59,967 nucleotides of DNA, taken from IMG/VR virus record IMGVR_UViG_3300025098_000041, positions 1-59,967 of that record; one strand, written 5' to 3'. Position 1 is the first letter of the stretch, and every line of letters starts with the position of its first letter. The DNA is from a virus. A program made the position numbers and the translations under genes. Shown in pieces: positions 1-59,967 of this stretch. The notes below the pieces were generated by a model. It was given only the letters and a program-made list of their open reading frames with translations, ran no database searches and was not told the origin of the DNA.

Positions 1-436
1 GCCCCTGCTTCGCTAAAATTATAACAATGGTTATTCCAAGCATAATTGTAACAATGACTGTGGAGCCGCCGTAAATAATAATGCGCTCAACAATCTTTGC
101 CTTACGCTTCCTCTCTGCTTCTGCCTTGGCCTTGCGATCTTTCCTTGCCTGAACCCTTATGGCTTGCAGTTCGCCCCAAGCAGAAAACCCTCTGGTGGCA
201 ATGACGATCTGGCGCAGTTCTTCTTCTGCGTCCTTGGCCCGTTGAAGATTCACAAACGTCTCCATTGCGTTCTCATCCGAGCCGGAAAACAAACTGTTCT
301 TCTTTTTCTCATGCGCGGCGCGTAGCTCATCAACCCCGTCGAAAAACTCCCCGATCTGCTTGGTGACGTTTACAATTTCCTTGCCCGCAGACACCGCTGA
401 CTTCACCGCCGCAAACGCTGTAAACGGATCTATCAT
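1..436 (-). CDS. Membrane-anchored lysis-cassette protein, copy 1 (partial)
   Basis: This is the near-complete first copy of the gene at 53663-54106; the window edge removes only the last codons. The product has a soluble N-terminal half, a lysine- and glutamate-rich helical region and one C-terminal membrane segment of about 20 residues (IIIYGGSTVIV and onward). I start it at the ATG at 436 (MIDPF) because that start exists in both copies; the longer ATG seen in copy 2 is missing here. It overlaps the upstream 57-residue gene by ATGA, which indicates coupled translation. The differences from copy 2 leave the protein almost unchanged, so both copies have been under protein-level selection. 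Place and topology suggest a role in lysis or membrane disruption, but I do not recognise a family. Confidence 0.75.
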   Translation of the reverse strand, partial: MIDPFTAFAAVKSAVSAGKEIVNVTKQIGEFFDGVDELRAAHEKKKNSLFSGSDENAMETFVNLQRAKDAEEELRQIVIATRGFSAWGELQAIRVQARKDRKAKAEAERKRKAKIVERIIIYGGSTVIVTIMLGITIVIILAKQG

Positions 437-606
437 GTGTCTTTTCCCACAATGACATAAGCCCAGCACTGAGCATCAGGATGTACGCGGTATGTTTTTG
501 GATAGTGGTAATAAAATGAAGGGCGCGGACAGCGATACCCGCAAGCCTTATACATAATTCCAAAGGGATACATTCCAAAGGCAATAGATGTGAGGGCGCA
601 AATCAT
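433..606 (-). CDS. Conserved 57-residue lysis-cassette protein, copy 1
   Basis: A short gene starting MICALTSIAF and ending IIVGKDT-like. It is matched by a second copy at 54103-54276 in the same position. Base changes between the copies are mostly silent or conservative in this frame, while the overlapping longer frame diverges freely, so this is the real reading frame. It contains a hydrophobic N-terminus, two central cysteines (KACGYRCPRP) and an aromatic FYYHYP stretch. Its stop overlaps the start of the next gene (ATGA). The hydrophobic start and Cys content could suit a small membrane or lipoprotein-like lysis accessory, but no family is recognised. Confidence 0.7.
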   Translation of the reverse strand: MICALTSIAFGMYPFGIMYKACGYRCPRPSFYYHYPKTYRVHPDAQCWAYVIVGKDT

Positions 607-671
607 GGCTCAATTATATCACATTTTATCTGCAAGCTAAAAAGTTTTACGTGGCTAACAGATCCAATGTC

Positions 672-908
672 CTATGTCTTGCCAGATATAGCCTCTGGCG
701 CAGTTATAGAAATACGAACACCTTTTGCCTCAGAGCCTGTCCAGTTATTGCCACATTTTGGGCAATTACCGTCAGGATAAGACGCCACCTCTGCTGGAGT
801 ATCTACTATGTTGTCGCAAGACTCATGCGCACAAACAATTGTATCAACACTGGTGGACGGTCGCCACTTCGACCCATCGCCTAACACAATAATTGTTTCA
901 TCACTCAT
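672..908 (-). CDS. Small zinc-ribbon-like protein
   Basis: A 78-residue protein with two cysteine pairs, CAHESC near residue 26 and CPKCG near residue 50, spaced as in a zinc ribbon, so it probably binds one zinc ion. It is the last gene of the tail region before the lysis cassette. Its ATG overlaps the stop of the 98-residue gene by ATGA. Small zinc ribbons in phage tail clusters are of unknown function; binding of nucleic acid or stabilisation of a virion protein are both possible. Confidence 0.75.
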   Translation of the reverse strand: MSDETIIVLGDGSKWRPSTSVDTIVCAHESCDNIVDTPAEVASYPDGNCPKCGNNWTGSEAKGVRISITAPEAISGKT

Positions 909-1201
909 GTCGTTATCACCGTAACCGTTCCTACCGCCCCAGTGCCTGAAGACCCACGAACATGCGGTGTGTTTCCTAACGCAATCTTAACAAAACCTTC
1001 TTGCTGAAACAATGCTCCTGTTTCTAGCCCATAGTCATCGGTCTGTAGTTCTGTCAAAACCATAAAAGTATTTCGTCCCTCACCGGGATTTCTCTGTTGC
1101 TCTAAAAAAACTGAAAAGGAACGAACCACTTCCGCGAAATAGGCTCTGTCATAACTGTCTGGAGGGATTGGAAAGAACGGTACAGGAATGTTTCTAGACA
1201 T
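905..1201 (-). CDS. Small tail-region protein with GTGAVGTVTV tail
   Basis: A 98-residue protein of unknown family. Its N-terminus is proline- and aromatic-rich (PFFPIPPDSYD). The last residues, SSGTGAVGTVTV, are one unit of the repeat that builds the 191-residue protein at 4258-4833 and that also occurs in the protein at 9994-10695. It starts on the last base of the upstream tail gene's stop (TAATG overlap). It is probably a virion component. Confidence 0.7.
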   Translation of the reverse strand: MSRNIPVPFFPIPPDSYDRAYFAEVVRSFSVFLEQQRNPGEGRNTFMVLTELQTDDYGLETGALFQQEGFVKIALGNTPHVRGSSGTGAVGTVTVITT

Positions 1202-3120
1202 TATCGCCTACCATCAGGCTTTACGTCCAACCTATTACTTCCAATTCTCCAGTCCACGCCCAAATCATCAGATGTGAACTTCAATCTCATCTGTCGCCCA
1301 CGCATTCTATAATAAAGCTGTTCTGTTTTTTCACTAGAACTAGCTGTAACTGTATCAACAAACGTCTGTGTGCTGGATTGAAGGTATTCTCCATTCGGAG
1401 CATTACGCACTTTTAACTCTATATTTATAGATGGCAAAGATGCAGTTGACTCCTTAAAAGAAACATCTGGTATCATTCTATTTATAAAAGAAAATTGTTC
1501 GCCATCTCCAATGTCTAGGGGGCTTGAGTCAATAAACGACACGATTGCAGATGCTGGATTAGTTGTACCGTCGTCAAATCCAGTCTCGTGCGCATAAAGA
1601 TATCCGTCAGTATGAGCAGCAATAGGGAACGAGAAGATGCCACGGTCAATCCAAGCAGTACGAGCGAAACTGCCATAATACCAAGACTGCTCTGCATAGT
1701 TGTAGACCACGTAATTATCTAATTGATCACTATTACCTCGCGGATAAAACCACCAAATTTCAGAGTGTTCAGCGTTCAGACCAGCAACAGATTTTGCTTG
1801 TTGAAAAGTATTTATATTATCAAAAATAAAATCACGCACCGTACAGGGAAGTTGTCTAACTGCACCGTCATAGACATAAAATTCAGATACACCCATCCAA
1901 AAAACAGCATCCCCCACAGCAACTGCGGCTTTAGGCCCAGCAATAGTAATGTTCTCTGATATAGCTGATATACCAAACGTGAACGGCGCTCCTAAAAACT
2001 GCATGACATACAGTGTGGTATCTGTAAATACAGCAATCTGTTGGCGCGTTTCTACTGCTAATACTATTTCTGACCCAGAGCCAAGACGCAATTCACCCGC
2101 AGTGTTATCAGTCCTAGTTTCCCAATCTGTAAAAGATTCTTGACTTGAGAATCTTATAGTTAATGCATCCTGAGTTCCGGGGGTTGACTCGCTATCACAT
2201 CCAAACGCTATAATATGTCGATCACGATCTGAAACCATTATTTGCTTCGCTACCTGCGGAGCCTTCGTTGCACCTCCCAAATCAGTAATGTTCACTGCCC
2301 TAGTGGTTAAACCATTGGTAGCATCCCAATAATATATTCCGCCATCTCGAACATTAATAATTAAATCTTCACCAAAGTTGTCTTGGGACCATAACCGCAA
2401 CGTATTTGATACAATCTCGTCTGTTGAAGCAGAACCCCAAGTGTCACGACTCCAAGTACCTGCGCCCCAACCTGCCCCAGATACATTTAAATTCAAACCT
2501 GAATTAACTTGGTATTTACCTACAACTGATGACCCGCCATTTCCAGTGTCAGAAGAGTTTGCATTAACTTCTGTAGGGTTAAGCTGCCCGTCTTCTGTGA
2601 TATCAGAGATGCTTGTACCTGCGGATCGTGCCGTGATAGTGTATGTGTTGGCTCCTGTAACTGATGTAATTTGATATTCTTGGTTCAATACGTCCGCTGT
2701 GATATTGCCACCCAAACTTGCTGAACCAGAGAACGTGACGAAATCGTTCTGAACCGCGCCATGATTTGTGTCGGTGATAGTTATTTCAGACGACCCATTT
2801 GTTGCAGCAAAGGTTATCTCCCCCGCTGATGTTGTGGATCTAAGAGGAGTGATGTCGTTAAACGCGCCACCTTCATCTATGTAAAACTTTAAATTAGTTC
2901 CAACACCCAGAAGCTGATCCCGTGCTAAAGTGACCCACGGGTGCAGTGATCGACATGATCCTAAAAAAGATTGGTTGGATATCTTTTGCCAACCACCAAT
3001 CTTTTCTGGAAATCCTTTTTGGAATCGAACATTATCAATGTCGAACCACCCACCCTCGTTAGAGTAATCGGTAATGTCCCTGATTACACCGGGGCGAAAT
3101 TGTAACTTAGACAGTGGCAT
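1201..3120 (-). CDS. Large tail protein (639 residues)
   Basis: I start at the ATG at 3120 (MPLSKLQF) because the frame upstream is shorter and weaker. The N-terminal stretch FRPGVIRDITDYSNEGGWFD followed by a K/R-rich GFPEKIGGW segment is, as I know it, typical of a structural tail protein in marine podo- and siphoviruses. The rest is beta-rich, with many VFWMGV/LYVMQF-like strands, consistent with a tubular or propeller-like tail component. Genes on both sides are also tail proteins in the same direction. The exact place in the tail is inferred. Confidence 0.75.
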   Translation of the reverse strand: MPLSKLQFRPGVIRDITDYSNEGGWFDIDNVRFQKGFPEKIGGWQKISNQSFLGSCRSLHPWVTLARDQLLGVGTNLKFYIDEGGAFNDITPLRSTTSAGEITFAATNGSSEITITDTNHGAVQNDFVTFSGSASLGGNITADVLNQEYQITSVTGANTYTITARSAGTSISDITEDGQLNPTEVNANSSDTGNGGSSVVGKYQVNSGLNLNVSGAGWGAGTWSRDTWGSASTDEIVSNTLRLWSQDNFGEDLIINVRDGGIYYWDATNGLTTRAVNITDLGGATKAPQVAKQIMVSDRDRHIIAFGCDSESTPGTQDALTIRFSSQESFTDWETRTDNTAGELRLGSGSEIVLAVETRQQIAVFTDTTLYVMQFLGAPFTFGISAISENITIAGPKAAVAVGDAVFWMGVSEFYVYDGAVRQLPCTVRDFIFDNINTFQQAKSVAGLNAEHSEIWWFYPRGNSDQLDNYVVYNYAEQSWYYGSFARTAWIDRGIFSFPIAAHTDGYLYAHETGFDDGTTNPASAIVSFIDSSPLDIGDGEQFSFINRMIPDVSFKESTASLPSINIELKVRNAPNGEYLQSSTQTFVDTVTASSSEKTEQLYYRMRGRQMRLKFTSDDLGVDWRIGSNRLDVKPDGRR

Positions 3121-3124
3121 TGGG

Positions 3125-3514
3125 TCACGAAATTTCCTCATAGGTTACAATGACAGATAGATCATTTGCATTACTAGCGGTGACTCCTAGAGATGTGTCT
3201 TCTTCTAAATACACAGGAGTATCTCTAGTGATAATGTCTAGGTTTGTATTTGCCGCGACTGCTTTCAACTGGATCAACATTGTCTGCGTTCCACTAGCTG
3301 AACCGCCTGCTGCGTTAGCTTGATTAAACAAACCAGCAGTAGCATTAACGCTGTCACTACCGTCTATGTTTACAACACGTAAAAGCAAAACACGTAAAAC
3401 TTTTCCCGAGCTAGAAGCATTGTTTAATACCGAAGTTGCCGAGGTTGTGCTTAAACTAAACGTATCTGTTTTAAGCGTTAATGTTCCAATATTTACGACG
3501 TTGGGCGCTGACAT
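3125..3514 (-). CDS. Small beta-rich structural protein
   Basis: A 129-residue, Ser/Thr/Asn-rich protein without cysteines, with alternating hydrophobic strands (VLRVLLLRVVNI, SLGVTASNANDLSVIVTY). Composition and position between two tail genes suggest a virion protein, perhaps a fibre cap or a joint. No family recognised. Confidence 0.65.
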   Translation of the reverse strand: MSAPNVVNIGTLTLKTDTFSLSTTSATSVLNNASSSGKVLRVLLLRVVNIDGSDSVNATAGLFNQANAAGGSASGTQTMLIQLKAVAANTNLDIITRDTPVYLEEDTSLGVTASNANDLSVIVTYEEIS

Positions 3515-3523
3515 AGCAACCTC

Positions 3524-4249
3524 CTAATTCATTATGATGTCAAACGCGATAGCTTTGCCAACTGTTGCGGCACTGCTAAAGCTGAGAGTTGCGGACCCAT
3601 TTGTAGTCAATACTTGACTAGCTGATCCATCTGACGAGGGCAATGTAAACGTATCTGCAAAGTCTTTTAAGTTTTGGTCATATGGCTGCACATCTCCAGA
3701 TCCACCACTACCAATCGCGAGTCCAAGATTAGTTCTTGCCGTGGATGCATCTGATGCACCCGTGCCACCGTCCGCAACAGCAAGATCTGTGATCCCAGCA
3801 ACAGTGCCCCCTGTGATATTAACACTGCTCATGGATAAATCGTTCGTCAAATCGCTAACGGATGCCCCCGATCCTGCACCATCACAGTAGATAATCTTAC
3901 TATCGCCGTTTCCCACTGTAACATTACTGCCAGACCCTTGCGTGAAGATAGCGTCTTGTCCGCTGTCATTTTGCACAAAGTACAAGTGATCGCCGTCATT
4001 CGGAGAAACAGTGATTGTATTAGTGCCAGAAGGTGATCCTGTAAGAACTAAAACCTTAAACATACCCTCAGACAGTGTTCCGTCTGTTGTTGTAAGAGTG
4101 TGGGTAGTGCCTGACAATGAAATAGAACCAACGCCGTTAACCAAACGCGTAATAATGTCAAAATTAGTGTTTGTGGTGGTGCCCCATGTACCTGACTGTT
4201 CGCCTGTTGCGATCTTTTCGATACCACTACCTGTGTACGAACTGGGCAT
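3524..4249 (-). CDS. Tail fibre protein
   Basis: A 241-residue protein that begins with GIEKIATGEQSGTWGTTTN, a motif I know from the base of phage tail fibres. The middle has the GGTGASDASTARTNLGL segment followed by DVQPYDQNLKDFA, a common coiled-coil or triple-helix joint of tail fibres. Together these support a trimeric fibre attached to the tail. The C-terminal part (after about residue 200) may be the exposed tip. Confidence 0.85.
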   Translation of the reverse strand: MPSSYTGSGIEKIATGEQSGTWGTTTNTNFDIITRLVNGVGSISLSGTTHTLTTTDGTLSEGMFKVLVLTGSPSGTNTITVSPNDGDHLYFVQNDSGQDAIFTQGSGSNVTVGNGDSKIIYCDGAGSGASVSDLTNDLSMSSVNITGGTVAGITDLAVADGGTGASDASTARTNLGLAIGSGGSGDVQPYDQNLKDFADTFTLPSSDGSASQVLTTNGSATLSFSSAATVGKAIAFDIIMN

Positions 4250-4257
4250 ATCTTATC

Positions 4258-4833
4258 CTACGCTGCTATAATTTCTGTCCAAACAGTGTTTGTCTCTGGG
4301 ATTATTCTTCCCCAAACTAGCACAGTTCCTACACTCGCGCTAGAGGATACTCCCGTTAATGTAATCGTAGCATTTCCCGATACGGTAACAGAACCAACTC
4401 CAACCGTAGCAGCAAATGAAGGAACAGGAAGACTCGCAGAAGTTTTTTGCGTAACAGCACCACCAGAACCCGTAGCACTTACGCCTGTAGTAGTAATACT
4501 CGCCTCACCAGATACCGTAACGGAGCCTCCAGAGCCAGTCCCTTCAAGGCCCGTTGGCTGCACATCAATGCCCGTGCCGACACTAACCGTAACAGATCCA
4601 CTTGATCCCGCCCCCTCAACTCCAGAAACAATAGCTGCAGTGCCGCCGCCAACTGCTACAACCACCCCTCCAACAGACGCAACCGCAGACAAGCCCGTTG
4701 AATTTAAGCTCTGGTCCGTAACTAAAGATACTGTCCCTACGCCCCCCGTGCCTGCAACTCCCGTAACATTCGATCTTGTTATAATCAAAATGTCAGCTAA
4801 TGGTGCTGCGGCTAATGGGCTAAACCCCAGCAT
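4258..4833 (-). CDS. Repetitive structural protein built from GTGSVGSVTV-like units
   Basis: A 191-residue protein that starts [14 protein letters not shown] and then repeats a unit of about 30 residues ending in variants of G-T-G-x-x-G-x-V-T-V, five to six times. The unit looks like a beta-strand repeat. Single units also occur at the end of the 98-residue protein at 905-1201 and inside the protein at 9994-10695, so it is a module reused across the tail cluster. It ends with TNTVWTEIIA. Probably a fibre or virion surface protein. Its ATG lies on the stop of the long fibre gene. Confidence 0.7.
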   Translation of the reverse strand: MLGFSPLAAAPLADILIITRSNVTGVAGTGGVGTVSLVTDQSLNSTGLSAVASVGGVVVAVGGGTAAIVSGVEGAGSSGSVTVSVGTGIDVQPTGLEGTGSGGSVTVSGEASITTTGVSATGSGGAVTQKTSASLPVPSFAATVGVGSVTVSGNATITLTGVSSSASVGTVLVWGRIIPETNTVWTEIIAA

Positions 4834-7800
4834 TAGATAACCCTAACTTTGAGGTTCTGCGTTGCAAGGGATGTAATCCTTACCTTGTTTGCGGCAGGAA
4901 AATCATAGTTGTAGTCAGTGCCTAAAATGGCTCCTTGATTAAGTGTAGCTGCATCGTAGTTGATACTAACACCATCTGACGAAGGCACATCTAATGAGGC
5001 AGACCCTAAGTATAAGCCAATCATCAAATCTAAGCTATCACCTAACGTATAATGATTTGGGTCTGTAACAGCCTCTAGCTGGGCCTTGTCCATGCGGTTA
5101 AAAGAAACATTGGTCAGTGCCTGTTGCAGTGCAGCTAGTTCAGTATTGGTTGTAGCTGAAGTCCACGTTGTTGATGTTGTGAACGATTGTGTGCCTATGT
5201 TGTATTCGCTTACATCGTTGCCCTGTTCCCCAAGAAGAACCATTTTACTTCCATCAGGTTTAAAAGAAAGGGCTTTTGGATAAAGTTCTTGGGAAGAAAA
5301 ATCAAAGCGTTGCGTATAAGAGGCTGTTGAGATATCCCAAGCAGTGCTTAACGTATATTCGTTTATAAACCTCTGGTTTTCCCCAGCAAAGTACATTTTA
5401 AGGCCATCGTCCTTAAAGAAAAGACCGACAGGGGTGTTGTCTTGACCTGCGCCTGACCCGCCAACACTTTTGTTTTGAACGTATGTAAGTGTTGATATGT
5501 CCCAAGCAGTGCTTAACGTATATTCGTTTATGTCATTCCCAGCGTTGCCTGTAAGATACATTTTAAGGCCGTCAGCCCTAAAAAATAGGCCGCTAGGACT
5601 TGTGTCTTGACCACTGATAGATTCGTTTTGGCTGTAGACTGCGGTAGAAACATCCCAAGCTGTGCTTAAATTGTATTCGTTGACGTCATCCCCAGTACTA
5701 CCAAGAATATACATCTTAGTACCATCAGGCTTGAAGAAAATACCTGTCACAGCGGTATCTTGACCGCTTATATCTTTGCTGTTGTTACTATATACAGAAG
5801 TGCTTACATCCCAAGGCGCACCTAAATTGTACTCGTATATGGTTTGGTTAGAAACGCCACCTACATACATCTTAGTACCATCTGGCTTAAAAAACATACT
5901 CCTTACGGCAACATCTTGAGTTATAGCGTAGTTCGTACTATATACTGCGTCACTTACGCTCCAAGCGTTAGCAATATCAACAGCACTATTATACTGCCAT
6001 GTGCCGCTGTTATCCCGTACAATCGGACGTATACCGCTGCCATTTTTAATGACTGACCATGTGGTACGATCATCAGTGGATACAGCGTAATAAGCTGCAC
6101 CAGCACCAGCAATATCGTCGGTGGTCATACTGTTAATGTCAGTCCAATAAGTAGTGTCAATCTGACCGCCAGCGTTTGTAATCGCAGGGTAATATGCGCC
6201 AGACGCAACCAAAAGCTCGCCCACGTTGTATGAAATCACCGTAGAAGCAGTATTCGCGGCAACATAAAAGCGCGTACCAGAAGCATCCATATAAGAGTTA
6301 GAGGGGTATCTCGTCGCGCTGGGGGTGTTAATATTTAAAGTAGTTTCTAAACTTGCAGTTGTAACATCCCAAGCTGTTGACAAGCTAAATTGCGCTAAAT
6401 TGCTGTTGCTATAATTTCCCGTCCACATTTTTGTGCCAGAATAATCAAAAGAAATTCCTGTTGCGTTCGTGTGACCATTTGGTAAATCAAAATTACCCGC
6501 ACTTCCTGACCCGCTTGTAACATCCCACGGGGTACTTAAATTCCACACTTGCACACGACTTATAGTTGAGCCAACACTGTACATTTGCGTTCCATCTGTT
6601 TTGAACCAGACGCCGTAAGGATTGCTTTCACCATTATCATTAACTGAAATATTTCCAGCGTGGCTGACGCCTGTGCTTAAATCCCACGCGCTGCTTAAAT
6701 CCCACTGCTGAACTCTGTCTTGTGAGCGACCCGTATGATACATTCTTTTGCCATCTGGCCTAAAAAAAAGACCTGTAGGAGTTGATTCATAACTTCCAAC
6801 ATAAAATGAACTAAAGTTCCCGCGTGTCGTCATATCCCAAGCCGTTGAAAGGCTAGCATAATACACACTATCACCACCATTACTAATGTAAAAAAATACT
6901 TTTCCATCTGGCTTAAAGAAAATACCATCAGTGTTATTTAGGCCTGAACTAATACTATTATTACTTGTTGCGTAAGCTATGTCGTTAAGACCCGCTGAAT
7001 AATTTGATATTTCAAGGCCCGCAGTGGCATCCGCTGTTATTCCGCTCAATGACCAATTTCCTGATGCGTAGGAGTCAGATGCAAAAGCAGATTTTTCACG
7101 GTACTGCCCAGTAGATGCCGCAAGAACAGCCGCGCCCCCGTCTGTAGTTGAAACAGTTTTCCCAACATCTGATGCCGCGAAAGACCCTGATCCCAACTGC
7201 AATGTTTTTGCCAAATTATATTCTTGAACTAAGTCATTAGAAAAATTAGTGGTATAAAGTTTGCCAGCATTTTCATCAAAATACATGCCGGTTGCTAAGG
7301 AGCCAAAACCTGTTTTATTTAAATTTGCGCTCGTTAGGGTGCTGATGTCCCAAGCCGTTGACATGGTAAACTGGTGAATAATTCCAGAGCCAATAATTAA
7401 AGCAGTTTTCCCGTCATCAGTTATTTGAATAGCTTGTGCATTAAGCTCAACGTCACCTATGTAAATATTAGCTGTTTCCGAAGCCGTTGTGATATCCCAC
7501 GGCGTTGAAAGAGCGTATTCATATACTTTTTCATTTGAGTTTTCAACTCCATACATTCTTGTGCCATCTGGCTTAAATGAAAGCCCACCGAAATAAGACG
7601 CGCCGTTAAATGTTCCATTGGCGGTAACTGACGATAAATCCCAAGCCGTTGAAAGATCAAATTGCCTTACGTTGTTTGTGGTACAGTAAAAACGTGTTCC
7701 ATCAGGCTTAAATGTAAGGTCATAAAAGCTACCAATGTAACTTGAATTTTGAGAAAAAGTCGCATTTTGCAAACTAAATGGTGGTGATAAGTTAATTTTA

Positions 7801-8600
7801 CTTACGCGGTTTTGGCCTGTTCCAAGGTAAAAAAGCTGCGAACCATCTGGCTTTACATAAACTCCGCGTGGAGTATTTTCACCAGTATTTGTGTTTGTAT
7901 TCCAATTATATCCACTTCCGGTTAATGTTGTAACATTAAGACCAACAGACAAAGATGTGTTCGCCGCATCGTTTTTAACATCATAATTGTCACCGCTGGA
8001 AGCTACGTCCCATGCGCCTTTGCTACTTGCACCGCTCTGAGAAATTTCTTTAGTCGCGGAAACAATAGGCGTTGGCGTAATGCTGCTAGAAAGAGAAATG
8101 GTGCTGCTTTCACCAGAAACAAATGATTTTGTTAAAGTGCCTGCAACGCTTGGTGCCGCATCAAGTTGAGATTGAAGGCCATCAACGTTTGCAATTACAT
8201 GATTATGGCTGTCATCCACAACTGTCGCATTAATTGTGGCGTCACCCAAATCTGTCAGTGTCGCGCTGCCAGTGACATCACCCGAAAGCGTCACTGTCTG
8301 ATTGAAATCTTGCGCGGCAGGCGACAAGAAAACAACAGCAGAGCCAGACAGATTTAACGCTGATCCTGAATTGCTGCTTTCAGTCACAGTACGGCTAAGA
8401 GTAGTGCCAGAAGCCGTATATGTGCCTGTGCCGATTTCCCAGTTATTTGCGCCATCTTCTATGACGTACCTTACAGTGTCACCATTAGATATACCGCCGC
8501 CAGCGAAGGTTTGATAACCGTCCTCCGCTGACCCCAGCGTAATAATACCTGTACCAGTAGTCGCGGTTGAAACTTTAACGCGGTTTGCAAGCGTCACCAT
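4833..8600 (-). CDS. Long tail fibre with 15 propeller-like repeats
   Basis: A 1255-residue fibre. Residues 1-100 form a phage fibre N-terminal domain ([31 protein letters not shown]). From about residue 245 to 1150 there are 15 repeats of a 45-55 residue unit with the core F-K-P-D-G-x-K-M-Y followed by E-Y-x-L-S-T-A-W-D-x-S. They resemble beta-propeller blades of the kind that repeat a FKPDG turn. The repeats fall into three groups of five, separated by spacers at about 465-560 and 800-900, so the fibre may carry three propeller-like heads. A likely role is receptor binding. The last 100 residues are a separate domain ([20 protein letters not shown]). Confidence 0.9.
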
Positions 8601-8611
8601 ATCTTAGCCCT

Positions 8612-9049
8612 TTATGCGATACGGATGATTGCCGAAGAGCTATCCGCAGTTGGGAATACAATCTGGAAGTCACCAGATGTAGAAGATTTGTCTGAGCCAA
8701 AGTCCAGCACAACAACAGAAGGATCACCTGACGCGGTGTCGTTATAGATCAACGCACCACGCGCGGTGATTGTCGCAGACGTAAACGTTAAATCCGCAAA
8801 GTCAGTGAATGCTGTGGTGCTTGACGTTGTTGGGGTTACGTTTGTTAACGCACCACCACCCGCAGTGTACGTGCCAGAGTTACCCACTTCATTTGAGGCT
8901 GTGTAAGCAGTCGTCGCTGCCGTAAAAGCTGCACTATTGGTGTATAGTGCTAATTTAAAAGTGTTACCACTTGAGTTGGTAAAGTTGTGCGTACCCGTAA
9001 GCAACTCTTGCTTAAAAGAAGTACACATATAGTTTCCGCTGAAAGCCAT
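8612..9049 (-). CDS. Tail structural protein (145 residues)
   Basis: A Ser/Thr/Ala-rich 145-residue protein with the pattern TFKLALYTNSA, ALTNVTPTT, DLTFTSATITARGALIYN and VVLDFG. I recognise this arrangement from many marine phages, where it lies next to tail fibre genes. It is followed at 11 bases by the fibre gene, so the two are probably made together and may interact. Function unproven. Confidence 0.7.
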   Translation of the reverse strand: MAFSGNYMCTSFKQELLTGTHNFTNSSGNTFKLALYTNSAAFTAATTAYTASNEVGNSGTYTAGGGALTNVTPTTSSTTAFTDFADLTFTSATITARGALIYNDTASGDPSVVVLDFGSDKSSTSGDFQIVFPTADSSSAIIRIA

Positions 9050-9050
9050 T

Positions 9051-9347
9051 TTAAAGTCTCCTTATAAGTTCAGCCAGTTCTGGGTGCCCTGCATCTTTGA
9101 GAGCATTATACACAGTCGTCCTATCGCTGTGAATAGCCTGTCGCATATAATATGCAACGAGCTTCTCTACGTGCTTGGAAAAAGCACGAGCTTGGTCCCT
9201 TATACCCGGATGGGCACTGTTAGAAACCGAAATTATTTTAGAAACACATTGCTCTGCCAACTCATCAGGGTTGAACCCACGATTCTTCGTGGTTCTTACT
9301 CCAACGATTGACTCATCCTGTGGTACATCTATTTTAAATTCAAACAT
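9051..9347 (-). CDS. Conserved small protein
   Basis: A 98-residue, mostly helical and charged protein (SKIISVSNSAHPGIRDQARAF, RTTVYNALKDAGHPELAELI). Its ATG overlaps the stop of the upstream adaptor gene (TAATG). It could be a tail chaperone or a minor neck protein. I do not recognise a family beyond its regular presence at this place in related phages. Confidence 0.65.
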   Translation of the reverse strand: MFEFKIDVPQDESIVGVRTTKNRGFNPDELAEQCVSKIISVSNSAHPGIRDQARAFSKHVEKLVAYYMRQAIHSDRTTVYNALKDAGHPELAELIRRL

Positions 9348-9997
9348 TATTGTTTCGCCCTTACAACTTTACCCGTGCGGTATTCGTCTGTTGTTTCTTT
9401 AGCCTCCCCAAGCATTTTTAATCCAGACAAAGACTCATTAAATCTTTTGTCATAGTAGGATAGAAGGTCTTGTTCACCTTTCATAAAAATATATGCTTCT
9501 ATCAGAGATCCGTACAAAAGCGTCAACTCTGCGTTCTCACTTAACCAAGTTGTACTGTCATCTGCACCTGCCGTAATACTTTCCGGCCTATAAAAATAAT
9601 GCAGTTCCGCAGTGTAATTAGTTTCTGGAGTAGGAGACAACATAAAGTTTTTATAATCAAAAACTCCATAGTATCGTGGCGATCCCGTTGTGGTTGAATC
9701 AGGATTGTATTCCTGCAAAAAACTAGGGTCTTTAAAATCTAAAAAGAATCTATCGCCATTTGCTCCAGCTAAACTTAAAGAAAAAGGAGCCAAGAAGTCA
9801 GTGGGCATTGATAAATATTGATTAAGCGCCGCAAGCGTTGCACTCGCGTTTTTCCTAAACAGACTTAATTGAACAGTCTTTAGAATTCGCTCTTCTGAAG
9901 CACGAATAAACAAAGGTATATTCGTTACAAAAGTAGATTCTTTATATTCAGTGTAATCTTGAATTGCTTGTTTAAGCTGTGCGTATGTAAAACTCAT
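9347..9997 (-). CDS. Tail or neck adaptor protein
   Basis: A 216-residue protein whose start (MSFTYAQLKQAIQDYTEY), central FLAPFSLSL/RFFLDFKDPSFL block and LLYGSLIEAYIFMKGEQDLL helix match the phage adaptor family that sits between head and tail in podovirus-like particles. It lies in the run of neck genes next to the connector at 10688-11356, which fits. The start overlaps the upstream gene by ATGA. Confidence 0.75.
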   Translation of the reverse strand: MSFTYAQLKQAIQDYTEYKESTFVTNIPLFIRASEERILKTVQLSLFRKNASATLAALNQYLSMPTDFLAPFSLSLAGANGDRFFLDFKDPSFLQEYNPDSTTTGSPRYYGVFDYKNFMLSPTPETNYTAELHYFYRPESITAGADDSTTWLSENAELTLLYGSLIEAYIFMKGEQDLLSYYDKRFNESLSGLKMLGEAKETTDEYRTGKVVRAKQ

Positions 9998-10695
9998 GGC
10001 GTGTTCGCTTGCCCTCCCATGCCGCTGTGGTTGGTGCAGTAATAATACAGTGTAGGCGCTCCAGAAGCTACGGTTATCTGCGTATAAGCTCCAGAACTAC
10101 CCGGTGTTCCATTTGTTGTAACACCTGATGTGTATTCAGAACCACCTCCATGCGACCCATCAGAAGTAGTCGAAAGCCTCAAGGGGTGTCCAGAATTGCT
10201 ATTATTAGACTGGTCAAATCTATAAGTTTCCCCTTCATTTATAGTGACTGTAGCTTGCTCGACCCCATTGATATAATATTTATTACCATAACCAGAATTT
10301 GCTACCGTAACTGTAAAAGTATTAATTCCAAGGGCGGAAGCAGAACCAACTGATCCAGTTCCTGCGGCACCTGTAACAACTATTGCACCAGAATCTATTG
10401 TCACGACAGAAACGAAGCCAACTTGCCCTACAGCTATTAAATTAGGGCCACGAAACGGAAAACCACCACCACCGACATCAACCCTCAAAGGTTCTTTACG
10501 ATCAGGTCTAGGGTTTCTTATTGCCTGTGGATCTGGGGGAACTCGTAAAGGCTCTAGTTGCGGATGTTTTTCTTCCCATTCATCTTTACCAACAAGAAGG
10601 CCATTCCACTCTTTACGCATGTCCTTTAACCGATATCTGAAACCAGATCGGTCTGAAATGCCGTAGGCCCATTTACCTGTTGCAAATTTAGACAA
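9994..10695 (-). CDS. Virion protein with a C-terminal cupredoxin-like domain
   Basis: A 233-residue protein in two parts. Residues 1-70 are a basic segment (KWAYGISDRSGFRYRLKDM) that I know from marine phage neck proteins. A glycine-rich GTGSVGSASA joint follows. Residues 125-233 form a beta-rich domain ending in YYYCTNHSGMGG. With the earlier histidine (NSGHPLRLS) this gives the His, Cys, His, Met ligand set of a type-1 copper site. Such domains occur in some marine phage structural proteins, where their function is unknown. Copper binding is inferred from the motif only. Confidence 0.75.
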   Translation of the reverse strand: MSKFATGKWAYGISDRSGFRYRLKDMRKEWNGLLVGKDEWEEKHPQLEPLRVPPDPQAIRNPRPDRKEPLRVDVGGGGFPFRGPNLIAVGQVGFVSVVTIDSGAIVVTGAAGTGSVGSASALGINTFTVTVANSGYGNKYYINGVEQATVTINEGETYRFDQSNNSNSGHPLRLSTTSDGSHGGGSEYTSGVTTNGTPGSSGAYTQITVASGAPTLYYYCTNHSGMGGQANTP

Positions 10696-11356
10696 TGCGA
10701 TAATTCCTTAAACTTGGTGTTATTTGGAAAGATGCACGATCTCTGTCCTCGTCAATCGCGCGGCGCATTTCTTCTTCATACACTGCCTTTAACATTTGAA
10801 CGCGCTCCGGCGCACGTTTTAGTGCAATGTAATATGCCAATCCCGCTGAAAGACATGGATAAAAGCGAAATGGAACATCTGCAGTGTTTGTTTGAGTATC
10901 TGCATCATCAATACGAGTTAGACAATCATATACAATGATATCTGTACTGTTATCTGGAACAGGCCAAACCTTCAAAACAGGCGTTATTTGCCGATCAACA
11001 AAGAACTGAGTAATACGACCTTCAGTTGTTTTTGTTGGAATTGCTATGTATTCGTCGCGGCTGATGCGATCTACAGAATAATCTGTACCACTACGGCGAA
11101 CAACTGCGGACAAAATGTCTATAACATCCCCATCTAGCGTATAATCGCCATCAGATTCTATCGCTGTGATAGTCCTTTGCTTAATTGTCCACTGATTTAG
11201 GCCACGGTTCGCCCAATCTGCAAACATAAGGTTTAAAGAACGCCTCGCTGTGCGCAAATCATAACCTGTACGGGCTTCTAAGCCACACCGCTCAAAAGCC
11301 TCTTCGATGTACTCTGCTACATCTAATTCAAAGTCTGTTGAGCCTGATACGGTCAT
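10688..11356 (-). CDS. Head-tail connector or head-completion protein
   Basis: A 222-residue protein. The opening helix (DVAEYIEEAFERCGLEARTG) and the segments RRSLNLMFADWANRGLN and LWPVPDN-like KVWPVPDNST are hallmarks of a connector protein that is common in podovirus-like marine phages and close in role to P22 gp4. The C-terminal AYYIALKRAPERV helix and the acidic/basic tail are also usual. It lies next to the adaptor, as expected for a neck module. Confidence 0.75.
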   Translation of the reverse strand: MTVSGSTDFELDVAEYIEEAFERCGLEARTGYDLRTARRSLNLMFADWANRGLNQWTIKQRTITAIESDGDYTLDGDVIDILSAVVRRSGTDYSVDRISRDEYIAIPTKTTEGRITQFFVDRQITPVLKVWPVPDNSTDIIVYDCLTRIDDADTQTNTADVPFRFYPCLSAGLAYYIALKRAPERVQMLKAVYEEEMRRAIDEDRDRASFQITPSLRNYRIV

Positions 11357-11631
11357 TTCTTCTTCCTTTTAAGCGACTTAACGCGCTTCGGTTTTCCTGC
11401 AGGTTGTCCAAGACGCTTCTTTTGGGCTATTCTACTACCCTTTTCAGTCGATGTCATCTCTGACGCGGTTTTTGGCGTTTTAGAACTTACACGCTTTGTT
11501 GGTCTGCAATATGGTGTGCCTCGCTTTTCTCCCTTTTTGCGACCACAAGCCTTGCCAGTACGGACATCCTTCCAGTCCTCTTTAAACCAACGCTTGAGTG
11601 CAGCACCTTTTTTTGTCTTACGAACAGCCAT
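11353..11631 (-). CDS. Small basic DUF5872-like protein
   Basis: A 92-residue, very basic protein with the conserved core RWFKEDWKDVRTGKACGRKK then RGTPYCRPTKRVSSKTPKT. I recall this family (DUF5872-like) from phages and large viruses. The two conserved cysteines and the Lys/Arg-rich tail suit binding of nucleic acid, perhaps as a DNA-packing minor head protein. Its start and stop overlap its neighbours by 1-4 bases. Confidence 0.75.
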   Translation of the reverse strand: MAVRKTKKGAALKRWFKEDWKDVRTGKACGRKKGEKRGTPYCRPTKRVSSKTPKTASEMTSTEKGSRIAQKKRLGQPAGKPKRVKSLKRKKK

Positions 11632-11912
11632 TAGCTCAACTTTGTCACTTTACGACGATTTGTCATTACTTTGCCGCATCCATTTGCAATCGCCTCTCCG
11701 CCACCTAACATACGGCGCACTGGACGCTTACGAAACTCATTTGACGGCATTATCTCACCACCTATGGCCTTATTAACAGGCTTTTTCTTACTTTTGTTTC
11801 CCCAATTCTTTGCGCCTACTTTTCGGCATTTAGCGATTGCGCCGCTTGCGTATGCGCTTGGAAAAACTTTGTACCTTGCTTTTACCTTTCGGTAGCATGC
11901 GTCTTTTGGCAT
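11631..11912 (-). CDS. Small basic DACYRKVKARYKV-family protein
   Basis: A 93-residue protein that starts MPKDACYRKVKARYKVFPS and goes on with SGAIAKCRKVGAKNWG, a small basic family shared between phages and large viruses. The C-terminal part (RRMLGGGEAIANGCGKVM, then RRKVTKL) is a separate short module. Similar GG-x-A and G-C-x-V-M modules end the proteins at 20449-20964 and 20964-21302. Its first 83 bases overlap the small gene at 11830-11982 in another frame. Confidence 0.7.
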   Translation of the reverse strand: MPKDACYRKVKARYKVFPSAYASGAIAKCRKVGAKNWGNKSKKKPVNKAIGGEIMPSNEFRKRPVRRMLGGGEAIANGCGKVMTNRRKVTKLS

Positions 11913-11982
11913 TTTTCTTCACCTTTCTCTTCATAGGTGGATTTGCCACCTGTTGAGACATTTGAGAGCGACCAATCGCCAT
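11830..11982 (-). CDS. Overlapping small basic protein (50 residues)
   Basis: A 50-residue gene starting MAIGRSQMSQQVANPPMKRK and ending in a run of Lys/Arg. Its ATG shares a base with the stop of the upstream coiled-coil gene (TAATG), a sign of coupled translation, and the MAIGRSQM start is one I know from small phage proteins. It overlaps the next gene (11631-11912) by 83 bases in a different frame. The overlapped part is only basic residues, so it is weaker evidence than the start. Confidence 0.5.
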   Translation of the reverse strand: MAIGRSQMSQQVANPPMKRKVKKNAKRRMLPKGKSKVQSFSKRIRKRRNR

Positions 11983-12200
11983 TATCTTGCCAACCCTATG
12001 ATTGCTTCCATAAGCATATCACTATTCATCAGCCCTGCTACAAGCAAAGCACCAACAATCATCCACTTCGCTTGAAACAGGATGATTTTGACTTCTTTCA
12101 TGTCGTCTTTCAGCTTATCTACGCTGTCTACTAAATGATCTTGCTGCGTTTGAAACTTCACTAGCTCCAACTCCAAATCGTGGACACTCTTATCCGCCAT
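11982..12200 (-). CDS. Coiled-coil protein with C-terminal membrane segment
   Basis: A 72-residue protein starting at the ATG at 12200 (MADKSVHDLELEL). An N-terminal heptad-like helix (LVKFQTQQDHLVDSVDKLKDDMKEV) is followed by one membrane segment (WMIVGALLVAGLM). This shape is like small holin-associated or XhlA-type haemolysin proteins and like the 77-residue protein at 54296-54529. It could belong to lysis, but it sits between structural genes. Its start overlaps the upstream stop (TAATG). Confidence 0.65.
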   Translation of the reverse strand: MADKSVHDLELELVKFQTQQDHLVDSVDKLKDDMKEVKIILFQAKWMIVGALLVAGLMNSDMLMEAIIGLAR

Positions 12201-12493
12201 TAGCATTTCCACCGCTTTCTCGCTTGTCTTAGGCGTGAATTAGGATCTTTCGCCGCTTTTGGAAACTTTTTCATTTGACCCGCAGAACGTGCGCAGAAAG
12301 ATTTACGCCGTTTTGCATCTTTGCTACCCTTTTTGACCTTACCAGTTACAGCAGTCTTGAGCTTAGAGCCGGGATTTGCTTTTTTATACGCGGCAACACC
12401 CTTTTTGGTCATGCCAGCCCCTGATTTGGTCTTACGATAATTACCGCCCTTACCAGTGGTTTTGCGTATCGAATTTTCTTTTTTACGAGCCAT
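12200..12493 (-). CDS. Small basic SFCAR/RWKC protein
   Basis: A 97-residue, strongly basic protein starting at the ATG at 12493 (MARKKENSIRK). Conserved pieces are SGAGMTKKGVAAYKKANPG, KRRKSFCARSAGQM and the end RKRWKC. I recognise this family from phages and bacteria; its molecular role is not known. Together with the two basic proteins downstream it forms a cluster of likely DNA-binding or virion-packed proteins. Confidence 0.7.
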   Translation of the reverse strand: MARKKENSIRKTTGKGGNYRKTKSGAGMTKKGVAAYKKANPGSKLKTAVTGKVKKGSKDAKRRKSFCARSAGQMKKFPKAAKDPNSRLRQARKRWKC

Positions 12494-12494
12494 T

Positions 12495-12782
12495 TTACCT
12501 CTGCACAAACAAAGTTAGCGTTACATTGTTTGGTAATACACCCCAAAGTCCGTTCTCAAAAATTATCCCATCACCCGGAATTTCCATTCCAAAAACTCCT
12601 TTTCCAGACTCATCTAACTCTAAAATAACAGTTCCAGACGCGGCAGAAGCATTGTCATAAATAAATGCTTGATCTGTCGCGCCTGTGTCGTGATTTATAA
12701 TAAAGCCCATTAAACGACCGCGACCTGAAGCAAACGATCCAGAATCGTGTCTGTGAACCGCTTTGACTTCATTCCCAGCCAT
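12495..12782 (-). CDS. Small beta-rich virion protein, paralogue A
   Basis: A 95-residue protein with the pattern QAFIYDNASAASGTVILEL followed by MEIPGDGIIFENGLWGVL and a C-terminal strand LTLFV. The next gene upstream (12792-13073) shows the same order of elements (FTIKNGSGSGETLI, LNIPDDGILAGSGAYIS, LTIFL), so the two are tandem paralogues. The fold looks like a short beta sandwich. Likely minor capsid or decoration proteins. Confidence 0.65.
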   Translation of the reverse strand: MAGNEVKAVHRHDSGSFASGRGRLMGFIINHDTGATDQAFIYDNASAASGTVILELDESGKGVFGMEIPGDGIIFENGLWGVLPNNVTLTLFVQR

Positions 12783-12791
12783 CTTGACTCC

Positions 12792-13073
12792 TTATGACAA
12801 AAATATTGTCAGTTCGTTGCTGGACCCTGTGAAAGCACTAATATACGCGCCACTACCAGCCAAAATGCCATCATCTGGAATATTCAGATGGTGCATACCC
12901 ACTGGAAAAGTTTGCGTAATCAGAGTTTCTCCCGAACCGCTCCCGTTTTTAATCGTAAAAGCGCCAGCCGCAGCAGCGTAAATTACAATTTGACGAATGC
13001 GCGAACGTGCGGGACCGACAACAGCCGCAGATGTTCCCTGCGCCCAATTATATGCCTTTACTGGACCAGCCAT
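12792..13073 (-). CDS. Small beta-rich virion protein, paralogue B
   Basis: A 93-residue partner of the gene at 12495-12782. It starts MAGPVKAYNWAQGTSAAVVG and has the shared IP-x-DGI turn near residue 66. Sequence drift between the two is large, so the duplication is old. Location just after the capsid gene suggests a role on the head surface or at the neck. Confidence 0.65.
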   Translation of the reverse strand: MAGPVKAYNWAQGTSAAVVGPARSRIRQIVIYAAAAGAFTIKNGSGSGETLITQTFPVGMHHLNIPDDGILAGSGAYISAFTGSSNELTIFLS

Positions 13074-13084
13074 TTAAGTTCTCC

Positions 13085-13315
13085 TTATGCGGTGGCAGTT
13101 GCGCCAGTATCTACGCGAATCCAGTTGTTTCCATCTGAAAACACCAAGTTACCCGTGCCATTGCCAGCCGTCTCAGATACCTTACGGGCGTCGGAAACGT
13201 AATAGATATAACCTTCGTTAGCAGCCGCAGCCGCAGGCAGGTTTGCGAAAAGGATTGGATTGCCCCAAAAAGCGGAATTGCTTTTTACCGGGCCGGAAAA
13301 AGTTGAAGTAGCCAT
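13085..13315 (-). CDS. Small structural protein
   Basis: A 76-residue protein. The ATG at 13315 (MATSTFSGPVKSNSAFWG) has a good AGGAGA ribosome site 6 bases before it, so the longer frame is not used. It contains AAAAANEGYIYYVSDARKV and ends NNWIRVDTGATAT, a pattern I know from phage structural proteins with a short beta domain. First gene after the terminator that follows the capsid gene. Confidence 0.65.
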   Translation of the reverse strand: MATSTFSGPVKSNSAFWGNPILFANLPAAAAANEGYIYYVSDARKVSETAGNGTGNLVFSDGNNWIRVDTGATATA

Positions 13316-13387
13316 GTCAATCTCCTGTCGTGGCAAGTGTCAGCCGCACCATGCGACTGTCAGGGATGCCTAAACAATACAGAAGAA

Positions 13388-13424
13388 TAAAACAAAAAGA
13401 AAGAGGCGACTGAAAGCCGCCTCT
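13388..13424 (-). terminator. Intrinsic terminator after the major capsid gene
   Basis: On the minus strand, arms AGAGGCG and CGCCTCT (plus 13402-13408 and 13418-13424) enclose a 9-base loop, followed by a run of mostly T (TTCTTTTTGTTTT). It lies 50-85 bases past the capsid gene within the late operon. It could partly stop transcripts and so raise capsid output relative to the tail genes. Confidence 0.8.
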
Positions 13425-13472
13425 AAGTAAGGAGCAAAACATGAACAATGTCGTGCCCTACTGTAGCACAGA

Positions 13473-14381
13473 TTACGCTCCGGGTGAACCGAATACTGCG
13501 CGTGGGTCAGAATAGCCGAAGCTATAACGCTCACGAGCTTTAAAGCGCATGTTGCCTGTGTCGAAATCCGCTTCCATGTTTGTGCGCATTGGTGAACGCT
13601 CAAAATGCTTGAAGCCATTAGGTGCGTCAGTCTTAATGAAGAACGCATCTGGGTCGGTCAAGAAGTGGTTAACACTGTAACCTTCTGGAAGCATACCCAT
13701 GTTACGGATCGCGTTAACATCATTGTCTGCTGTGCCAACACGCAAAGTTGATTCCAACAAACGATCTGCAACGAATTGCAGTTGTGGTGGAATGATCAAC
13801 TTAGTGCCACGCAGAGCAATGATCATGTTGCGTTCGTCAACGAATGTTGAGATGTCGATAAGAGCATTCTCAAGTGATGTTTCGTTGAGGTCAGCAGCAG
13901 TCGAAGGTTCGTTGCGGAACGTACCACCACCAGCTAGTGGGTGGTCAGTTGCACAAAGTTCTTTGCCGTCACCGCCAGTAAAGTTGCTATCGAACGCATT
14001 ATTGAGCGTAGCAGCAGCTTTAACTTGCTTTGTGTGAGCCATAGAACGAGCCAAAGCACGAGTATAACGCGCACCAAGGCGGTCATACAGGTTATCTTCA
14101 ACAGCTTCTTCGGTTAGTGCGAATGCAAGCGCAACTGTCTCGTGTGTATAACGAGCAGTGTATGCTTCATTTGCGTTATCAAACTGGACACCAGAACCTT
14201 CATTCTTCGTCGGAGCATTTCCGAATCCGACCAGCATAACCTCTTCCTCAAAAGCACGATCTGATGCTTCTGTGTCGTAGATTTCCGCATGCTGATTTTC
14301 ATAGCGGTCATACTCCATTCCGAACAAAGCATTAAGGCCCGGCTCTAGTTCTTTAACGAGTTGTGAACGTGAAATAGCCAT
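13473..14381 (-). CDS. Major capsid protein (first head module)
   Basis: A 302-residue protein opening MAISRSQLVKELEPGLNALF with the acidic E-loop-like region YDTEASDRAFEEEVML, then YTHETVALAFALTEEAVEDN, CATDHPLAGGGTF, and the late segment FIKTDAPNGFKHFER/RYSFGYSDPRAVFG. This is an HK97-fold-type major capsid protein of the kind found in marine podo- and siphoviruses, by my recognition. It sits next to decoration and scaffold genes and has its own terminator. It is unrelated in sequence to the capsid protein at 55113-56105. Confidence 0.85.
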   Translation of the reverse strand: MAISRSQLVKELEPGLNALFGMEYDRYENQHAEIYDTEASDRAFEEEVMLVGFGNAPTKNEGSGVQFDNANEAYTARYTHETVALAFALTEEAVEDNLYDRLGARYTRALARSMAHTKQVKAAATLNNAFDSNFTGGDGKELCATDHPLAGGGTFRNEPSTAADLNETSLENALIDISTFVDERNMIIALRGTKLIIPPQLQFVADRLLESTLRVGTADNDVNAIRNMGMLPEGYSVNHFLTDPDAFFIKTDAPNGFKHFERSPMRTNMEADFDTGNMRFKARERYSFGYSDPRAVFGSPGA

Positions 14382-14396
14382 GAATCACTCCTCTCC

Positions 14397-14975
14397 TTAT
14401 GCCAGACCTGCAGTGCCAGCACTGAACAGGTGGTTGTTAATTTTGACAATTACGTTTGTATTTGCCGATGAAACATCGCTATTCTCAGGATCTTGAGAAA
14501 TATCAATGGCTTTCAACGGCAATGTTGCTGTTGTTGCGCCAGTTGTTACGTCCAATTCCATGCGAGAACCACCAGAAGTGGTTTCACCTACAGGTGAATT
14601 GTCAACGATGTCGAAGTTGCCAGCAAGATCAGCTACAGGGAATGCAGCGTCTGCTTGTACTTCGAATGTTGCACTTGGATCATCAATTACGTCTGCAATG
14701 ATGTCAGATGCAGCCACACTACCGGGATAGTAGTTTGACCATGTTGGTTTGCCTGTCGTCGGGTCTGTATAGTTACAGCCATTAAACACGCCAAGGATCA
14801 GTCCTGAACCACCTGCAGCAACACGCTCAATGCCACCACCAGTTACCATGGCAACTAAGTCGCCTTGGAAAATAGCAGTCGCGTAGCCTGAAGCAATACG
14901 GTAGCGGTTCTGTTGTTGAGAACTAATGCTTGTACGTGATGGACGAAGGCCAAAAGGTGCGTCGTAGTTAGACAT
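14397..14975 (-). CDS. Head decoration or minor capsid protein
   Basis: A 192-residue, beta-rich, Gly/Ala/Thr-rich protein directly upstream of the capsid gene. It starts MSNYDAPFGLRPSR and has GYATAIFQGDLVAMVTGGG and LILGVFNGCNYTDPTTGKP, features I know from structural proteins encoded beside the capsid in marine phages. A decoration role is inferred from place and composition. Confidence 0.7.
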   Translation of the reverse strand: MSNYDAPFGLRPSRTSISSQQQNRYRIASGYATAIFQGDLVAMVTGGGIERVAAGGSGLILGVFNGCNYTDPTTGKPTWSNYYPGSVAASDIIADVIDDPSATFEVQADAAFPVADLAGNFDIVDNSPVGETTSGGSRMELDVTTGATTATLPLKAIDISQDPENSDVSSANTNVIVKINNHLFSAGTAGLA

Positions 14976-14977
14976 CC

Positions 14978-15439
14978 TTATTCTCCATCAGATTTGATTC
15001 GTGAGCCGAAACTCACAGAGGATTTACGCTGCGGTGCCAATTTAGGCATCGCGGGGTTATTTTCGCGCATCCAATCGCGATCAACAGCTTCCATTTGGTT
15101 GTGTGTAACGCCTTGGTAGTGATGATTACGTTGATCAGCCAACTCGACGGGGATTCGGGCAAGAACTAAACCGCCGACACCAATAGTGCCTGCGTTGCGC
15201 CCCTCGTCTACAACTGGACCTGAGTATTCTGGATATTCCTCGGCACGAACGAGGTCGTATCCTTCTTGCCGCCGCTTGTGGACGTTGGTTTTGTCATCAA
15301 ACTCCATCACGGATTCACGAATCCAACGATGTTTATACCCCAAAGGGGGTTCCGGCGCTTCTAAAGCCGATCCGGGCCTCCAAACTTTGCGCTCTTGGCG
15401 CTCCCGCGTTTGTGTGTCGCGTGAGGTACGATCTGCCAT
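14978..15439 (-). CDS. Conserved head-module protein with GYKHRWIR motif
   Basis: A 153-residue protein. The ATG at 15439 (MADRTSRDTQTRERQER) has GGAGA 7-8 bases before it. The core KVWRPGSALEAPEPPLGYKH then RWIRESVMEFDD and RRQEGYDLVRAEEYPEY is characteristic of a phage head-cluster family that always lies between scaffold and capsid genes. It is charged and without cysteines. Possibly a scaffold partner or internal head protein. Confidence 0.7.
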   Translation of the reverse strand: MADRTSRDTQTRERQERKVWRPGSALEAPEPPLGYKHRWIRESVMEFDDKTNVHKRRQEGYDLVRAEEYPEYSGPVVDEGRNAGTIGVGGLVLARIPVELADQRNHHYQGVTHNQMEAVDRDWMRENNPAMPKLAPQRKSSVSFGSRIKSDGE

Positions 15440-15440
15440 A

Positions 15441-16337
15441 TCAGTTTCTCCGATTTTCAAGTTTAGCTACTTGAGCAGCATATTTATCCAAGGGAACTCC
15501 TAATCTTTCAGCCAAGCGTACTTGACCGGGATTAAGATCCACTTGTTTTTTCCGTCCGCTTTTTAAGGAACGATTACCGCTCCCAGCAGGTGTGACAGAC
15601 TGGACGCTTTTCTTATCACCCTGAAACTTTTGAGGCATTTCTCGACGCATACGCTTGTCGATTTCTGCATAATATTCATCTGAAGTCGGATCATATCCCT
15701 CTTCAGCAATAAGTGTCTCGTGAATTGCACGAGCCGCACCTGTCATAACTTTATCTTGACCAAACCACTTATTCTTACCAATCCATGACTCTAGCTTCGG
15801 GTCACGCTGCTGTTGGCGTGGCTGTGGTTGCTGCTGCTGCTGCTGTGGAACTTGCTGTTGTTGAACAGCTTGAGCCTGTGATCGACCTTTTTGAACACGA
15901 AGACGTTCTTTTTCTATAGCAATTTGAGAAATAGCCTGCTGTGCATCTGCTACTTTATCATAGTCTCCAGCTTCATATGCTTCGGTCAAAGCACGTTTTG
16001 CTTGAGCCTCTTGAGAGGAGATGCGCCCCTCATACTCAGACATATATCCAGTATTTACCGTGGATAGACGCTTTTTATATTCCTCGTTTTGAGCTTGGAC
16101 TTGCTGAATGTACTGAACTGCAGCAGAAGCCTCCTCTTCAGCCTGACGGCGAGCGGCAGTTAGCTTACGAATACGCTTTTGGACATTCTCGCTATACTGG
16201 TCAAGTTCATCATCATCCTGAACATTTGTTCGGGTTTGTTCATCATCGGAGGCAGTTTCAATAACCTCATCAGAGTCGTCATCCAACTCTACAGATGTTG
16301 TTTCTTCAAATTCTTGTTCTTGAGCTTCAGCCTGCAT
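15441..16337 (-). CDS. Capsid scaffolding-like protein
   Basis: A 298-residue protein; I start at the ATG at 16337 (MQAEAQEQEFEE) because GGAGA lies 8 bases before it. The N-terminal 60 residues are highly acidic. A long coiled coil (about 60-170) is followed by a Gln/Pro-rich stretch coded by CTG/CAG-like repeats (near plus 15820-15860), and the C-terminal third is basic. Acidic head, coiled coil and basic capsid-binding tail is the usual plan of a scaffolding protein. Its place between GroES-like and capsid genes agrees. Confidence 0.8.
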   Translation of the reverse strand: MQAEAQEQEFEETTSVELDDDSDEVIETASDDEQTRTNVQDDDELDQYSENVQKRIRKLTAARRQAEEEASAAVQYIQQVQAQNEEYKKRLSTVNTGYMSEYEGRISSQEAQAKRALTEAYEAGDYDKVADAQQAISQIAIEKERLRVQKGRSQAQAVQQQQVPQQQQQQPQPRQQQRDPKLESWIGKNKWFGQDKVMTGAARAIHETLIAEEGYDPTSDEYYAEIDKRMRREMPQKFQGDKKSVQSVTPAGSGNRSLKSGRKKQVDLNPGQVRLAERLGVPLDKYAAQVAKLENRRN

Positions 16338-16360
16338 GAAACCTGTCTCCTTTGTTTGCA

Positions 16361-16849
16361 CTATACATATGAAATATCTTTCGGGTCAAGGATTGTGGCT
16401 ATAATATTGTCGTCATTTATAATACGAACCTCAAGTCCTTCCACTTTAAACCTATTTCCAGCATACCTTCCTATAAGAACCCAATCTTTTTCAGAACACC
16501 AGCCCCCTGTTGGGAATTTTTGGGAGTCTTGGTATGCGTCTGGACCTAGTTTAACAACATAAGCAGCAACCGTTGCAAACGATTCACGGTCACGAATTTG
16601 ATCTGGAACATACAATCCGCCCTTGGTTTTCTCACTTGGATAATAAGGAATGATAAGCATGCGGTACCCAGTAGGTTGCGGTAGTCGCTCTAATGCTGAT
16701 GAATCCATTTCTGATGGATCATTTTCATTCTTACTTTCAGACTTATCTTTGCCAAAAGCTGTTTTTACAGGCTTTGGAAGGTCTTCCATACCTGCAGGTT
16801 TGCTTGCTTTTCTTGCCACATGTTCGGGCACATACAGTTTTTTAGTCAT
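16361..16849 (-). CDS. GroES-like co-chaperonin
   Basis: A 162-residue protein from the ATG at 16849 (MTKKLYVPEHV). Residues about 65-160 match the GroES chain: YRMLIIPYYPSEKTKGGLYV (with the mobile loop), VVKLGPDAY, WVLIGRYAGNRFKVEGLE and IINDDNIIATI. Residues 1-60 are an extra, charged extension. It would cap a host GroEL during folding of the capsid protein, the role of gp31 in phage T4. The location between scaffold and head genes supports this. Confidence 0.85.
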   Translation of the reverse strand: MTKKLYVPEHVARKASKPAGMEDLPKPVKTAFGKDKSESKNENDPSEMDSSALERLPQPTGYRMLIIPYYPSEKTKGGLYVPDQIRDRESFATVAAYVVKLGPDAYQDSQKFPTGGWCSEKDWVLIGRYAGNRFKVEGLEVRIINDDNIIATILDPKDISYV

Positions 16850-17039
16850 CCGCGTACTCAATCGCCTTCATTGCTGATCTGATTTCATCTTCCATGAACG
16901 TTAAGCCTTTGATCTGCCCAACAGCATATTTGTACTCATCAAAAGAACCAATATTACCAGTCCCCAAAGACACCTGTATGTCTTCACGGCGTTGGCGTAA
17001 CTTTTTGTAGAGGTGATCGGCTAAATGTAGTGCGTCCAT
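16842..17039 (-). CDS. Small head-module protein
   Basis: A 65-residue helical protein, MDALHLADHLYKKLRQRRED then EYKYAVGQIKGLTFMEDEIR. I know this short family from marine phage head clusters, where it follows the portal gene. Its end overlaps the GroES-like start by 8 bases. Upstream (17040-17101) a TATCCCA element lies at 17090-17096. Confidence 0.65.
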   Translation of the reverse strand: MDALHLADHLYKKLRQRREDIQVSLGTGNIGSFDEYKYAVGQIKGLTFMEDEIRSAMKAIEYADD

Positions 17040-17101
17040 GCGTGTCTCCCACTAGAACTTTATACGATCTATCGGGAAACACAAGTATTTATCCCACAGG
17101 T

Positions 17102-17422
17102 TTATAAAACACCCTGAAATCTTTGGGGTCTGGCTATTGAGCTAAATCTGCTAACCGCGCCGCCATTAGCTTTTTTTAGCGGCTTTCTTTTTGGCTGGGG
17201 CTTTTTTCTTTGCAGAGGCTTTTGGGGTTTTTTCGACCCACGCTTCATTTTCTGGGGTGTTGGGGTCGTCTTTAACGAAGTGGCCTTTTCCTGTCCTCGC
17301 TCTGACTTTTTCGACTCCGCCAATGCTATCGCCACCGCTTGCTTTCGCGGATACCCCTCCGACACTAGCTTTCTGATGTTGGAGCTTATTATCGCTTGAC
17401 TCCTCCCGTTGGCGAGTGGCAA
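17102..17422 (-). CDS. Overprinted basic protein with GYPRKQAVAIAL motif
   Basis: Read from a TTG at 17422, which has AAGGAG 7 bases before it. Residues 8-35 (SNIRKLVSEGYPRKQAVAIAL then AESKKS) match a short helical motif common in phage and bacterial small proteins (I-x-x-L-x-x-E-G-Y-P-x-K-Q-A-x-A-I-A-L). The end, NGGAVSRFSSIARPQRFQGV, has the GGAV...RF-x-G-V tail common in marine phage proteins. It overlaps the gene at 17166-17474 in another frame for 257 bases. Either both are real or a frameshift links them. Confidence 0.55.
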   Translation of the reverse strand: MPLANGRSQAIISSNIRKLVSEGYPRKQAVAIALAESKKSERGQEKATSLKTTPTPQKMKRGSKKPQKPLQRKKPQPKRKPLKKANGGAVSRFSSIARPQRFQGVL

Positions 17423-17474
17423 TTTTCTTCTCCTTCTCAACTTCCATCATTTTTGCGCGTACACTACTGGTCAT
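17166..17474 (-). CDS. Small head protein with DDPNTPENEAW motif
   Basis: A 102-residue protein whose start overlaps the portal stop (TAATG). The recognisable part is RARTGKGHFVKDDPNTPENE followed by AW at residues 58-79. The protein at 54796-55062 in the second head module has the same motif (RARTAKGKLKADDPSTP, then NEAW). The C-terminus is Lys/Ala-rich (AKKKAPAKKKAAKK). The N-terminal 55 residues have no clear family and are coded by the bases that encode the conserved motif of the overlapping gene. Confidence 0.65.
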   Translation of the reverse strand: MTSSVRAKMMEVEKEKKIATRQREESSDNKLQHQKASVGGVSAKASGGDSIGGVEKVRARTGKGHFVKDDPNTPENEAWVEKTPKASAKKKAPAKKKAAKKS

Positions 17475-19906
17475 TACTGAACCCCCTTCATTTGTGCATT
17501 GAGAGTCGCAATGTCGCGTTGAGTTTGGATTCTATCCTCTGCGACTCGTGTTTTGTCCTCTAAAGCATCTTGCTGTAGATTCAGACGTTCTTCAGCTAAT
17601 CGCGCATCCATCATTTCGCGCTCACGCTCAAGTTCTTGCTTCGCATCAAATTCTGAAGACTTACGCTGCATATCTGCCGCTTTTAACTGCAATTCTTGTT
17701 GCCTGATCGCAACAAGCGGGTCTTCGCCTTGAGGCATTGGCTCAACAGACTGCGTAAACTCTTCTGTAAGATCCGCGATCAGTATAGCCGCTTGACGCTC
17801 TATCGCAGGCTGTAGCATCTGCATAGCCTCTGGGTTCTGCTGAACCTCTGGTCCTGCTTGCTCCATAACTATCTGCTGCGCCTGTGCTTCAGCAAGCATA
17901 CCAATGTGTTCTTGAATATGCCCCTGAAGCGTTGCCATAGCCTGCGGGTTCATTTGAACAACAGGCGTAGACATAATCGCCAAGTGAGTTTCGATGTGCG
18001 CCTTGTGGTCTTGCTGCGGGAATGCTTGCGGCATGCCGCCAGTCAACGCAATCTTATTCTCCATCGCAGCGTTCATAGGCATAGGCTGTGGTGGGGGTGG
18101 TAAGATCGCGTCGATGTTGTTAACGCCCAAGGCTTCGTACATCTTACGGTACGCTTGGTACAATCCTTGAGGCCCACCGTGGATCTGTGGATTAGATTGA
18201 ACAAGCTGCAATTGGGTTTGCGCAAGAGCAATGCGCTGGGCCATAGAGAAGATGTTAGGGTCACTTACGGGGAGTACATCGACTCGTGCATCAAAGTCCT
18301 GCGCAAAGACTTCAGGTCCAAACTCTGCAGACGGCATATAAGGATACATCTGAATTGTCTCAGAAAATACCTTTGATAGAAGTTTGAACTCAATTTTTTG
18401 CGAATAATGCATGCGCTTATGAATCGCAGACATCACTTTCGTGCCACGCTCCATAATCGCCATTGTAGTGCCTACAGGCGTGTCTCCACCCATCTCACCA
18501 ATCTTCATATCAGCCATAGCCGCAAAGCGGCGTCCTGCGTCCACGAGAGTGCCTAAAAGGTTATAAAGGGTACCAGAAGGCTCCTTGAAGGGAAGGGGCA
18601 TCAAGGAGCTTCTGATATCCGTTCCTGCAACATCAATGTCGCGGAACTCACCCGGTTGTATGGCGCTATCCTCGTCGCGAATACGCGCTCCACGAGCCTT
18701 GAAACCCGCAGGCAAGTTGGAAAGCGTACCCGCATCAATGAGTTGACGCAGTATAGAGGTAGATGCTTGTGCCAACCCGCCAATCATGTGAGTCAAGCCA
18801 AGTCCATAGAAACCAAGACCCGGCAAGAACTTGTAGTGAACGAAATACTGCTTCCGCTTCATCATAGGATCAGACTCAGAATAGTTGCGACGAATCGCAA
18901 GAATCTGACCTGTGTTCTCAATAACCGTTACAATATAAGGAAGTTTCAAACCACTTGGTGATCCTTCCTGATCCATATCCTCAAAACCGGGCAAATCCAA
19001 GTCTGTATGAATTTCATATAGCGTTAGCTCTACTGAAGCATTGCTTGGATGTACGCCTTGGATTTCATTGATAGTCTCTTGGACTTCGCTCATGTTTTCG
19101 CCAGCTTCACCATTCATTGGCAAGTCAACATCGAGATAGAAGCCTGCAAGCTGCAACTTGCGAACCTCATTTGAATCCATCTTAATTACGTGCGTAATGC
19201 GTGGGCTTGTCGCCAAGTCAACTGCACCATAAGGCACAACTAAGTCTTCAGCATGAACAAACTGGCTAACAGCACGACCTTTTAACGGATCAAAGTAAAC
19301 TTTCTTAAACGTAGAACCAATGACTGGAAGATAGAATAACATCTGATCCATTTCAGGATCATACTCTTCCATCTCGTAGGTAATCATATAGTTCATGTAG
19401 TCTTTGACGCGCTCTGCCTGCTTTGTAAGCATTTCGTTCTGCGCACCAACAACTTGTGTTCGAATTGGGCCACTCGCAGGCAACATTTCACGATACGCTT
19501 GCGCTTGAAACTGCGTTACACTCTCAGCAAGCAACGGGTGAATAACGCCAGATGAACCCTCAAATGGCTCAACACGCTCTTCATACTTCATGCCAAGAAA
19601 CTCTAAGCCTTGCTTGTAGGTGTCTTCCCAGTCTTGGCGAGATGAAAAGTCATCATCAATATTACCAGTCAAAGTAGATGAAATCTGACCAAGATCAGAG
19701 TCATCCATAAATTCTGCTAGGTTTGAGTCAAACGCAATCGCCTGAGTTTCTTCCATCTCAGTGTATTCACCAACAATGGCAGACCCATCATCAAACTCAT
19801 AAATGCCGGGAGACTGACCTAGTTCTTCTACAAGAAAATCCTCACCTTCAATCTGGGTTTCTTGCCCCATCATTCCACCCGGACCTGCATCACGTTCAAT
19901 AGCCAT
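17474..19906 (-). CDS. Portal protein (first head module)
   Basis: An 810-residue portal, the ring through which DNA is packaged and released. Start at 19906 with GGGAAG before it. The core carries DDDFSSRQDWEDTYKQGLEF, PLLAESVTQFQAQAYREMLP, YMITYEMEEYDPEMDQMLFY, LPVIGSTFKKVYFDPL and GLTHMIGGLAQASTSILRQL, as in the large portal family of podovirus-like marine phages. The C-terminal 200 residues are Gln/Met-rich and helical, forming a likely barrel and coiled-coil extension. Next to terminase and scaffold, as expected. Confidence 0.88.
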   Translation of the reverse strand: MAIERDAGPGGMMGQETQIEGEDFLVEELGQSPGIYEFDDGSAIVGEYTEMEETQAIAFDSNLAEFMDDSDLGQISSTLTGNIDDDFSSRQDWEDTYKQGLEFLGMKYEERVEPFEGSSGVIHPLLAESVTQFQAQAYREMLPASGPIRTQVVGAQNEMLTKQAERVKDYMNYMITYEMEEYDPEMDQMLFYLPVIGSTFKKVYFDPLKGRAVSQFVHAEDLVVPYGAVDLATSPRITHVIKMDSNEVRKLQLAGFYLDVDLPMNGEAGENMSEVQETINEIQGVHPSNASVELTLYEIHTDLDLPGFEDMDQEGSPSGLKLPYIVTVIENTGQILAIRRNYSESDPMMKRKQYFVHYKFLPGLGFYGLGLTHMIGGLAQASTSILRQLIDAGTLSNLPAGFKARGARIRDEDSAIQPGEFRDIDVAGTDIRSSLMPLPFKEPSGTLYNLLGTLVDAGRRFAAMADMKIGEMGGDTPVGTTMAIMERGTKVMSAIHKRMHYSQKIEFKLLSKVFSETIQMYPYMPSAEFGPEVFAQDFDARVDVLPVSDPNIFSMAQRIALAQTQLQLVQSNPQIHGGPQGLYQAYRKMYEALGVNNIDAILPPPPQPMPMNAAMENKIALTGGMPQAFPQQDHKAHIETHLAIMSTPVVQMNPQAMATLQGHIQEHIGMLAEAQAQQIVMEQAGPEVQQNPEAMQMLQPAIERQAAILIADLTEEFTQSVEPMPQGEDPLVAIRQQELQLKAADMQRKSSEFDAKQELEREREMMDARLAEERLNLQQDALEDKTRVAEDRIQTQRDIATLNAQMKGVQ

Positions 19907-20029
19907 TTTAACTTCCCTTTAGGTGTTGGAGCGAGGAGCGCTCTACCATCAAGGAGCAGTAACTCTGAGGGAGCGTCTGCACCAATGGGCTGGGAGGTGT
20001 CCCATCGGATATCCCTCGCCCCAACTTCA
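19907..20029. other. Intergenic stem-loop between portal and Cys-rich gene
   Basis: Arms GTTGGAGCGAGG (19925-19936) and CCTCGCCCCAAC (20014-20025) pair at 11 of 12 positions around a loop of about 77 bases, one of the few non-coding gaps in the late block. No T run follows, so it is not an ordinary terminator. It may be an RNA processing or translation-control element of the late message. Confidence 0.45.
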
Positions 20030-20449
20030 TTAAAAAATATCCTTCGATCCGCCCTCTAAAGGCTCCATCTCATCAATATCATCGTAATCTGTCATAGGAC
20101 CGCCTGCCTCATACGCATTGCATATATTCTCGGCGGAGCAAACAAAGTCAAGTTTCGTGCAGTATCCTACACCATATGAATCGCCCATGCCCTGCTCAAT
20201 GCAGCCCATCATTTCACTACGGATGTCATAGTATTCACAAATTCCACACTTCTCTGGTTTCTTTTCCCAGTTTTTGGGGGATGGGCCATATGAAAACTCA
20301 TCCATAGCATATTGCTTGTGATCCTCATTTGTTTCCTTGTCGTGGGTCACAAGAGGGCAAGCAAAGTCGTCTTCATAATCGTCATCAACAACTTGGTTAA
20401 TGCCAGAAGACAACTCTTCCATGTCAATGTTGATAACGATTTTTGCCAT
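20030..20449 (-). CDS. Cysteine-rich, possibly Fe-S or zinc-binding protein
   Basis: A 139-residue acidic protein. Residues 68-114 carry most of the cysteines in the order C-G-I-C-E-Y-Y, M-G-C, G-Y-C-T-K, V-C-S, I-C-N-A-Y-E, and there is one more near residue 31. The pattern resembles the small cysteine-rich region of high-potential iron-sulphur proteins, but the match is by eye. It lies between the portal gene and two small basic proteins. A metal-binding virion or packaging factor is possible. Confidence 0.65.
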   Translation of the reverse strand: MAKIVINIDMEELSSGINQVVDDDYEDDFACPLVTHDKETNEDHKQYAMDEFSYGPSPKNWEKKPEKCGICEYYDIRSEMMGCIEQGMGDSYGVGYCTKLDFVCSAENICNAYEAGGPMTDYDDIDEMEPLEGGSKDIF

Positions 20450-20964
20450 TATTTACACCCTGTAAATTTAGTACCTGATACAGCGGCACCACCACCACGA
20501 GACATTTCGCGAACACGAGCTTCACCACCATACTTCATGCCAAGCACTTTCTTAGCTGCTTTGCTTGCCGTCGCGGCTGAACCACCTAATACCCCATACT
20601 TTGCAGCGTCTTTAACAAACTCTGCTAACGCTCCTGTAGATTTAGATGGGCTAACTTTAACTTTTAAAGGAGACTTTTTCTTTGGGTTCTTACCAGAATT
20701 AATGGCAGCGTTTATCTCCGCTTTGGTCATACCAGCTAAAAGCTCTTCTGTTTTAATATCACCCTTGCGGCGTCCATCCATAGCATTGGGACGTTTAGGT
20801 GGACGTTTTGACCCCGGCTGCGATGGTTTTGCTTTTGGCTTAACATTTTCCACTCCTACCGCGCCACCTTCCATATATTTCATAGCCGCTTTAGGGTCCA
20901 TCTTTTGTTGAACCGCTTCAGGTAACTTTGAAAAACCTTTATATTTTTTAGGAGTATTTGGCAT
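20449..20964 (-). CDS. Basic protein with C-terminal RGGGAAVSGTKFTGCK module
   Basis: A 171-residue Lys/Pro-rich protein. The centre has DIKTEELLAGMTKAEINAAI and a hydrophobic patch (YGVLGGSAATASKAAKKVLG). The end GGEARVREMSRGGGAAVSGT then KFTGCK is a short tail that I know from many marine phage virion proteins. Its start and stop overlap neighbouring genes by one base. No enzymatic features. Confidence 0.6.
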   Translation of the reverse strand: MPNTPKKYKGFSKLPEAVQQKMDPKAAMKYMEGGAVGVENVKPKAKPSQPGSKRPPKRPNAMDGRRKGDIKTEELLAGMTKAEINAAINSGKNPKKKSPLKVKVSPSKSTGALAEFVKDAAKYGVLGGSAATASKAAKKVLGMKYGGEARVREMSRGGGAAVSGTKFTGCK

Positions 20965-21302
20965 TATCTCTGACCCTTATATTTACCGCCGCGTCCCTTC
21001 ATGACACAGCCCATCTTTGGCTTCTTCTTATTGCTTCTTACAGCGCCACCAGCTTCATATTTCTTAACAGCACCGCCGCTCATCATGCCCAGCTTCTTGC
21101 GCAAACGATCTAGGTCGGCATCAGACATCTGACCCATCTCACCAGCCTCTAAAGCCTCCAACATACCAGCACGATCCATACGCCGCTGACGCATACGATC
21201 AGCGTCTGACATTGGACGCGCTTTCGGACGCTTCGATGTCATCGGTGCAGAACTGCCCATAGCTTCCATGATCGCTCTCATGATTGCTTCTTTTTGTGCC
21301 AT
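20964..21302 (-). CDS. Small basic protein with SGGAVKKYEAGGAV and GCVMKGRGGK motifs
   Basis: A 112-residue protein, Met- and Arg-rich. The tail has two GGAV boxes followed by MGCVMKGRGGKYKG, closely like the tails of the proteins at 11631-11912 and 20449-20964. It lies 9 bases after terL. It may be a minor head or packaging protein. Confidence 0.6.
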   Translation of the reverse strand: MAQKEAIMRAIMEAMGSSAPMTSKRPKARPMSDADRMRQRRMDRAGMLEALEAGEMGQMSDADLDRLRKKLGMMSGGAVKKYEAGGAVRSNKKKPKMGCVMKGRGGKYKGQR

Positions 21303-21311
21303 AAAAGCCTC

Positions 21312-22793
21312 CTAATAATATTCGCGTTTACGCCGCATAAACGCGGCCTCTTCTTCATCGTCATAATCACTCGGAGTGGTGATAAAACCACCCTGTCTAA
21401 AACGCAGTATAGCCTGAGTCATCGAATCCGCCAAGTCATCATGTTCACCATTGGGAAATGCGGCACATTCTTCCAACACTTCATCAGCAAAATTAGTCTC
21501 AGGTGCCCACACCATACCACTTTCAAACACTGGCGCACAGGCATGCATTCGCGTAAACTTGTCAGCGCCACGACCCGGAGTAAACGGAGTTACAGGAATA
21601 CCCATACGCCTCAACTCCTGCGTCAACGGCATTCCAGAACCTTTTTGCTCAATTAAAATCATATCAGGGTCAAACTCTCCCCAAAGATCATGAGCCGCTT
21701 TCTTTAGTTCAGGAAACTCCCACCTGCCCCTAACAGCATCAATTAAAATAATATGATCCTCACCTGTCTCCTCATGGTGAAAAATACCCCAAGTTGTTAT
21801 GGCAGAGTAGTCAGCCCTATCACTTTTACTAAACGCAGTATCGTAAGACTGGATAATATAGCTACAAGGTGGGGGATCATCTTTCTCCCAGAGGTTCCAC
21901 CACTCCCTTTTAATAATCGCACCCTCTTCTGCAGTCGGGTTCTGCATATACTGAGCATTCCATTTGCTCACCGGAATAGATGCTTTTACGCCCTCAAGCT
22001 CATCTAAAGACCAAAATTCAGGCCAGAGTGGACCGCCACTGGGCATAATTGCAGGAAACTCTACAACTTCCCACTTATCAGCACCTTTTTCACTCTGCTT
22101 CTGCAAAACCTTCGCTGTTAGATCACGAATCGACCATCGTGTCATAACAATAATAATCGCACCGCCGGGTTGCAAACGCTGTCGAGGACCAGAAGTGTAC
22201 CATTCGTAGATATTATCTAACGCAGTTACACTTAACGCATCTTGTTCCGAAACAGGATCGTCAATAATCGCGAGGTCAGCACCGCGACCCGCAAGCGCAC
22301 CGCCAACGCCAACCGCGTAATATTCGCCACCACCGTTTGTACTCCAGCGGCCACTCGCTTTCGCATCTGTTGCAAGACTGACATTAGGGAAAACATCACG
22401 AAAATCCTCGCTATCAATTAGATTTTTAACCTTACGACCAAAGCCAACAGCCAACTCAGCCGTGTGAGTCGCCTGAATAATCTTTAAATCAGGCCGTCTA
22501 CCCATCAGCCACGTTGGAAACAAATAACTCGCGAACTCAGACTTCGTATGTCGAGGCGGCATATTCACAATCAAACGCTTCAACTTTCCATCCGCTACAT
22601 CCTGCAGCTTCTGAGCGTAAATCTTGTGGTGCCTGCCCTCAATAAACTGAGGCCAAACATGCTTTACAAAATTCATAAAGTTGTCGTGCTTTTCCGACCT
22701 ATCATCTAACGTTTTAAGCCGCTCCAACATGGGAGCGACTTTCGCTAACTCTTCGTCGGTTAGATACTTAGTAAAATCACTAAGATCATTCAT
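21312..22793 (-). CDS. terL: Terminase large subunit
   Basis: A 493-residue packaging motor and nuclease. The ATPase part has a Walker A variant PPRHTKSE at residues 79-86 (no classic GKT) and Walker B LAIIDDP at 174-180, followed by VMTRW (about 216-220), the coupling region. The nuclease part has the acidic motif YDTAFSKSD at about 317-325, the middle motif ILIEQKGSG (about 375) and EHDDLADS near 463. Together these mark a complete enzyme. The small subunit is not next to it but at 30532-31056. Confidence 0.93.
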   Translation of the reverse strand: MNDLSDFTKYLTDEELAKVAPMLERLKTLDDRSEKHDNFMNFVKHVWPQFIEGRHHKIYAQKLQDVADGKLKRLIVNMPPRHTKSEFASYLFPTWLMGRRPDLKIIQATHTAELAVGFGRKVKNLIDSEDFRDVFPNVSLATDAKASGRWSTNGGGEYYAVGVGGALAGRGADLAIIDDPVSEQDALSVTALDNIYEWYTSGPRQRLQPGGAIIIVMTRWSIRDLTAKVLQKQSEKGADKWEVVEFPAIMPSGGPLWPEFWSLDELEGVKASIPVSKWNAQYMQNPTAEEGAIIKREWWNLWEKDDPPPCSYIIQSYDTAFSKSDRADYSAITTWGIFHHEETGEDHIILIDAVRGRWEFPELKKAAHDLWGEFDPDMILIEQKGSGMPLTQELRRMGIPVTPFTPGRGADKFTRMHACAPVFESGMVWAPETNFADEVLEECAAFPNGEHDDLADSMTQAILRFRQGGFITTPSDYDDEEEAAFMRRKREYY

Positions 22794-22796
22794 AAA

Positions 22797-25700
22797 TTAC
22801 CCCGCAAGAGCTTTCAGGAAGTTATCCGCAGTGCGATTTAAACCCGCCATTCCACCATCCTGCATAGGACGAATGTTCGCAGAAATCGGAGCAATCTTAG
22901 GCGCACGCGTTGTAATGCGCGCCATAATATCATCAAATCTACGAGATGATGGAATACCTATCCCAATTGGAGATGATACCGTATCAGACTTCTCCTCTTC
23001 CGCAGGTGGCTCACACATGTCTGTATCAGAGTTGTAAACATAACCCTCATCGTTACAGACCTTGTTTCCATCATCATCAGTTGTGTAGTTCTTTATCTCT
23101 TCAGAACCATCGTCACCGCCAGTGGTTGTTTCAGTCACACCAAGAGCCTCGGCAACGTTCTGACCGCCGCCAACTTCAAGTGGAACAGTTCCGTCTGTAA
23201 TCTCAACTACATTGCCACCTGCATCAACAAAGAACTCTTTACCATCTGAGGTAATAAATCCTTGCTCCGTTGACATGCCCGTAGGATCTGCACTCGCAGC
23301 AGTTGATTGTGCGCCAAAGACCTGCTGGAAGCGATCATAATCTGAAACACCATCACCATCTGCGTCAGCTTTATATGCAGGATTGCTATATGCAGGAAGA
23401 CTTAACGTCTGACCAACTGTAAGAGCGTCAGCTTGTGCATTCAGGCCAGAACCCCTTAGTGAATCAATCATATCCTGTGTGACAGTAAATGAAGATGCCT
23501 CAGAACTCGGCGGCATAAAGGCCATAATATCATCTGCCGCAAGAACCTTATCTGCAAAGGTATCCATAGTGCTTATGTCAAACCCAATGTAGTTGCCATC
23601 CTCATCAGTCTTCGGTGTTGCGCCATTCTGTAGCGCATACACATGCTGATCAATAATCGCCTGACGATTCTCACGGCTTGAGCCACGCAGCTTGTCAGCC
23701 AAAGGCTTGCCAAGACCAAAGCCCAAGCCACCAATAACGTCATAGAAAATTGACTCTATGCCAGTCGGCTCTGCCTGATCGCCAATTTGCTGCTTGATCT
23801 TCTCAACATTATCATCGCGACGACCTTGCTCAACCTGTCTGCCAGTCTCACTCGCAGCACCAATCGTAAGAGCAGTAGAACCTGCGCCCTTATCCAAGCC
23901 ACGCGAAATTCCCTCAAACTGCTTACCAAGCGCAGCTTCAAACTCTTCTGGAGTCAACTTGCCACTCTTCAAATCAGAAAGACCCTTGCCGCCAGCCAAG
24001 TCATTCATAACCAAATGCGTACCAATACGCTCCTGAGTGCCCTCGTCAAACTTAGCATTAGGATCAACAATTCCCTGATCAACCAAGGACTGCAACGTAG
24101 AGCCAACAACCTGATATTTACCAGCAGGCGTAGAAATAACACCAGAACCATCTGCACGAGTCATGCCACGCTGCGTGTTAACGCCTTGAGAGTAAGCAGC
24201 ATAAGAATCTTTGCCACGCAGATTCTGGAAGTCCAAGACCTCCTGAACCGTCATGTTCGTTAAATCAACGCCAAAGCGCCCCTCTTGACCACCAAGAAGA
24301 CGACCATAACCGCCCTCATCAGCCGTACCTTCAGCGCGAGAAATACGATTTTTAATCTCAGAGAGCGAAGTATAACCAGCTTCTGGCGGAGCAAAATCCT
24401 GAACAGTAGATGGAGCACCCAATCCACGCTCCAGATCAGAAACAGGACCACTTGGAAGCCCCATATCATCATCCGTAAGTGGAACATTAGTAACACGATC
24501 ACGATCAAATGGGTCCATGTCAGCATCAAGGTTCCGACCAGCCTTAGATACGTTAAGGTCAAGTATATTATCGTCAATGCCATACGTCTCTATCCCTCGA
24601 GAAGATGCAGGTAGAAATTGAGTAATGTCAGGGTCATTCATAGATGTTATAGGCTGAACTCCTAAAACACCGCCTCTAGTATCACCTAAAGGTGGAAGAC
24701 CGCCAACGCCAGCAATGTCGCTGTAAGTAATTGGTGACGGATCAAAGATATTAATCTCACGACCCTCTGGATAATTCTGAAGATACGTTGGGTAAGCCCT
24801 AGCAGCGGCTCGATTCGCTTGCTCTGGACTGTCAAAAATACCTGATTCACGAGCCGTAGCAGAAAAACTATCTATTCCCTGCTGACCAGAACCATACAAA
24901 CGTAACTGCGCAGCAAACGCACGATCAGCCGTGTCAGCCGCCGCCTGCGAGTCATGCTGATTCCCACGGCGATCCGTATATACAGGGGCAGAAACAGGAT
25001 CAATAACACTAATCACAGACGATCCGGCATTACCAGATGACGCAGTATTCAAAATATCATCAATGCTAGAACCAGTCGCAACAGTCACATTGCCACCACC
25101 AGTGTCATACGTGGTCGTACCAGTCCCAGATGTTAAATCCGCAACCGTTACAGTCTTGTCAGAACCACCAACACCAAGATCAGCGTCCTTCGCACTCGTG
25201 TTTACAGAACTTGAATCATCATCGCCGCCAAAAATCGCATCGTGATAATCAGCTACATTGTCAAAAGTATTCCCGCCATAGCTGAAACTCGTATTATCAT
25301 CCGCCTGAACGGCAGCATTCGCAATCGCATCTAAACTTACATTTCCAGATGGACCAATTGAAGAACTGTCATCATTATCGCTCTTCGCCATATCTTTTAG
25401 ACTATCCCTCACCTTGTTAATCTCAGCATAATCCCTGCTAATCACACTTTCAGGCGGATAACTCGGGATACCAGCAGGACCAGAAATGCCTGAACCACCA
25501 AAACTACGAAGCAAAGCCTCCTCATCCTGATTAATATACGCCAACATATGCGGCTGATCAGCAATCATAGTGCTGCGAGGAACAGAATCACCGCCGAAAG
25601 GGCCAGATACCTCTCCCCCCATACGCATATTATTCACATCGCCATACCCATAAAGATCAACATCACCAGTATCTATAGGCGCAATACCAGAATACATCGT

Positions 25701-27125
25701 CCCATAAGTCGGCGTACTCAAGAAATCAAAAATATCAATCTCAACAGGTCGCGCAGGCAATTTAATCGCCCCAATAGGACTCGTAGCAACCATTTCAGGA
25801 CCGTAACTCGTCGTTAAACCACCCGTAATAGGATCAGTCATATACTGAGAAACACTCGTAGGAATGTTGACCTTAGGGCCAAATAATGCAGCCTGCTCAC
25901 GCGTACCCAGCGTAACAACGCCAGTCTCAGGATCAACAGTGTCATAACCACCAGTCGTCCTACCAACATCACCAGTAAACTGACTGTAATCAATCTCATT
26001 AACCTCACTAGGATCAACAGGAGCAGCCGTATAACTACCAGTGCCAAAATTACCACCAGCACCTACCGCACTGCCAGCACCAGCTTGCGCCCCAGTAATC
26101 GTAGAAACAGGAGCAGAAGTAACCTTATCCACAGAAACAGAAGCCTGAGAAGGTGCCTCATATTCACCAACATAAACACGAACAGGAGTCCAACCTGTCT
26201 CGTCACTACCCTCCCAGTTAAGAACATTATCACCAAAACGATAATTCATAATGTCCGCCATATCCATAACAGCACCACGAGTGCTGCGGTAACGACCATC
26301 ACCCAAATCCTCATAGCCAGCATTCAATAAATTAGAACGAACCATAGACTCACGAGCAGGATCAGACGAATAACCAGAACGTGCCTCACCCATATAATCA
26401 AAACCCTGACCCTCAATCGCAGATTTAGCCGCAGAAATACTGCCATAACCAGCCTGAACCGTCGGGTCTAAATCATCACGACCAAAAAGCGCATTAAACG
26501 AAACAGGATTACCCGAAGAATCAACAACCTTGTAACGCTCACCGCTACGAACAACATTCAAATCAGAACCAGAACCTAAACCAGACGAAGATGACTCCTT
26601 AACCAAGTCATAATACTCATCCATACTACCAATCCCCTCACCCAAAACAGGGGGACCACCATCCTCAAAATACTGTACAGGACCACCATCAGCATAACCA
26701 AAAATATCAACCTCACCACCCATAGCCATAGGACGAGGCGCCATAGACTGCATCGGAGGAGTACGCATCATAGGAGTGCCCGGCGCAACCATACGCTGCT
26801 GTGGCATCATCTGGGGCGGCATCGCACTCTGAGGCTGTGGCATGGACGCACCCAAACCCTGATTGCGACCCAACATCCCCTCTAACGCATCGCCAAAACG
26901 ACGACGACGACCCGCCGTAGATCCCTGCATCTGCTGACCCTGAGGCATAGGTGGCATCTGAGGAGGTGGACCCCCAGCCAACGGCATCGGAGGCATAGGC
27001 GCAAAAGGATTCGGAGGGGGAGCAGATGGCATGCCCGGTGAAGGCGGCATACCACCCATAGGCTGCATCGGTGCAGGCATTCCGGGCATCGGCGGGGGAG
27101 TCATTCCAGTCTTAACTGCAGGCAT
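22797..27125 (-). CDS. Giant virion protein with lysozyme-like domain and Ca loop
   Basis: A 1442-residue protein; the ATG at 27125 (MPAVKTGMTPPPMPG) has AGGAGA 9 bases before it, while the longer frame starts with GTG. Residues 1-120 are Pro/Met/Gly-rich. Residues about 130-200 and 475-560 hold GGEV/DGGPV boxes. Residues 925-1075 (ISRAEGTADEGGYGRLLGG, TPAGKYQVVGSTLQSLVDQG) look like a small lysozyme or transglycosylase domain. At about 1258 DADGDGVSDYD is an EF-hand-like loop. It is a likely ejection or tail-tip protein that opens the cell wall, coded ahead of terL. Confidence 0.8.
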   Translation of the reverse strand: MPAVKTGMTPPPMPGMPAPMQPMGGMPPSPGMPSAPPPNPFAPMPPMPLAGGPPPQMPPMPQGQQMQGSTAGRRRRFGDALEGMLGRNQGLGASMPQPQSAMPPQMMPQQRMVAPGTPMMRTPPMQSMAPRPMAMGGEVDIFGYADGGPVQYFEDGGPPVLGEGIGSMDEYYDLVKESSSSGLGSGSDLNVVRSGERYKVVDSSGNPVSFNALFGRDDLDPTVQAGYGSISAAKSAIEGQGFDYMGEARSGYSSDPARESMVRSNLLNAGYEDLGDGRYRSTRGAVMDMADIMNYRFGDNVLNWEGSDETGWTPVRVYVGEYEAPSQASVSVDKVTSAPVSTITGAQAGAGSAVGAGGNFGTGSYTAAPVDPSEVNEIDYSQFTGDVGRTTGGYDTVDPETGVVTLGTREQAALFGPKVNIPTSVSQYMTDPITGGLTTSYGPEMVATSPIGAIKLPARPVEIDIFDFLSTPTYGTMYSGIAPIDTGDVDLYGYGDVNNMRMGGEVSGPFGGDSVPRSTMIADQPHMLAYINQDEEALLRSFGGSGISGPAGIPSYPPESVISRDYAEINKVRDSLKDMAKSDNDDSSSIGPSGNVSLDAIANAAVQADDNTSFSYGGNTFDNVADYHDAIFGGDDDSSSVNTSAKDADLGVGGSDKTVTVADLTSGTGTTTYDTGGGNVTVATGSSIDDILNTASSGNAGSSVISVIDPVSAPVYTDRRGNQHDSQAAADTADRAFAAQLRLYGSGQQGIDSFSATARESGIFDSPEQANRAAARAYPTYLQNYPEGREINIFDPSPITYSDIAGVGGLPPLGDTRGGVLGVQPITSMNDPDITQFLPASSRGIETYGIDDNILDLNVSKAGRNLDADMDPFDRDRVTNVPLTDDDMGLPSGPVSDLERGLGAPSTVQDFAPPEAGYTSLSEIKNRISRAEGTADEGGYGRLLGGQEGRFGVDLTNMTVQEVLDFQNLRGKDSYAAYSQGVNTQRGMTRADGSGVISTPAGKYQVVGSTLQSLVDQGIVDPNAKFDEGTQERIGTHLVMNDLAGGKGLSDLKSGKLTPEEFEAALGKQFEGISRGLDKGAGSTALTIGAASETGRQVEQGRRDDNVEKIKQQIGDQAEPTGIESIFYDVIGGLGFGLGKPLADKLRGSSRENRQAIIDQHVYALQNGATPKTDEDGNYIGFDISTMDTFADKVLAADDIMAFMPPSSEASSFTVTQDMIDSLRGSGLNAQADALTVGQTLSLPAYSNPAYKADADGDGVSDYDRFQQVFGAQSTAASADPTGMSTEQGFITSDGKEFFVDAGGNVVEITDGTVPLEVGGGQNVAEALGVTETTTGGDDGSEEIKNYTTDDDGNKVCNDEGYVYNSDTDMCEPPAEEEKSDTVSSPIGIGIPSSRRFDDIMARITTRAPKIAPISANIRPMQDGGMAGLNRTADNFLKALAG

Positions 27126-27178
27126 CCAATAAATTCTCCTAAACGAACCTAACACGCATCCTAACAGCTACTCAAAAT

Positions 27179-27418
27179 TTAATCAATAATCTCCAACAAT
27201 CCATTACGAATCATGCTACGCGCCAAACTATCCCGGTCCGTAAAACAATAATGATCACCACTCCACTCACACATCTCAATCGCCATCCTGCGCAAAAAAA
27301 TATCCTCACGCTCTCCAGATCCCAAAACATGACCCGCATGCAAAATCGGAACAACCTCTCCCGCAGTCTGACCATCAAACTCTAAACTCGTACCGTAACT
27401 CAACCTAAATGTCGGCAT
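27179..27418 (-). CDS. Small protein ahead of the late operon
   Basis: A 79-residue protein started at the ATG at 27418 (MPTFRLSYGTSLEFDG), which has GGAAGAG before it. The upstream extension of the frame is not needed. It contains a His/Cys-rich end (EMCEWSGDHYCFTDRDSLARS). It is the first gene after the late control region. No family recognised. Confidence 0.6.
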   Translation of the reverse strand: MPTFRLSYGTSLEFDGQTAGEVVPILHAGHVLGSGEREDIFLRRMAIEMCEWSGDHYCFTDRDSLARSMIRNGLLEIID

Positions 27419-27519
27419 AACTCTTCCCCATCTCCAATAACTTCGGCAATCCAATCGGAGCAGAATAACCCTCACCATGAGAGTTCTTACCCTGCAACAG
27501 GCATAAAACTCGGCCTCAT
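27405..27519 (-). pseudogene. Possible frameshifted small gene
   Basis: From the ATG at 27519 (with GGAGAGGG before it) the frame reads MRPSFMPVAG and stops. If one G of the GGG run near 27490 were absent, it would continue as KNSHGEGYSAPIGLPKLLEM and then GKSYADI, stopping at 27405-27407 over the start of the next gene. The continuous reading looks protein-like. It could be a sequencing or assembly error in a homopolymer, a broken gene, or chance. Confidence 0.25.
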
Positions 27520-27539
27520 ATGCCCTCTCCTTATACTAA

Positions 27540-27825
27540 CATGTGGTACTTTATGGGACAGTCTAGGGTACCTTGTCAAGCCGTAGGGTACCTTGGAAGG
27601 GACAAACGGTGACATCCACCTTTAGGGGGTGTCCCTTGTCCATAGGGTACCTTGAAGGGCTTAGGGTACCTTGTGATTTTTTTAAAAAATTTTTTTGTGG
27701 TGACTGTAGGTGGATTTCTTAGTGTAAGTGCTGTCCGACACGCGCCAGAATATAGGGGGGGGTGCATGGCCCCCATATCCCCCGTTTCTAGAACAATTGT
27801 TCGGTTTTCTTAGGGTACCTTGGAA
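27540..27825. promoter_or_regulatory. Late-operon control region with five CAAGGTACCCTA elements
   Basis: Five copies of TAGGGTACCTTG (minus strand CAAGGTACCCTA) at 27564-27575, 27584-27595, 27643-27654, 27662-27673 and 27811-27822. A minus-strand promoter TTGACA (27579-27574) N18 CATAAA runs through the first copy, so its spacer holds the element. The region also has a GGGACA/TGTCCC inverted repeat and GC-rich hairpins. Together they would place late transcription of 27418 and downstream under a regulator binding the 12-base element. Confidence 0.7.
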
Positions 27826-27828
27826 AAG

Positions 27829-27857
27829 CAAAAAAGCCCGCACTAGGCGGGCTTCTC
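27829..27857 (-). terminator. Intrinsic terminator of the amidoligase gene
   Basis: On the minus strand an 8-bp perfect stem (AAGCCCGC and GCGGGCTT) around a 5-base loop is followed by a T run. It lies 26-54 bases past the amidoligase stop at 27883. Confidence 0.88.
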
Positions 27858-27882
27858 TGTGGCTGTGGCATGGTCTTGACGC

Positions 27883-28953
27883 TTAACGCGCCAAGTATTC
27901 TATTCGCTCTTGCCAATATTCAAATATGTCGTCGGATGTTTCAGCCCATATTGACGCGATGCCACGCTCGCTTTCGTCGCGCAATTGAACAGCGCCGTCG
28001 GTTGTCTGAAACGCCGTCAACACTTCGTAGCGCGTGTGATCTGTTCCGTCACCATATGACGCGCCGTTTGATTGTTGCGTGTGGGTGACAACCGCGCTTT
28101 CGCCAACGCGCTGCCGGATTTCAGTAACAGCGGCGCGGACGCGCTGCTCACTACAGCCGGTTGCGTCCATGATGTCGCGCGTTGAAACGCCACCATTATC
28201 ATTGCGCATCATGGTGTACTGAACGCCAACGCGTGAATTTCTGCGAAATGGCCCAACCGGCGTATCTTGAACAATTGTTCTGGTGCCATTTTCAACGCGG
28301 TTTTCAATTGTGTGGTTGATGAAATTCAAAAGGAATTTTACCCAATTGATAATTTTGTCCGCGTCAATTGTGCCACCATGCTGACGAAATTCAATTGTGC
28401 CACTACGCCATGTGTCGAGATTAATCGCATAGAATTTGCCATGATTTAATTCGCTAATTGTTGAAGCGTTTTCTATGCGCGATGCGCTCAATGGTTGCGC
28501 GTATCGGTTCATGGTGCGCGAACGTGCAAACATACTATCCAGCGTTGCTTGCTGGCGCTCATAGCGATACATGATGTCCTTTACCACCACGGCGTCCATA
28601 GGTTCACCATGCGCTGACAGAAAACCACCACGCGCCTCAGTGTGTGCAATGCTTGCACCAGTAAAATCTGCGGCGTTTACGCCGTCTAATGGCGCGTTTG
28701 AAATGTGAACGTGCAAGCCACATGATGTATTGATTGCACAACCAACGTTTTCCAAAACGCGGCAAACGCTTTTGATATAGTCCTCAGCAATTGGATGATT
28801 GCCCAATGGTGGCAATACGATTTCAGCGTCAACGTTCGGTGTGCCGTCTGGCTTTACTTGGCAACCGATAATTCCAGCGCGTTCCAGTGCATTTTTAACG
28901 CGGCTTATTGAAACGCCGCTTGTTTCGATTTCTATTCCAAATGTGTAAGTCAT
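27883..28953 (-). CDS. Amidoligase with C-terminal HTH-like region
   Basis: A 356-residue member of the amidoligase family (COOH-NH2 ligases with a glutamine-synthetase-like fold), by the conserved blocks FGIEIETSG at residues 5-13, SCGLHVHIS at 77-85 and GTIEFRQHGGT at 185-195, which supply the acidic and histidine ligands for ATP and metal. The family is predicted to join amino acids or peptides through amide bonds. Residues 254-285 (GGVSTRDIMDATGCSEQRVR then AAVTEIRQRV) look like a helix-turn-helix, which I do not know as a usual part of the family. It has its own terminator and an upstream region with TATCCCA elements. A gamma-glutamylcyclotransferase-like gene lies at 32144-32545. Confidence 0.8.
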   Translation of the reverse strand: MTYTFGIEIETSGVSISRVKNALERAGIIGCQVKPDGTPNVDAEIVLPPLGNHPIAEDYIKSVCRVLENVGCAINTSCGLHVHISNAPLDGVNAADFTGASIAHTEARGGFLSAHGEPMDAVVVKDIMYRYERQQATLDSMFARSRTMNRYAQPLSASRIENASTISELNHGKFYAINLDTWRSGTIEFRQHGGTIDADKIINWVKFLLNFINHTIENRVENGTRTIVQDTPVGPFRRNSRVGVQYTMMRNDNGGVSTRDIMDATGCSEQRVRAAVTEIRQRVGESAVVTHTQQSNGASYGDGTDHTRYEVLTAFQTTDGAVQLRDESERGIASIWAETSDDIFEYWQERIEYLAR

Positions 28954-29110
28954 TGTTTTTGTTACCTTTTTTCTAGATTGTAGGGCAAAGCTGTCGCCCT
29001 ATACCTAGTTTATGCGCCATTTTTTCCCATAATACAAGGGGTTTTGTGGGATATTGTGGGATAAACCAGAACAATTGTTCGGGTTATTGATTTGACCAAC
29101 GCCGCGACAC

Positions 29111-29138
29111 AAAAAAAGCGCGCCAAAATTGACGCGCG
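29111..29138 (-). terminator. Intrinsic terminator after the 29304-29600 gene
   Basis: On the minus strand a stem of about 8 bp (arms GCGCGTCA and TGGCGCGC with one G-T pair) around a 4-base loop is followed by seven T. It closes the small operon 30111-29304. Confidence 0.75.
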
Positions 29139-29238
29139 AAAATCGGTTTTTTTTATATTTATAGAGAACGCGCGCGATCATGCGTGTGTATATGTGTATA
29201 TGTGTGTAGTTATATATACATAGGTATATATACTATAC

Positions 29239-29286
29239 CCCGAACCCCGAAGCCCGAAGCCCGAACCCCGAAAGCCCGACCCCGAA
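29239..29286 (+). repeat. Heptad repeat array CCCGAA
   Basis: CCCGAA begins at 29239, 29246, 29253, 29260 and 29267, exactly 7 bases apart, and again at 29281; at 29274 the unit is CCCGAC-like. A related but less regular array lies at 30339-30484. It is not a coding region and not CRISPR-like, as units are short and without unique spacers. Confidence 0.8.
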
Positions 29287-29303
29287 GGATCAGGCCCGAT
29301 TGT

Positions 29304-29600
29304 TTATTTCATTGTATGCGCAAGTGTTGTCATTGCACTCGTTGTCGGGTTCCCGTTGTTCACGATAAAAGTATAGCAATGAACGTTGCAGGCAAGAACA
29401 CCGAAGCGTTCAGCGTCATGGTATCTCATGAATTGAGGCTCCTCATCCATATCAACTGGTTCAGAAGTGCCGTAGTTTTTAACTGCCCATTGGCAAAATT
29501 CTTGGAAAGGCTTTTCGTCCTCATATTCAAACCCGCTCGTGTCATCATAAAACAGCGCGGTTGCCCAAAACTCGGGCAACTCCAGTGTGATCGTTTCCAT
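29304..29600 (-). CDS. Small phage protein with ATALFYDDTSG motif
   Basis: A 98-residue protein from the ATG at 29600 (METITLELPEFW), which shares a base with the upstream stop (TAATG). The upstream part of the frame is dropped for that reason. The motif ATALFYDDTSGFEYEDEKPF is one I know from phage and plasmid proteins of unknown function. Acidic and aromatic-rich. Confidence 0.65.
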   Translation of the reverse strand: METITLELPEFWATALFYDDTSGFEYEDEKPFQEFCQWAVKNYGTSEPVDMDEEPQFMRYHDAERFGVLACNVHCYTFIVNNGNPTTSAMTTLAHTMK

Positions 29601-29788
29601 TATTCCACCCCCTCTAATACTTCCATTGCATGCTCTAAGGCTTCTTGCTCGTTGTCGATTCCGTAGCAAGTAAAGCAATGATAATCGACCCACTGTCCTT
29701 GGATCGGGGTCTGCAAGTTAAAAGTTGCTGACTCGTTCCACTCAATGCGAAGATAATCGCCGTTATGCTCTAATTCCCAGTGTTTCAT
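29600..29788 (-). CDS. Small acidic protein
   Basis: A 62-residue protein (MKHWELEHNGDYLRIEWNES) with a C-terminal helix (NEQEALEHAMEVLEGVE). Ribosome site AAGGAG lies before its ATG. Coupled to the next gene by a TAATG overlap. No family recognised. Confidence 0.6.
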   Translation of the reverse strand: MKHWELEHNGDYLRIEWNESATFNLQTPIQGQWVDYHCFTCYGIDNEQEALEHAMEVLEGVE

Positions 29789-29799
29789 TGTTTTTCTCC

Positions 29800-30111
29800 T
29801 TAATATCTGGCTGCGTAATAGCGCATTTGATCAATGGCCACATCGTTTGCAATTTTATAATTACCTTCGTCGTACTGACGCATAATAAATGCTTTCAGCG
29901 CATTTTCGTTATTGCAAATAAAATCCAAGAAATCGTCACGATCTTCTTCGTCGTCAAAATCAATCACTCCATCAATATTGCGCGATGCATCTCTAAAAAC
30001 GATGTCGTGCTTTAGAAACTGATCGTCATATGAGCCATTGTCTTTGATAAGAGTGTTCAGCACTTGCTCTGTGTCGTACTGCCTACCTGTTTCGATCATT
30101 TTAAAAAACAT
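29800..30111 (-). CDS. Small acidic protein, first gene of a three-gene early operon
   Basis: A 103-residue protein from the ATG at 30111 (MFFKMIETGRQYD). The longer frame would start inside the promoter at 30144-30172, so the internal start is used. Rich in Asp/Asn (DFDDEEDRDDFLDFICNNEN). No family recognised. Followed by the two small genes at 29600-29788 and 29304-29600 and then the terminator at 29111-29138. Confidence 0.6.
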   Translation of the reverse strand: MFFKMIETGRQYDTEQVLNTLIKDNGSYDDQFLKHDIVFRDASRNIDGVIDFDDEEDRDDFLDFICNNENALKAFIMRQYDEGNYKIANDVAIDQMRYYAARY

Positions 30112-30143
30112 TTTCTTTTTCCTCACTACTAGACTGTAATCCC

Positions 30144-30172
30144 ACATTATCCCACACATTATTATATGTCAA
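30144..30172 (-). promoter_or_regulatory. Sigma70-like promoter for the 30111-29304 operon
   Basis: Minus-strand TTGACA (plus 30167-30172), 17-base spacer, TAATGT (plus 30144-30149). The exact element TATCCCA (30148-30154) overlaps the -10 border, as in other early promoters here. Confidence 0.75.
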
Positions 30173-30179
30173 CACAAAA

Positions 30180-30531
30180 TATAAAAAAAATTATGCCGGG
30201 CCGTGCCGGGTAAAACTGCCGGGGATTCATCCGGGCGCGAACAATTGTTCGGGTTGTTGTTCCGGGAATGCGTCGGGAGTTTACCGGGAAGGAGTTCCGG
30301 GCAGGCCAGCGACGGGAAGATGTTACCGGGGAGCTTTACCCGAACAATTTCTCGGGTTATACTATACCCGGAAGCCCGAATCCCGAATGCCCGGAGAGCC
30401 GCAGAGCGCCCCTAAGAGTTAACCCGAACAATTTAGGCACCCAGACACCCCGAAAACCCGAAACCCCGACCAGACGGCCCCGAAAACGGCTCTGAGGGCG
30501 GGCGGAAGCCCCTCCCCTCCAAGAGTTCCCG
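30180..30531. repeat. Repeat-rich intergenic region next to terS (CCGGG and CCCGAA units)
   Basis: No credible gene. Eight CCGGG units lie at 30196, 30206, 30219, 30231, 30262, 30284, 30297 and 30326. Then CCCGAA units start at 30339, 30375, 30382, 30423, 30449, 30457 and 30479. A GAACAATTGTTC palindrome lies at 30239-30250 and TATACTATACCCG at about 30357. A GC-rich minus-strand hairpin (about 30496-30524) may end the terS message. Candidate packaging site or origin, by its place beside terS. Confidence 0.65.
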
Positions 30532-31056
30532 CTATTCTGCGGCTTCGCCGTTACAATCAGTTATAGGGATTGGTTCGGATTCTGTGGGATTTTCTGTTGG
30601 TGTTACGTCAATCATGCGATTTTTAGCACGATCCATAAATTCTTGCAGTTGTTCTACGATTTGATCCCTGCTGAGATTATCAACGTGTTCGTGTGTGACA
30701 TGGCTACGCGCTACCATGAGGCCCGTGACCTTTAGCCTAAGTTCTTCTGCTTTGATAGCTGCGGAGAAGTTGCCTTGCTCCCATGCCTCATCGCGCAACC
30801 GCTGCATATCCCGAACAGATTTGGTTATTGTTACGCCGTACTTGCTTTCGAGTTCTTGGCGCATTTCTTCCATGCGTTCTTTTACGCGTGGATGATTGAG
30901 AAGCTGCACGGCTGATACGTTCGGGTTTTTATATCCCGCTGCTCTGGCTGCTGCGGTTTGCGTCATGTCTTTGTGAATGTAGTTATCAAGAAACTTCTGC
31001 TGCGGGGGAGTTAGTCGCTTTTCCCCTTTTGCTATCTGTTCTCCGACCTTTGGCAT
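30532..31056 (-). CDS. terS: Terminase small subunit
   Basis: A 174-residue protein of the Terminase_2 type. Residues 10-70 give the DNA-binding region (RLTPPQQKFLDNYIHKDMTQ, TAAARAAGYKNPNVSAVQLL, HPRVKERMEEM), and later helices would form the ring. It would select the packaging site and hand it to TerL. It is unusual in lying about 8 kb from terL (21312-22793) and next to repeat arrays. The promoter lies at 31102-31129. Confidence 0.88.
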   Translation of the reverse strand: MPKVGEQIAKGEKRLTPPQQKFLDNYIHKDMTQTAAARAAGYKNPNVSAVQLLNHPRVKERMEEMRQELESKYGVTITKSVRDMQRLRDEAWEQGNFSAAIKAEELRLKVTGLMVARSHVTHEHVDNLSRDQIVEQLQEFMDRAKNRMIDVTPTENPTESEPIPITDCNGEAAE

Positions 31057-31101
31057 TTGTGCTTCTACCCGAATAATTTCTCGACTTGTTCCCCTGCTGT
31101 T

Positions 31102-31129
31102 ATACTACCCGATACGCTGCTGCGGTCAA
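31102..31129 (-). promoter_or_regulatory. Promoter of terS
   Basis: Minus-strand TTGACC (plus 31124-31129), 16-base spacer, TAGTAT (plus 31102-31107), with a TATCCCA element upstream at 31148-31154. The ATG of terS is at 31056. Confidence 0.6.
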
Positions 31130-31415
31130 GTGCTACATTTCCCAAAATATCCCAACATTGCATCGGGCTGCGCTGCGTTAAAAAACATCAGGGGGGGGTT
31201 AGTATATACCCCCCCTTATAGGGGGGTGACGTAGATAACGTAAATTAACCTATTGATTTTATTACGTTATTTACGTCAAAACGACTTTTTAACGTAATTC
31301 CCGTAAATCGTTAAACCGTTGATTTTATTACATATTCTACGTTACGTTACTTACGTCAGCTTTTGACGTAAATTATTTTGACGTAAATTAATATAAAATA
31401 GTTTATAAAAAGTTA

Positions 31416-31445
31416 TTGACAGTCCCAAACTATCCCATATATAAG
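31416..31445 (+). promoter_or_regulatory. Rightward early promoter
   Basis: TTGACA at 31416-31421 and a -10 of ATATAA/TATAAG type at 31439-31445, spacing 17-18. The operator-like TATCCCA (31431-31437) lies between them. AAGGAGG at 31464-31470 and the ATG at 31484 follow. Confidence 0.8.
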
Positions 31446-31483
31446 ATGTATATTCTAGTAAGCAAGGAGGCTACAGAATCCAC

Positions 31484-31879
31484 ATGGATTACACAGCAAA
31501 AACACGAATCATCCGCGATCTACAGGGCGACCTATTAGATAGCAATCACGCAACCCGCCGCTTTTTCCGCTGTTGGTTGGACGGCTCTTATTTGGGCGAG
31601 GAGCACTACAGGGACAACGTTGCGTATTTGCGCCAGTCTTTGTCTCGCTATGGCGTAGGCATGAAGTTAGAGGCCAAAATTCGCGGTTGGGTGATTGGTC
31701 AATTTGTGCGCTACACGGCGCACGATGCTCAGTGTTCACACGGTTACGCTCAGAGGGTTATCGTTGACACGGTTGATGGCGAAACGCTGTCAGAGTTGAC
31801 GCATCATTTAATCACGGACGCGCTTGATCTGATTGAAGATGATATTCGCGAACATTTGAAGGAAACTGCTAATGTTTGA
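31484..31879 (+). CDS. Early protein of unknown function
   Basis: A 131-residue protein, first gene of the rightward early operon and so likely among the first proteins made on infection. Mixed charged helices, a WLDGSYLGEEHYRDN segment and a conserved-looking RGWVIGQFVRYTAHDAQCSH piece. No family recognised. An anti-host or regulatory role is inferred only from place. Confidence 0.6.
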   Translation: MDYTAKTRIIRDLQGDLLDSNHATRRFFRCWLDGSYLGEEHYRDNVAYLRQSLSRYGVGMKLEAKIRGWVIGQFVRYTAHDAQCSHGYAQRVIVDTVDGETLSELTHHLITDALDLIEDDIREHLKETANV

Positions 31880-32099
31880 GATTGAAAAAGGTATTCCGAT
31901 TCCAGATGGCGAGGGGCGTGGGCGCGAGAAAAGCCCATTGCGCCTTGCTGTGGAGAAAATGGAAGTTGGCGATAGCGTTTTGGTTAGTAAAACGCACCGT
32001 CAGCAGCTTCATGCCGTGTCGAATACACTTGGCATTAAGTACAAAACCCGAACAATTTGCAAAGAAAGCAAAACGGTTCGTTTTTGGCGCACAAAATAA
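31872..32099 (+). CDS. Small DUF7303-like protein
   Basis: A 75-residue protein: MFEIEKGIPIPDGEGRGREK, then VEKMEVGDSVLVSK and the end KTVRFWRTK. This is the usual plan of a small phage family (DUF7303-like) with a nucleic-acid-binding-like shape but unknown function. Overlaps the upstream gene by 8 bases. Confidence 0.7.
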   Translation: MFEIEKGIPIPDGEGRGREKSPLRLAVEKMEVGDSVLVSKTHRQQLHAVSNTLGIKYKTRTICKESKTVRFWRTK

Positions 32100-32102
32100 C
32101 AT

Positions 32103-32127
32103 TGGGGGCGCAATGCCCCCTTTATTC
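32103..32127 (+). terminator. Hairpin upstream of the cyclotransferase gene
   Basis: GGGGGC and GCCCCC arms with a short loop, followed by TTTATT. It lies between the 75-residue gene and the ribosome site at 32132-32137. It may end or weaken transcription into the next gene. Confidence 0.6.
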
Positions 32128-32143
32128 TAGCAAAGGAGAAGAC

Positions 32144-32545
32144 ATGTATTATTTAGCATATGGAATGAACACGAACCGCGAGGCTATGGCTGCGCGATGC
32201 CCTAATGCCAAGCCTATGGGCGGCTTTTATTTACCTGACCACCGTTTGACGTTTCGCGGAGTGGCTGACTTTCGCTACGATGCTGACATGGTTTTACCAG
32301 TTGTTTTGTGGGAGATTACGCACGATTGTTTGAGGGCGTTAGACCGACTTGAGGGCTACCCGACTTTGTACGACCGCCGCAAGATCAACGGCAATTGGTT
32401 GATTTACGATATGAACGGCAACAAGGGCGCACTGGGCACACCGTCTGGCGGCTACTATAAAATGATTGAGGAGGGCTACCGAGACTTTGGGCTTGATGAT
32501 TGGTATTTACGCGCTGCGGCGAAAGATGCGGAGTTAGCGGCATGA
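32144..32545 (+). CDS. Gamma-glutamylcyclotransferase-like protein
   Basis: A 133-residue protein from the ATG at 32144, with AAGGAG 6 bases before it. YLAYGMNTN at residues 3-11 matches the substrate-binding loop (YGSN type) of gamma-glutamylcyclotransferases, and LDRLEGYPTLYDR at 66-78 carries the likely catalytic Glu70. The family removes gamma-glutamyl groups as 5-oxoproline and is known to pair with amidoligases in predicted peptide-modifying systems. It may trim or edit the product of the amidoligase at 27883-28953. Its stop overlaps the membrane-peptide gene (ATGA). Confidence 0.8.
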   Translation: MYYLAYGMNTNREAMAARCPNAKPMGGFYLPDHRLTFRGVADFRYDADMVLPVVLWEITHDCLRALDRLEGYPTLYDRRKINGNWLIYDMNGNKGALGTPSGGYYKMIEEGYRDFGLDDWYLRAAAKDAELAA

Positions 32546-32688
32546 GCAAGAAAGATTTACTGATTGCGTTGCTTGAGGAAATGGAGAGCGACCTAAAGCG
32601 GATCGACTGGCAAGATATTTTTATTGCTGTTGCTGTGTTCGGTTTAGTTGTTCTCTGGATTTGGGGGTGTCATTATCAATGGTGGTAG
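32542..32688 (+). CDS. Small membrane peptide coupled to the cyclotransferase
   Basis: A 48-residue peptide from the ATG at 32542, overlapping the previous stop by ATGA. The first half is charged (MSKKDLLIALLEEMESDLKR) and the second is one membrane segment (IFIAVAVFGLVVLWIWGCHY) ending in YQWW. Possible roles are membrane anchor, substrate or partner of the cyclotransferase. Confidence 0.6.
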   Translation: MSKKDLLIALLEEMESDLKRIDWQDIFIAVAVFGLVVLWIWGCHYQWW

Positions 32689-32714
32689 ACCCTGACACAA
32701 CCCGAATAATATGA

Positions 32715-32748
32715 AGCCCCCGCCTGATAACGAGCGGGGGTTTTTTTA
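32715..32748 (+). terminator. Intrinsic terminator of the first rightward operon
   Basis: CCCCCGC (32717-32723) and GCGGGGG (32734-32740) form a 7-bp stem with a 10-base loop, followed by seven T (32741-32747). Confidence 0.9.
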
Positions 32749-32788
32749 TGCGTTACAATTCTGGGCGAGTTTCCCCCGATGAAACCTG

Positions 32789-32817
32789 TTGACTTGGGAT
32801 TTATCCCATGCTATGTG
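32789..32817 (+). promoter_or_regulatory. Promoter with a TGGGAT-TT-ATCCCA operator
   Basis: TTGACT (32789-32794), 17-base spacer, TATGTG (32812-32817) with an extended TG at 32809-32810. The spacer holds a perfect inverted repeat TGGGAT-TT-ATCCCA (32795-32808). It points at the candidate small RNA. Confidence 0.65.
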
Positions 32818-32823
32818 AGGGGT

Positions 32824-32906
32824 GCTTGGGTTTCCGATCATTGTTTCCCCAAGCATGCTTCATGGACTAGACTAGCCCCCGACTTGAAATAGTTGGGGGT
32901 TTTTTT
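32824..32906 (+). ncRNA. Candidate phage small RNA
   Basis: A transcript of about 84 nt between the promoter at 32789-32817 and a strong terminator. No start codon with a ribosome site is present. Hairpin 1: TGCTTGGG (32823-32830) with CCCAAGCA (32848-32855). Hairpin 2 is the terminator: CCCCCGACT (32876-32884) with AGTTGGGGG (32891-32899), then T (32900-32906). No similarity to tRNA or other known RNAs is visible to me. Promoter, body and terminator together make a real gene likely. Confidence 0.55.
32876..32906 (+). terminator. Intrinsic terminator of the candidate small RNA
   Basis: A 9-bp stem (one G-T pair) with a 6-base loop and a seven-T run, 77 bases before the next ATG. Confidence 0.85.
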
Positions 32907-32919
32907 ATAATTTTTTTTA

Positions 32920-32948
32920 TTGACACTGAATAAATTATATTATATGTA
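32920..32948 (+). promoter_or_regulatory. Promoter of the 32983-34660 operon
   Basis: TTGACA (32920-32925) with a -10 of TATGTA (17-base spacer) or TATATG (15-base spacer), in an AT-rich stretch. TGGGAT (32949-32954) lies at the likely start site. GAGGAG precedes the ATG at 32983. Confidence 0.65.
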
Positions 32949-32982
32949 TGGGATGTCTAGCATATAAGAGGAGTTTAATATC

Positions 32983-33420
32983 ATGGGCTTAGATATGTAT
33001 TTACGCGGCGACAAGTTCGTCAGTTCTTGGGATCATTCGCAGCGCGATGAGAACGGTAGGTCGTTAGAGGTAAAGCGTCCACAGATGGATGGGTTTGAGG
33101 TTACGTCTTACGTTCTTGACCTTGGCTACTGGCGCAAGTTCGCGCCGTTGCACACTTTCATCGTGAGAGTGTTTGCGAATGACGAGGATAATTGCCAACC
33201 GATTGATTTGGGTGCCGAGGATTTGCGCCGTATTGCTGCCGCAATTCGTGACGGTAATTTGCCTGATGATGAGGGCAGCACTGGTTTCTTTTTTGGTTCG
33301 CCTGAGTTCTGGGATGAGTACCGCGCCGAGGCTGAGGAGCATGCGCAGACGTTCGAGAAAGCTGCGGCTTGGATTGATTCCGATTCTTGGAACACCGTTA
33401 CCTATCAAGCGAGTTGGTAA
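32983..33420 (+). CDS. Conserved phage protein of the MGLDMYL...YWRK family
   Basis: A 145-residue protein with MGLDMYLRGDKFVSSWDHSQ at the start and LGYWRKFAPLHTFIV at about residue 46. This pair of motifs is frequent in phage early regions; the function is unknown. The acidic C-terminal third ends DSWNTVTYQASW. It is the first gene of the second rightward operon and begins one base before the next gene region. Confidence 0.65.
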   Translation: MGLDMYLRGDKFVSSWDHSQRDENGRSLEVKRPQMDGFEVTSYVLDLGYWRKFAPLHTFIVRVFANDEDNCQPIDLGAEDLRRIAAAIRDGNLPDDEGSTGFFFGSPEFWDEYRAEAEEHAQTFEKAAAWIDSDSWNTVTYQASW

Positions 33421-33421
33421 G

Positions 33422-33712
33422 ATGAAAGACATGTTGATCGAGATGCAAGAGACGCCGATCATGGACCCGTGTTCCGAGTGCCGAGGTACGGGGACCGTTG
33501 AGTATGAGGTTGCGCGTCCTCAGAGTTTCAGTCGTGACATTGGCGAGATCGATGTTGAGGAGAAGACTTGCGAGGCGTGTGCTGGCGGCGGCGAGGTGCC
33601 GCGATTGTGTGATTGCGGTGAGGAGGTAACGAAGGCCCGATTGGATGGCAATGTTCATTACATTATCAACGGGCGTGATTTTGACAAATGCGAGGAGTGT
33701 GCGAATGCATAG
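33422..33712 (+). CDS. DnaJ-type zinc-finger-like protein
   Basis: A 96-residue protein from the ATG at 33422. It has CSECRGTGTVEYE at residues 17-29 and CEACAGGGEVPRLCDCGEEV at about 51-70, then CEEC at the end. C-x-x-C-x-G-x-G is the DnaJ-type zinc knuckle. It could bind zinc and a protein partner; no J-domain is present. Acidic throughout. Confidence 0.7.
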   Translation: MKDMLIEMQETPIMDPCSECRGTGTVEYEVARPQSFSRDIGEIDVEEKTCEACAGGGEVPRLCDCGEEVTKARLDGNVHYIINGRDFDKCEECANA

Positions 33713-33938
33713 GAATGTTTACCCGAACACGCGCAAGGCTATGGATCAGTCTTTAGCTTTGTTGTGTGACGCGGCAAAGGATTCATTAAAGTATTATGCT
33801 AATCATTACCCGAACAATTCCGAGGTTGCATTGATGAAGGGCGACATGAATAGCTTTGAACGTGAGTTGCGCCGATGCATTGATAACCATGTTATCATGA
33901 TGTGGAGAAATGAGTGGTTTGAGGAGAAGAATTTATGA
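33705..33938 (+). CDS. Small early protein
   Basis: A 77-residue helical protein from the ATG at 33705 (MHRNVYPNTRKAMDQSLALL), overlapping the stop of the previous gene by 8 bases. The CCCGAACA-like motif lies within its coding sequence twice (33722 and 33810). It ends on ATGA with the next gene. No family recognised. Confidence 0.55.
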   Translation: MHRNVYPNTRKAMDQSLALLCDAAKDSLKYYANHYPNNSEVALMKGDMNSFERELRRCIDNHVIMMWRNEWFEEKNL

Positions 33939-34273
33939 CTTATGAAGAAAATACAATGTGCATGAAATACACGTTGGAGCGTCTTGGCGATATCAAGACG
34001 CAAACTGATTTGGACGAGTTTAAGGACGAGATTCGGAATGATCTGGAGGTTAACAGTCAATGGCGTTCAGTTAACGATTATAACCCGAACATTTCTGAAG
34101 TTATTGAGCCAGATGACTTTGATGTGTATCGTGCAATTGATAATGTAAAACGCAATTACATTGAGAGAGCATTGACCCGATCAAAGAACATTGGCGAGGC
34201 TTCAAAGATGTTAGGTGTTCGTAATTACCAGACGTTGCAGAATTGGATGGTAAAGTTAGGAGTGGACTATTGA
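33935..34273 (+). CDS. Fis-type HTH DNA-binding protein
   Basis: A 112-residue protein. Residues 1-65 are acidic. Residues 70-110 (NYIERALTRSKNIGEASKML then GVRNYQTLQNWMVKLG) fit the Fis-like helix-turn-helix (HTH_8) of bacterial Fis and NtrC proteins. A likely phage transcription factor, for example the one acting at the repeated operators described here, but no target is proven. Starts by ATGA overlap. Confidence 0.75.
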   Translation: MTYEENTMCMKYTLERLGDIKTQTDLDEFKDEIRNDLEVNSQWRSVNDYNPNISEVIEPDDFDVYRAIDNVKRNYIERALTRSKNIGEASKMLGVRNYQTLQNWMVKLGVDY

Positions 34274-34503
34274 TTTATTATTTCACTGCGCTTGTAATTA
34301 CTTACAGCATGGATGCTGAGAGGATTACGACTTCCTACATTTTGTACGATAAGAAGCGGCATTGCCAAGAGGCTTTGCAGGGTCTTGCCGACCCGATTTA
34401 TAATCAGATTTATGAGTTATATGAGGGTACAATGATGCAATGCGTTGTGTCCGATAAAGTTTCATATGTGTTAAAACCGAAGTTGAGGCCCGAAAATGGA
34501 TGA
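34270..34503 (+). CDS. Small protein with TTG start
   Basis: Started at the TTG at 34270, whose bases overlap the previous stop (TTGA). 77 residues: (M)IYYFTALVITYSMDAERITT, then YDKKRHCQEALQGLADPIYN. The hydrophobic start is not long enough for a clear membrane segment. No family recognised. Confidence 0.5.
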   Translation: MIYYFTALVITYSMDAERITTSYILYDKKRHCQEALQGLADPIYNQIYELYEGTMMQCVVSDKVSYVLKPKLRPENG

Positions 34504-34660
34504 TAGATTAGCAATTGTGAGCGATGAAATTAAGCGTTTGCAGCGTGAGTATGACGATGCTGAATGGGAAGGCGATCCGAGGTCAACAGAGTTGGCAAAG
34601 GAGTTGAATTATTATAACAAACTGCACGAACAGGGTGTTGTTTTTGAGCCTAAGTTTTAG
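34496..34660 (+). CDS. Small coiled-coil protein (54 residues)
   Basis: A 54-residue protein, MDDRLAIVSDEIKRLQREYD then DPRSTELAKELNYYNKLHEQ, overlapping the previous gene by 8 bases. Heptad-like charge pattern. Last gene of the rightward operon before the terminator. Confidence 0.55.
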   Translation: MDDRLAIVSDEIKRLQREYDDAEWEGDPRSTELAKELNYYNKLHEQGVVFEPKF

Positions 34661-34667
34661 TAAAAAA

Positions 34668-34724
34668 CTATGGGGGCGTTACATATTGCGTTGTATTTCG
34701 AAACCATAACGCCGCCCCCACGAA
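34668..34724. terminator. Bidirectional hairpin between convergent operons
   Basis: Arms TGGGGGCGTTA and TAACGCCGCCCCCA (about 34670-34721) form an imperfect long hairpin in the 65-base gap between converging genes ending at 34660 and 34725. AT-rich sequence flanks it on both sides, so it can stop transcription from either side. Confidence 0.6.
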
Positions 34725-35069
34725 TTATTTATTTTTTTTCTGTGGCAAGTCCCACGTTCTGATGTCGCTCATAACCTGACTTACATTTACGTCTAAATAA
34801 TGCGCAATGCGTTCAATTGTAATTTCATCATTTAGCATTCTATTGACTTGTTTAGCCCGAACAGATGCACGTTTGGGCCATTTGTATTCGTTTTGATCAT
34901 TTATTTTTGTAGGTGTTTTTGGTTCACGCGGTTTAACGACTTCTTTTGGTTCGTCTTGTTTGTTGCGCCATCCCTCTTGCTTTCTTGTCATTTCCAACAT
35001 TCTAGCTATTTCGGATTCTGTTGGCGGTCTTTTGTATAGCTTTGTAAATGAATCTAAGATGTTAACCAT
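34725..35069 (-). CDS. HTH-like protein
   Basis: A 114-residue basic protein. TESEIARMLEMTRKQEGW and the C-terminal NDEITIERIAHYLDVNVSQV then MSDIRTW look like two short helix-turn-helix elements joined by a Lys/Pro linker. Likely DNA-binding; family unknown. Starts within the end of the previous gene (8-base overlap). Confidence 0.6.
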   Translation of the reverse strand: MVNILDSFTKLYKRPPTESEIARMLEMTRKQEGWRNKQDEPKEVVKPREPKTPTKINDQNEYKWPKRASVRAKQVNRMLNDEITIERIAHYLDVNVSQVMSDIRTWDLPQKKNK

Positions 35070-35232
35070 CGTTTTGCCTTTTTACTGCTCGTTCTAACAT
35101 TTCTAACAAAGCGAACATTTCTTCGCCTTGCTGCTTTCCATGAGGAAAGCCCATGCGCTTACCATCGTAAATAAGCACATGGGCCTTTCGTTTTAGAGTT
35201 TTTATTATAGTGTCGATGGATTTTATGTCCAT
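35062..35232 (-). CDS. Small early protein (56 residues)
   Basis: From the ATG at 35232 (MDIKSIDTIIKTLKRKAHVL) with GKRMGFPHGKQQGEEMFALL. Overlaps the upstream DUF3846-like gene by 10 bases and the next gene by 8. The frame upstream of this start is not convincing. No family recognised. Confidence 0.5.
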   Translation of the reverse strand: MDIKSIDTIIKTLKRKAHVLIYDGKRMGFPHGKQQGEEMFALLEMLERAVKRQNDG

Positions 35233-35450
35233 TTGGCTTCGCCTTTGAGAACAACCGCAGGCCCGACGATACCAGTTCCGCATAGCTCTGTAGCTTCTTC
35301 GTTAAATGGCAGACCTTCGATCAAGCCTTCTTCGTTCACAAGAATTTGCCAATCGGGTTTTGTTGGTGATCGAACCATTTCTACCAATCCCCCGACGATC
35401 TGCTGCGCTTCTTCAAGCGTTGGTTTTCTTTCTTCAAATACCGTAATCAT
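35223..35450 (-). CDS. DUF3846-like protein
   Basis: A 75-residue protein with TLEEAQQIVGGLVEMV, DWQILVNEEGLIEGLPFN and IVGPAVVLKG. This is the order of elements in DUF3846, a small phage and plasmid family with no known function. AAGGAGAAG precedes the ATG. First gene of its promoter. Confidence 0.75.
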   Translation of the reverse strand: MITVFEERKPTLEEAQQIVGGLVEMVRSPTKPDWQILVNEEGLIEGLPFNEEATELCGTGIVGPAVVLKGEAKWT

Positions 35451-35480
35451 AGCTTCTCCTTTTCCTAGATTAACTTGGGA

Positions 35481-35509
35481 TAATTACCACACTATCCCAT
35501 GTCAGTCAA
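35481..35509 (-). promoter_or_regulatory. Promoter of the 35450-34725 operon
   Basis: Minus-strand TTGACT (plus 35504-35509), 17-base spacer, TAATTA (plus 35481-35486). TATCCCA (35493-35499) lies in the spacer and TGGGATA (35476-35482) at the -10 border, a pair of inverted elements as at 32795-32808. It overlaps the last codons of the primase-helicase gene. Confidence 0.75.
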
Positions 35510-37694
35510 GCATATCTTCCTCTTGATTAAGAGTTCCGCCGACCACTCCGAGCCACTTTCGTGGGCCGCTTCTGGTTCGCTTGAACTGATCAATACGATT
35601 ATCATTTTGCAGTGTCGTAACTGCTTTTTTAATTGTGCTTTCACCCACAGTTTTAAGATTAGCTGCATTCATATCGTCATGTGGTGCGGTCTTGATTGCT
35701 TCCCAAATGCCATCATGCTGACCGCCTTTGGTGACAGGAATGCCCCGCGCTTCACGATCTGCGATAAGATTATAGACATATTCATGTCGGTCCCGAACAA
35801 CTTGCGACATTACGAGATTACGGATGTCTTGACTACGATCTTCCAGCAATCCTGTGTCTTGATTCCGAACAAAGTGTCGAATGTCACGACTGGCAGGGCC
35901 GTTGGCTTTCACTACTGCGCCATCAAACACTGCGTTGCGTGTGAACGGTACATTCATATCTTTGCAGCGTGACCGCGCTGTGGCCTCATCGACTTGCCAG
36001 ACAGCGAACGCTGCACGAACGCCATCAACGATAGCTGATGTGCCTCGAATCAGGTTACGCGCTTCTTCTGGCGTTGTGATCGGATCTTTGTCTCTGATCT
36101 TTGCCATGTGGTGGTTGACGATTACAGTTGCGCCAGTTTCGGTTGCGATTTGCGCCAACAGACCCATGAAAGCTGCACCTGCTGCGGGATCGGCATTTAC
36201 ATCTGCGTGAACGAACGATGCCATCGGGTCAACAATGACCAGTGCGAGGTCTTTGATTTCGAGCATTTCTTCATAAATCTTTTCAAACTCTGGAGATGTT
36301 GCGTAGGTGTTGTCCACTTTCATCATAATTGGGAACACTCCGCCTTCGTTTGGTAGCGGAACGACGATAAGGTCATGCTCATAAGCCGAACGTTTGTTCA
36401 GGGGATCTAGCCTGCTGACCCGGCGATGTAGCTCGTCACGGTCATCTTCTGCTGAGAGAATGATAGCTGTGCCGTGATGCGCGACCAAACCACCGAATGC
36501 ATTCTGCATGCCTTCGCCAGAAGCGACCTTCATGGCTAGATCTAGCGTCATCATACCTTTACCGCTGTCACCCGCTGCTGCGAACACGACTGGTACGCCT
36601 AGTGGAAGGGTATCACCGATTAAGAACTTCTGATCTGGTGCGCGACCTTGAAACTGCGCACTGGCAAGTAGACTAGGATTTTTTAGAGATAGAGCCTTTT
36701 TAACCTTATGAACTGGAGCATTTAGGAACTTGGCAATGTCGAAACCTTCGTCAATTGCGTCCGCTGCGTCCCACTTTTTAGGTTTACCCTTTGGCGGCAC
36801 GAGCATCGTAATTGATTTTGCACCTGCGTTTTGGGCTAACTCTTGAATAATCTTTGCCAGTTTCAGACCCGCTTCGTCATTGTCAGGCCAGATAATTAAC
36901 TCTTTGCCCTGCAATGGAGAAAAGTCGAACTTATCTTTTGTTTTCTGGGATAGCATTCCTGCGCCACCAATGGTGCATGTTGCTGTGTATCCCATCTTTG
37001 TAAGTTCATCTGCGCATTTTTCGCCTTCTACCCAAATAATGCGACCTGATTGCGCGATGTCAGGCAGGTTATAAAGAGGGCGCGTTTCAGGCAGACGAGG
37101 GAACTGGCGAAACTCTTTCTTAGCGTTGCCGTCACTGTCCCGAACAATTTCCCCTGCTGGGGTGCGTTCGATATATCTGCGCACTGTGACGAGGATTTCG
37201 CCATCTCCCGATAGGTATAAGTATTCGCCATCATGTGGTGTATTTACATCAATTACCCGGCGTTGTTTAACTTGTTCGGGTTGTATAGGATTTTGTACCG
37301 GGAACTGCTGGGCCAAACTGGGGTTAATAGGATTCATAGGTGGCTCTGGTCTATCTTGCTTCAGATAAGACGCGAAATGCTCTGCTACATCTGGAACCTT
37401 CCAGTTATTTGCCCTCATTAATATTTTTGTAATTCCACCAATACCTTCGCCCGTATTGAAGTCCATGCCACGCATGAAGTTTGGACTCATTGGATCAATT
37501 TCGATCTTTAATGATTGCCCTGCTTCGCCATCCAGCGAGCCTAAATAGAACTCATTTCGGATTACTTTACCGTTTGGAAATGCATTTTTTAACGCTTCGA
37601 TTTGCACATATGACGGAACCCTTTCCGAAATCTCTGCGACTAAATCTTTTCCGTTATTACCATATCCTGTGTTGCCAACTACCCTTAATGACAT
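35502..37694 (-). CDS. Primase-helicase (Toprim plus RepA-like ATPase)
   Basis: A 730-residue replication protein. Residues 40-110 resemble a primase-associated region. Toprim motifs are IIWVEGEKCADEL (219-231) and ELIIWPDNDEAG (265-276). The helicase part (about 360-600) has Walker A AGDSGKGM (374-381), Walker B LALVIVDP (about 475) and VIVNHHMAK (about 520), as in RepA/AAA_25 helicases. It should make primers and unwind DNA. The C-terminal 120 residues look like a winged helix (STIKKAVTTLQNDNRI). No DNA polymerase is seen, so host polymerase would be needed. Confidence 0.88.
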   Translation of the reverse strand: MSLRVVGNTGYGNNGKDLVAEISERVPSYVQIEALKNAFPNGKVIRNEFYLGSLDGEAGQSLKIEIDPMSPNFMRGMDFNTGEGIGGITKILMRANNWKVPDVAEHFASYLKQDRPEPPMNPINPSLAQQFPVQNPIQPEQVKQRRVIDVNTPHDGEYLYLSGDGEILVTVRRYIERTPAGEIVRDSDGNAKKEFRQFPRLPETRPLYNLPDIAQSGRIIWVEGEKCADELTKMGYTATCTIGGAGMLSQKTKDKFDFSPLQGKELIIWPDNDEAGLKLAKIIQELAQNAGAKSITMLVPPKGKPKKWDAADAIDEGFDIAKFLNAPVHKVKKALSLKNPSLLASAQFQGRAPDQKFLIGDTLPLGVPVVFAAAGDSGKGMMTLDLAMKVASGEGMQNAFGGLVAHHGTAIILSAEDDRDELHRRVSRLDPLNKRSAYEHDLIVVPLPNEGGVFPIMMKVDNTYATSPEFEKIYEEMLEIKDLALVIVDPMASFVHADVNADPAAGAAFMGLLAQIATETGATVIVNHHMAKIRDKDPITTPEEARNLIRGTSAIVDGVRAAFAVWQVDEATARSRCKDMNVPFTRNAVFDGAVVKANGPASRDIRHFVRNQDTGLLEDRSQDIRNLVMSQVVRDRHEYVYNLIADREARGIPVTKGGQHDGIWEAIKTAPHDDMNAANLKTVGESTIKKAVTTLQNDNRIDQFKRTRSGPRKWLGVVGGTLNQEEDMLD

Positions 37695-37759
37695 TATATT
37701 GTCCTCATACCCATAAATACTTCTCTAGGGGGCTAGTTCTAGGACTGGCCCCTTCTTTT

Positions 37760-38539
37760 TTATTCACCTTTCCAGCAAGTCTCCCGATACTCGCAGAACT
37801 TACAAAGAAAGAAGTCTTTGCTTTGTGCTACTCTTGGCAAGATGTCACCTGCTTTGGAAGCCGTCAAGATATTTACGGCCTTATCACTTGCCTTCTGAGC
37901 CAACTCCTTATCATAAGGAACTAGCTCGTAATAAACTTCTGATGTGTTTTTATTCACAACAGTAAACAGCGCAGGGTGTTTAGTTAAATCCATATATGTT
38001 TGATAGAGTGCGATCTGCGTTGCATAAATTATGTTGGCCTTCGCTACGCCATGTCGAACAAAAGACTGAAACTTTTTGTCGTTGGCGGATTTGTTTTCCC
38101 ATAACGATGGGTATCCCATTTCTACGGGGCCATCGCATATTACGCCGTCGATGTGACCTTTGATTTGATCATCAGCGATAGAGAAGCCAAATTGTTCGCC
38201 TTGTTTGTCTTCCGTGCGAAGGTCAAAGCCAGCGTCCCTGATCCATTTTGCTGCGTAGTCTTCAATCTCGTGACCGAACTGAAAAATGCGTAACGTTCGT
38301 GCGCTAAACTCTGACCCCTCATCTTGTGGGTAATTCATAAAACGATACTGTATCTTGCGACTACATTCGTCACCTACACTAGATGCGCCAAGATATTTTC
38401 GACGTTCGCGCTTCGATTCGTTACGCAAGATGCCATCGTCTACCGCTGACTTGATAGCCTCTGCTGTAGGATCAGAAGGGGATGCTTGTAGATGGGAAGC
38501 TGCCCGTTGACTTAAAGTACTTTTGTTCAAGTTCAGCAA
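37760..38539 (-). CDS. RecB/Cas4-like nuclease with Fe-S cysteines
   Basis: A nuclease of about 259 residues read from a TTG at 38539 (LLNLNKSTLSQ), which has GGAGA 6-7 bases before it; the longer frame would run deep into the upstream gene. The PD-(D/E)XK core shows GHEIED, IKGHIDGVI and LWENKSAN. A cysteine in SVGDECSRK and three in LCKFCEYRETCW (spacing 2 and 5) match the four-cysteine Fe-S cluster of Cas4 and AddB nucleases. Probably a 5'-3' single-strand exonuclease in recombination or DNA processing, with the Sak4-like ATPase. Confidence 0.82.
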   Translation of the reverse strand: MLNLNKSTLSQRAASHLQASPSDPTAEAIKSAVDDGILRNESKRERRKYLGASSVGDECSRKIQYRFMNYPQDEGSEFSARTLRIFQFGHEIEDYAAKWIRDAGFDLRTEDKQGEQFGFSIADDQIKGHIDGVICDGPVEMGYPSLWENKSANDKKFQSFVRHGVAKANIIYATQIALYQTYMDLTKHPALFTVVNKNTSEVYYELVPYDKELAQKASDKAVNILTASKAGDILPRVAQSKDFFLCKFCEYRETCWKGE

Positions 38540-38696
38540 CGTGAATCTCCTGTGATAACTTTTCTGCTTCTTGCAATCCAAAGATCAAAACGTGTACCTG
38601 ATCCTCTGATAAGTCTGAAAACTTGGTATCCCAACCAAACTTTTCCAGTATGAATGCCAATTCATTTATTGGCTTTGTTAATGGTGGCATGCTCAA
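38472..38696 (-). CDS. Small helical protein
   Basis: A 74-residue protein. Start either TTG 38696 (overlaps the previous stop, TTGA) or ATG 38690 (MPPLTKPINELAFILEKFGW). It has a coiled-coil-like C-terminal half (EAEKLSQEIHVAELEQKYF). No family recognised. Confidence 0.55.
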   Translation of the reverse strand: MSMPPLTKPINELAFILEKFGWDTKFSDLSEDQVHVLIFGLQEAEKLSQEIHVAELEQKYFKSTGSFPSTSIPF

Positions 38697-39010
38697 TGCA
38701 CTGTCTCCTCTCCTGCTCCGTCTATAATTAAGTCCATTATTTCGTTTAATTCTTCTTTAGGGACTTCTTTATTTTTGTATTGCATCATCAAAACTGTTAA
38801 TTCGTTAATGATAACATCGGCTGTCCCGAACAATACTTCGCCTTCCTCGTCTTCCAGAAACTCTTCGTGAACGATTTTATTTACCGTTTCGGTAATTTCT
38901 TCTATGTCACCTAGATCTTTACAAAAGCACATGTAATCGTATTCCTCGGTGTATAGTTCTTGTTCGTCACTTCTCTTGGCTATTGAAAGAACGAGTTCAA
39001 ATCTTGCCAT
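38693..39010 (-). CDS. Acidic early protein
   Basis: A 105-residue protein from the ATG at 39010 (MARFELVLSIAKRSDEQELY), with GGAGAGG about 9 bases before it. Highly acidic (HEEFLEDEEGEVLFGTADVI, IMDLIIDGAGEE). Acidic phage early proteins often mimic DNA or bind host enzymes, but nothing here proves that. Confidence 0.55.
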   Translation of the reverse strand: MARFELVLSIAKRSDEQELYTEEYDYMCFCKDLGDIEEITETVNKIVHEEFLEDEEGEVLFGTADVIINELTVLMMQYKNKEVPKEELNEIMDLIIDGAGEETVH

Positions 39011-39167
39011 CTCCAACATCCTCTCCGTTGTTATGTCTTAACCATAACGCTAAATCAGAAATAAGATATTTAAATTCAAATGGATGTATCTTGGCGACCA
39101 ACTCACCATCATACCAGATTTTGAGTCCATCATCATAAACAGACCAACGTATTCTTGCGTCTTTCAT
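38997..39167 (-). CDS. Small overlapping protein (56 residues)
   Basis: A small gene starting MKDARIRWSVYDDGLKIWYD and ending VGDGKI. Its ATG overlaps the helicase stop by ATGA and its end overlaps the next gene's start by 14 bases. Alternating hydrophobic and polar residues suggest a beta-hairpin plus helix. No family recognised. Confidence 0.55.
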   Translation of the reverse strand: MKDARIRWSVYDDGLKIWYDGELVAKIHPFEFKYLISDLALWLRHNNGEDVGDGKI

Positions 39168-40828
39168 AGATATTTCTCCACTGCTATCTCAATTACTGTC
39201 CTATTCCACAGGAAATTCAGCATGCATGCTGCTTTATACTTTGTCCATGAAAAGTCCATGAACCCCACTTCGATGCCTTGCTTCCGCAGATGTTCGATCT
39301 GCTTTGGCGTTGCACCTTGATCTAACCACCGCTTGGTTTTCTTGGCAGCGCCACCGTCTTCGATTTCACGCAGGAAGTCATCGGCTGCTGCCGTAGCCTG
39401 TGTACCGCCGCCTACTGCTAGTACGCGCAACTGCATTCCCGTTGCTTTTGCTTTTCCGAAAGCAATGCTCAACTCTGGTGTGTTGGCAACTCCGACAAAC
39501 CCTTCGAATCCCATAGCCATGCGTAAGCTACCGTCACCAAACAAGTCGATCCAACGGAAGGGAGACATTTTCATCAGATCGTATTCGGTCATAGTAAACC
39601 GAACAAGTTCCTCTTTTTCCTCGGATTCCGATACAATTTCTGTACCGCAGATAGGGCAGACTTGCGCCCCCATAGGAATTTCGCTTTCACACTCCACACA
39701 AATCTTTGTGGGTGCTTCGCCCTTTTCGCGATCATCTAAGTTCACTGAGTCTTCAAGTGAGCCGTGCGTGAGAACACTTGTTCCGAAATCCAGAACCACG
39801 CAGTCTGTTTTAACAATGTCAGGAAACTCTTCTGGATCAATAGTGCGTAGGCCACGCCCGATCATCTGCACCATTGTGCCCTTCTGAGAACAGGGGCGCG
39901 TTAGAACCACACAGGACACAGGTGGAGCGTCAAAGCCCTCTGTAAGCACTGCTACGTTCACGACTACCTGTACGTCACCGTGGGCTAGGTCATGCAGTAT
40001 TTTGGCTCTCTCTTGCTTTGGTGTGTCTCCTGTGACGATACCCGCGTTGATGTCCTCATAAAGAAACTCTTCTAGAAGGTCTTCAGCGTGTGTGACCGTG
40101 CTGCAGAATACAACAGTCTTGCGATCTTCTGCGTGATTCAACCACTCTTCAACAACCTTCTGGTTAATCACCTTGCGGTTCATAATCGCTTCGACTTCAT
40201 CCATGTCAAAGTCGTTGCCTCTGCGTGTGACCTTATCAAGTTGGTCTTTGACCCCGCAATCAATCACATAGGTACGCGGTGCAACAAGAAAGCCTTCTCG
40301 GATTAAAGTGGTGATTTCAATCTGGTGTGAGCAATTGCTGAATACGCTGCGCAGTCCCTTGCCATCGCCACGGTTAGGCGTAGCTGTGAAGCCCACGATT
40401 TCTACGTTGGGGTTGTCCTTCTTTACCGCGTTGATAACCTTCTTATAGGTATCTGCGGCGGCATGGTGGCTTTCGTCTATGACAATCATATCAAACACGA
40501 CACGATCACGTAGGTTCCTATCGCGTGAGATTGTTTGCACCATAGAGAATACTGCATCGCCATCCCAACACTTTACTGCGCCGTTTACGATGCTTGTTGT
40601 GATGTACGGGTTAATGCGTTCAAACTTGGATTTGTTTTGATTAACAAGCTCATCTCTGTGCTGCATCACAAGAATCTTTTTACCATCCTTGAATCGACGC
40701 CCAATGAGAGCGGACATCATAATGGTCTTACCTGCGCCTGTGGGGGCGACTACTATTGTATTGCTGTGCTTATCGAGTGCGTTAAATGCATCATCGACAG
40801 CCGCCTCTTGATATGGACGTAATAACAT
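39164..40828 (-). CDS. SF2 DNA helicase with zinc ribbon
   Basis: A 554-residue helicase of the DEAD/DEAH-box (SSL2-like) superfamily: motif I APTGAGKT (28-35), motif II DESH (118-121), motif III GFTATP and motif VI QMIGRGLR. A zinc ribbon follows (CVECESEIPMGAQVCPICG, near 390-405). The last 140 residues are a separate domain with WLDQGATPKQIEHLRKQGIE. Role: fork remodelling, recombination or DNA repair, as UvsW in T4. Confidence 0.87.
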   Translation of the reverse strand: MLLRPYQEAAVDDAFNALDKHSNTIVVAPTGAGKTIMMSALIGRRFKDGKKILVMQHRDELVNQNKSKFERINPYITTSIVNGAVKCWDGDAVFSMVQTISRDRNLRDRVVFDMIVIDESHHAAADTYKKVINAVKKDNPNVEIVGFTATPNRGDGKGLRSVFSNCSHQIEITTLIREGFLVAPRTYVIDCGVKDQLDKVTRRGNDFDMDEVEAIMNRKVINQKVVEEWLNHAEDRKTVVFCSTVTHAEDLLEEFLYEDINAGIVTGDTPKQERAKILHDLAHGDVQVVVNVAVLTEGFDAPPVSCVVLTRPCSQKGTMVQMIGRGLRTIDPEEFPDIVKTDCVVLDFGTSVLTHGSLEDSVNLDDREKGEAPTKICVECESEIPMGAQVCPICGTEIVSESEEKEELVRFTMTEYDLMKMSPFRWIDLFGDGSLRMAMGFEGFVGVANTPELSIAFGKAKATGMQLRVLAVGGGTQATAAADDFLREIEDGGAAKKTKRWLDQGATPKQIEHLRKQGIEVGFMDFSWTKYKAACMLNFLWNRTVIEIAVEKYL

Positions 40829-40831
40829 TGA

Positions 40832-41248
40832 TTACCCCAAGAACTTAAATTCTGAAATTGGAATGTGAACCACTGGTTCAATATCTTGCCAGTCATTGCG
40901 GTCTGTGCGACCACCAACCATAACAGGCCAGTCATTCTTAAAGTATGTATAGCCAAGTTTATCTTTCCACTTAACAAGAAGGATGCTGATGATCCCAGAT
41001 GATTGTTTCAATCCGTTTGCGGCTGAAACTTTGGAAAGAGATAGCAAAAGTGTACTGTATTGATCGTGATTATTTGTCCTAACTTTGACCTCGCAAAATC
41101 CAACAACTTTGTCTTGCTTTAGGACACAATAATCTAGGTGATATTGCTTGGGCATCTTTGCAAATCCAAAATTAAACGGACCACAGAATGCCTCAATAAC
41201 ACTGCGCTCATTGCGCAAGTCATCAACAGTCTCATACGTTGGACGCAT
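40832..41248 (-). CDS. Small endonuclease-like protein
   Basis: A 138-residue protein. HLDYCVLKQDKVVGFCEVKV at about residues 37-56 has the order D, then E-x-K of a PD-(D/E)XK nuclease core, with an earlier glutamate (NERSVIEAF). It may act as a junction resolvase or nickase with the helicase, which starts 4 bases after its stop. Function inferred from the motif only. Confidence 0.6.
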   Translation of the reverse strand: MRPTYETVDDLRNERSVIEAFCGPFNFGFAKMPKQYHLDYCVLKQDKVVGFCEVKVRTNNHDQYSTLLLSLSKVSAANGLKQSSGIISILLVKWKDKLGYTYFKNDWPVMVGGRTDRNDWQDIEPVVHIPISEFKFLG

Positions 41249-41344
41249 AAGATTCTCCTTTTAATCTAGAAAGTGAGGGGGTATTTGGCCCACGGCCCCC
41301 CTTCCGTGGTCTAGCAGGTGCAGAGTGACCTGTGCCTCTAGATA

Positions 41345-41950
41345 TTACCGATTAGCCCAACTTGGTGCTACACCTGTTGCCTGTGGTTGAGGCGTTGGTG
41401 CTGCCGCTGCAGATGTCTGCATGACTGGTTCTTGACCAGTTGGGATAAAATCCTTTTGGTTCGGCGTTAAGGCTGCTGTTAGCTTGTTGCTATCAGAATA
41501 GCCATTGCTGCCTTTCTTGATGCCAACTTTAGCGCAAATCTCCATTCCATTCAAGTCCATGATACCTGAAATGTTTCGACGCTGTTGCGCGTCTGGTGAC
41601 ATGTCGCTTGGATCAAGGCTATTCGCGCTTTCAATGATCTGACGCAGTGTTTGCAAGCCAATCTCTTTGGCCTGTGGAATACCGCTCTGACCCATCTTGT
41701 CGCCATCGACAAAGATGCGATCCCAGAACTTACGGCGATCATGTTCGCCGCCCACGATTGTGAACTCTAATTCCATCCACTTCGCCTTTGATGACTGTGA
41801 TTGCTTGAACCACTGACCTGCGCCGAACTCTTGAAGTTCGATGTCGCCCATCTTAACGATGATTACAGCGCGGCACACTGTGGCTGCAGGGATTAGGGTG
41901 CGCTCCATTTGTGGTGCGTCTGATACGGGTGCATTATTTAGATTAAGCAT
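41345..41950 (-). CDS. Single-strand DNA-binding-like protein
   Basis: A 201-residue protein from the ATG at 41950 (MLNLNNAPVSDAPQMERTLI). Beta-rich region to about 110 (AVIIVKMGDIELQEF, KWMELEFTIVGGEHDRRKFW) and a flexible Gln/Pro/Ala tail ending PSWANR. This plan and place beside a Sak4-like ATPase match phage SSBs of the DUF669 kind, but no sequence match can be run. Overlaps the ATPase stop by 8 bases. Confidence 0.6.
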   Translation of the reverse strand: MLNLNNAPVSDAPQMERTLIPAATVCRAVIIVKMGDIELQEFGAGQWFKQSQSSKAKWMELEFTIVGGEHDRRKFWDRIFVDGDKMGQSGIPQAKEIGLQTLRQIIESANSLDPSDMSPDAQQRRNISGIMDLNGMEICAKVGIKKGSNGYSDSNKLTAALTPNQKDFIPTGQEPVMQTSAAAAPTPQPQATGVAPSWANR

Positions 41951-42815
41951 TTGCGATTTCTCCTTCGCTAGAATTTTGAGCGTTTGGATCAACAAAGTCC
42001 AATGGGCGCTCTGATTGCAATGGGCCTGTTGACATCTTTGCCATCAGTTTACCCAAGTGCGGTTCTTCTAATGTGTCGAGCCTACCAGACCGATCTTTAG
42101 CAGGGTAGCCCCATTCGTTTAGGGCACCGCAGACGAAGGCACGAAACGGTCCATTGTCCCCACCAAGGACCGCCATCGTGATCACTTCGTCTACGATTCC
42201 CGGCAATTCGCGTCCAGTCTTGCTGCCCTCAATCTGAAGCGCGTATTGCTTTCTGCCATAATCATCGGTAACTTCGTCTAGGATGCCGACGAAAATGACA
42301 TTCTTTGCGCGGATATGCTGCAAATGCGTAAGCCATGCCATCATCTCGCGCCCGTGCATGCCATAGGCCGAACGAGTGTCCAACTTGCCAGTCCTATCGG
42401 ATCGTGATTCTGGCTGTTGTTGGCACCACTGAAAACATAGGCGACCTGCGACTGTGATTGAGTCAACAAAGATCGTGCTAAACTTCGCCATAATCTCTTG
42501 AGGATCACCATATGTTTGCACAACGTAATCGTAATGTGCTTGGCTATATGGCTGATCCTCTGACAATGATGGGTTTGGCCCACCAATGTAGCATGCAAAG
42601 TCACGGCATTCTGCCCATGTTTGAGGACGGATAACGTCGATGGGGTATCCTTCGATAGCCGCATCACCCGCTTCTAAGTCCATGAATAGTGTAGTGTTTG
42701 GCTCTAGTGTACGAGCCAATGTTGTTTTGCCTACGCCGCTTGCACCACATACTACGATCTTGTGACCGCGCTTTTCTGCAAGACGTTGTTCGGCTGTAAT
42801 AATTTGTAAACCCAT
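41943..42815 (-). CDS. Sak4-like RecA-fold ATPase
   Basis: A 290-residue AAA_24 type ATPase: Walker A GASGVGKT (24-31), Walker B TIFVDS (about 114-119), conserved FVGILDE and VTDDYGRKQYALQIEG blocks. Such proteins (Sak4) are single-strand annealing or recombination factors with a RecA core and often neighbour an SSB, as here. It likely works in recombination-dependent replication with the nuclease at 37760-38539. Confidence 0.83.
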   Translation of the reverse strand: MGLQIITAEQRLAEKRGHKIVVCGASGVGKTTLARTLEPNTTLFMDLEAGDAAIEGYPIDVIRPQTWAECRDFACYIGGPNPSLSEDQPYSQAHYDYVVQTYGDPQEIMAKFSTIFVDSITVAGRLCFQWCQQQPESRSDRTGKLDTRSAYGMHGREMMAWLTHLQHIRAKNVIFVGILDEVTDDYGRKQYALQIEGSKTGRELPGIVDEVITMAVLGGDNGPFRAFVCGALNEWGYPAKDRSGRLDTLEEPHLGKLMAKMSTGPLQSERPLDFVDPNAQNSSEGEIANA

Positions 42816-42816
42816 T

Positions 42817-43731
42817 TTATTTTACCACCCTTAATTCTTCAGTTGCATATTTTTTCATTACTCCATAAACGCTTTCTTTCACTTGATTCCTAAAGCTGCT
42901 GAAAATGGCAACATTTTTAGATTGCGAATCGTAATTTTGAAAAGCGAACATCCCGCGCATAAAGTAATCATTGTCCAAGGAAACTCCAGCCCTGTTAATA
43001 TGAATTTGACCTTCCATAATTTGACGATACATAGCGATAAAAATCACAGGCCATTCGTTGATTTCATTACGACATAAGCTCTTATAAATATTTAAAGCAC
43101 TTTCGTGGTCAATGCGTTTTGTTGCAATCGCCAGAGCATAAGCTGCGCGGAAGCCAGTTTGTTTCCAAATGCCACGCGAAGTCTTGGGCGGTTTGATGTC
43201 ATATTCAATTTCTGAAAGCAAATCACCAATCGAATCTTCCAGAACGCGACTTACATCTTCTGGTGTTGGATGTGAAATTGATGATGCAGATCGCAACAGA
43301 AATTGAATTGGATGAACAACTCCATTATGAGCGCCTGTGATATCGGCATTAGACCTAACTTTGCCTTGATCTAAATACTTGTAGATGTCCTTATCTTTCC
43401 GAATGCAGATTGCATAGGGAATTGTCATACCAGTTTCAATTTGAGCATTTGAACGATGTTGTCCATTCGTCATAATCCAACCAGACTCAGTTTTGACAAA
43501 TACAAGTGGCTCTGGATGAAGAACCCAACGATTTAAGTTCATTGATCGAACATATTTCCGAAATGTCGCTTTATTTAAGTCGCGATTTCCTTCGTAATTC
43601 CAACCGATTATAGATTCCATTTCTGATGCAGTAATTTCTGCATTAAAATGAATTTGCTTTTGATCAAGCTGATTGACCGATTCGATCATTTTCTTATAGT
43701 TTAATTCTAGTAAATCATGAATACCCATCAT
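42817..43731 (-). CDS. ParB-like (NGQHR) protein
   Basis: A 304-residue protein from the ATG at 43731 (ATGA overlap with the previous stop). TNGQHRSNAQIETGMTIP at about residue 88 is the G-Q-H-R box of the ParB/Srx-like nucleotide-binding fold (DGQHR family). The rest is helical (HPTPEDVSRVLEDSIGDLLS). ParB-like phage proteins often act on DNA or as nucleotide-binding regulators. Role unproven. Confidence 0.65.
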   Translation of the reverse strand: MMGIHDLLELNYKKMIESVNQLDQKQIHFNAEITASEMESIIGWNYEGNRDLNKATFRKYVRSMNLNRWVLHPEPLVFVKTESGWIMTNGQHRSNAQIETGMTIPYAICIRKDKDIYKYLDQGKVRSNADITGAHNGVVHPIQFLLRSASSISHPTPEDVSRVLEDSIGDLLSEIEYDIKPPKTSRGIWKQTGFRAAYALAIATKRIDHESALNIYKSLCRNEINEWPVIFIAMYRQIMEGQIHINRAGVSLDNDYFMRGMFAFQNYDSQSKNVAIFSSFRNQVKESVYGVMKKYATEELRVVK

Positions 43732-44126
43732 TCTACCTCTTCGATTGAGAAACCACCAACCTCTACCGTGCGGCAAGGCTCCAATACTTCTTTGATTGAA
43801 GGTGGTGCTGTTGTGTACTTACGCTCTTCTACGGCGAGTGTAAGTTTCCCATAGTGACGAGCCTCGTTCTCAGGCATTTCTTGCAATGCCTTGCCAAGCT
43901 CATCTTGATCCCATGTTACCTTTTTGCGGACAACAGCTTTCAGCTTTTTGTTTCCCGCAACGATGTGTGTGGTACCAAAGTCTTTACCGTCTGCGCGTAA
44001 TGCGTCACGCGCTACGGTTAACCACATATCTGAGATTTGATCTTCAATGTCTTTAAGTTCAGTTTTCAAGTCTGAGAGAATAAACTTCAACTCCTCTCGA
44101 CGTTGAAACAGTTCACTACTGTTCAT
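43728..44126 (-). CDS. Early protein with N-terminal coiled coil
   Basis: A 132-residue protein, the first gene of the leftward operon. Residues 1-45 are a coiled coil (REELKFILSDLKTELKDIED). The middle has AVVRKKVTWDQDELGKALQE, a segment I know from phage proteins of unknown function. No enzyme motif. Confidence 0.65.
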   Translation of the reverse strand: MNSSELFQRREELKFILSDLKTELKDIEDQISDMWLTVARDALRADGKDFGTTHIVAGNKKLKAVVRKKVTWDQDELGKALQEMPENEARHYGKLTLAVEERKYTTAPPSIKEVLEPCRTVEVGGFSIEEVE

Positions 44127-44159
44127 GTCAGTCTCCGCGTTAAATTTTCTAGAACCCTA

Positions 44160-44188
44160 GACTTAGGATAGTATGGGATTCGTGTCAA
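44160..44188 (-). promoter_or_regulatory. Leftward promoter of the replication operon
   Basis: Minus-strand TTGACA (plus 44183-44188), 17-base spacer, weak TAAGTC (plus 44160-44165). TGGGATT (44174-44180) lies in the spacer. It faces away from the promoter at 44213-44241. Confidence 0.55.
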
Positions 44189-44212
44189 CAACTTTTTGTA
44201 TAAATTTTTTTA

Positions 44213-44241
44213 TTGACATTTGGAAAAGTATGGGGTATTAT
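44213..44241 (+). promoter_or_regulatory. Rightward promoter of the 44300-44512 gene
   Basis: TTGACA (44213-44218), 17-base spacer, TATTAT (44236-44241), a near-consensus promoter. Together with 44160-44188 it forms a divergent promoter pair. Confidence 0.85.
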
Positions 44242-44299
44242 AGAAAAGTCAACAACAAAAGTTGGCACGTTATTTGAAATGTCTAACATGAGGTTAAAA

Positions 44300-44512
44300 A
44301 TGCAAAGTTACAAAGAGCTTGAAACAGCCGAACTGCGTCAATGGTATATGAATGCATATGCAACGCGACATTGTTTAGGTCACAAAAAGCATGATCGAAA
44401 CAGACGCCTTACAGAATTGTATAGGGAAGAACTTCAAAGCAGAGGAGAGAACGTCCCAAGTAATGAAGAAGTCAAAGAGTTCGGAAAGTTTAACGGACAA
44501 GGATCATCATAA
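44300..44512 (+). CDS. Small early protein
   Basis: A 70-residue protein from the ATG at 44300 (MQSYKELETAELRQWYMNAY), with GAGGT before it; the longer frame begins upstream of the promoter start. Basic, helical (HKKHDRNRRLTELYREELQS). No family recognised. Followed by a clear terminator. Confidence 0.6.
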   Translation: MQSYKELETAELRQWYMNAYATRHCLGHKKHDRNRRLTELYREELQSRGENVPSNEEVKEFGKFNGQGSS

Positions 44513-44515
44513 GTG

Positions 44516-44541
44516 AAGGGGCTACGGCCCCTTCTTTTTTG
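44516..44541 (+). terminator. Intrinsic terminator
   Basis: GAAGGGGC and GGCCCCTTC arms with a short loop, then TTTTTT. Directly after the 44300-44512 gene. Confidence 0.9.
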
Positions 44542-44899
44542 AAAGGTAGATGTCGATGTTATGCACAGCCCTCATAAGTTTTTTCTTCAACTTAAACTCT
44601 GGGGTTTCTACGCCCTTTGCGTCTTCGATTATGTGTTCCCAATCACCGTCTTTAGTTTCCTTATCGTACTGGAAGTCAGCAACGTAGGTGCAAATCTTTT
44701 GACTGTTGACTGTGATTAAGAAGCGCGGCTGAAGTTCGAGATTCTTTATACGCCCCGCTTTCTCTAAAGACTTTAGGTACAAATACCGCTGCGATTCCCA
44801 CTTTGAATCAAATGTAATCCCATCAACCACAGTCTTCTTGTTGCCGTACTTCGGCCTTGACCTTTTAAGTTTGGGATTATATGTTGGTTTCGAGTACAT
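44522..44899 (-). CDS. DUF1064-type nuclease-like protein
   Basis: A 125-residue protein from the ATG at 44899 (MYSKPTYNPKLKRSRPKYGN). The blocks YGNKKTVVDGITFDSKWESQ, LQPRFLI and YVADFQYDKETKDGDWEHII then EDAKG are those of DUF1064, a phage family with a PD-(D/E)XK nuclease core, likely a Holliday-junction resolvase. The longer GTG-started frame would overlap the divergent gene and is not used. The gene overlaps a terminator of the plus-strand operon. Confidence 0.8.
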   Translation of the reverse strand: MYSKPTYNPKLKRSRPKYGNKKTVVDGITFDSKWESQRYLYLKSLEKAGRIKNLELQPRFLITVNSQKICTYVADFQYDKETKDGDWEHIIEDAKGVETPEFKLKKKLMRAVHNIDIYLSKKKGP

Positions 44900-44915
44900 T
44901 ATGGGAGTTATGCTA

Positions 44916-45122
44916 GTGCCTAAGCCATCAAAATACAAGTCTATAGGTGTCAGCACAGACACTTATGAAAAAATAGTTCAAATGGCGGAGAAAGAACGCC
45001 GCAACATTTCGCAGCAATTGTCGCTTCTTGTTGATCGTGAGTATGAATCTTACGGTATGACAAGACAGCCCACACCTGCTCGTATTGTTACAGGTGGTCT
45101 ATCCGCAATCATTGAAGATTAA
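44916..45122 (+). CDS. Ribbon-helix-helix regulator
   Basis: A 68-residue protein from a GTG at 44916 with GGGAG 8 bases before it (two ATG codons lie closer to that site). IGVSTDTYEKIVQMAEKERR then NISQQLSLLVDREYE is the Arc/CopG ribbon-helix-helix pattern. Probably a small repressor. It ends by overlapping the stop of the convergent virion gene. It is a candidate binder of the repeated operators. Confidence 0.7.
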   Translation: MPKPSKYKSIGVSTDTYEKIVQMAEKERRNISQQLSLLVDREYESYGMTRQPTPARIVTGGLSAIIED

Positions 45123-48100
45123 AGAAGCCCCGCGCTTCCAAGACCCCCTAGTAGTGTAGAAGCTATATAGGGGTTTCTTTTTGCGCGTTCACGCAAGCTC
45201 TGCTGTTGCTGGATAATCCGGGGGTCTATTTTTTGGGTTATCTGCATATTTTCTGCATTTACCGGGGGAAGCACTTGTGGAACACTTGTTCGGCTTGTGC
45301 GTGGCTGCTCCGGGGGAGTTCCGCGAACCTGCTGGGGAGAAGTAAGTAACTGCCCCAAGCCCTGACGAGTTGCTACATTGCCGCGATTGATCGCTCCAAG
45401 TGTAGCACCTACACCCTTTACCGCCCCTGCTGCCCGTTGCGTTAACGGTACACCTTCTCCAGTAACTTGCGCTGCTGATTCGTTCAGTGCTTGCGTTAGG
45501 CTTTGTGCCGCTGCCTGTGGGCTTGTGCGACCTGCCTTAACTTCTAACGCACGGCGCATAACTGTTGGGTTGTTTATCATATGGTTCAACACACGAAAGC
45601 GACCCGCTTTGGGGATATTCTTCAGTGGGTTTGTGTACTGACCTGTACGGATAGCGTCTGCAGCTAGTGAACCCGCGCCTCTTGCCCCTGTATCACGCAA
45701 GAAAACAAGGTCATCAGCCATTTGTTTGATGTCTTTTACTGCCTGTTCTCCAAGAACTTTGTTCAGCATTTCAGGCTTATAAGACTCCAGCGCATTACGA
45801 AGAGAGTAAGCTGCTTTCTCGTTAATGAAGATATCTTCGTCTACTGAACCAAGAATATCATTAACAATTGTTCGTTTTATTGTGTTTTGAGCTTCCGGGC
45901 TATCTTCAAAGAACTTCAGGATGCGGTTCATTTGCGCACGGGTCATGTTGCGATTTGTGATCGCCGCTGCTGCTTCTTCTGGGTCTAGGTTTCCTGAGTT
46001 TAAACGGCGTAAGATGCTAGACTGAGATGCTTCTTCTAGTCCGACCTGCGCATCACGAACGCTACGCAGTGTTTGAACAATTCCTGCATCTGGGTTCTGA
46101 GCCACGATGCGCTGAAGCGTTGCGTCATCAATCTTTTTAACGCCCCCGTAAGCCAGTGATTTTGCTAGGCTTTGAACTTCGCCCCACTGATCGCCAAACA
46201 ATAGCTTACCAGTTTTGTCTTTGTTCATACGCTTGATTTTGCCGTAGAACTGAACACCGTTAAACTTCGTTGGGTCTGCGAAGTCTTTGTTAGAATCAAG
46301 CAGTGCTTCGTCAAGATAACGCTTTGCTAGGTCTTGCCGAACAACTTCTTTCTGACCTTTGGCTGCTTCCAACGCAGCTTCAATACGCGCTGGGCTTTGA
46401 ATGATTTTGTCGTAGTTCCGACCAACTTCCAGCTTAACGTTCACTCCCGGTTCACCAAGATTCCGAACAATTCCTAAGTTCTCTAAACGATTGAACATAC
46501 GCATCTCTGCGCGATAGGCTTTGTTTGCATCTTGCAACAAGCTCATAGCTGTACGCATTTTATTTGCATTTCCAGAGCCACCAATACCAGTTAGCTTGAC
46601 ATCTCCCTGCAACATAGTGTCAACGTTGTTGCGTAGATCGACTAAAAGACGGCGAGGGGTGGTGTCTGAGATACTTAGTTTAGGGTCCATCAAAGTATCT
46701 TGAATGTTTTTACGCAGTGCGCGAAGACCGTTAAATGAAGTAAAGCCTACTTCTGAACCTTTACTCACAAGGTCATTAATCTGTGCGCCAATCGCTGTAA
46801 ATTCGTCAGGTGCCGTAGATGCTGCACCGCCGTATCTGCTATCAATCACATCATCAAAGCGCGTTTTTATCGCACGAATATCAAAGACTGGAAGTTCGCC
46901 ACCCTCAACCTGAACTGTTCTGCCATTTATTGTGATAGGGCCAGTGATTTCTGCCAGCTTATCATCAACAGCCTTGTAGTTAGTGTTCGCGCCTTTTGCG
47001 AACTCATCATAGTTATACATCAGGACATCAAGTACAGCGTCATCAATCTCAGTACCCTCTTTCGTTGACTTTGAAAGAATAGAGATTGTCTCATCAATTG
47101 CCTTCATGTGTGCTTCTTGGGCATCATCCAAGGAACGTTGCAACTGATTTGCCTTATTCGGTGCAGAATCAGCGATAACTTTCGCAAGGTCATCAGTGGT
47201 TGCGCCTGCCACAATCTGTCCTGATTCATCCATAATGCCTGCTTCTTTAAGTAGTTTTTCCTTTTTACCAAGAGCAAAGACTACGTTTTGAACTGCACGT
47301 TTTTCTTTTCCCGAAATTGCTTCTGCGATTTGAGATGCACGAGATACCGCTGCAGGCATACCCGCTGCTTCATAGCTTGGCATACCACCCTCATCCATAA
47401 TCCGCAGAGCCTGTTCGGCTTGTGCCTGACCTAGTTGACGTTCACCCTGTCCTGCAGCACGAGCAACTGCACTTGCGCCTTTGCCTGCGCCTTGAATAAG
47501 CGCACGGCCTGCTTTAAATGTGCCCATAGTCGCAAGGTCAATTGTGCCTGCCAAAGCACCTTCGATAGCAGCCTGCTTCGCAACTTCAGTACCAGTTTGC
47601 TGCTGCAGACCAAGTAAGTTTTCAATTCCTTCTTCAAGAAGCTGACCACCAGCCGCACCCACACCTGCACCAACCGCACCACCGATAAGGGTTGGCGCAC
47701 CGATGATACCACCGATTACAGAACCGATTGTTTCAGGAGCTAGTCCTGCAACGTCAGCAAGATCACGACCAAGACGGAAGCCCTCTTCCTCAATGACAAG
47801 GTTTTTCTCAATTGGTTCGTAGCCTAGCTTTGCCTGACCTTCAGGGGTCAACGCCAAGCGTCCCTTGGAATCTTTGGTGAAACCAGACTCACCAACCTTT
47901 TGGCGCAGTAGGTTTTCTTTTTCCTGTGGCGTTTCCATGAAAGAAAGAGCCGCACGAATGCCGCCTTTTGCGCCAGTGGTATAATCAAAGTTACCTAAGT
48001 CTTTGCCAGTGGATGATGCGCTTAATTCTTCAAAAGATTTAGGACGGGCCATACCTAAAGAACTGCCGCGAGATTGAGAGGCACGAAGTTGCTTTAACTC

Positions 48101-48166
48101 CTCAAGAGGGGTTAAAGATTTTTCCTGAGACTTTCTGATAGCGGCAAGCTCTTCTTGTGGAGTCAT
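45119..48166 (-). CDS. Large internal virion or ejection protein (1015 residues)
   Basis: A long Ala/Gly/Lys-rich protein with a hydrophobic glycine-rich stretch at about 150-180 (GSVIGGIIGAPTLIGGAVGA), helical repeats and a disordered C-terminus. Large proteins of this kind in tailed phages are ejected ahead of the DNA and cross the membrane. It is the last gene of the late operon in the circular reading, converging on the regulator gene at 45122. Exact family unknown. Confidence 0.7.
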   Translation of the reverse strand: MTPQEELAAIRKSQEKSLTPLEELKQLRASQSRGSSLGMARPKSFEELSASSTGKDLGNFDYTTGAKGGIRAALSFMETPQEKENLLRQKVGESGFTKDSKGRLALTPEGQAKLGYEPIEKNLVIEEEGFRLGRDLADVAGLAPETIGSVIGGIIGAPTLIGGAVGAGVGAAGGQLLEEGIENLLGLQQQTGTEVAKQAAIEGALAGTIDLATMGTFKAGRALIQGAGKGASAVARAAGQGERQLGQAQAEQALRIMDEGGMPSYEAAGMPAAVSRASQIAEAISGKEKRAVQNVVFALGKKEKLLKEAGIMDESGQIVAGATTDDLAKVIADSAPNKANQLQRSLDDAQEAHMKAIDETISILSKSTKEGTEIDDAVLDVLMYNYDEFAKGANTNYKAVDDKLAEITGPITINGRTVQVEGGELPVFDIRAIKTRFDDVIDSRYGGAASTAPDEFTAIGAQINDLVSKGSEVGFTSFNGLRALRKNIQDTLMDPKLSISDTTPRRLLVDLRNNVDTMLQGDVKLTGIGGSGNANKMRTAMSLLQDANKAYRAEMRMFNRLENLGIVRNLGEPGVNVKLEVGRNYDKIIQSPARIEAALEAAKGQKEVVRQDLAKRYLDEALLDSNKDFADPTKFNGVQFYGKIKRMNKDKTGKLLFGDQWGEVQSLAKSLAYGGVKKIDDATLQRIVAQNPDAGIVQTLRSVRDAQVGLEEASQSSILRRLNSGNLDPEEAAAAITNRNMTRAQMNRILKFFEDSPEAQNTIKRTIVNDILGSVDEDIFINEKAAYSLRNALESYKPEMLNKVLGEQAVKDIKQMADDLVFLRDTGARGAGSLAADAIRTGQYTNPLKNIPKAGRFRVLNHMINNPTVMRRALEVKAGRTSPQAAAQSLTQALNESAAQVTGEGVPLTQRAAGAVKGVGATLGAINRGNVATRQGLGQLLTSPQQVRGTPPEQPRTSRTSVPQVLPPVNAENMQITQKIDPRIIQQQQSLRERAKRNPYIASTLLGGLGSAGLL

Positions 48167-50040
48167 TTGTAATCATCCATTGTTAGAGGCTGTTCACCTC
48201 TGGCTTTTCTATTCTCGTTAATCGTCTGCAACTCTGCCTCTGTTGGCATATCACCCTGCGCAGGCCCAAACTTAATACCTGCGTTTTGCTCCATCCAGCT
48301 AACAGCAAGATCAAGGTTTTCTTGAGGCTTTTCTACCGTAAGTCTATATATCTCTTTGAGCTTTTTCTTTATTAGTGCTGCATCACCTGAAACAAAAGAA
48401 ATTTCACCAACGAGATCTTCAACGCGTCTACGGTCGTTATCAGAAAGAGTTTTACCTGACTCTTGCAGAATGTTAGTTGCCTCCCTTACGGCAATTTCTT
48501 TAAGCATTGTACGAGCTTGTGCGATATCAGTTGGCTGATCACCAACGTTAAATCCCAAGTTTCTAAGTCCAGTATATACTGTACTTACCATTTGATCTGG
48601 AATGCTAACACCGCTATCAATTGCAGAAATCAAATTTTCAAACTTTGCAGAACCAGAAGTAATGCTTTGCTGTAGTTCTCCAAAGCGTCGAACAACCGTT
48701 TCTGGGTTTTCTGCAATCTTAAACGAAGTTGGTGTTAGCCCTTTATAGTTCGGATCAGCCGCTGCGGCTAAAACTTGTAACTCAGGCGCAACATCATCAG
48801 CTTTACCGCCAATCAAAGATACACGTTCATACCCTGACCACATATCTCCAAGATCAACGCCCTCTGCACGTTTCTCTAAGATAGACATACGGTCAGATGC
48901 GTCAATGAACTCATACTGATTGTCAAAGTCCTTGTTATCAATCAGCTTATTAAGCTCAAATGGATTGAGATCAACGAACTCGCCATCATCAAAGTTCGCG
49001 AACTCTGTGCCTTTGCCGCCTTTTTTATAAACCCAATACTTGCCACGCCTTTTACCCGCCAAGTCCGCAGCTTCGTCTTTGGCTCTATCTGATCCTCGTG
49101 ACTCAAGAGCATACTTACCAGCAGCCAATGCAGCAGTTTGAGCTTTGTTTTTGGCTTTCTCAAGGGCAGGCAATGCAGCAGAGCCAGCTTTACCAACCGC
49201 GCTCAACATACGACCTACATTGAATCCCTTACCAGCGCGGTTCTGCATTAATGCTAGTCCCATTGACATCAAAGCCGAACTTTTGTCCACCTTGCCGCTG
49301 ATATCTACCCCGGTAGCTTCTGCGAACTCTTTTTTATAATCATCAAGAGTACGCTCTTTTTTATCAGGTCCAGCGCCACGAACAGAATTAATGAAGTCAT
49401 CCATTGCACTAGCAAAGGTTTCATCAAGTGCTTTCTGCACGTTCTGTGGGTCGGCTCCCATCTCCGGCATCATACCTTCGGCAAGCCTTTCCTCTTCTGC
49501 CCGAAATTCTTCCGCAGATTGGCCTCTTTGTTTTTCTGCAATTATATTTTGCGCTATAGCTTCGTCACTCGCACCAGTCGGTGCATTGATTTTCGCAATC
49601 TGTTCAGCTATTTCATCCAAAGGACTTATAAAATCATTACTTAAATCCAAGTTCTCAGCGTTTTGTAATCTGAGCTTATCCCTTTCTAGTCTAGAAATGT
49701 TATCTTCTGGTCCTGCGAATTTTGAACTTTCTTGCATACTTTTAATTTTAGCAAATTCTGCCTCTAAGCCTTTAGGAGCTAACTCCTCGATCCTGCGCAA
49801 ACTCTCAGCTTGTCTTTCTTCGGCTATTCTGCGTTCTATTTGAGGATTCACAATTCTGGGGTCCATGCCAGACTGAATCTGACCCTTTCCTGATTCTCTT
49901 AATGTTGAAATAACTTTAGACAATTGAGAACTAGGACCAAGACCCGGACCTTCTTCTTGGAATAGATCGCCCAGTCCACGACTTTTTTGAGCCGCTAAGT
50001 AACGCTCATATAAACGCGCTGGGTCTAGAGGATCAGCCAT
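48163..50040 (-). CDS. Internal virion protein (625 residues)
   Basis: A Glu/Lys/Ala-rich, mainly helical protein (MADPLDPARLYERYLAAQKS). A glycine-alanine segment near 280-310 (ALAAGKYALE region) and YWVYKKGGKGTEFANFDDGE lie in the middle. It overlaps the next gene by ATGA. Family unknown; place in the virion block suggests an ejected or tail-core protein. A 23-base leader before its ATG is shared with the gene at 50052-51338. Confidence 0.65.
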   Translation of the reverse strand: MADPLDPARLYERYLAAQKSRGLGDLFQEEGPGLGPSSQLSKVISTLRESGKGQIQSGMDPRIVNPQIERRIAEERQAESLRRIEELAPKGLEAEFAKIKSMQESSKFAGPEDNISRLERDKLRLQNAENLDLSNDFISPLDEIAEQIAKINAPTGASDEAIAQNIIAEKQRGQSAEEFRAEEERLAEGMMPEMGADPQNVQKALDETFASAMDDFINSVRGAGPDKKERTLDDYKKEFAEATGVDISGKVDKSSALMSMGLALMQNRAGKGFNVGRMLSAVGKAGSAALPALEKAKNKAQTAALAAGKYALESRGSDRAKDEAADLAGKRRGKYWVYKKGGKGTEFANFDDGEFVDLNPFELNKLIDNKDFDNQYEFIDASDRMSILEKRAEGVDLGDMWSGYERVSLIGGKADDVAPELQVLAAAADPNYKGLTPTSFKIAENPETVVRRFGELQQSITSGSAKFENLISAIDSGVSIPDQMVSTVYTGLRNLGFNVGDQPTDIAQARTMLKEIAVREATNILQESGKTLSDNDRRRVEDLVGEISFVSGDAALIKKKLKEIYRLTVEKPQENLDLAVSWMEQNAGIKFGPAQGDMPTEAELQTINENRKARGEQPLTMDDYK

Positions 50041-50051
50041 AATTGTTCGCC

Positions 50052-51338
50052 TTATGCAGCTTGGTTAATGCCCTGAAGCGCAGTGTATGCGCCAAGACCA
50101 GATACAAATGGATTAGGTTGTTGACCATAGTTTTGCTGAGTTTGTGAATAAACGCCTGCTGACGGAGTTCCTGACAGCGCACCATATGCGTATGTGTACG
50201 GTAACAACGCTTGCTCTGTTGGACGCTGATATTCCTGACGCGATGTATCAATCATGCTCTGACGATATCCACGCTCCGCCTCACCTACGCCTGTCATAAA
50301 GGCTAAGTCTGCGGGACCAAGAGCGGAGTAAACACGACCAATATCTGCTGTCGTACCTGCTAGACTGTCATAACCCGTCCCCAGATTGCCATACCCAGTT
50401 CCAAGCGCCCCTACACTCTGGCCTAAACCACCCATTAAACGTCCTGCTTCTAAGTCGCGAGTAGATGCTTTTTCATATGCGTTCTGAGATGCATCTAAAG
50501 CAGACTGATAACCCCTTGCTCTTAGGTCGGTACTAGCTTTGGTTTTCGCGTCTTGAATCGCTCGTTCAACTTCTGCGGCCTGAATGCCTTGACGCGATCC
50601 TCCAAATGCACCTGCGCGCACGGCCTGATCAGATGCGCGCTTTCTAGATGTTTCACCCTGACGCTCAATATCTTTTTCAGATTCCTTGATAACATCATCT
50701 ATGTAAGGATTCATATACGAACTAACATACTGAGATGGGTCATACATGCCACGCCCACCAGACACATACTGTGCTGCAGGCCCAAAAAATGTCTTTGCTT
50801 CGCCTATTGTGCCAAGACCGCGACGAAGAGATTCAACGCCACCAGTCGTAGCAGCTCCTGCAGTTTCAAAATATGGCTGATATCGACCTAAAAAGTCTGG
50901 AATGCCATCATTATTAGAATCTTGAGAAAGAGCTTGAGAGCCAAACGTTTCTAATCCAAATCCTGTAATATCTCCGGGCTGTGCGCCTTCAGGATAAACT
51001 AGCCCTTGCTGTACCATTAGGGCATCATTTGAATCAATCTTACCATCGCCATCATAATCGTACTGCAAATCAGTTTCTATTGAACCTGTACTCATTTGCA
51101 TTATTTTGGTGGCTAAATCATCAGCGGCCTGACCAGATATCGGCTGCGCCCGGCCCTGCTGACCTGCTAGTCTGTACGGCGCGACACCAAACAAATCTGG
51201 ACGTTGGAGGATACCGCCCTGCAGAACACCTTCTTTATCCTCTATTCCAAATATTCCTTGGAGCAGAGCTTTCTCAAGGCGCTCAATGTATTCGGGACGG
51301 CGTTGAACGGTTTCACTTGTGTATGTTTCGTCAGCCAT
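50052..51338 (-). CDS. Virion protein with Ca-binding loops (428 residues)
   Basis: A 428-residue protein. At about residues 92-103 DYDGDGKIDSND and at about 140-150 DSNNDGIPDFL are calcium-binding loops of the dockerin/EF-hand kind. Residues 200-300 are helical, with charged repeats (KASDQAVRAGAFGGSRQG region). The C-terminal part is Gly/Tyr-rich (GTGYGNLGTGYDSLAG). This plan suits a tail or ejection protein stabilised by calcium. Start site shares its leader with 48163-50040. Confidence 0.65.
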   Translation of the reverse strand: MADETYTSETVQRRPEYIERLEKALLQGIFGIEDKEGVLQGGILQRPDLFGVAPYRLAGQQGRAQPISGQAADDLATKIMQMSTGSIETDLQYDYDGDGKIDSNDALMVQQGLVYPEGAQPGDITGFGLETFGSQALSQDSNNDGIPDFLGRYQPYFETAGAATTGGVESLRRGLGTIGEAKTFFGPAAQYVSGGRGMYDPSQYVSSYMNPYIDDVIKESEKDIERQGETSRKRASDQAVRAGAFGGSRQGIQAAEVERAIQDAKTKASTDLRARGYQSALDASQNAYEKASTRDLEAGRLMGGLGQSVGALGTGYGNLGTGYDSLAGTTADIGRVYSALGPADLAFMTGVGEAERGYRQSMIDTSRQEYQRPTEQALLPYTYAYGALSGTPSAGVYSQTQQNYGQQPNPFVSGLGAYTALQGINQAA

Positions 51339-52137
51339 AATTGTTCGCCTTATTTTCTAGTTGATTCATCATAGAGTAGGCTTTTTGAATACCTTCTTTA
51401 GAATCACCGTTACCAAGACCTTTTACTGCGTCTTTCGTTAACACAAATTCACCTGCCATTAACATAGCAGGAACATCATCTTTTTGACCAGAGCCTTCTG
51501 ACGGCATGATTCCGCCATTGCGACGAGGGAAATACTGACCATCAATATATCCACCAGCCGCATATTTGTTTGGAACGTTGAGTTTAATACGTCCTTCACC
51601 ACCAAATGGGCGGGAAGCTCTCCCGCTACCTAGCTCTTCATCTTGGTCAAACAGTTTAGACCCAAGACCTGATACAAGAGATGTAGCTAAAGCCTCACCA
51701 ACGCGAGAGTTTAGAAGATTTGTCATTTTACTATCTGGCTGCAGTAGCCCTGAATCCACAAGAAATTTAGCGTATCCTAATGTATTTTCGCCCTGCTTGA
51801 ATACTGGGGCCAAATTTGCTGCAGTTTTAGCCACCGATGACAAGTTAGGTCTAGTCGCTATGGCATCTGCGTTTATTTTACCTGAAATTGCTCTATCTGC
51901 TGCAGCACGAGAAATTTGATCTGGACTCATTCCCGATACTGCTTGTTCAGTCCCACCACCAAACAAGTTACCTATATTCTCAGAACCAAGCCCTTGCTGA
52001 AGAGCAGTAAACATTAGTGCGTCTTTTGTGTCACCACCAAGTAGCTTTGATGTAATAGCATTTGCGGCAAGATTCGTAAGGAAGTTACCACCACCGCCCC
52101 CGCCACCAAAGATTCCTGAGATAAGTTTATCTAACAT
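51331..52137 (-). CDS. Virion protein with Gly-rich start and GGIMPSEGSGQKDDVP motif
   Basis: A 268-residue protein from the ATG at 52137 (MLDKLISGIFGGGGGGG) with GGAG 6-9 bases before it. The C-terminal YFPRRNGGIMPSEGSGQKDD then VPAMLMAGEFVLTKDAVKGL is a motif I know from phage tail or tape proteins. The poly-glycine run and helices suggest an assembly or tail role. Overlaps the next gene by 8 bases. Confidence 0.7.
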   Translation of the reverse strand: MLDKLISGIFGGGGGGGNFLTNLAANAITSKLLGGDTKDALMFTALQQGLGSENIGNLFGGGTEQAVSGMSPDQISRAAADRAISGKINADAIATRPNLSSVAKTAANLAPVFKQGENTLGYAKFLVDSGLLQPDSKMTNLLNSRVGEALATSLVSGLGSKLFDQDEELGSGRASRPFGGEGRIKLNVPNKYAAGGYIDGQYFPRRNGGIMPSEGSGQKDDVPAMLMAGEFVLTKDAVKGLGNGDSKEGIQKAYSMMNQLENKANNYG

Positions 52138-52206
52138 TGGACGCTCCAAGTATCATTTATGCTTTTTTAACACACTATTCGCAGATTTCAAAGGGTACAG
52201 CATATC

Positions 52207-52833
52207 TTACGACAACCAACCATAAATATTTTTAGTCTTCTCGATACGATCATCTAAACCGTGATATCCACCATTCACACGCTTAGTAATGCTCTTAATA
52301 ATACTATTATTAACACCCTTATCAGCAAGTCCGAACAAGCCGTTCTTTTCAAAGAAGAATATTGCGCTGTCCATTGCAAGCTCAGTCGCAATCGGTGATG
52401 GGTCATTTACCAATCCATCACGCCCAATATGTTCGGCAAATTCACGAACGTTGTTTTTGCCAGTTAATTGGATGAAACCTTTTCCTGCAAAAAGCCAACC
52501 ATCACCGCTGCTTTCGGGTCCATTCCCCATACGGCTTGAGTAAACCTTGTTCGCTAATTTTTCAGGGTTCATCGCGTATGGCGCGGCGTCCACCTCTGTT
52601 GCAAAACGAGAAGGCCAAACTCTGCACATAGTAGATGCACGGTAGTTAAGGTTTTCTTCGCTAACCATAAAGTTTGCACTTTCGTGCGCTGCTTGACCTA
52701 ATAAGTGTGCGCCACGTTTTGGTGACAATTTGTAACGATCTGCGATTGCACGGGCCGTATTGGGGCCGAACGCCCCATCTGCCGTTACGCCACACTTGGC
52801 CTGCAATATTTTGAGTGCTTCACCTTTTGCCAT
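52207..52833 (-). CDS. Endolysin (GH19-like, with N-terminal PG-binding region)
   Basis: A 208-residue lysin. Residues 7-30 (KILQAKCGVTADGAFGPNTA) form a small peptidoglycan-binding-like motif. The catalytic part has HLLGQAAHESANF with the likely acid Glu51, a second acidic residue in SEENLNY (about 59-60) and FAGKGFIQLTGKNN, the GH19 chitinase/lysozyme signature. Cuts peptidoglycan to release phage. Its ATG shares a base with the holin stop. Confidence 0.88.
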   Translation of the reverse strand: MAKGEALKILQAKCGVTADGAFGPNTARAIADRYKLSPKRGAHLLGQAAHESANFMVSEENLNYRASTMCRVWPSRFATEVDAAPYAMNPEKLANKVYSSRMGNGPESSGDGWLFAGKGFIQLTGKNNVREFAEHIGRDGLVNDPSPIATELAMDSAIFFFEKNGLFGLADKGVNNSIIKSITKRVNGGYHGLDDRIEKTKNIYGWLS

Positions 52834-53222
52834 TATTTCTTACCCCCAAAAAACTTAGTTGCTGACCTGACGGCGAAGCTACTAGCGACGATTACACCCA
52901 AAGTATATTGATACCATTCTGGCATGGATTCCAATGCAGCGAATCCATTTGCGACAGCGTTTCTGCCAAACTCACCACAAAATGACAGCACAAGAGGGAT
53001 TGAAAAGAGCAAAACAAGATATTCATCTTTCCATGAGCTTTGGGTTCCTTGAGCCATAATCCGCTCCCAGTCCGCAACGCTTGTCTTTTCGCTGAGAAGG
53101 ATCTTGGATTTAGTTTCTGCCTCAGTGAGCTTTAACTTGGCTTCCGCTGCGGTTTTATCAGCTTTGCCCTGCAACCAGCTTCCAGCGAGGTTGGCGATTG
53201 GCCCTATAAATGCTTGTATCAT
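52833..53222 (-). CDS. GTA-type holin
   Basis: A 129-residue protein of the holin family first described in alphaproteobacterial gene-transfer agents. N-terminal IQAFIGPIANLAGSW, a charged central helix (KADKTAAEAKLKLTEAETKS) and two membrane segments near 76-95 (YLVLLFSIPLVLSF) and 104-122 (YTLGVIVASSFAVRS). It would open the inner membrane for the endolysin. Overlaps the neighbouring membrane gene by ATGA. Family supports an alphaproteobacterial host. Confidence 0.85.
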   Translation of the reverse strand: MIQAFIGPIANLAGSWLQGKADKTAAEAKLKLTEAETKSKILLSEKTSVADWERIMAQGTQSSWKDEYLVLLFSIPLVLSFCGEFGRNAVANGFAALESMPEWYQYTLGVIVASSFAVRSATKFFGGKK

Positions 53223-53407
53223 TTTTCAGAACCTAACCACACGGCAAACGCGCCCGTCATGGCCCCCGAGCAGATGCTAATCATTGCGGATTGTTGCGTG
53301 GACAAATCATCCAAACTCATCCCCCACTCCAAAACGCGTATATACATGATCGTCATAACCAGCATCATAAGACGCGGCATGATCTTCCAAGCTAGTAATT
53401 TTTCCAT
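53219..53407 (-). CDS. Small two-segment membrane protein
   Basis: A 62-residue protein with two membrane segments (RLMMLVMTIMYIRVLEWGM and ISICSGAMTGAFAVWLG) and a short acidic turn. I know this pattern from lysis cassettes of marine phages; it could be a second holin or antiholin. Overlaps the holin start by ATGA. Confidence 0.7.
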   Translation of the reverse strand: MEKLLAWKIMPRLMMLVMTIMYIRVLEWGMSLDDLSTQQSAMISICSGAMTGAFAVWLGSEK

Positions 53408-53408
53408 G

Positions 53409-53663
53409 TCAAACCTCTATGTTTAACTTTGTTCCCTGCGGTCTATCCGCATTAGTCTTGCGCCCAAATCTATCATAACTTTCCTGTAAGTCCAATCTTT
53501 GCTTTACGAGCGCCTCTAAGTGGCTGTGATTAGCCCTGTGTTCTTTCTCTACCCTCTGCTCCGCTAAATGCGTTTCTATGCGCTCACGCACTCTGGTTTG
53601 GGCGTGTATGTCGCTTCCCACATTAAACGGCGCGTTGCCCACTCCTGAAACACCGTCAGCCAT
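53409..53663 (-). CDS. Small coiled-coil lysis-cassette protein
   Basis: An 84-residue protein, mostly one charged helix (RVRERIETHLAEQRVEKEHR) with a basic end. Its ATG overlaps the stop of the membrane-anchored gene (TGATG). Possible spanin-like or regulatory partner. Family unknown. Confidence 0.6.
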   Translation of the reverse strand: MADGVSGVGNAPFNVGSDIHAQTRVRERIETHLAEQRVEKEHRANHSHLEALVKQRLDLQESYDRFGRKTNADRPQGTKLNIEV

Positions 53664-54106
53664 CAGATGCGCCCCTGCTTCGCTAAAATTATAACAATGG
53701 TTATTCCAAGCATAATTGTAACAATGACTGTGGAGCCGCCGTAAATAATAATGCGCTCAACAATCTTTGCCTTACGCTTCCTCTCTGCTTCTGCCTTAGC
53801 CTTACGATCTTTCCTTGCCTGAACCCTTATAGCTTGCAGTTCGCCCCAAGCAGAAAACCCTCTGGTGGCAATGACGATCTGGCGCAGTTCTTCTTCTGCG
53901 TCCTTTGCCCGCTGCAAATTAACAAAGGTTTCCATAGCGTTTTCATCAGAGCCAGAGAAAAGACTGTTCTTTTTTTTCTCATGGGCGTTGCGCAGATCAT
54001 CCACACCATCAAAAAATTCACCAATTTGCTTAGTTACGTTGACAAGTTCCTTGCCCGCAGAGACAGCAGATTTCACGGCTGCAAACGCCGTAAATGGATC
54101 TATCAT
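53663..54106 (-). CDS. Membrane-anchored lysis-cassette protein, copy 2 (complete)
   Basis: A 147-residue protein, full-length partner of the fragment at 1-436. I use the ATG at 54106 because it exists in both copies. Soluble N-terminal half, Lys/Arg/Glu-rich helix near 90-115 and C-terminal membrane segment (IIIYGGSTVIVTIMLGITIV). The first 127 bases of its 3' end are identical to window start 1-127. Overlaps its neighbours by ATGA and TGATG. Function likely in lysis. Confidence 0.75.
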   Translation of the reverse strand: MIDPFTAFAAVKSAVSAGKELVNVTKQIGEFFDGVDDLRNAHEKKKNSLFSGSDENAMETFVNLQRAKDAEEELRQIVIATRGFSAWGELQAIRVQARKDRKAKAEAERKRKAKIVERIIIYGGSTVIVTIMLGITIVIILAKQGRI

Positions 54107-54305
54107 GTGTCTTTTCCCACAATGATATATCCCAAGCATTTAGCATCAGGATGTATTCTGTATGTTTTTGGATAATGGTAATAAAATGACGGGCGCGGGC
54201 AGCGATACCGGCAAGCCTTGTACATGATCCCATTTGGGAACATTCCAAAGGCAATAGATGTTAGGGCGCAAATCATGGCCCAATTATATCACATTTTACT
54301 TGACA
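53671..54305. repeat. Direct repeat, right copy (pairs with 1-635)
   Basis: Exact match to 1-127 at 53671-53797, then diverged homology to about 54305. To the right the sequence continues into the second head module; to the left lie the rest of the lysis genes. Confidence 0.9.
54103..54276 (-). CDS. Conserved 57-residue lysis-cassette protein, copy 2
   Basis: Same gene as 433-606, starting MICALTSIAFGMFPNG and ending YIIVGKDT. The pattern of silent changes against copy 1 supports this frame over the overlapping longer one. Hydrophobic start and a YKACRYRCPRP stretch. ATGA overlap with the next gene. The only gene besides the membrane-anchored one that is present in both head-module contexts. 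Confidence 0.7.
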   Translation of the reverse strand: MICALTSIAFGMFPNGIMYKACRYRCPRPSFYYHYPKTYRIHPDAKCLGYIIVGKDT

Positions 54306-54529
54306 GCTAAATTCTGAATGTCGCGCCGCATCTCTTTTTGATCGTCACGCATTTCTTTCAACAACTCATGCATCATATCTGTTTTTTGCTCAAGAAGCTT
54401 GATTTGAGACTTGCTAGTCAAAAGATTATTAATAATCCACCATCCAGAAGCAGCAACAGCCCCCGCAACAGCAATCACAAAACCCATGTAATCTTGCACA
54501 AATTTCAACGCCTTAGCCCTAATAACCAT
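54296..54529 (-). CDS. Membrane-anchored coiled-coil protein (second head module side)
   Basis: A 77-residue protein with one N-terminal membrane segment (YMGFVIAVAGAVAASGWWII) followed by a coiled coil (LEQKTDMMHELLKEMRDDQK). Shape resembles small holin-associated or XhlA-like proteins. A remnant of its 3' end can be seen near 610-630 in the left copy of the repeat. Confidence 0.65.
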   Translation of the reverse strand: MVIRAKALKFVQDYMGFVIAVAGAVAASGWWIINNLLTSKSQIKLLEQKTDMMHELLKEMRDDQKEMRRDIQNLAVK

Positions 54530-54803
54530 TTGCGATCAGCTTGCTGAAGTCACCACTCATCAATTTCTTTTTAACATATTCTCCGAACTCTTGCGACCCA
54601 ATTTTAGATCCGCATTCCCGCGCCCACATTTCAGCAACAACAAATGGTATAGATCCAGCTAAACGCATGTCAGATTTGCTGTTGTGACCGTCAATATTGC
54701 GCTCTTTATTAAAGTCCAAAATGCGCTGAATATCTTGAGAACGCTTTACAACAACCTTGTCATCTTCTGTATGCCATTCAGTATTTAGAATTGTGTCAGA
54801 CAT
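54519..54803 (-). CDS. Small head-cluster protein with WHTEDDKVVVKR motif
   Basis: A 94-residue protein from the ATG at 54803 (MSDTILNTEWHTEDDKVVVK). HNSKSDMRLAGSIPFVVAEM is a conserved segment I know from a small phage family coded beside capsid and tail genes of podoviruses. It probably acts in head or tail assembly. Overlaps the next gene by 11 bases. Confidence 0.65.
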   Translation of the reverse strand: MSDTILNTEWHTEDDKVVVKRSQDIQRILDFNKERNIDGHNSKSDMRLAGSIPFVVAEMWARECGSKIGSQEFGEYVKKKLMSGDFSKLIANGY

Positions 54804-55062
54804 TCTTCTTTGGCCTTCCGCGTTTCTTTGGTGCTTTCCCGCCTTCCCACGCTTCATTTATATTTGGCGTAGAAGGGTCATCAGCTTTTAGTTTACCTTT
54901 TGCAGTACGCGCACGTTTCGGCGCAGATGCTTTGATTTCCTCACCAAACCCGTTAGCAATGAATGTTGCTGCTTCGTCTGGTGTTGCCTCTATCACATCA
55001 CCTTTTCCTAATTGCCTTCCAGCAAAGAATGGCTTTCGATCTGTTGTTATCTTTATTTTCAT
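54796..55062 (-). CDS. Small head protein with DDPSTPNINEAW motif
   Basis: An 88-residue protein from the ATG at 55062, with GGAGGTG before it. Carries RARTAKGKLKADDPSTP, then NEAW, a motif shared with the protein at 17166-17474 in the first head module. Basic C-terminus (KKRGRPKK). Starts downstream of the capsid gene; likely a minor capsid or neck protein. Confidence 0.7.
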   Translation of the reverse strand: MKIKITTDRKPFFAGRQLGKGDVIEATPDEAATFIANGFGEEIKASAPKRARTAKGKLKADDPSTPNINEAWEGGKAPKKRGRPKKNV

Positions 55063-55112
55063 AAACACCTCCACAAATAGAATAGAGGGGCATTTCTGCC
55101 CCCCTAACTTTA

Positions 55113-56105
55113 TTATGTTGCGTTTACGTCTGCAACAATACCGTGGGCTTTCTGTGAAGTGACCTGAAGGCCATATTCGCAAGAAATCAAACGGCGCTCT
55201 GACAAACCAGTTTTTGCAAGTGGCTCTTGCTTGGCTGTTTGCAGATAAGCAACTTCCGCATAGTTTGGATCAAGAACAAAAACGTCTGGTGTATAAGCTA
55301 CGCTAGACACTGTTCTGACACGCATATGACGGTTAGGCACGATCTGAAGTTCACCAAAATCAGAAACATAAACGTCAATTGCAGCGTTCAGCTTGCTATC
55401 TTCAGCTTCTTTGTAACGTGTTGCGTTACCTGTGAAGGTAGACATTTTTTGCTTTTGAGCAGATCCACACATAACAATAGTTGGCTGTGCGCCTGCATTC
55501 CAGCAATCAGCAATCACATCTTTAAGGAGTGCTTCTGTCAATGGACGCAAAGTTCCATCAGTAGCTGCTGCGTTTACAAAACCAGCTTCACCCGTACCAG
55601 ATGTTGTACCATTAGCACCACCTGAACCACGCGAAGTGTTTGAGGTTAAGAAGGCTGGCAGACCCGCCGCTTGACGCGCTGTGCCTGATGCACCGGCTGA
55701 CGCTGCAACGTTATCCAGAAGCATTGCTTCCATGTCACGCTTCAGTTCAGACAGTTTGTAAGCAACTTGCTTCGCTACAGTCTGAGCATTGGCAACACCA
55801 TTCACTGCTTGATTCGTTGAACTCACCTCAACCACCTTGGCACTGATTTGCGTATATCCGCCCTTGCGAACCGCATTAGTTGGTGCAGTGTTGGCAATGC
55901 CTACGTCACCCTCAATCTGACGGTTTGCACCAGTTGCAGCAAGATCAACTTCACTCCACTCAAAGTAAGTGTTGTCAACATTGCGTGTGCCAATAGTAGA
56001 CATAAAGATAGTCTCTGTTGGCGAAATTGAGGTCATCGCTTCCGCTAAGTCCTCACGAATTGTAGACACATCATATGTCTCGTTTGTGTTAGCTGTTACA
56101 GCCAT
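55113..56105 (-). CDS. Major capsid protein, SU10-type (second head module)
   Basis: A 330-residue protein whose C-terminal part (PNRHMRVRTVSSVAYTPDVF, VLDPNYAEVAYLQT, LAKTGLSERRLISCEYGLQV) matches the SU10-type major capsid family (DUF5309). The N-terminal DVSTIREDLAEAMTSISPTE and the TNQAVNGVANAQTVAKQVAY helix are also typical. It builds the head shell. Not related in sequence to the capsid protein at 13473-14381. Confidence 0.85.
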   Translation of the reverse strand: MAVTANTNETYDVSTIREDLAEAMTSISPTETIFMSTIGTRNVDNTYFEWSEVDLAATGANRQIEGDVGIANTAPTNAVRKGGYTQISAKVVEVSSTNQAVNGVANAQTVAKQVAYKLSELKRDMEAMLLDNVAASAGASGTARQAAGLPAFLTSNTSRGSGGANGTTSGTGEAGFVNAAATDGTLRPLTEALLKDVIADCWNAGAQPTIVMCGSAQKQKMSTFTGNATRYKEAEDSKLNAAIDVYVSDFGELQIVPNRHMRVRTVSSVAYTPDVFVLDPNYAEVAYLQTAKQEPLAKTGLSERRLISCEYGLQVTSQKAHGIVADVNAT

Positions 56106-56128
56106 TGTCTTATTCCTTTAGACAAAAG

Positions 56129-57112
56129 TTAAGAGGTTAGCCACGCGGCAACATCATCTATGCCACCTGACCGCTTCATTGCCGCCGTTGCTTTTTTCGC
56201 TTTGGTTGCTTTTCCAGCGCTTGCCGCTCGCTTGGCTGCTGGCTTGACTACTGGCCGCGCACCCTCTGCCTTTTGTTGGGCAGCGGGTTTGTTGGCCTGA
56301 AGTTCTCGCCATTTTAGAGCATCATTTAAGATCATAACTTCCTCTGCCGTTTTAACAGTACCAATTTGCTCATCAGTAAGCTGGTAATGCTTTTTGGCTT
56401 TGGTTGTTACATCTTGGATAAATGCACTGCGCTTTTCAGCATTGTTAAAATCAGGCATCCATTCAGCTAGGCGCATTGCCTGTTGCTCAAGGAATTGATT
56501 ATTTAACTGCTGGTTACGCGCTTGCTCTTGCTGCGCCAGATAAGAAGCTTTTTGCTCCCATTGCTGACGCATTTCCATGCCGCGACGATATGCTTCCGCT
56601 TGCTCCTGAAAACCTAGAGGGTCACTATCACGCAGTTCCTCAGATGGATACTCAGGTACTATCGGAACGCCTTGCGTCTGAACTTGCTGTACCATTTGAT
56701 ACAAAACTTGGCGCTCTTGGTCTACTTGCTGTTGTAGCGCGTCAAATTGCTTTCTTTGCTCTGCTACTTCGCTCATACCCTTTTGGATGTACTTTTGCCC
56801 AGAGTATCCACGGGTAAGCTCATCTAGGTCTACCTGCTTAGTTTCACCATCTACTTTGACAGTGTATAAAGCAGGCTCCTCTTGAGCCGCCTGATGCTCA
56901 TCCTCAACATCCTCATCATATGTATCTGTGTCGCCATATGATACGTCATCATTCTGATCTTGTGCTTCAGAATTTACTGTTTCGGGTTGAGTGTCCTCAG
57001 TTGCCTCTACAGATCCCTCTGATGCATCATCAGAATTAGCAGGCGTTTCTAAAATCAAATTGTCAGTAACCGCCTGCAAGTCGTTACCATTGATTGGGTT
57101 AGTCGTTTCCAC
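56129..57112 (-). CDS. Scaffolding-like protein (second head module)
   Basis: A 327-residue protein starting at a GTG (57112) with GGAAGGG before it. Acidic N-terminus (ASEGSVEATEDTQPETVNSE), long coiled coil at about 100-200 (QRKQFDALQQQVDQERQVLY), basic Ala/Lys-rich C-terminal third. As in other scaffolds it sits directly upstream of the capsid gene. Confidence 0.75.
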   Translation of the reverse strand: METTNPINGNDLQAVTDNLILETPANSDDASEGSVEATEDTQPETVNSEAQDQNDDVSYGDTDTYDEDVEDEHQAAQEEPALYTVKVDGETKQVDLDELTRGYSGQKYIQKGMSEVAEQRKQFDALQQQVDQERQVLYQMVQQVQTQGVPIVPEYPSEELRDSDPLGFQEQAEAYRRGMEMRQQWEQKASYLAQQEQARNQQLNNQFLEQQAMRLAEWMPDFNNAEKRSAFIQDVTTKAKKHYQLTDEQIGTVKTAEEVMILNDALKWRELQANKPAAQQKAEGARPVVKPAAKRAASAGKATKAKKATAAMKRSGGIDDVAAWLTS

Positions 57113-57347
57113 GGTGCTTTCCCTTCCGTTTTATGAGAGCCAAGGCGTCTACATCTGCCTGCAAATGGCGCTCTATTGACATTAATGCCCTCAACATGGC
57201 GTGAGCATCCTCACGTTTTTCCACCTCTTGGGCGCTGCTATTTGCGAAAGTCCTCATTTGGGTGTCTCGCAAATCTTTTATGGTTTCTACAAACCATTCA
57301 TTCTCTAACAGTGATCTTGAGCGTTTAGCTCTTTGCTCAATATCCAC
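57099..57347 (-). CDS. Small helical protein between portal and scaffold
   Basis: An 82-residue protein from a GTG at 57347, overlapping the portal stop. RDTQMRTFANSSAQEVEKRE is a conserved run I know from phage head clusters. Role unknown. Confidence 0.6.
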   Translation of the reverse strand: MDIEQRAKRSRSLLENEWFVETIKDLRDTQMRTFANSSAQEVEKREDAHAMLRALMSIERHLQADVDALALIKRKGKHRGND

Positions 57348-59433
57348 CCTGCATTCCTACTATATTGTTTGCCTGCTGCTCCGCTTTAATCTGAGCAACA
57401 TCTACTGATGTTCCATACTTACCTAATATCTCAGCTACCTTAACCGCAAGGTCTTGGATCATATCATCACGCGCCAAGTCATCATCAGCAGCTAATTTCT
57501 GCATTTTATACTGATAATCCATCTGCGCCTTAGTCATGTCTACTTGCGCTCTGGTTTGGGCTTTCATTTGCTCTGCCTGCAAGAATGCTGCATTCGGATC
57601 AGCTTGCTGGCCCGCCATCATTTGCTGCTCTTGTGCCGCCTGCTGCTGTTGCTGCATCATCTGCTGCTCAATCTCTGGAGACATAGGCATAAAGTAACGA
57701 TCTGCATTGCGTAGACCACCAATTGCTAACAAGTCAGCAAGAGTGTTTCTAATCTGCGTCAGAGACACAATTCCATTTTGTGGGCCATAGGCTTGGAATA
57801 CCTGTTGTTGGATCTGTAGGGCCTGCTGTAGCGCCGCTGCGCGTTCATTCTCGCGCCCTGTGCCGATACCTACATTTACCATCAAGTCCATGTCTGCATC
57901 CCACGCTCTGGGATCAACGGGAACAAACTGACCATTAAGGCGCATAATTTCTTCATTGTCAGAATGCTTAACCATCAGATCCAGCATCATGCGAAACATC
58001 TGACGCATACCGCCTTCTGCAAAGTTTCTGGCTATTACTTCTGCCTGACCTGTTTGACCTTCCTGAGATGCGGCAATTGCCGTTGCTGTAGAAGATTTCA
58101 AAACATCTGGATCAAGACCCTGCGCCATCTTTGAAACGCCTGTCTTGTTATCAACCGCTTGGTCAAAGTATTGCAGCGCTGGAAGTGTCTGACCCGCTGT
58201 AAACGGCACAGTCATTTCCATAACACTGTTTGGAGCCTTAACCCTAACGATGCGCCCAATCTCGTTATTTAACAAATCGTCTACGGCCACCTGACCATCT
58301 ACAATCTGCAATGCGGGGTTATTCGTCAATGCCACGTTGTCCAAAACACCGCGTAGCATAGATGTGGCCGCGTCTTGGTCATTCATAACCAAATCTACAA
58401 GAGAAGTGCCAAAGAAAGCGTGTGGCTCTGGATCGCACTCAAAGATCGCATATGGCGCATAATCAGCTTCATAGAAGTTAAGTATCTTATATGTAGAGCC
58501 AGCACACAGAAACTGATACAAGACAGGAACACCTGTGCCTTCTATATCCAGTTCCATATAGGCATTCGTTACCGTAATCTTCTTAGAAGCGCCTGAGATG
58601 TTTTCATCTTCGCTTTCATCTACAGAATAACCACGGCGCTCAAACTCAGCCTCATCATCAGTTACGCTGTATTCGCTACTATCCAAGCCAGATAAATCAT
58701 CTGGGCTAAACCCCATTGCAATCAAATCAGCAACGCGCATTTCTGTGCTGTGTCCACAGATGTAATAATCGTCAATGCCACGCGAATTTCTATCTACAAA
58801 GAAATCTTCTGGTGGGATGCTTTCTATGCAAATGTCACCCTTTGGAATAGACCTAGAAACCTTAACGTCATGCTCTGGAACCTCTATGTCTAAACCCTGC
58901 TCATCCAGAGAAGCATTGATCCGCATTTCATGCTCAAGAACCTCAATATCATCATCCTCTACAACCAAACCAAATTCTTCGTCTGTAAGGTTTGTGAAGG
59001 TGTGTATTTCTGTGTCTGTTTCTTCTTTATAGTAAACGTATCCAATGCCAACTTTCTTAACCATAGCATCTTGGAAAACATCGTTTAAAACACGATAACC
59101 ATCGTGCTGCTGGAACTTGTAAGAAACAAAGCTGGTTGCTTGTTCCGCAGCCGCAACATCTTCTGGGCCACGCGGCACAAACTCAACAGGCTTTTCGCTT
59201 GTTAAGAATATGCGCTGAATGCTTGGTTTTATACCGCGCACAACTTCCCGACACTTAGTTGCCACAACCTTGCTGCGACCTTCTTCATGCCCTATGTTTA
59301 CTTCGCCATCAAAGTAACGCTGTGATTTGATCCGCTGTGGCGCAATTTCGCTATCAATGAAATCCACCGCGTCTGTAATTGCTTTGGAAACAATGCTTTC
59401 AATCTGTGTTTGATCTAGTGGTTCTAAACGCAT
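57337..59433 (-). CDS. Portal protein (second head module)
   Basis: A 698-residue portal with the usual start LEPLDQTQIESIVSKAITDA, RIKSQRYFDGEVNIGHEEGR, SIQRIFLTSEKPVEFVPRGP and PPEDFFVDRNSRGIDDYYIC. The C-terminal 120 residues are Gln/Met-rich (QQMMQQQQQAAQEQQMM). Distinct from the 810-residue portal at 17474-19906. Its presence in the same window as another portal is unexpected. Confidence 0.85.
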   Translation of the reverse strand: MRLEPLDQTQIESIVSKAITDAVDFIDSEIAPQRIKSQRYFDGEVNIGHEEGRSKVVATKCREVVRGIKPSIQRIFLTSEKPVEFVPRGPEDVAAAEQATSFVSYKFQQHDGYRVLNDVFQDAMVKKVGIGYVYYKEETDTEIHTFTNLTDEEFGLVVEDDDIEVLEHEMRINASLDEQGLDIEVPEHDVKVSRSIPKGDICIESIPPEDFFVDRNSRGIDDYYICGHSTEMRVADLIAMGFSPDDLSGLDSSEYSVTDDEAEFERRGYSVDESEDENISGASKKITVTNAYMELDIEGTGVPVLYQFLCAGSTYKILNFYEADYAPYAIFECDPEPHAFFGTSLVDLVMNDQDAATSMLRGVLDNVALTNNPALQIVDGQVAVDDLLNNEIGRIVRVKAPNSVMEMTVPFTAGQTLPALQYFDQAVDNKTGVSKMAQGLDPDVLKSSTATAIAASQEGQTGQAEVIARNFAEGGMRQMFRMMLDLMVKHSDNEEIMRLNGQFVPVDPRAWDADMDLMVNVGIGTGRENERAAALQQALQIQQQVFQAYGPQNGIVSLTQIRNTLADLLAIGGLRNADRYFMPMSPEIEQQMMQQQQQAAQEQQMMAGQQADPNAAFLQAEQMKAQTRAQVDMTKAQMDYQYKMQKLAADDDLARDDMIQDLAVKVAEILGKYGTSVDVAQIKAEQQANNIVGMQGGY

Positions 59434-59443
59434 TTATTGTCTC

Positions 59444-59967
59444 CTACTGCGTCAACAAGCCTACGCCCATCATGGGCAAGCCACTTTCAGGCTTCAAACC
59501 TGTCGCTTCCATTGCTTGTTGCTCTGTGGGCTTTTGCGCCCCAACACCAAGATAATACATTGCACGATTATATGCATAATCTCTAGCTTCTTGAGAAACT
59601 TTCCGACCCATCTGTACCTGACGCATTACGTTTAAAGCGCGAACAGCATCATCTGTTCCCACCTCAGTCAACGCTCTTGCAATATCGTTATAGATGCTCA
59701 TGCGTTGGTTTTCTGTGAACTCATCAGTAAAACCCGTCAACTCACTTACAATCTTTCTCGTAGCCTCTAGTGGTTGACCGCGCAGCAATGACGTAGCTGG
59801 CCCTGCTGAAGTCATTTCCTCTATGCCTTTTTGCGTTGATTGGCGAATAGCTGTAGCACTGTTGCGTGATAGACCAGCGCGAGTAATTGCTGCCTGACCT
59901 ACTTGATCAATTTGACGCAAGAAATCATCTGTCTGTTCACCCATTACCGCTGTAATTTTTTCTCTTG
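59444..59967 (-). CDS. Virion protein, C-terminal part (cut by window end)
   Basis: The frame is open to the right edge (upstream of the ATG at 59944 it reads REKITAV), so this is probably the C-terminus of a large protein. Helical, with ITRAGLSRNSATAIRQSTQK, LLRGQPLEATRKIVSELTGF and RDYAYNRAMYYLGVGAQKP. It resembles internal virion proteins by composition. Only about 170 residues are visible. Confidence 0.55.
   Translation of the reverse strand, partial: REKITAVMGEQTDDFLRQIDQVGQAAITRAGLSRNSATAIRQSTQKGIEEMTSAGPATSLLRGQPLEATRKIVSELTGFTDEFTENQRMSIYNDIARALTEVGTDDAVRALNVMRQVQMGRKVSQEARDYAYNRAMYYLGVGAQKPTEQQAMEATGLKPESGLPMMGVGLLTQ

What the first reader, a model, noticed from the sequence alone, without database searches (positions are those of the whole stretch)
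27883..32688. Amidoligase, cyclotransferase and membrane peptide as a possible peptide-modification system
An amidoligase (27883-28953) and a gamma-glutamylcyclotransferase-like protein (32144-32545) occur in the same early region, the second coupled by ATGA to a 48-residue membrane peptide. Comparative work on amidoligases predicts that these two activities make and trim gamma-linked peptide tags. The amidoligase also has a C-terminal HTH-like segment (residues 254-285). The system might modify host wall peptides, glutathione or a phage protein.
Basis: partly seen in the sequence, partly recalled or inferred. Interest (0 to 1): 0.8.

Follow-up and report, generated by a model that had tools for sequence, protein, structure and literature searches.

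The report
Phage amidoligase–cyclotransferase pair with DNA-binding domain
A marine phage carries a pair of enzymes predicted to add and remove gamma-glutamyl-type amide links on an unknown target, a known but apparently untested phage gene pair, and here the adding enzyme carries a DNA-binding-type (winged-helix) domain that its relatives keep more strictly than its catalytic domain.

Summary
27883-28953 (-) is an Amidoligase_2 (PF12224, E 1.8e-20) with a glutamine-synthetase/GCS2-like predicted fold and every family-invariant residue. 32144-32545 (+) is a gamma-glutamyl cyclotransferase (PHROG 2520, E 1.8e-23) with its catalytic Glu. The genes lie in divergent transcription units on either side of terS. 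They co-occur in this marine phage lineage (27/27 and 15/15 relatives with enough flank carry the partner), are both absent from four related phages, and recur together in unrelated phages (Heliusvirales, Bacillus, Geobacillus, Arthrobacter, phiEco32, LUZ24).

The pair as a predicted peptide/peptidoglycan modification module is thus already described in kind. This copy is reduced (no class-II GATase, COOH-NH2 ligase or ATP-grasp found) and modified: the 'HTH-like segment' is a full winged helix (residues 241-311), 71% conserved against 50% for the catalytic domain. A related stand-alone winged-helix gene lies directly upstream in 22 of 95 relatives' loci. Similar fusions occur in Desulfovibrio-type amidoligases. 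The membrane peptide is not a constant partner. Substrate and DNA binding are untested. Verdict: real, new variant of a known kind.

The parts
27883..28953 (-). Amidoligase (Amidoligase_2, glutamine-synthetase/GCS2-like) with C-terminal winged helix, 356 aa
   Evidence: PF12224 E 1.8e-20; invariant D36 E44 G79 H81 H83 E188 R190; AF2 pLDDT 88; Foldseek best PDB hits 1tt4 E 1.7e-5 and glutamine synthetase 8fbp E 1.6e-4
28021..28233 (-). Winged-helix (wHTH) domain of the amidoligase, residues 241-311: helices 241-250, 258-265, 269-283, wing strands 288-292 and 307-311
   Evidence: AF2 secondary structure; weak PF11994 DUF3489 / HTH_23 hits; 71% mean pairwise identity against 50% for the catalytic domain; omega 0.02-0.07 against 0.11-0.15
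32144..32545 (+). Gamma-glutamyl cyclotransferase, 133 aa; YGMN loop and catalytic Glu70
   Evidence: PHROG 2520 E 1.8e-23, PF06094; profile hit to human GGCT 2pn7 E 6.7e-8 with E70 aligned to the Glu that is Gln in 3cry; fold hit to human GGCT E 1.3e-5, TM 0.64
32542..32688 (+). 48-residue single-membrane-span peptide, ATGA-coupled to the cyclotransferase; not a constant partner
   Evidence: synteny and distance counts
30532..31056 (-). Terminase small subunit, lies between the two enzymes; position conserved in relatives (context, not part of the module)
   Evidence: PF03592 E 2.8e-10, PHROG 51; synteny
29069..29080 (.). 12-bp palindrome GAACAATTGTTC upstream of the amidoligase start; candidate operator
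   Evidence: 4 exact and 4 one-mismatch copies in the window against 0.26 expected; distances in relatives

Best explanation
The two genes form one small pathway. Step 1 (inferred from family and fold): the amidoligase uses ATP and metal to activate a carboxylate, most likely the gamma-carboxyl of a glutamate, and joins it to an amine on a target, giving a gamma-glutamyl-type amide. Step 2 (inferred from family, fold and catalytic residues): the cyclotransferase removes a gamma-glutamyl group as 5-oxoproline, so it trims, resets or proofreads the product. In this lineage the amidoligase also carries a canonical winged helix. I think this most likely binds DNA, either to autoregulate the gene or to hold the enzyme near DNA-bound host or phage proteins. 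Shown by computation: both families, intact active sites, purifying selection, co-occurrence, the winged helix and its conservation. Inferred: shared substrate, direction of reaction, DNA binding, biological purpose. Likelihoods: both enzymes active about 0.85; same pathway about 0.7; winged helix binds DNA about 0.65.
For: Family and fold. Active sites. Selection. Co-occurrence inside the lineage: 27/27 GGCT-seeded and 15/15 amidoligase-seeded loci with at least 3.5 kb on the partner's side of terS hold the partner. Both genes are missing from four related whole records (HTVC023P, HTVC027P, 023Pt_psg01, DSL-LC04; terL 55-62% identical). Co-occurrence outside it: of 19 examined records with an amidoligase, 17 have a GGCT, four of them IMG/VR members of this lineage; next to each other or nearly so in Heliusvirales, Geobacillus GR1 and Arthrobacter phages. 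Winged helix; stand-alone winged-helix ORF directly upstream in 22 of 95 loci.
Against: No substrate or assay. The two genes are on opposite strands here, not an operon. Conserved synteny in the lineage is not independent evidence of joint function. The wider table is partly selected, since many of those records were picked by one gene or the other; among seven picked by an amidoligase hit, five have GGCT. Two amidoligase phages lack GGCT (PV036454, BK068099) and Bacillus phage G has GGCT without amidoligase. The Desulfovibrio/Spirochaetia amidoligases with a winged helix have no GGCT on the same contig. The GGCT model is only moderate (pLDDT 72, the other four models 45-56).
Confidence: 0.55

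Rival explanations
1. Wall-modification module: the pair changes gamma-linked stem peptides of host peptidoglycan to block superinfection, as proposed for phiEco32-, LUZ24- and RIO-1-like cassettes.
For: Same two families sit in those cassettes; literature prediction (PMC5498523; PMC11318856; PMC11253131).
Against: The other enzymes of that cassette were not found here: no class-II GATase and no COOH-NH2 ligase by dedicated search, no ATP-grasp in the Pfam scans of the window's proteins. The ligase carries a winged helix that such a role does not need. The prediction itself is not tested in the papers read.
Confidence: 0.25
2. Small-molecule role: the pair makes and breaks gamma-glutamyl amino acids (gamma-Glu-Cys/glutathione pool, nitrogen recycling).
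For: Best fold hit of the amidoligase is 1tt4, annotated as a predicted glutathione synthase; the GGCT resembles human GGCT, which acts on gamma-glutamyl amino acids, more than GGACT; one paper proposes nitrogen metabolism for a similar pair in Phage-ZRK32 (PMC10945688).
Against: The amidoligase diverges to 35-51% identity between relatives whose GGCT stays 73-87% and terS 75-95% identical, which fits changing targets better than one fixed metabolite. The winged helix is unexplained.
Confidence: 0.15
3. DNA hypermodification: the ligase, held on DNA by its winged helix, decorates modified bases.
For: Related HTVC023P-type pelagiphages carry thymidylate synthase and alpha-glutamyl/putrescinyl-thymine pyrophosphorylase (PMC9599517).
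Against: No thymidylate synthase in the window and no base-modification family in the Pfam scans.
Confidence: 0.04
4. The two genes are unrelated neighbours kept together only by general synteny of the lineage.
For: Separate, divergent transcription units about 3 kb apart; the whole region is syntenic; divergence of the two proteins is only weakly correlated (rho 0.26).
Against: The same two families pair in unrelated phages with other gene orders, and both are missing together from cousins.
Confidence: 0.15

Closest known systems
phiEco32 / LUZ24 / RIO-1-like predicted peptidoglycan (peptide) modification cassette
   Same: PF12224 amidoligase and gamma-glutamyl cyclotransferase in one phage genome; this window also has an SU10-type portal
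   Different: Those cassettes also carry COOH-NH2 ligase, GlmS-like amidotransferase and (LUZ24) a RimK-type ligase; none found here. Genes divergent around terS; ligase fused to a winged helix
Two-gene amidoligase + GGCT module of Ca. Heliusvirales, Geobacillus phage GR1, Bacillus phage 035JT001, Terrisporobacter phage TPDSL_ph1
   Same: Amidoligase and GGCT close together, near terminase genes in several Heliusvirales
   Different: Same strand and close together there; no winged helix on the amidoligases aligned
Winged-helix-bearing amidoligases in Desulfovibrio/Spirochaetia contigs (one beside Mu-like tail genes)
   Same: Amidoligase domain followed by a winged helix and a similar C-terminal helix
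   Different: No GGCT on the same contig; about 30% identity
Human gamma-glutamyl cyclotransferase (2pn7) and GCS2/YbdK-like 1tt4
   Same: Best solved-structure matches of the two proteins
   Different: Low identity (22% and 11% in the structural alignments); substrates cannot be transferred

Membership tests
Amidoligase_2 (PF12224) | Profile score above the curated cut-off | tested here: met
   74.3 bits against a cut-off of 22
Amidoligase_2 (PF12224) | Conserved acidic/His/Arg active-site residues of the GS-like fold | tested here: met
   D36 E44 G79 H81 H83 E188 R190 invariant in 44 sequences
Amidoligase_2 (PF12224) | Glutamine-synthetase/GCS2-like fold | tested here: met
   Foldseek to 1tt4 and glutamine synthetases at E below 1e-3, but whole-chain TM only about 0.36
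Amidoligase_2 (PF12224) | ATP-dependent amide-bond formation | not testable with these tools
   needs purified protein
Gamma-glutamyl cyclotransferase | Profile match to the family | tested here: met
   PHROG 2520 E 1.8e-23; PF06094 23.2 bits against 22.8
Gamma-glutamyl cyclotransferase | YGxx loop and catalytic Glu | tested here: met
   Y6 G7 E70 invariant; E70 aligned with the human GGCT Glu that is Gln in 3cry
Gamma-glutamyl cyclotransferase | Releases 5-oxoproline from gamma-glutamyl substrates | not testable with these tools
   needs an assay
phiEco32/LUZ24-type peptidoglycan modification cassette | Amidoligase and GGCT in the same phage | tested here: met
phiEco32/LUZ24-type peptidoglycan modification cassette | Class-II amidotransferase | tested here: not met
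   PF13522 no match at E 1 in the window
phiEco32/LUZ24-type peptidoglycan modification cassette | Second COOH-NH2 ligase | tested here: not met
   PF14395 no match at E 1
phiEco32/LUZ24-type peptidoglycan modification cassette | ATP-grasp ligase | tested here: not met
   no ATP-grasp family in Pfam scans of the window's proteins; no dedicated six-frame search was run
phiEco32/LUZ24-type peptidoglycan modification cassette | Acts on peptidoglycan | not testable with these tools
   only predicted in the papers read
DNA-binding winged-helix proteins | alpha1-(beta)-alpha2-alpha3-beta-wing-beta order | tested here: met
   AF2 elements H241-250, H258-265, H269-283, E288-292, E307-311
DNA-binding winged-helix proteins | Binds DNA | not testable with these tools
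   Pfam HTH hits only weak; needs gel shift

The most novel reading that the evidence does not exclude
The amidoligase is a DNA-tethered protein-tagging enzyme. Its winged helix brings it to phage or host promoters or to nucleoprotein complexes, where it attaches glutamyl or other amino-acid tags to a DNA-bound protein (for example RNA polymerase, a nucleoid protein or terminase). The cyclotransferase is the eraser. The catalytic half is exchanged between relatives to change targets while the DNA-binding half and the eraser stay fixed.
Probability: 0.12. Interest if true: 0.85.

Novelty: new variant of a known kind. Interest (0 to 1): 0.45.

Why it matters
Phage amidoligase/cyclotransferase pairs are found in phages from gut, soil and sea, and they are repeatedly annotated as wall or metabolic genes from a 2009 prediction; no assay of the pair appeared in the papers read. 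This lineage offers a minimal two-enzyme version without the extra ligases, so activity and substrate can be tested with two proteins. The conserved winged helix gives a testable clue, regulation by or targeting to DNA, that the wall hypothesis did not foresee.

Tried and rejected
Membrane peptide as an obligate third component: rejected on synteny and distance counts. Full phiEco32-like cassette: other members searched for and not found. DNA base hypermodification: no supporting genes. Defence-system families: no convincing PADLOC hit (only a weak CorA-like E 0.017 on the 48-aa peptide), no NCBIfam hit to the enzymes. Winged helix elsewhere in annotated phages: no tblastn match. Sequence search of solved structures with the amidoligase, alone or as a profile: no hit. 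A single-sequence search with the GGCT gave only crystallin noise; the profile found human GGCT. Palindrome as a fixed-distance operator of the amidoligase: only partly holds, distances vary (90-180 bp in 35 of 92 loci, elsewhere further away or absent). RiPP-recognition-element reading of the winged helix: disfavoured because the strand order is that of a canonical winged helix, not beta1-3 then alpha1-3 (and general knowledge of RRE/PqqD). A first profile scan for further winged helices returned nothing because of a script fault and was rerun.
Full report
OBSERVATION. The window is a 59,967-base IMG/VR virus record. The amidoligase ORF is 27883-28953 on the minus strand, the cyclotransferase ORF 32144-32545 on the plus strand, and the 48-aa membrane peptide 32542-32688 overlaps it by ATGA. 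Pfam and PHROGs place the first in Amidoligase_2 (E 1.8e-20) and PHROG 2443, the second in PHROG 2520 gamma-glutamyl cyclotransferase (E 1.8e-23) and just above the PF06094 cut-off. The phage has an SU10-type portal and capsid and a primase-helicase-like protein. Its closest annotated relatives by terminase are phage 023Pt_psg01, pelagiphages HTVC027P and HTVC023P, and phage DSL-LC04 (55-62% identity), so it is a distant cousin of the HTVC023P-type phages. The host is unknown; a 78%-identical amidoligase lies on a 6.4-kb contig binned with a Rhodobacteraceae MAG, which may be a stray viral contig.

ACTIVE SITES AND FOLD. In an alignment of 44 amidoligases from this lineage and from distant phages, D36, E44, G79, H81, H83, E188 and R190 are invariant and E8/E10 nearly so. 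The AF2 model has mean pLDDT 88. Its best PDB matches are 1tt4 (GCS2-like) and glutamine synthetases, and many of its viral matches are named amidoligases. The TM-scores over the whole chain are low (about 0.36 for the PDB hits), as expected with the extra C-terminal domain and long gaps. The cyclotransferase keeps Y6, G7 and E70 in all 38 aligned sequences. A profile finds human GGCT at E 6.7e-8, with E70 on the residue that is Gln in entry 3cry. The model (pLDDT 72) matches human GGCT at TM 0.64. Purifying selection is strong on both genes (omega 0.08-0.14).

CO-OCCURRENCE. Among IMG/VR relatives the order is amidoligase(-), terS(-), then divergently a small ORF and the cyclotransferase(+). 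Where at least 3.5 kb is available on the partner's side of terS, 27 of 27 GGCT-seeded loci hold an amidoligase and 15 of 15 amidoligase-seeded loci hold a GGCT (some loci share a contig). Both genes are absent from the whole records of the four related phages above. In a wider set of 24 records, 17 of the 19 with an amidoligase also have a GGCT: four IMG/VR members of this lineage, several Heliusvirales, Bacillus 035JT001, Geobacillus GR1, two Arthrobacter phages, Terrisporobacter TPDSL_ph1, phiEco32 and LUZ24 among them. The exceptions are PV036454 and a Porphyromonas phage; Bacillus phage G has GGCT only. Many of these records were chosen because one of the genes was hit, so this is not an unbiased rate. 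Of the seven chosen from the amidoligase hits, five have GGCT.

WHAT IS DIFFERENT HERE. First, the module is reduced. No class-II amidotransferase, no COOH-NH2 ligase and no ATP-grasp family were found, whereas LUZ24 and phiEco32 carry several of these. AF2 gives helices 241-250, 258-265, 269-283 and wing strands 288-292 and 307-311; Pfam shows only weak DUF3489/HTH_23 similarity. Residues 246-315 are more conserved (71% mean pairwise identity) than the catalytic domain (50%), with omega 0.02-0.07. Third, in 22 of 95 loci with a usable amidoligase start, a small stand-alone ORF related to this winged helix lies directly upstream of the amidoligase, often 3 bases away (loci not de-duplicated). 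Fourth, similar winged helices follow the amidoligase domain in Desulfovibrio/Spirochaetia contigs: by profile in L149, weakly in L155, and by reading the sequence in L151 and L153. The L155 copy sits beside Mu-like tail genes and a DNA adenine methylase (gene identities by reading), and no GGCT lies on these contigs. So the fusion is not confined to this lineage, and it does not need GGCT. Fifth, in 21 of 69 loci the amidoligase is only 35-51% identical to the window's while GGCT is 73-87% and terS 75-95%. The amidoligase locus diverges or is replaced much faster than its neighbours.

THE MEMBRANE PEPTIDE. A homologue is detected in 41 of 112 loci with a GGCT, and only 15 have the overlapping start. 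It is a frequent neighbour, not a fixed part. Short proteins are easily missed and many contigs end nearby, so 41 is a lower bound.

MECHANISM. The most likely mechanism is one pathway: ATP-dependent amide formation by the amidoligase, probably through a glutamate gamma-carboxyl, and removal of a gamma-glutamyl group as 5-oxoproline by the cyclotransferase. The winged helix most likely ties the ligase to DNA, for autoregulation or for acting near DNA-bound proteins. The family, fold, residues, selection and co-occurrence are computed results. The reaction direction, shared substrate, DNA binding and purpose are inference.

COMPARISON WITH WHAT IS KNOWN. Phage amidoligase/GGCT cassettes are known and are predicted to modify peptidoglycan peptides and block superinfection (PMC5498523; PMC11253131; PMC11318856; PMC11945000; several of these trace the idea to Iyer et al. 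2009 or Hardies et al. 2013; Iyer et al. is not held). One paper reads a similar pair as nitrogen metabolism (PMC10945688). The only held paper with both 'amidoligase' and 'winged helix' is about Mycobacterium tuberculosis. The pair is therefore not new; the reduced, divergent, winged-helix form in this marine lineage is a new variant as far as the held literature shows.

LIMITS. No assay; host unknown; record possibly incomplete; co-occurrence counts not phylogenetically corrected; the upstream-ORF E-values come from a very small search set.

Noticed in passing
window 27791, 28269, 29069, 30239 (exact); 16220, 39772, 45280, 45862 (one mismatch): 12-bp palindrome GAACAATTGTTC, 8 copies with up to one mismatch against 0.26 expected; exact copies recur in most relatives between terS and the amidoligase, often 115-128 bp before its start. 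It resembles a GAAC-N4-GTTC LexA-type box (from memory, untested).
   Followed up: partly
window 27565-27822: Five exact copies of AGGGTACCTTG just downstream of the amidoligase (0.8 expected with one mismatch allowed); one to three copies just downstream of it in many relatives.
   Followed up: partly
window 27.8-46.5 kb: Half-site CCCGAACAATT occurs 18 times with up to one mismatch (1.3 expected); the isolated copies lie almost all on the + strand whatever the gene direction.
   Followed up: partly
window 29047, 29057, 30148, 31431, 32802 among 20 sites: TGGGATA/TATCCCA repeats, several next to promoter-like TTGACA sites; 20 in the window against about 7.5 in mononucleotide shuffles.
   Followed up: partly
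L006/L054/L055 (IMGVR_UViG_3300044674_000260): Two different cyclotransferase copies (86% and 93% identical to the window's) near the two ends of one contig; possibly tandem copies if the genome is circularly permuted.
   Followed up: partly
window 29230-29310 and 30330-30500: Runs of CCCGAA-type short repeats in intergenic DNA between the amidoligase and terS.
   Followed up: no
window 45119-48166 and 48163-50040: Two large ORFs (1015 and 625 aa) with no Pfam or PHROG match.
   Followed up: no
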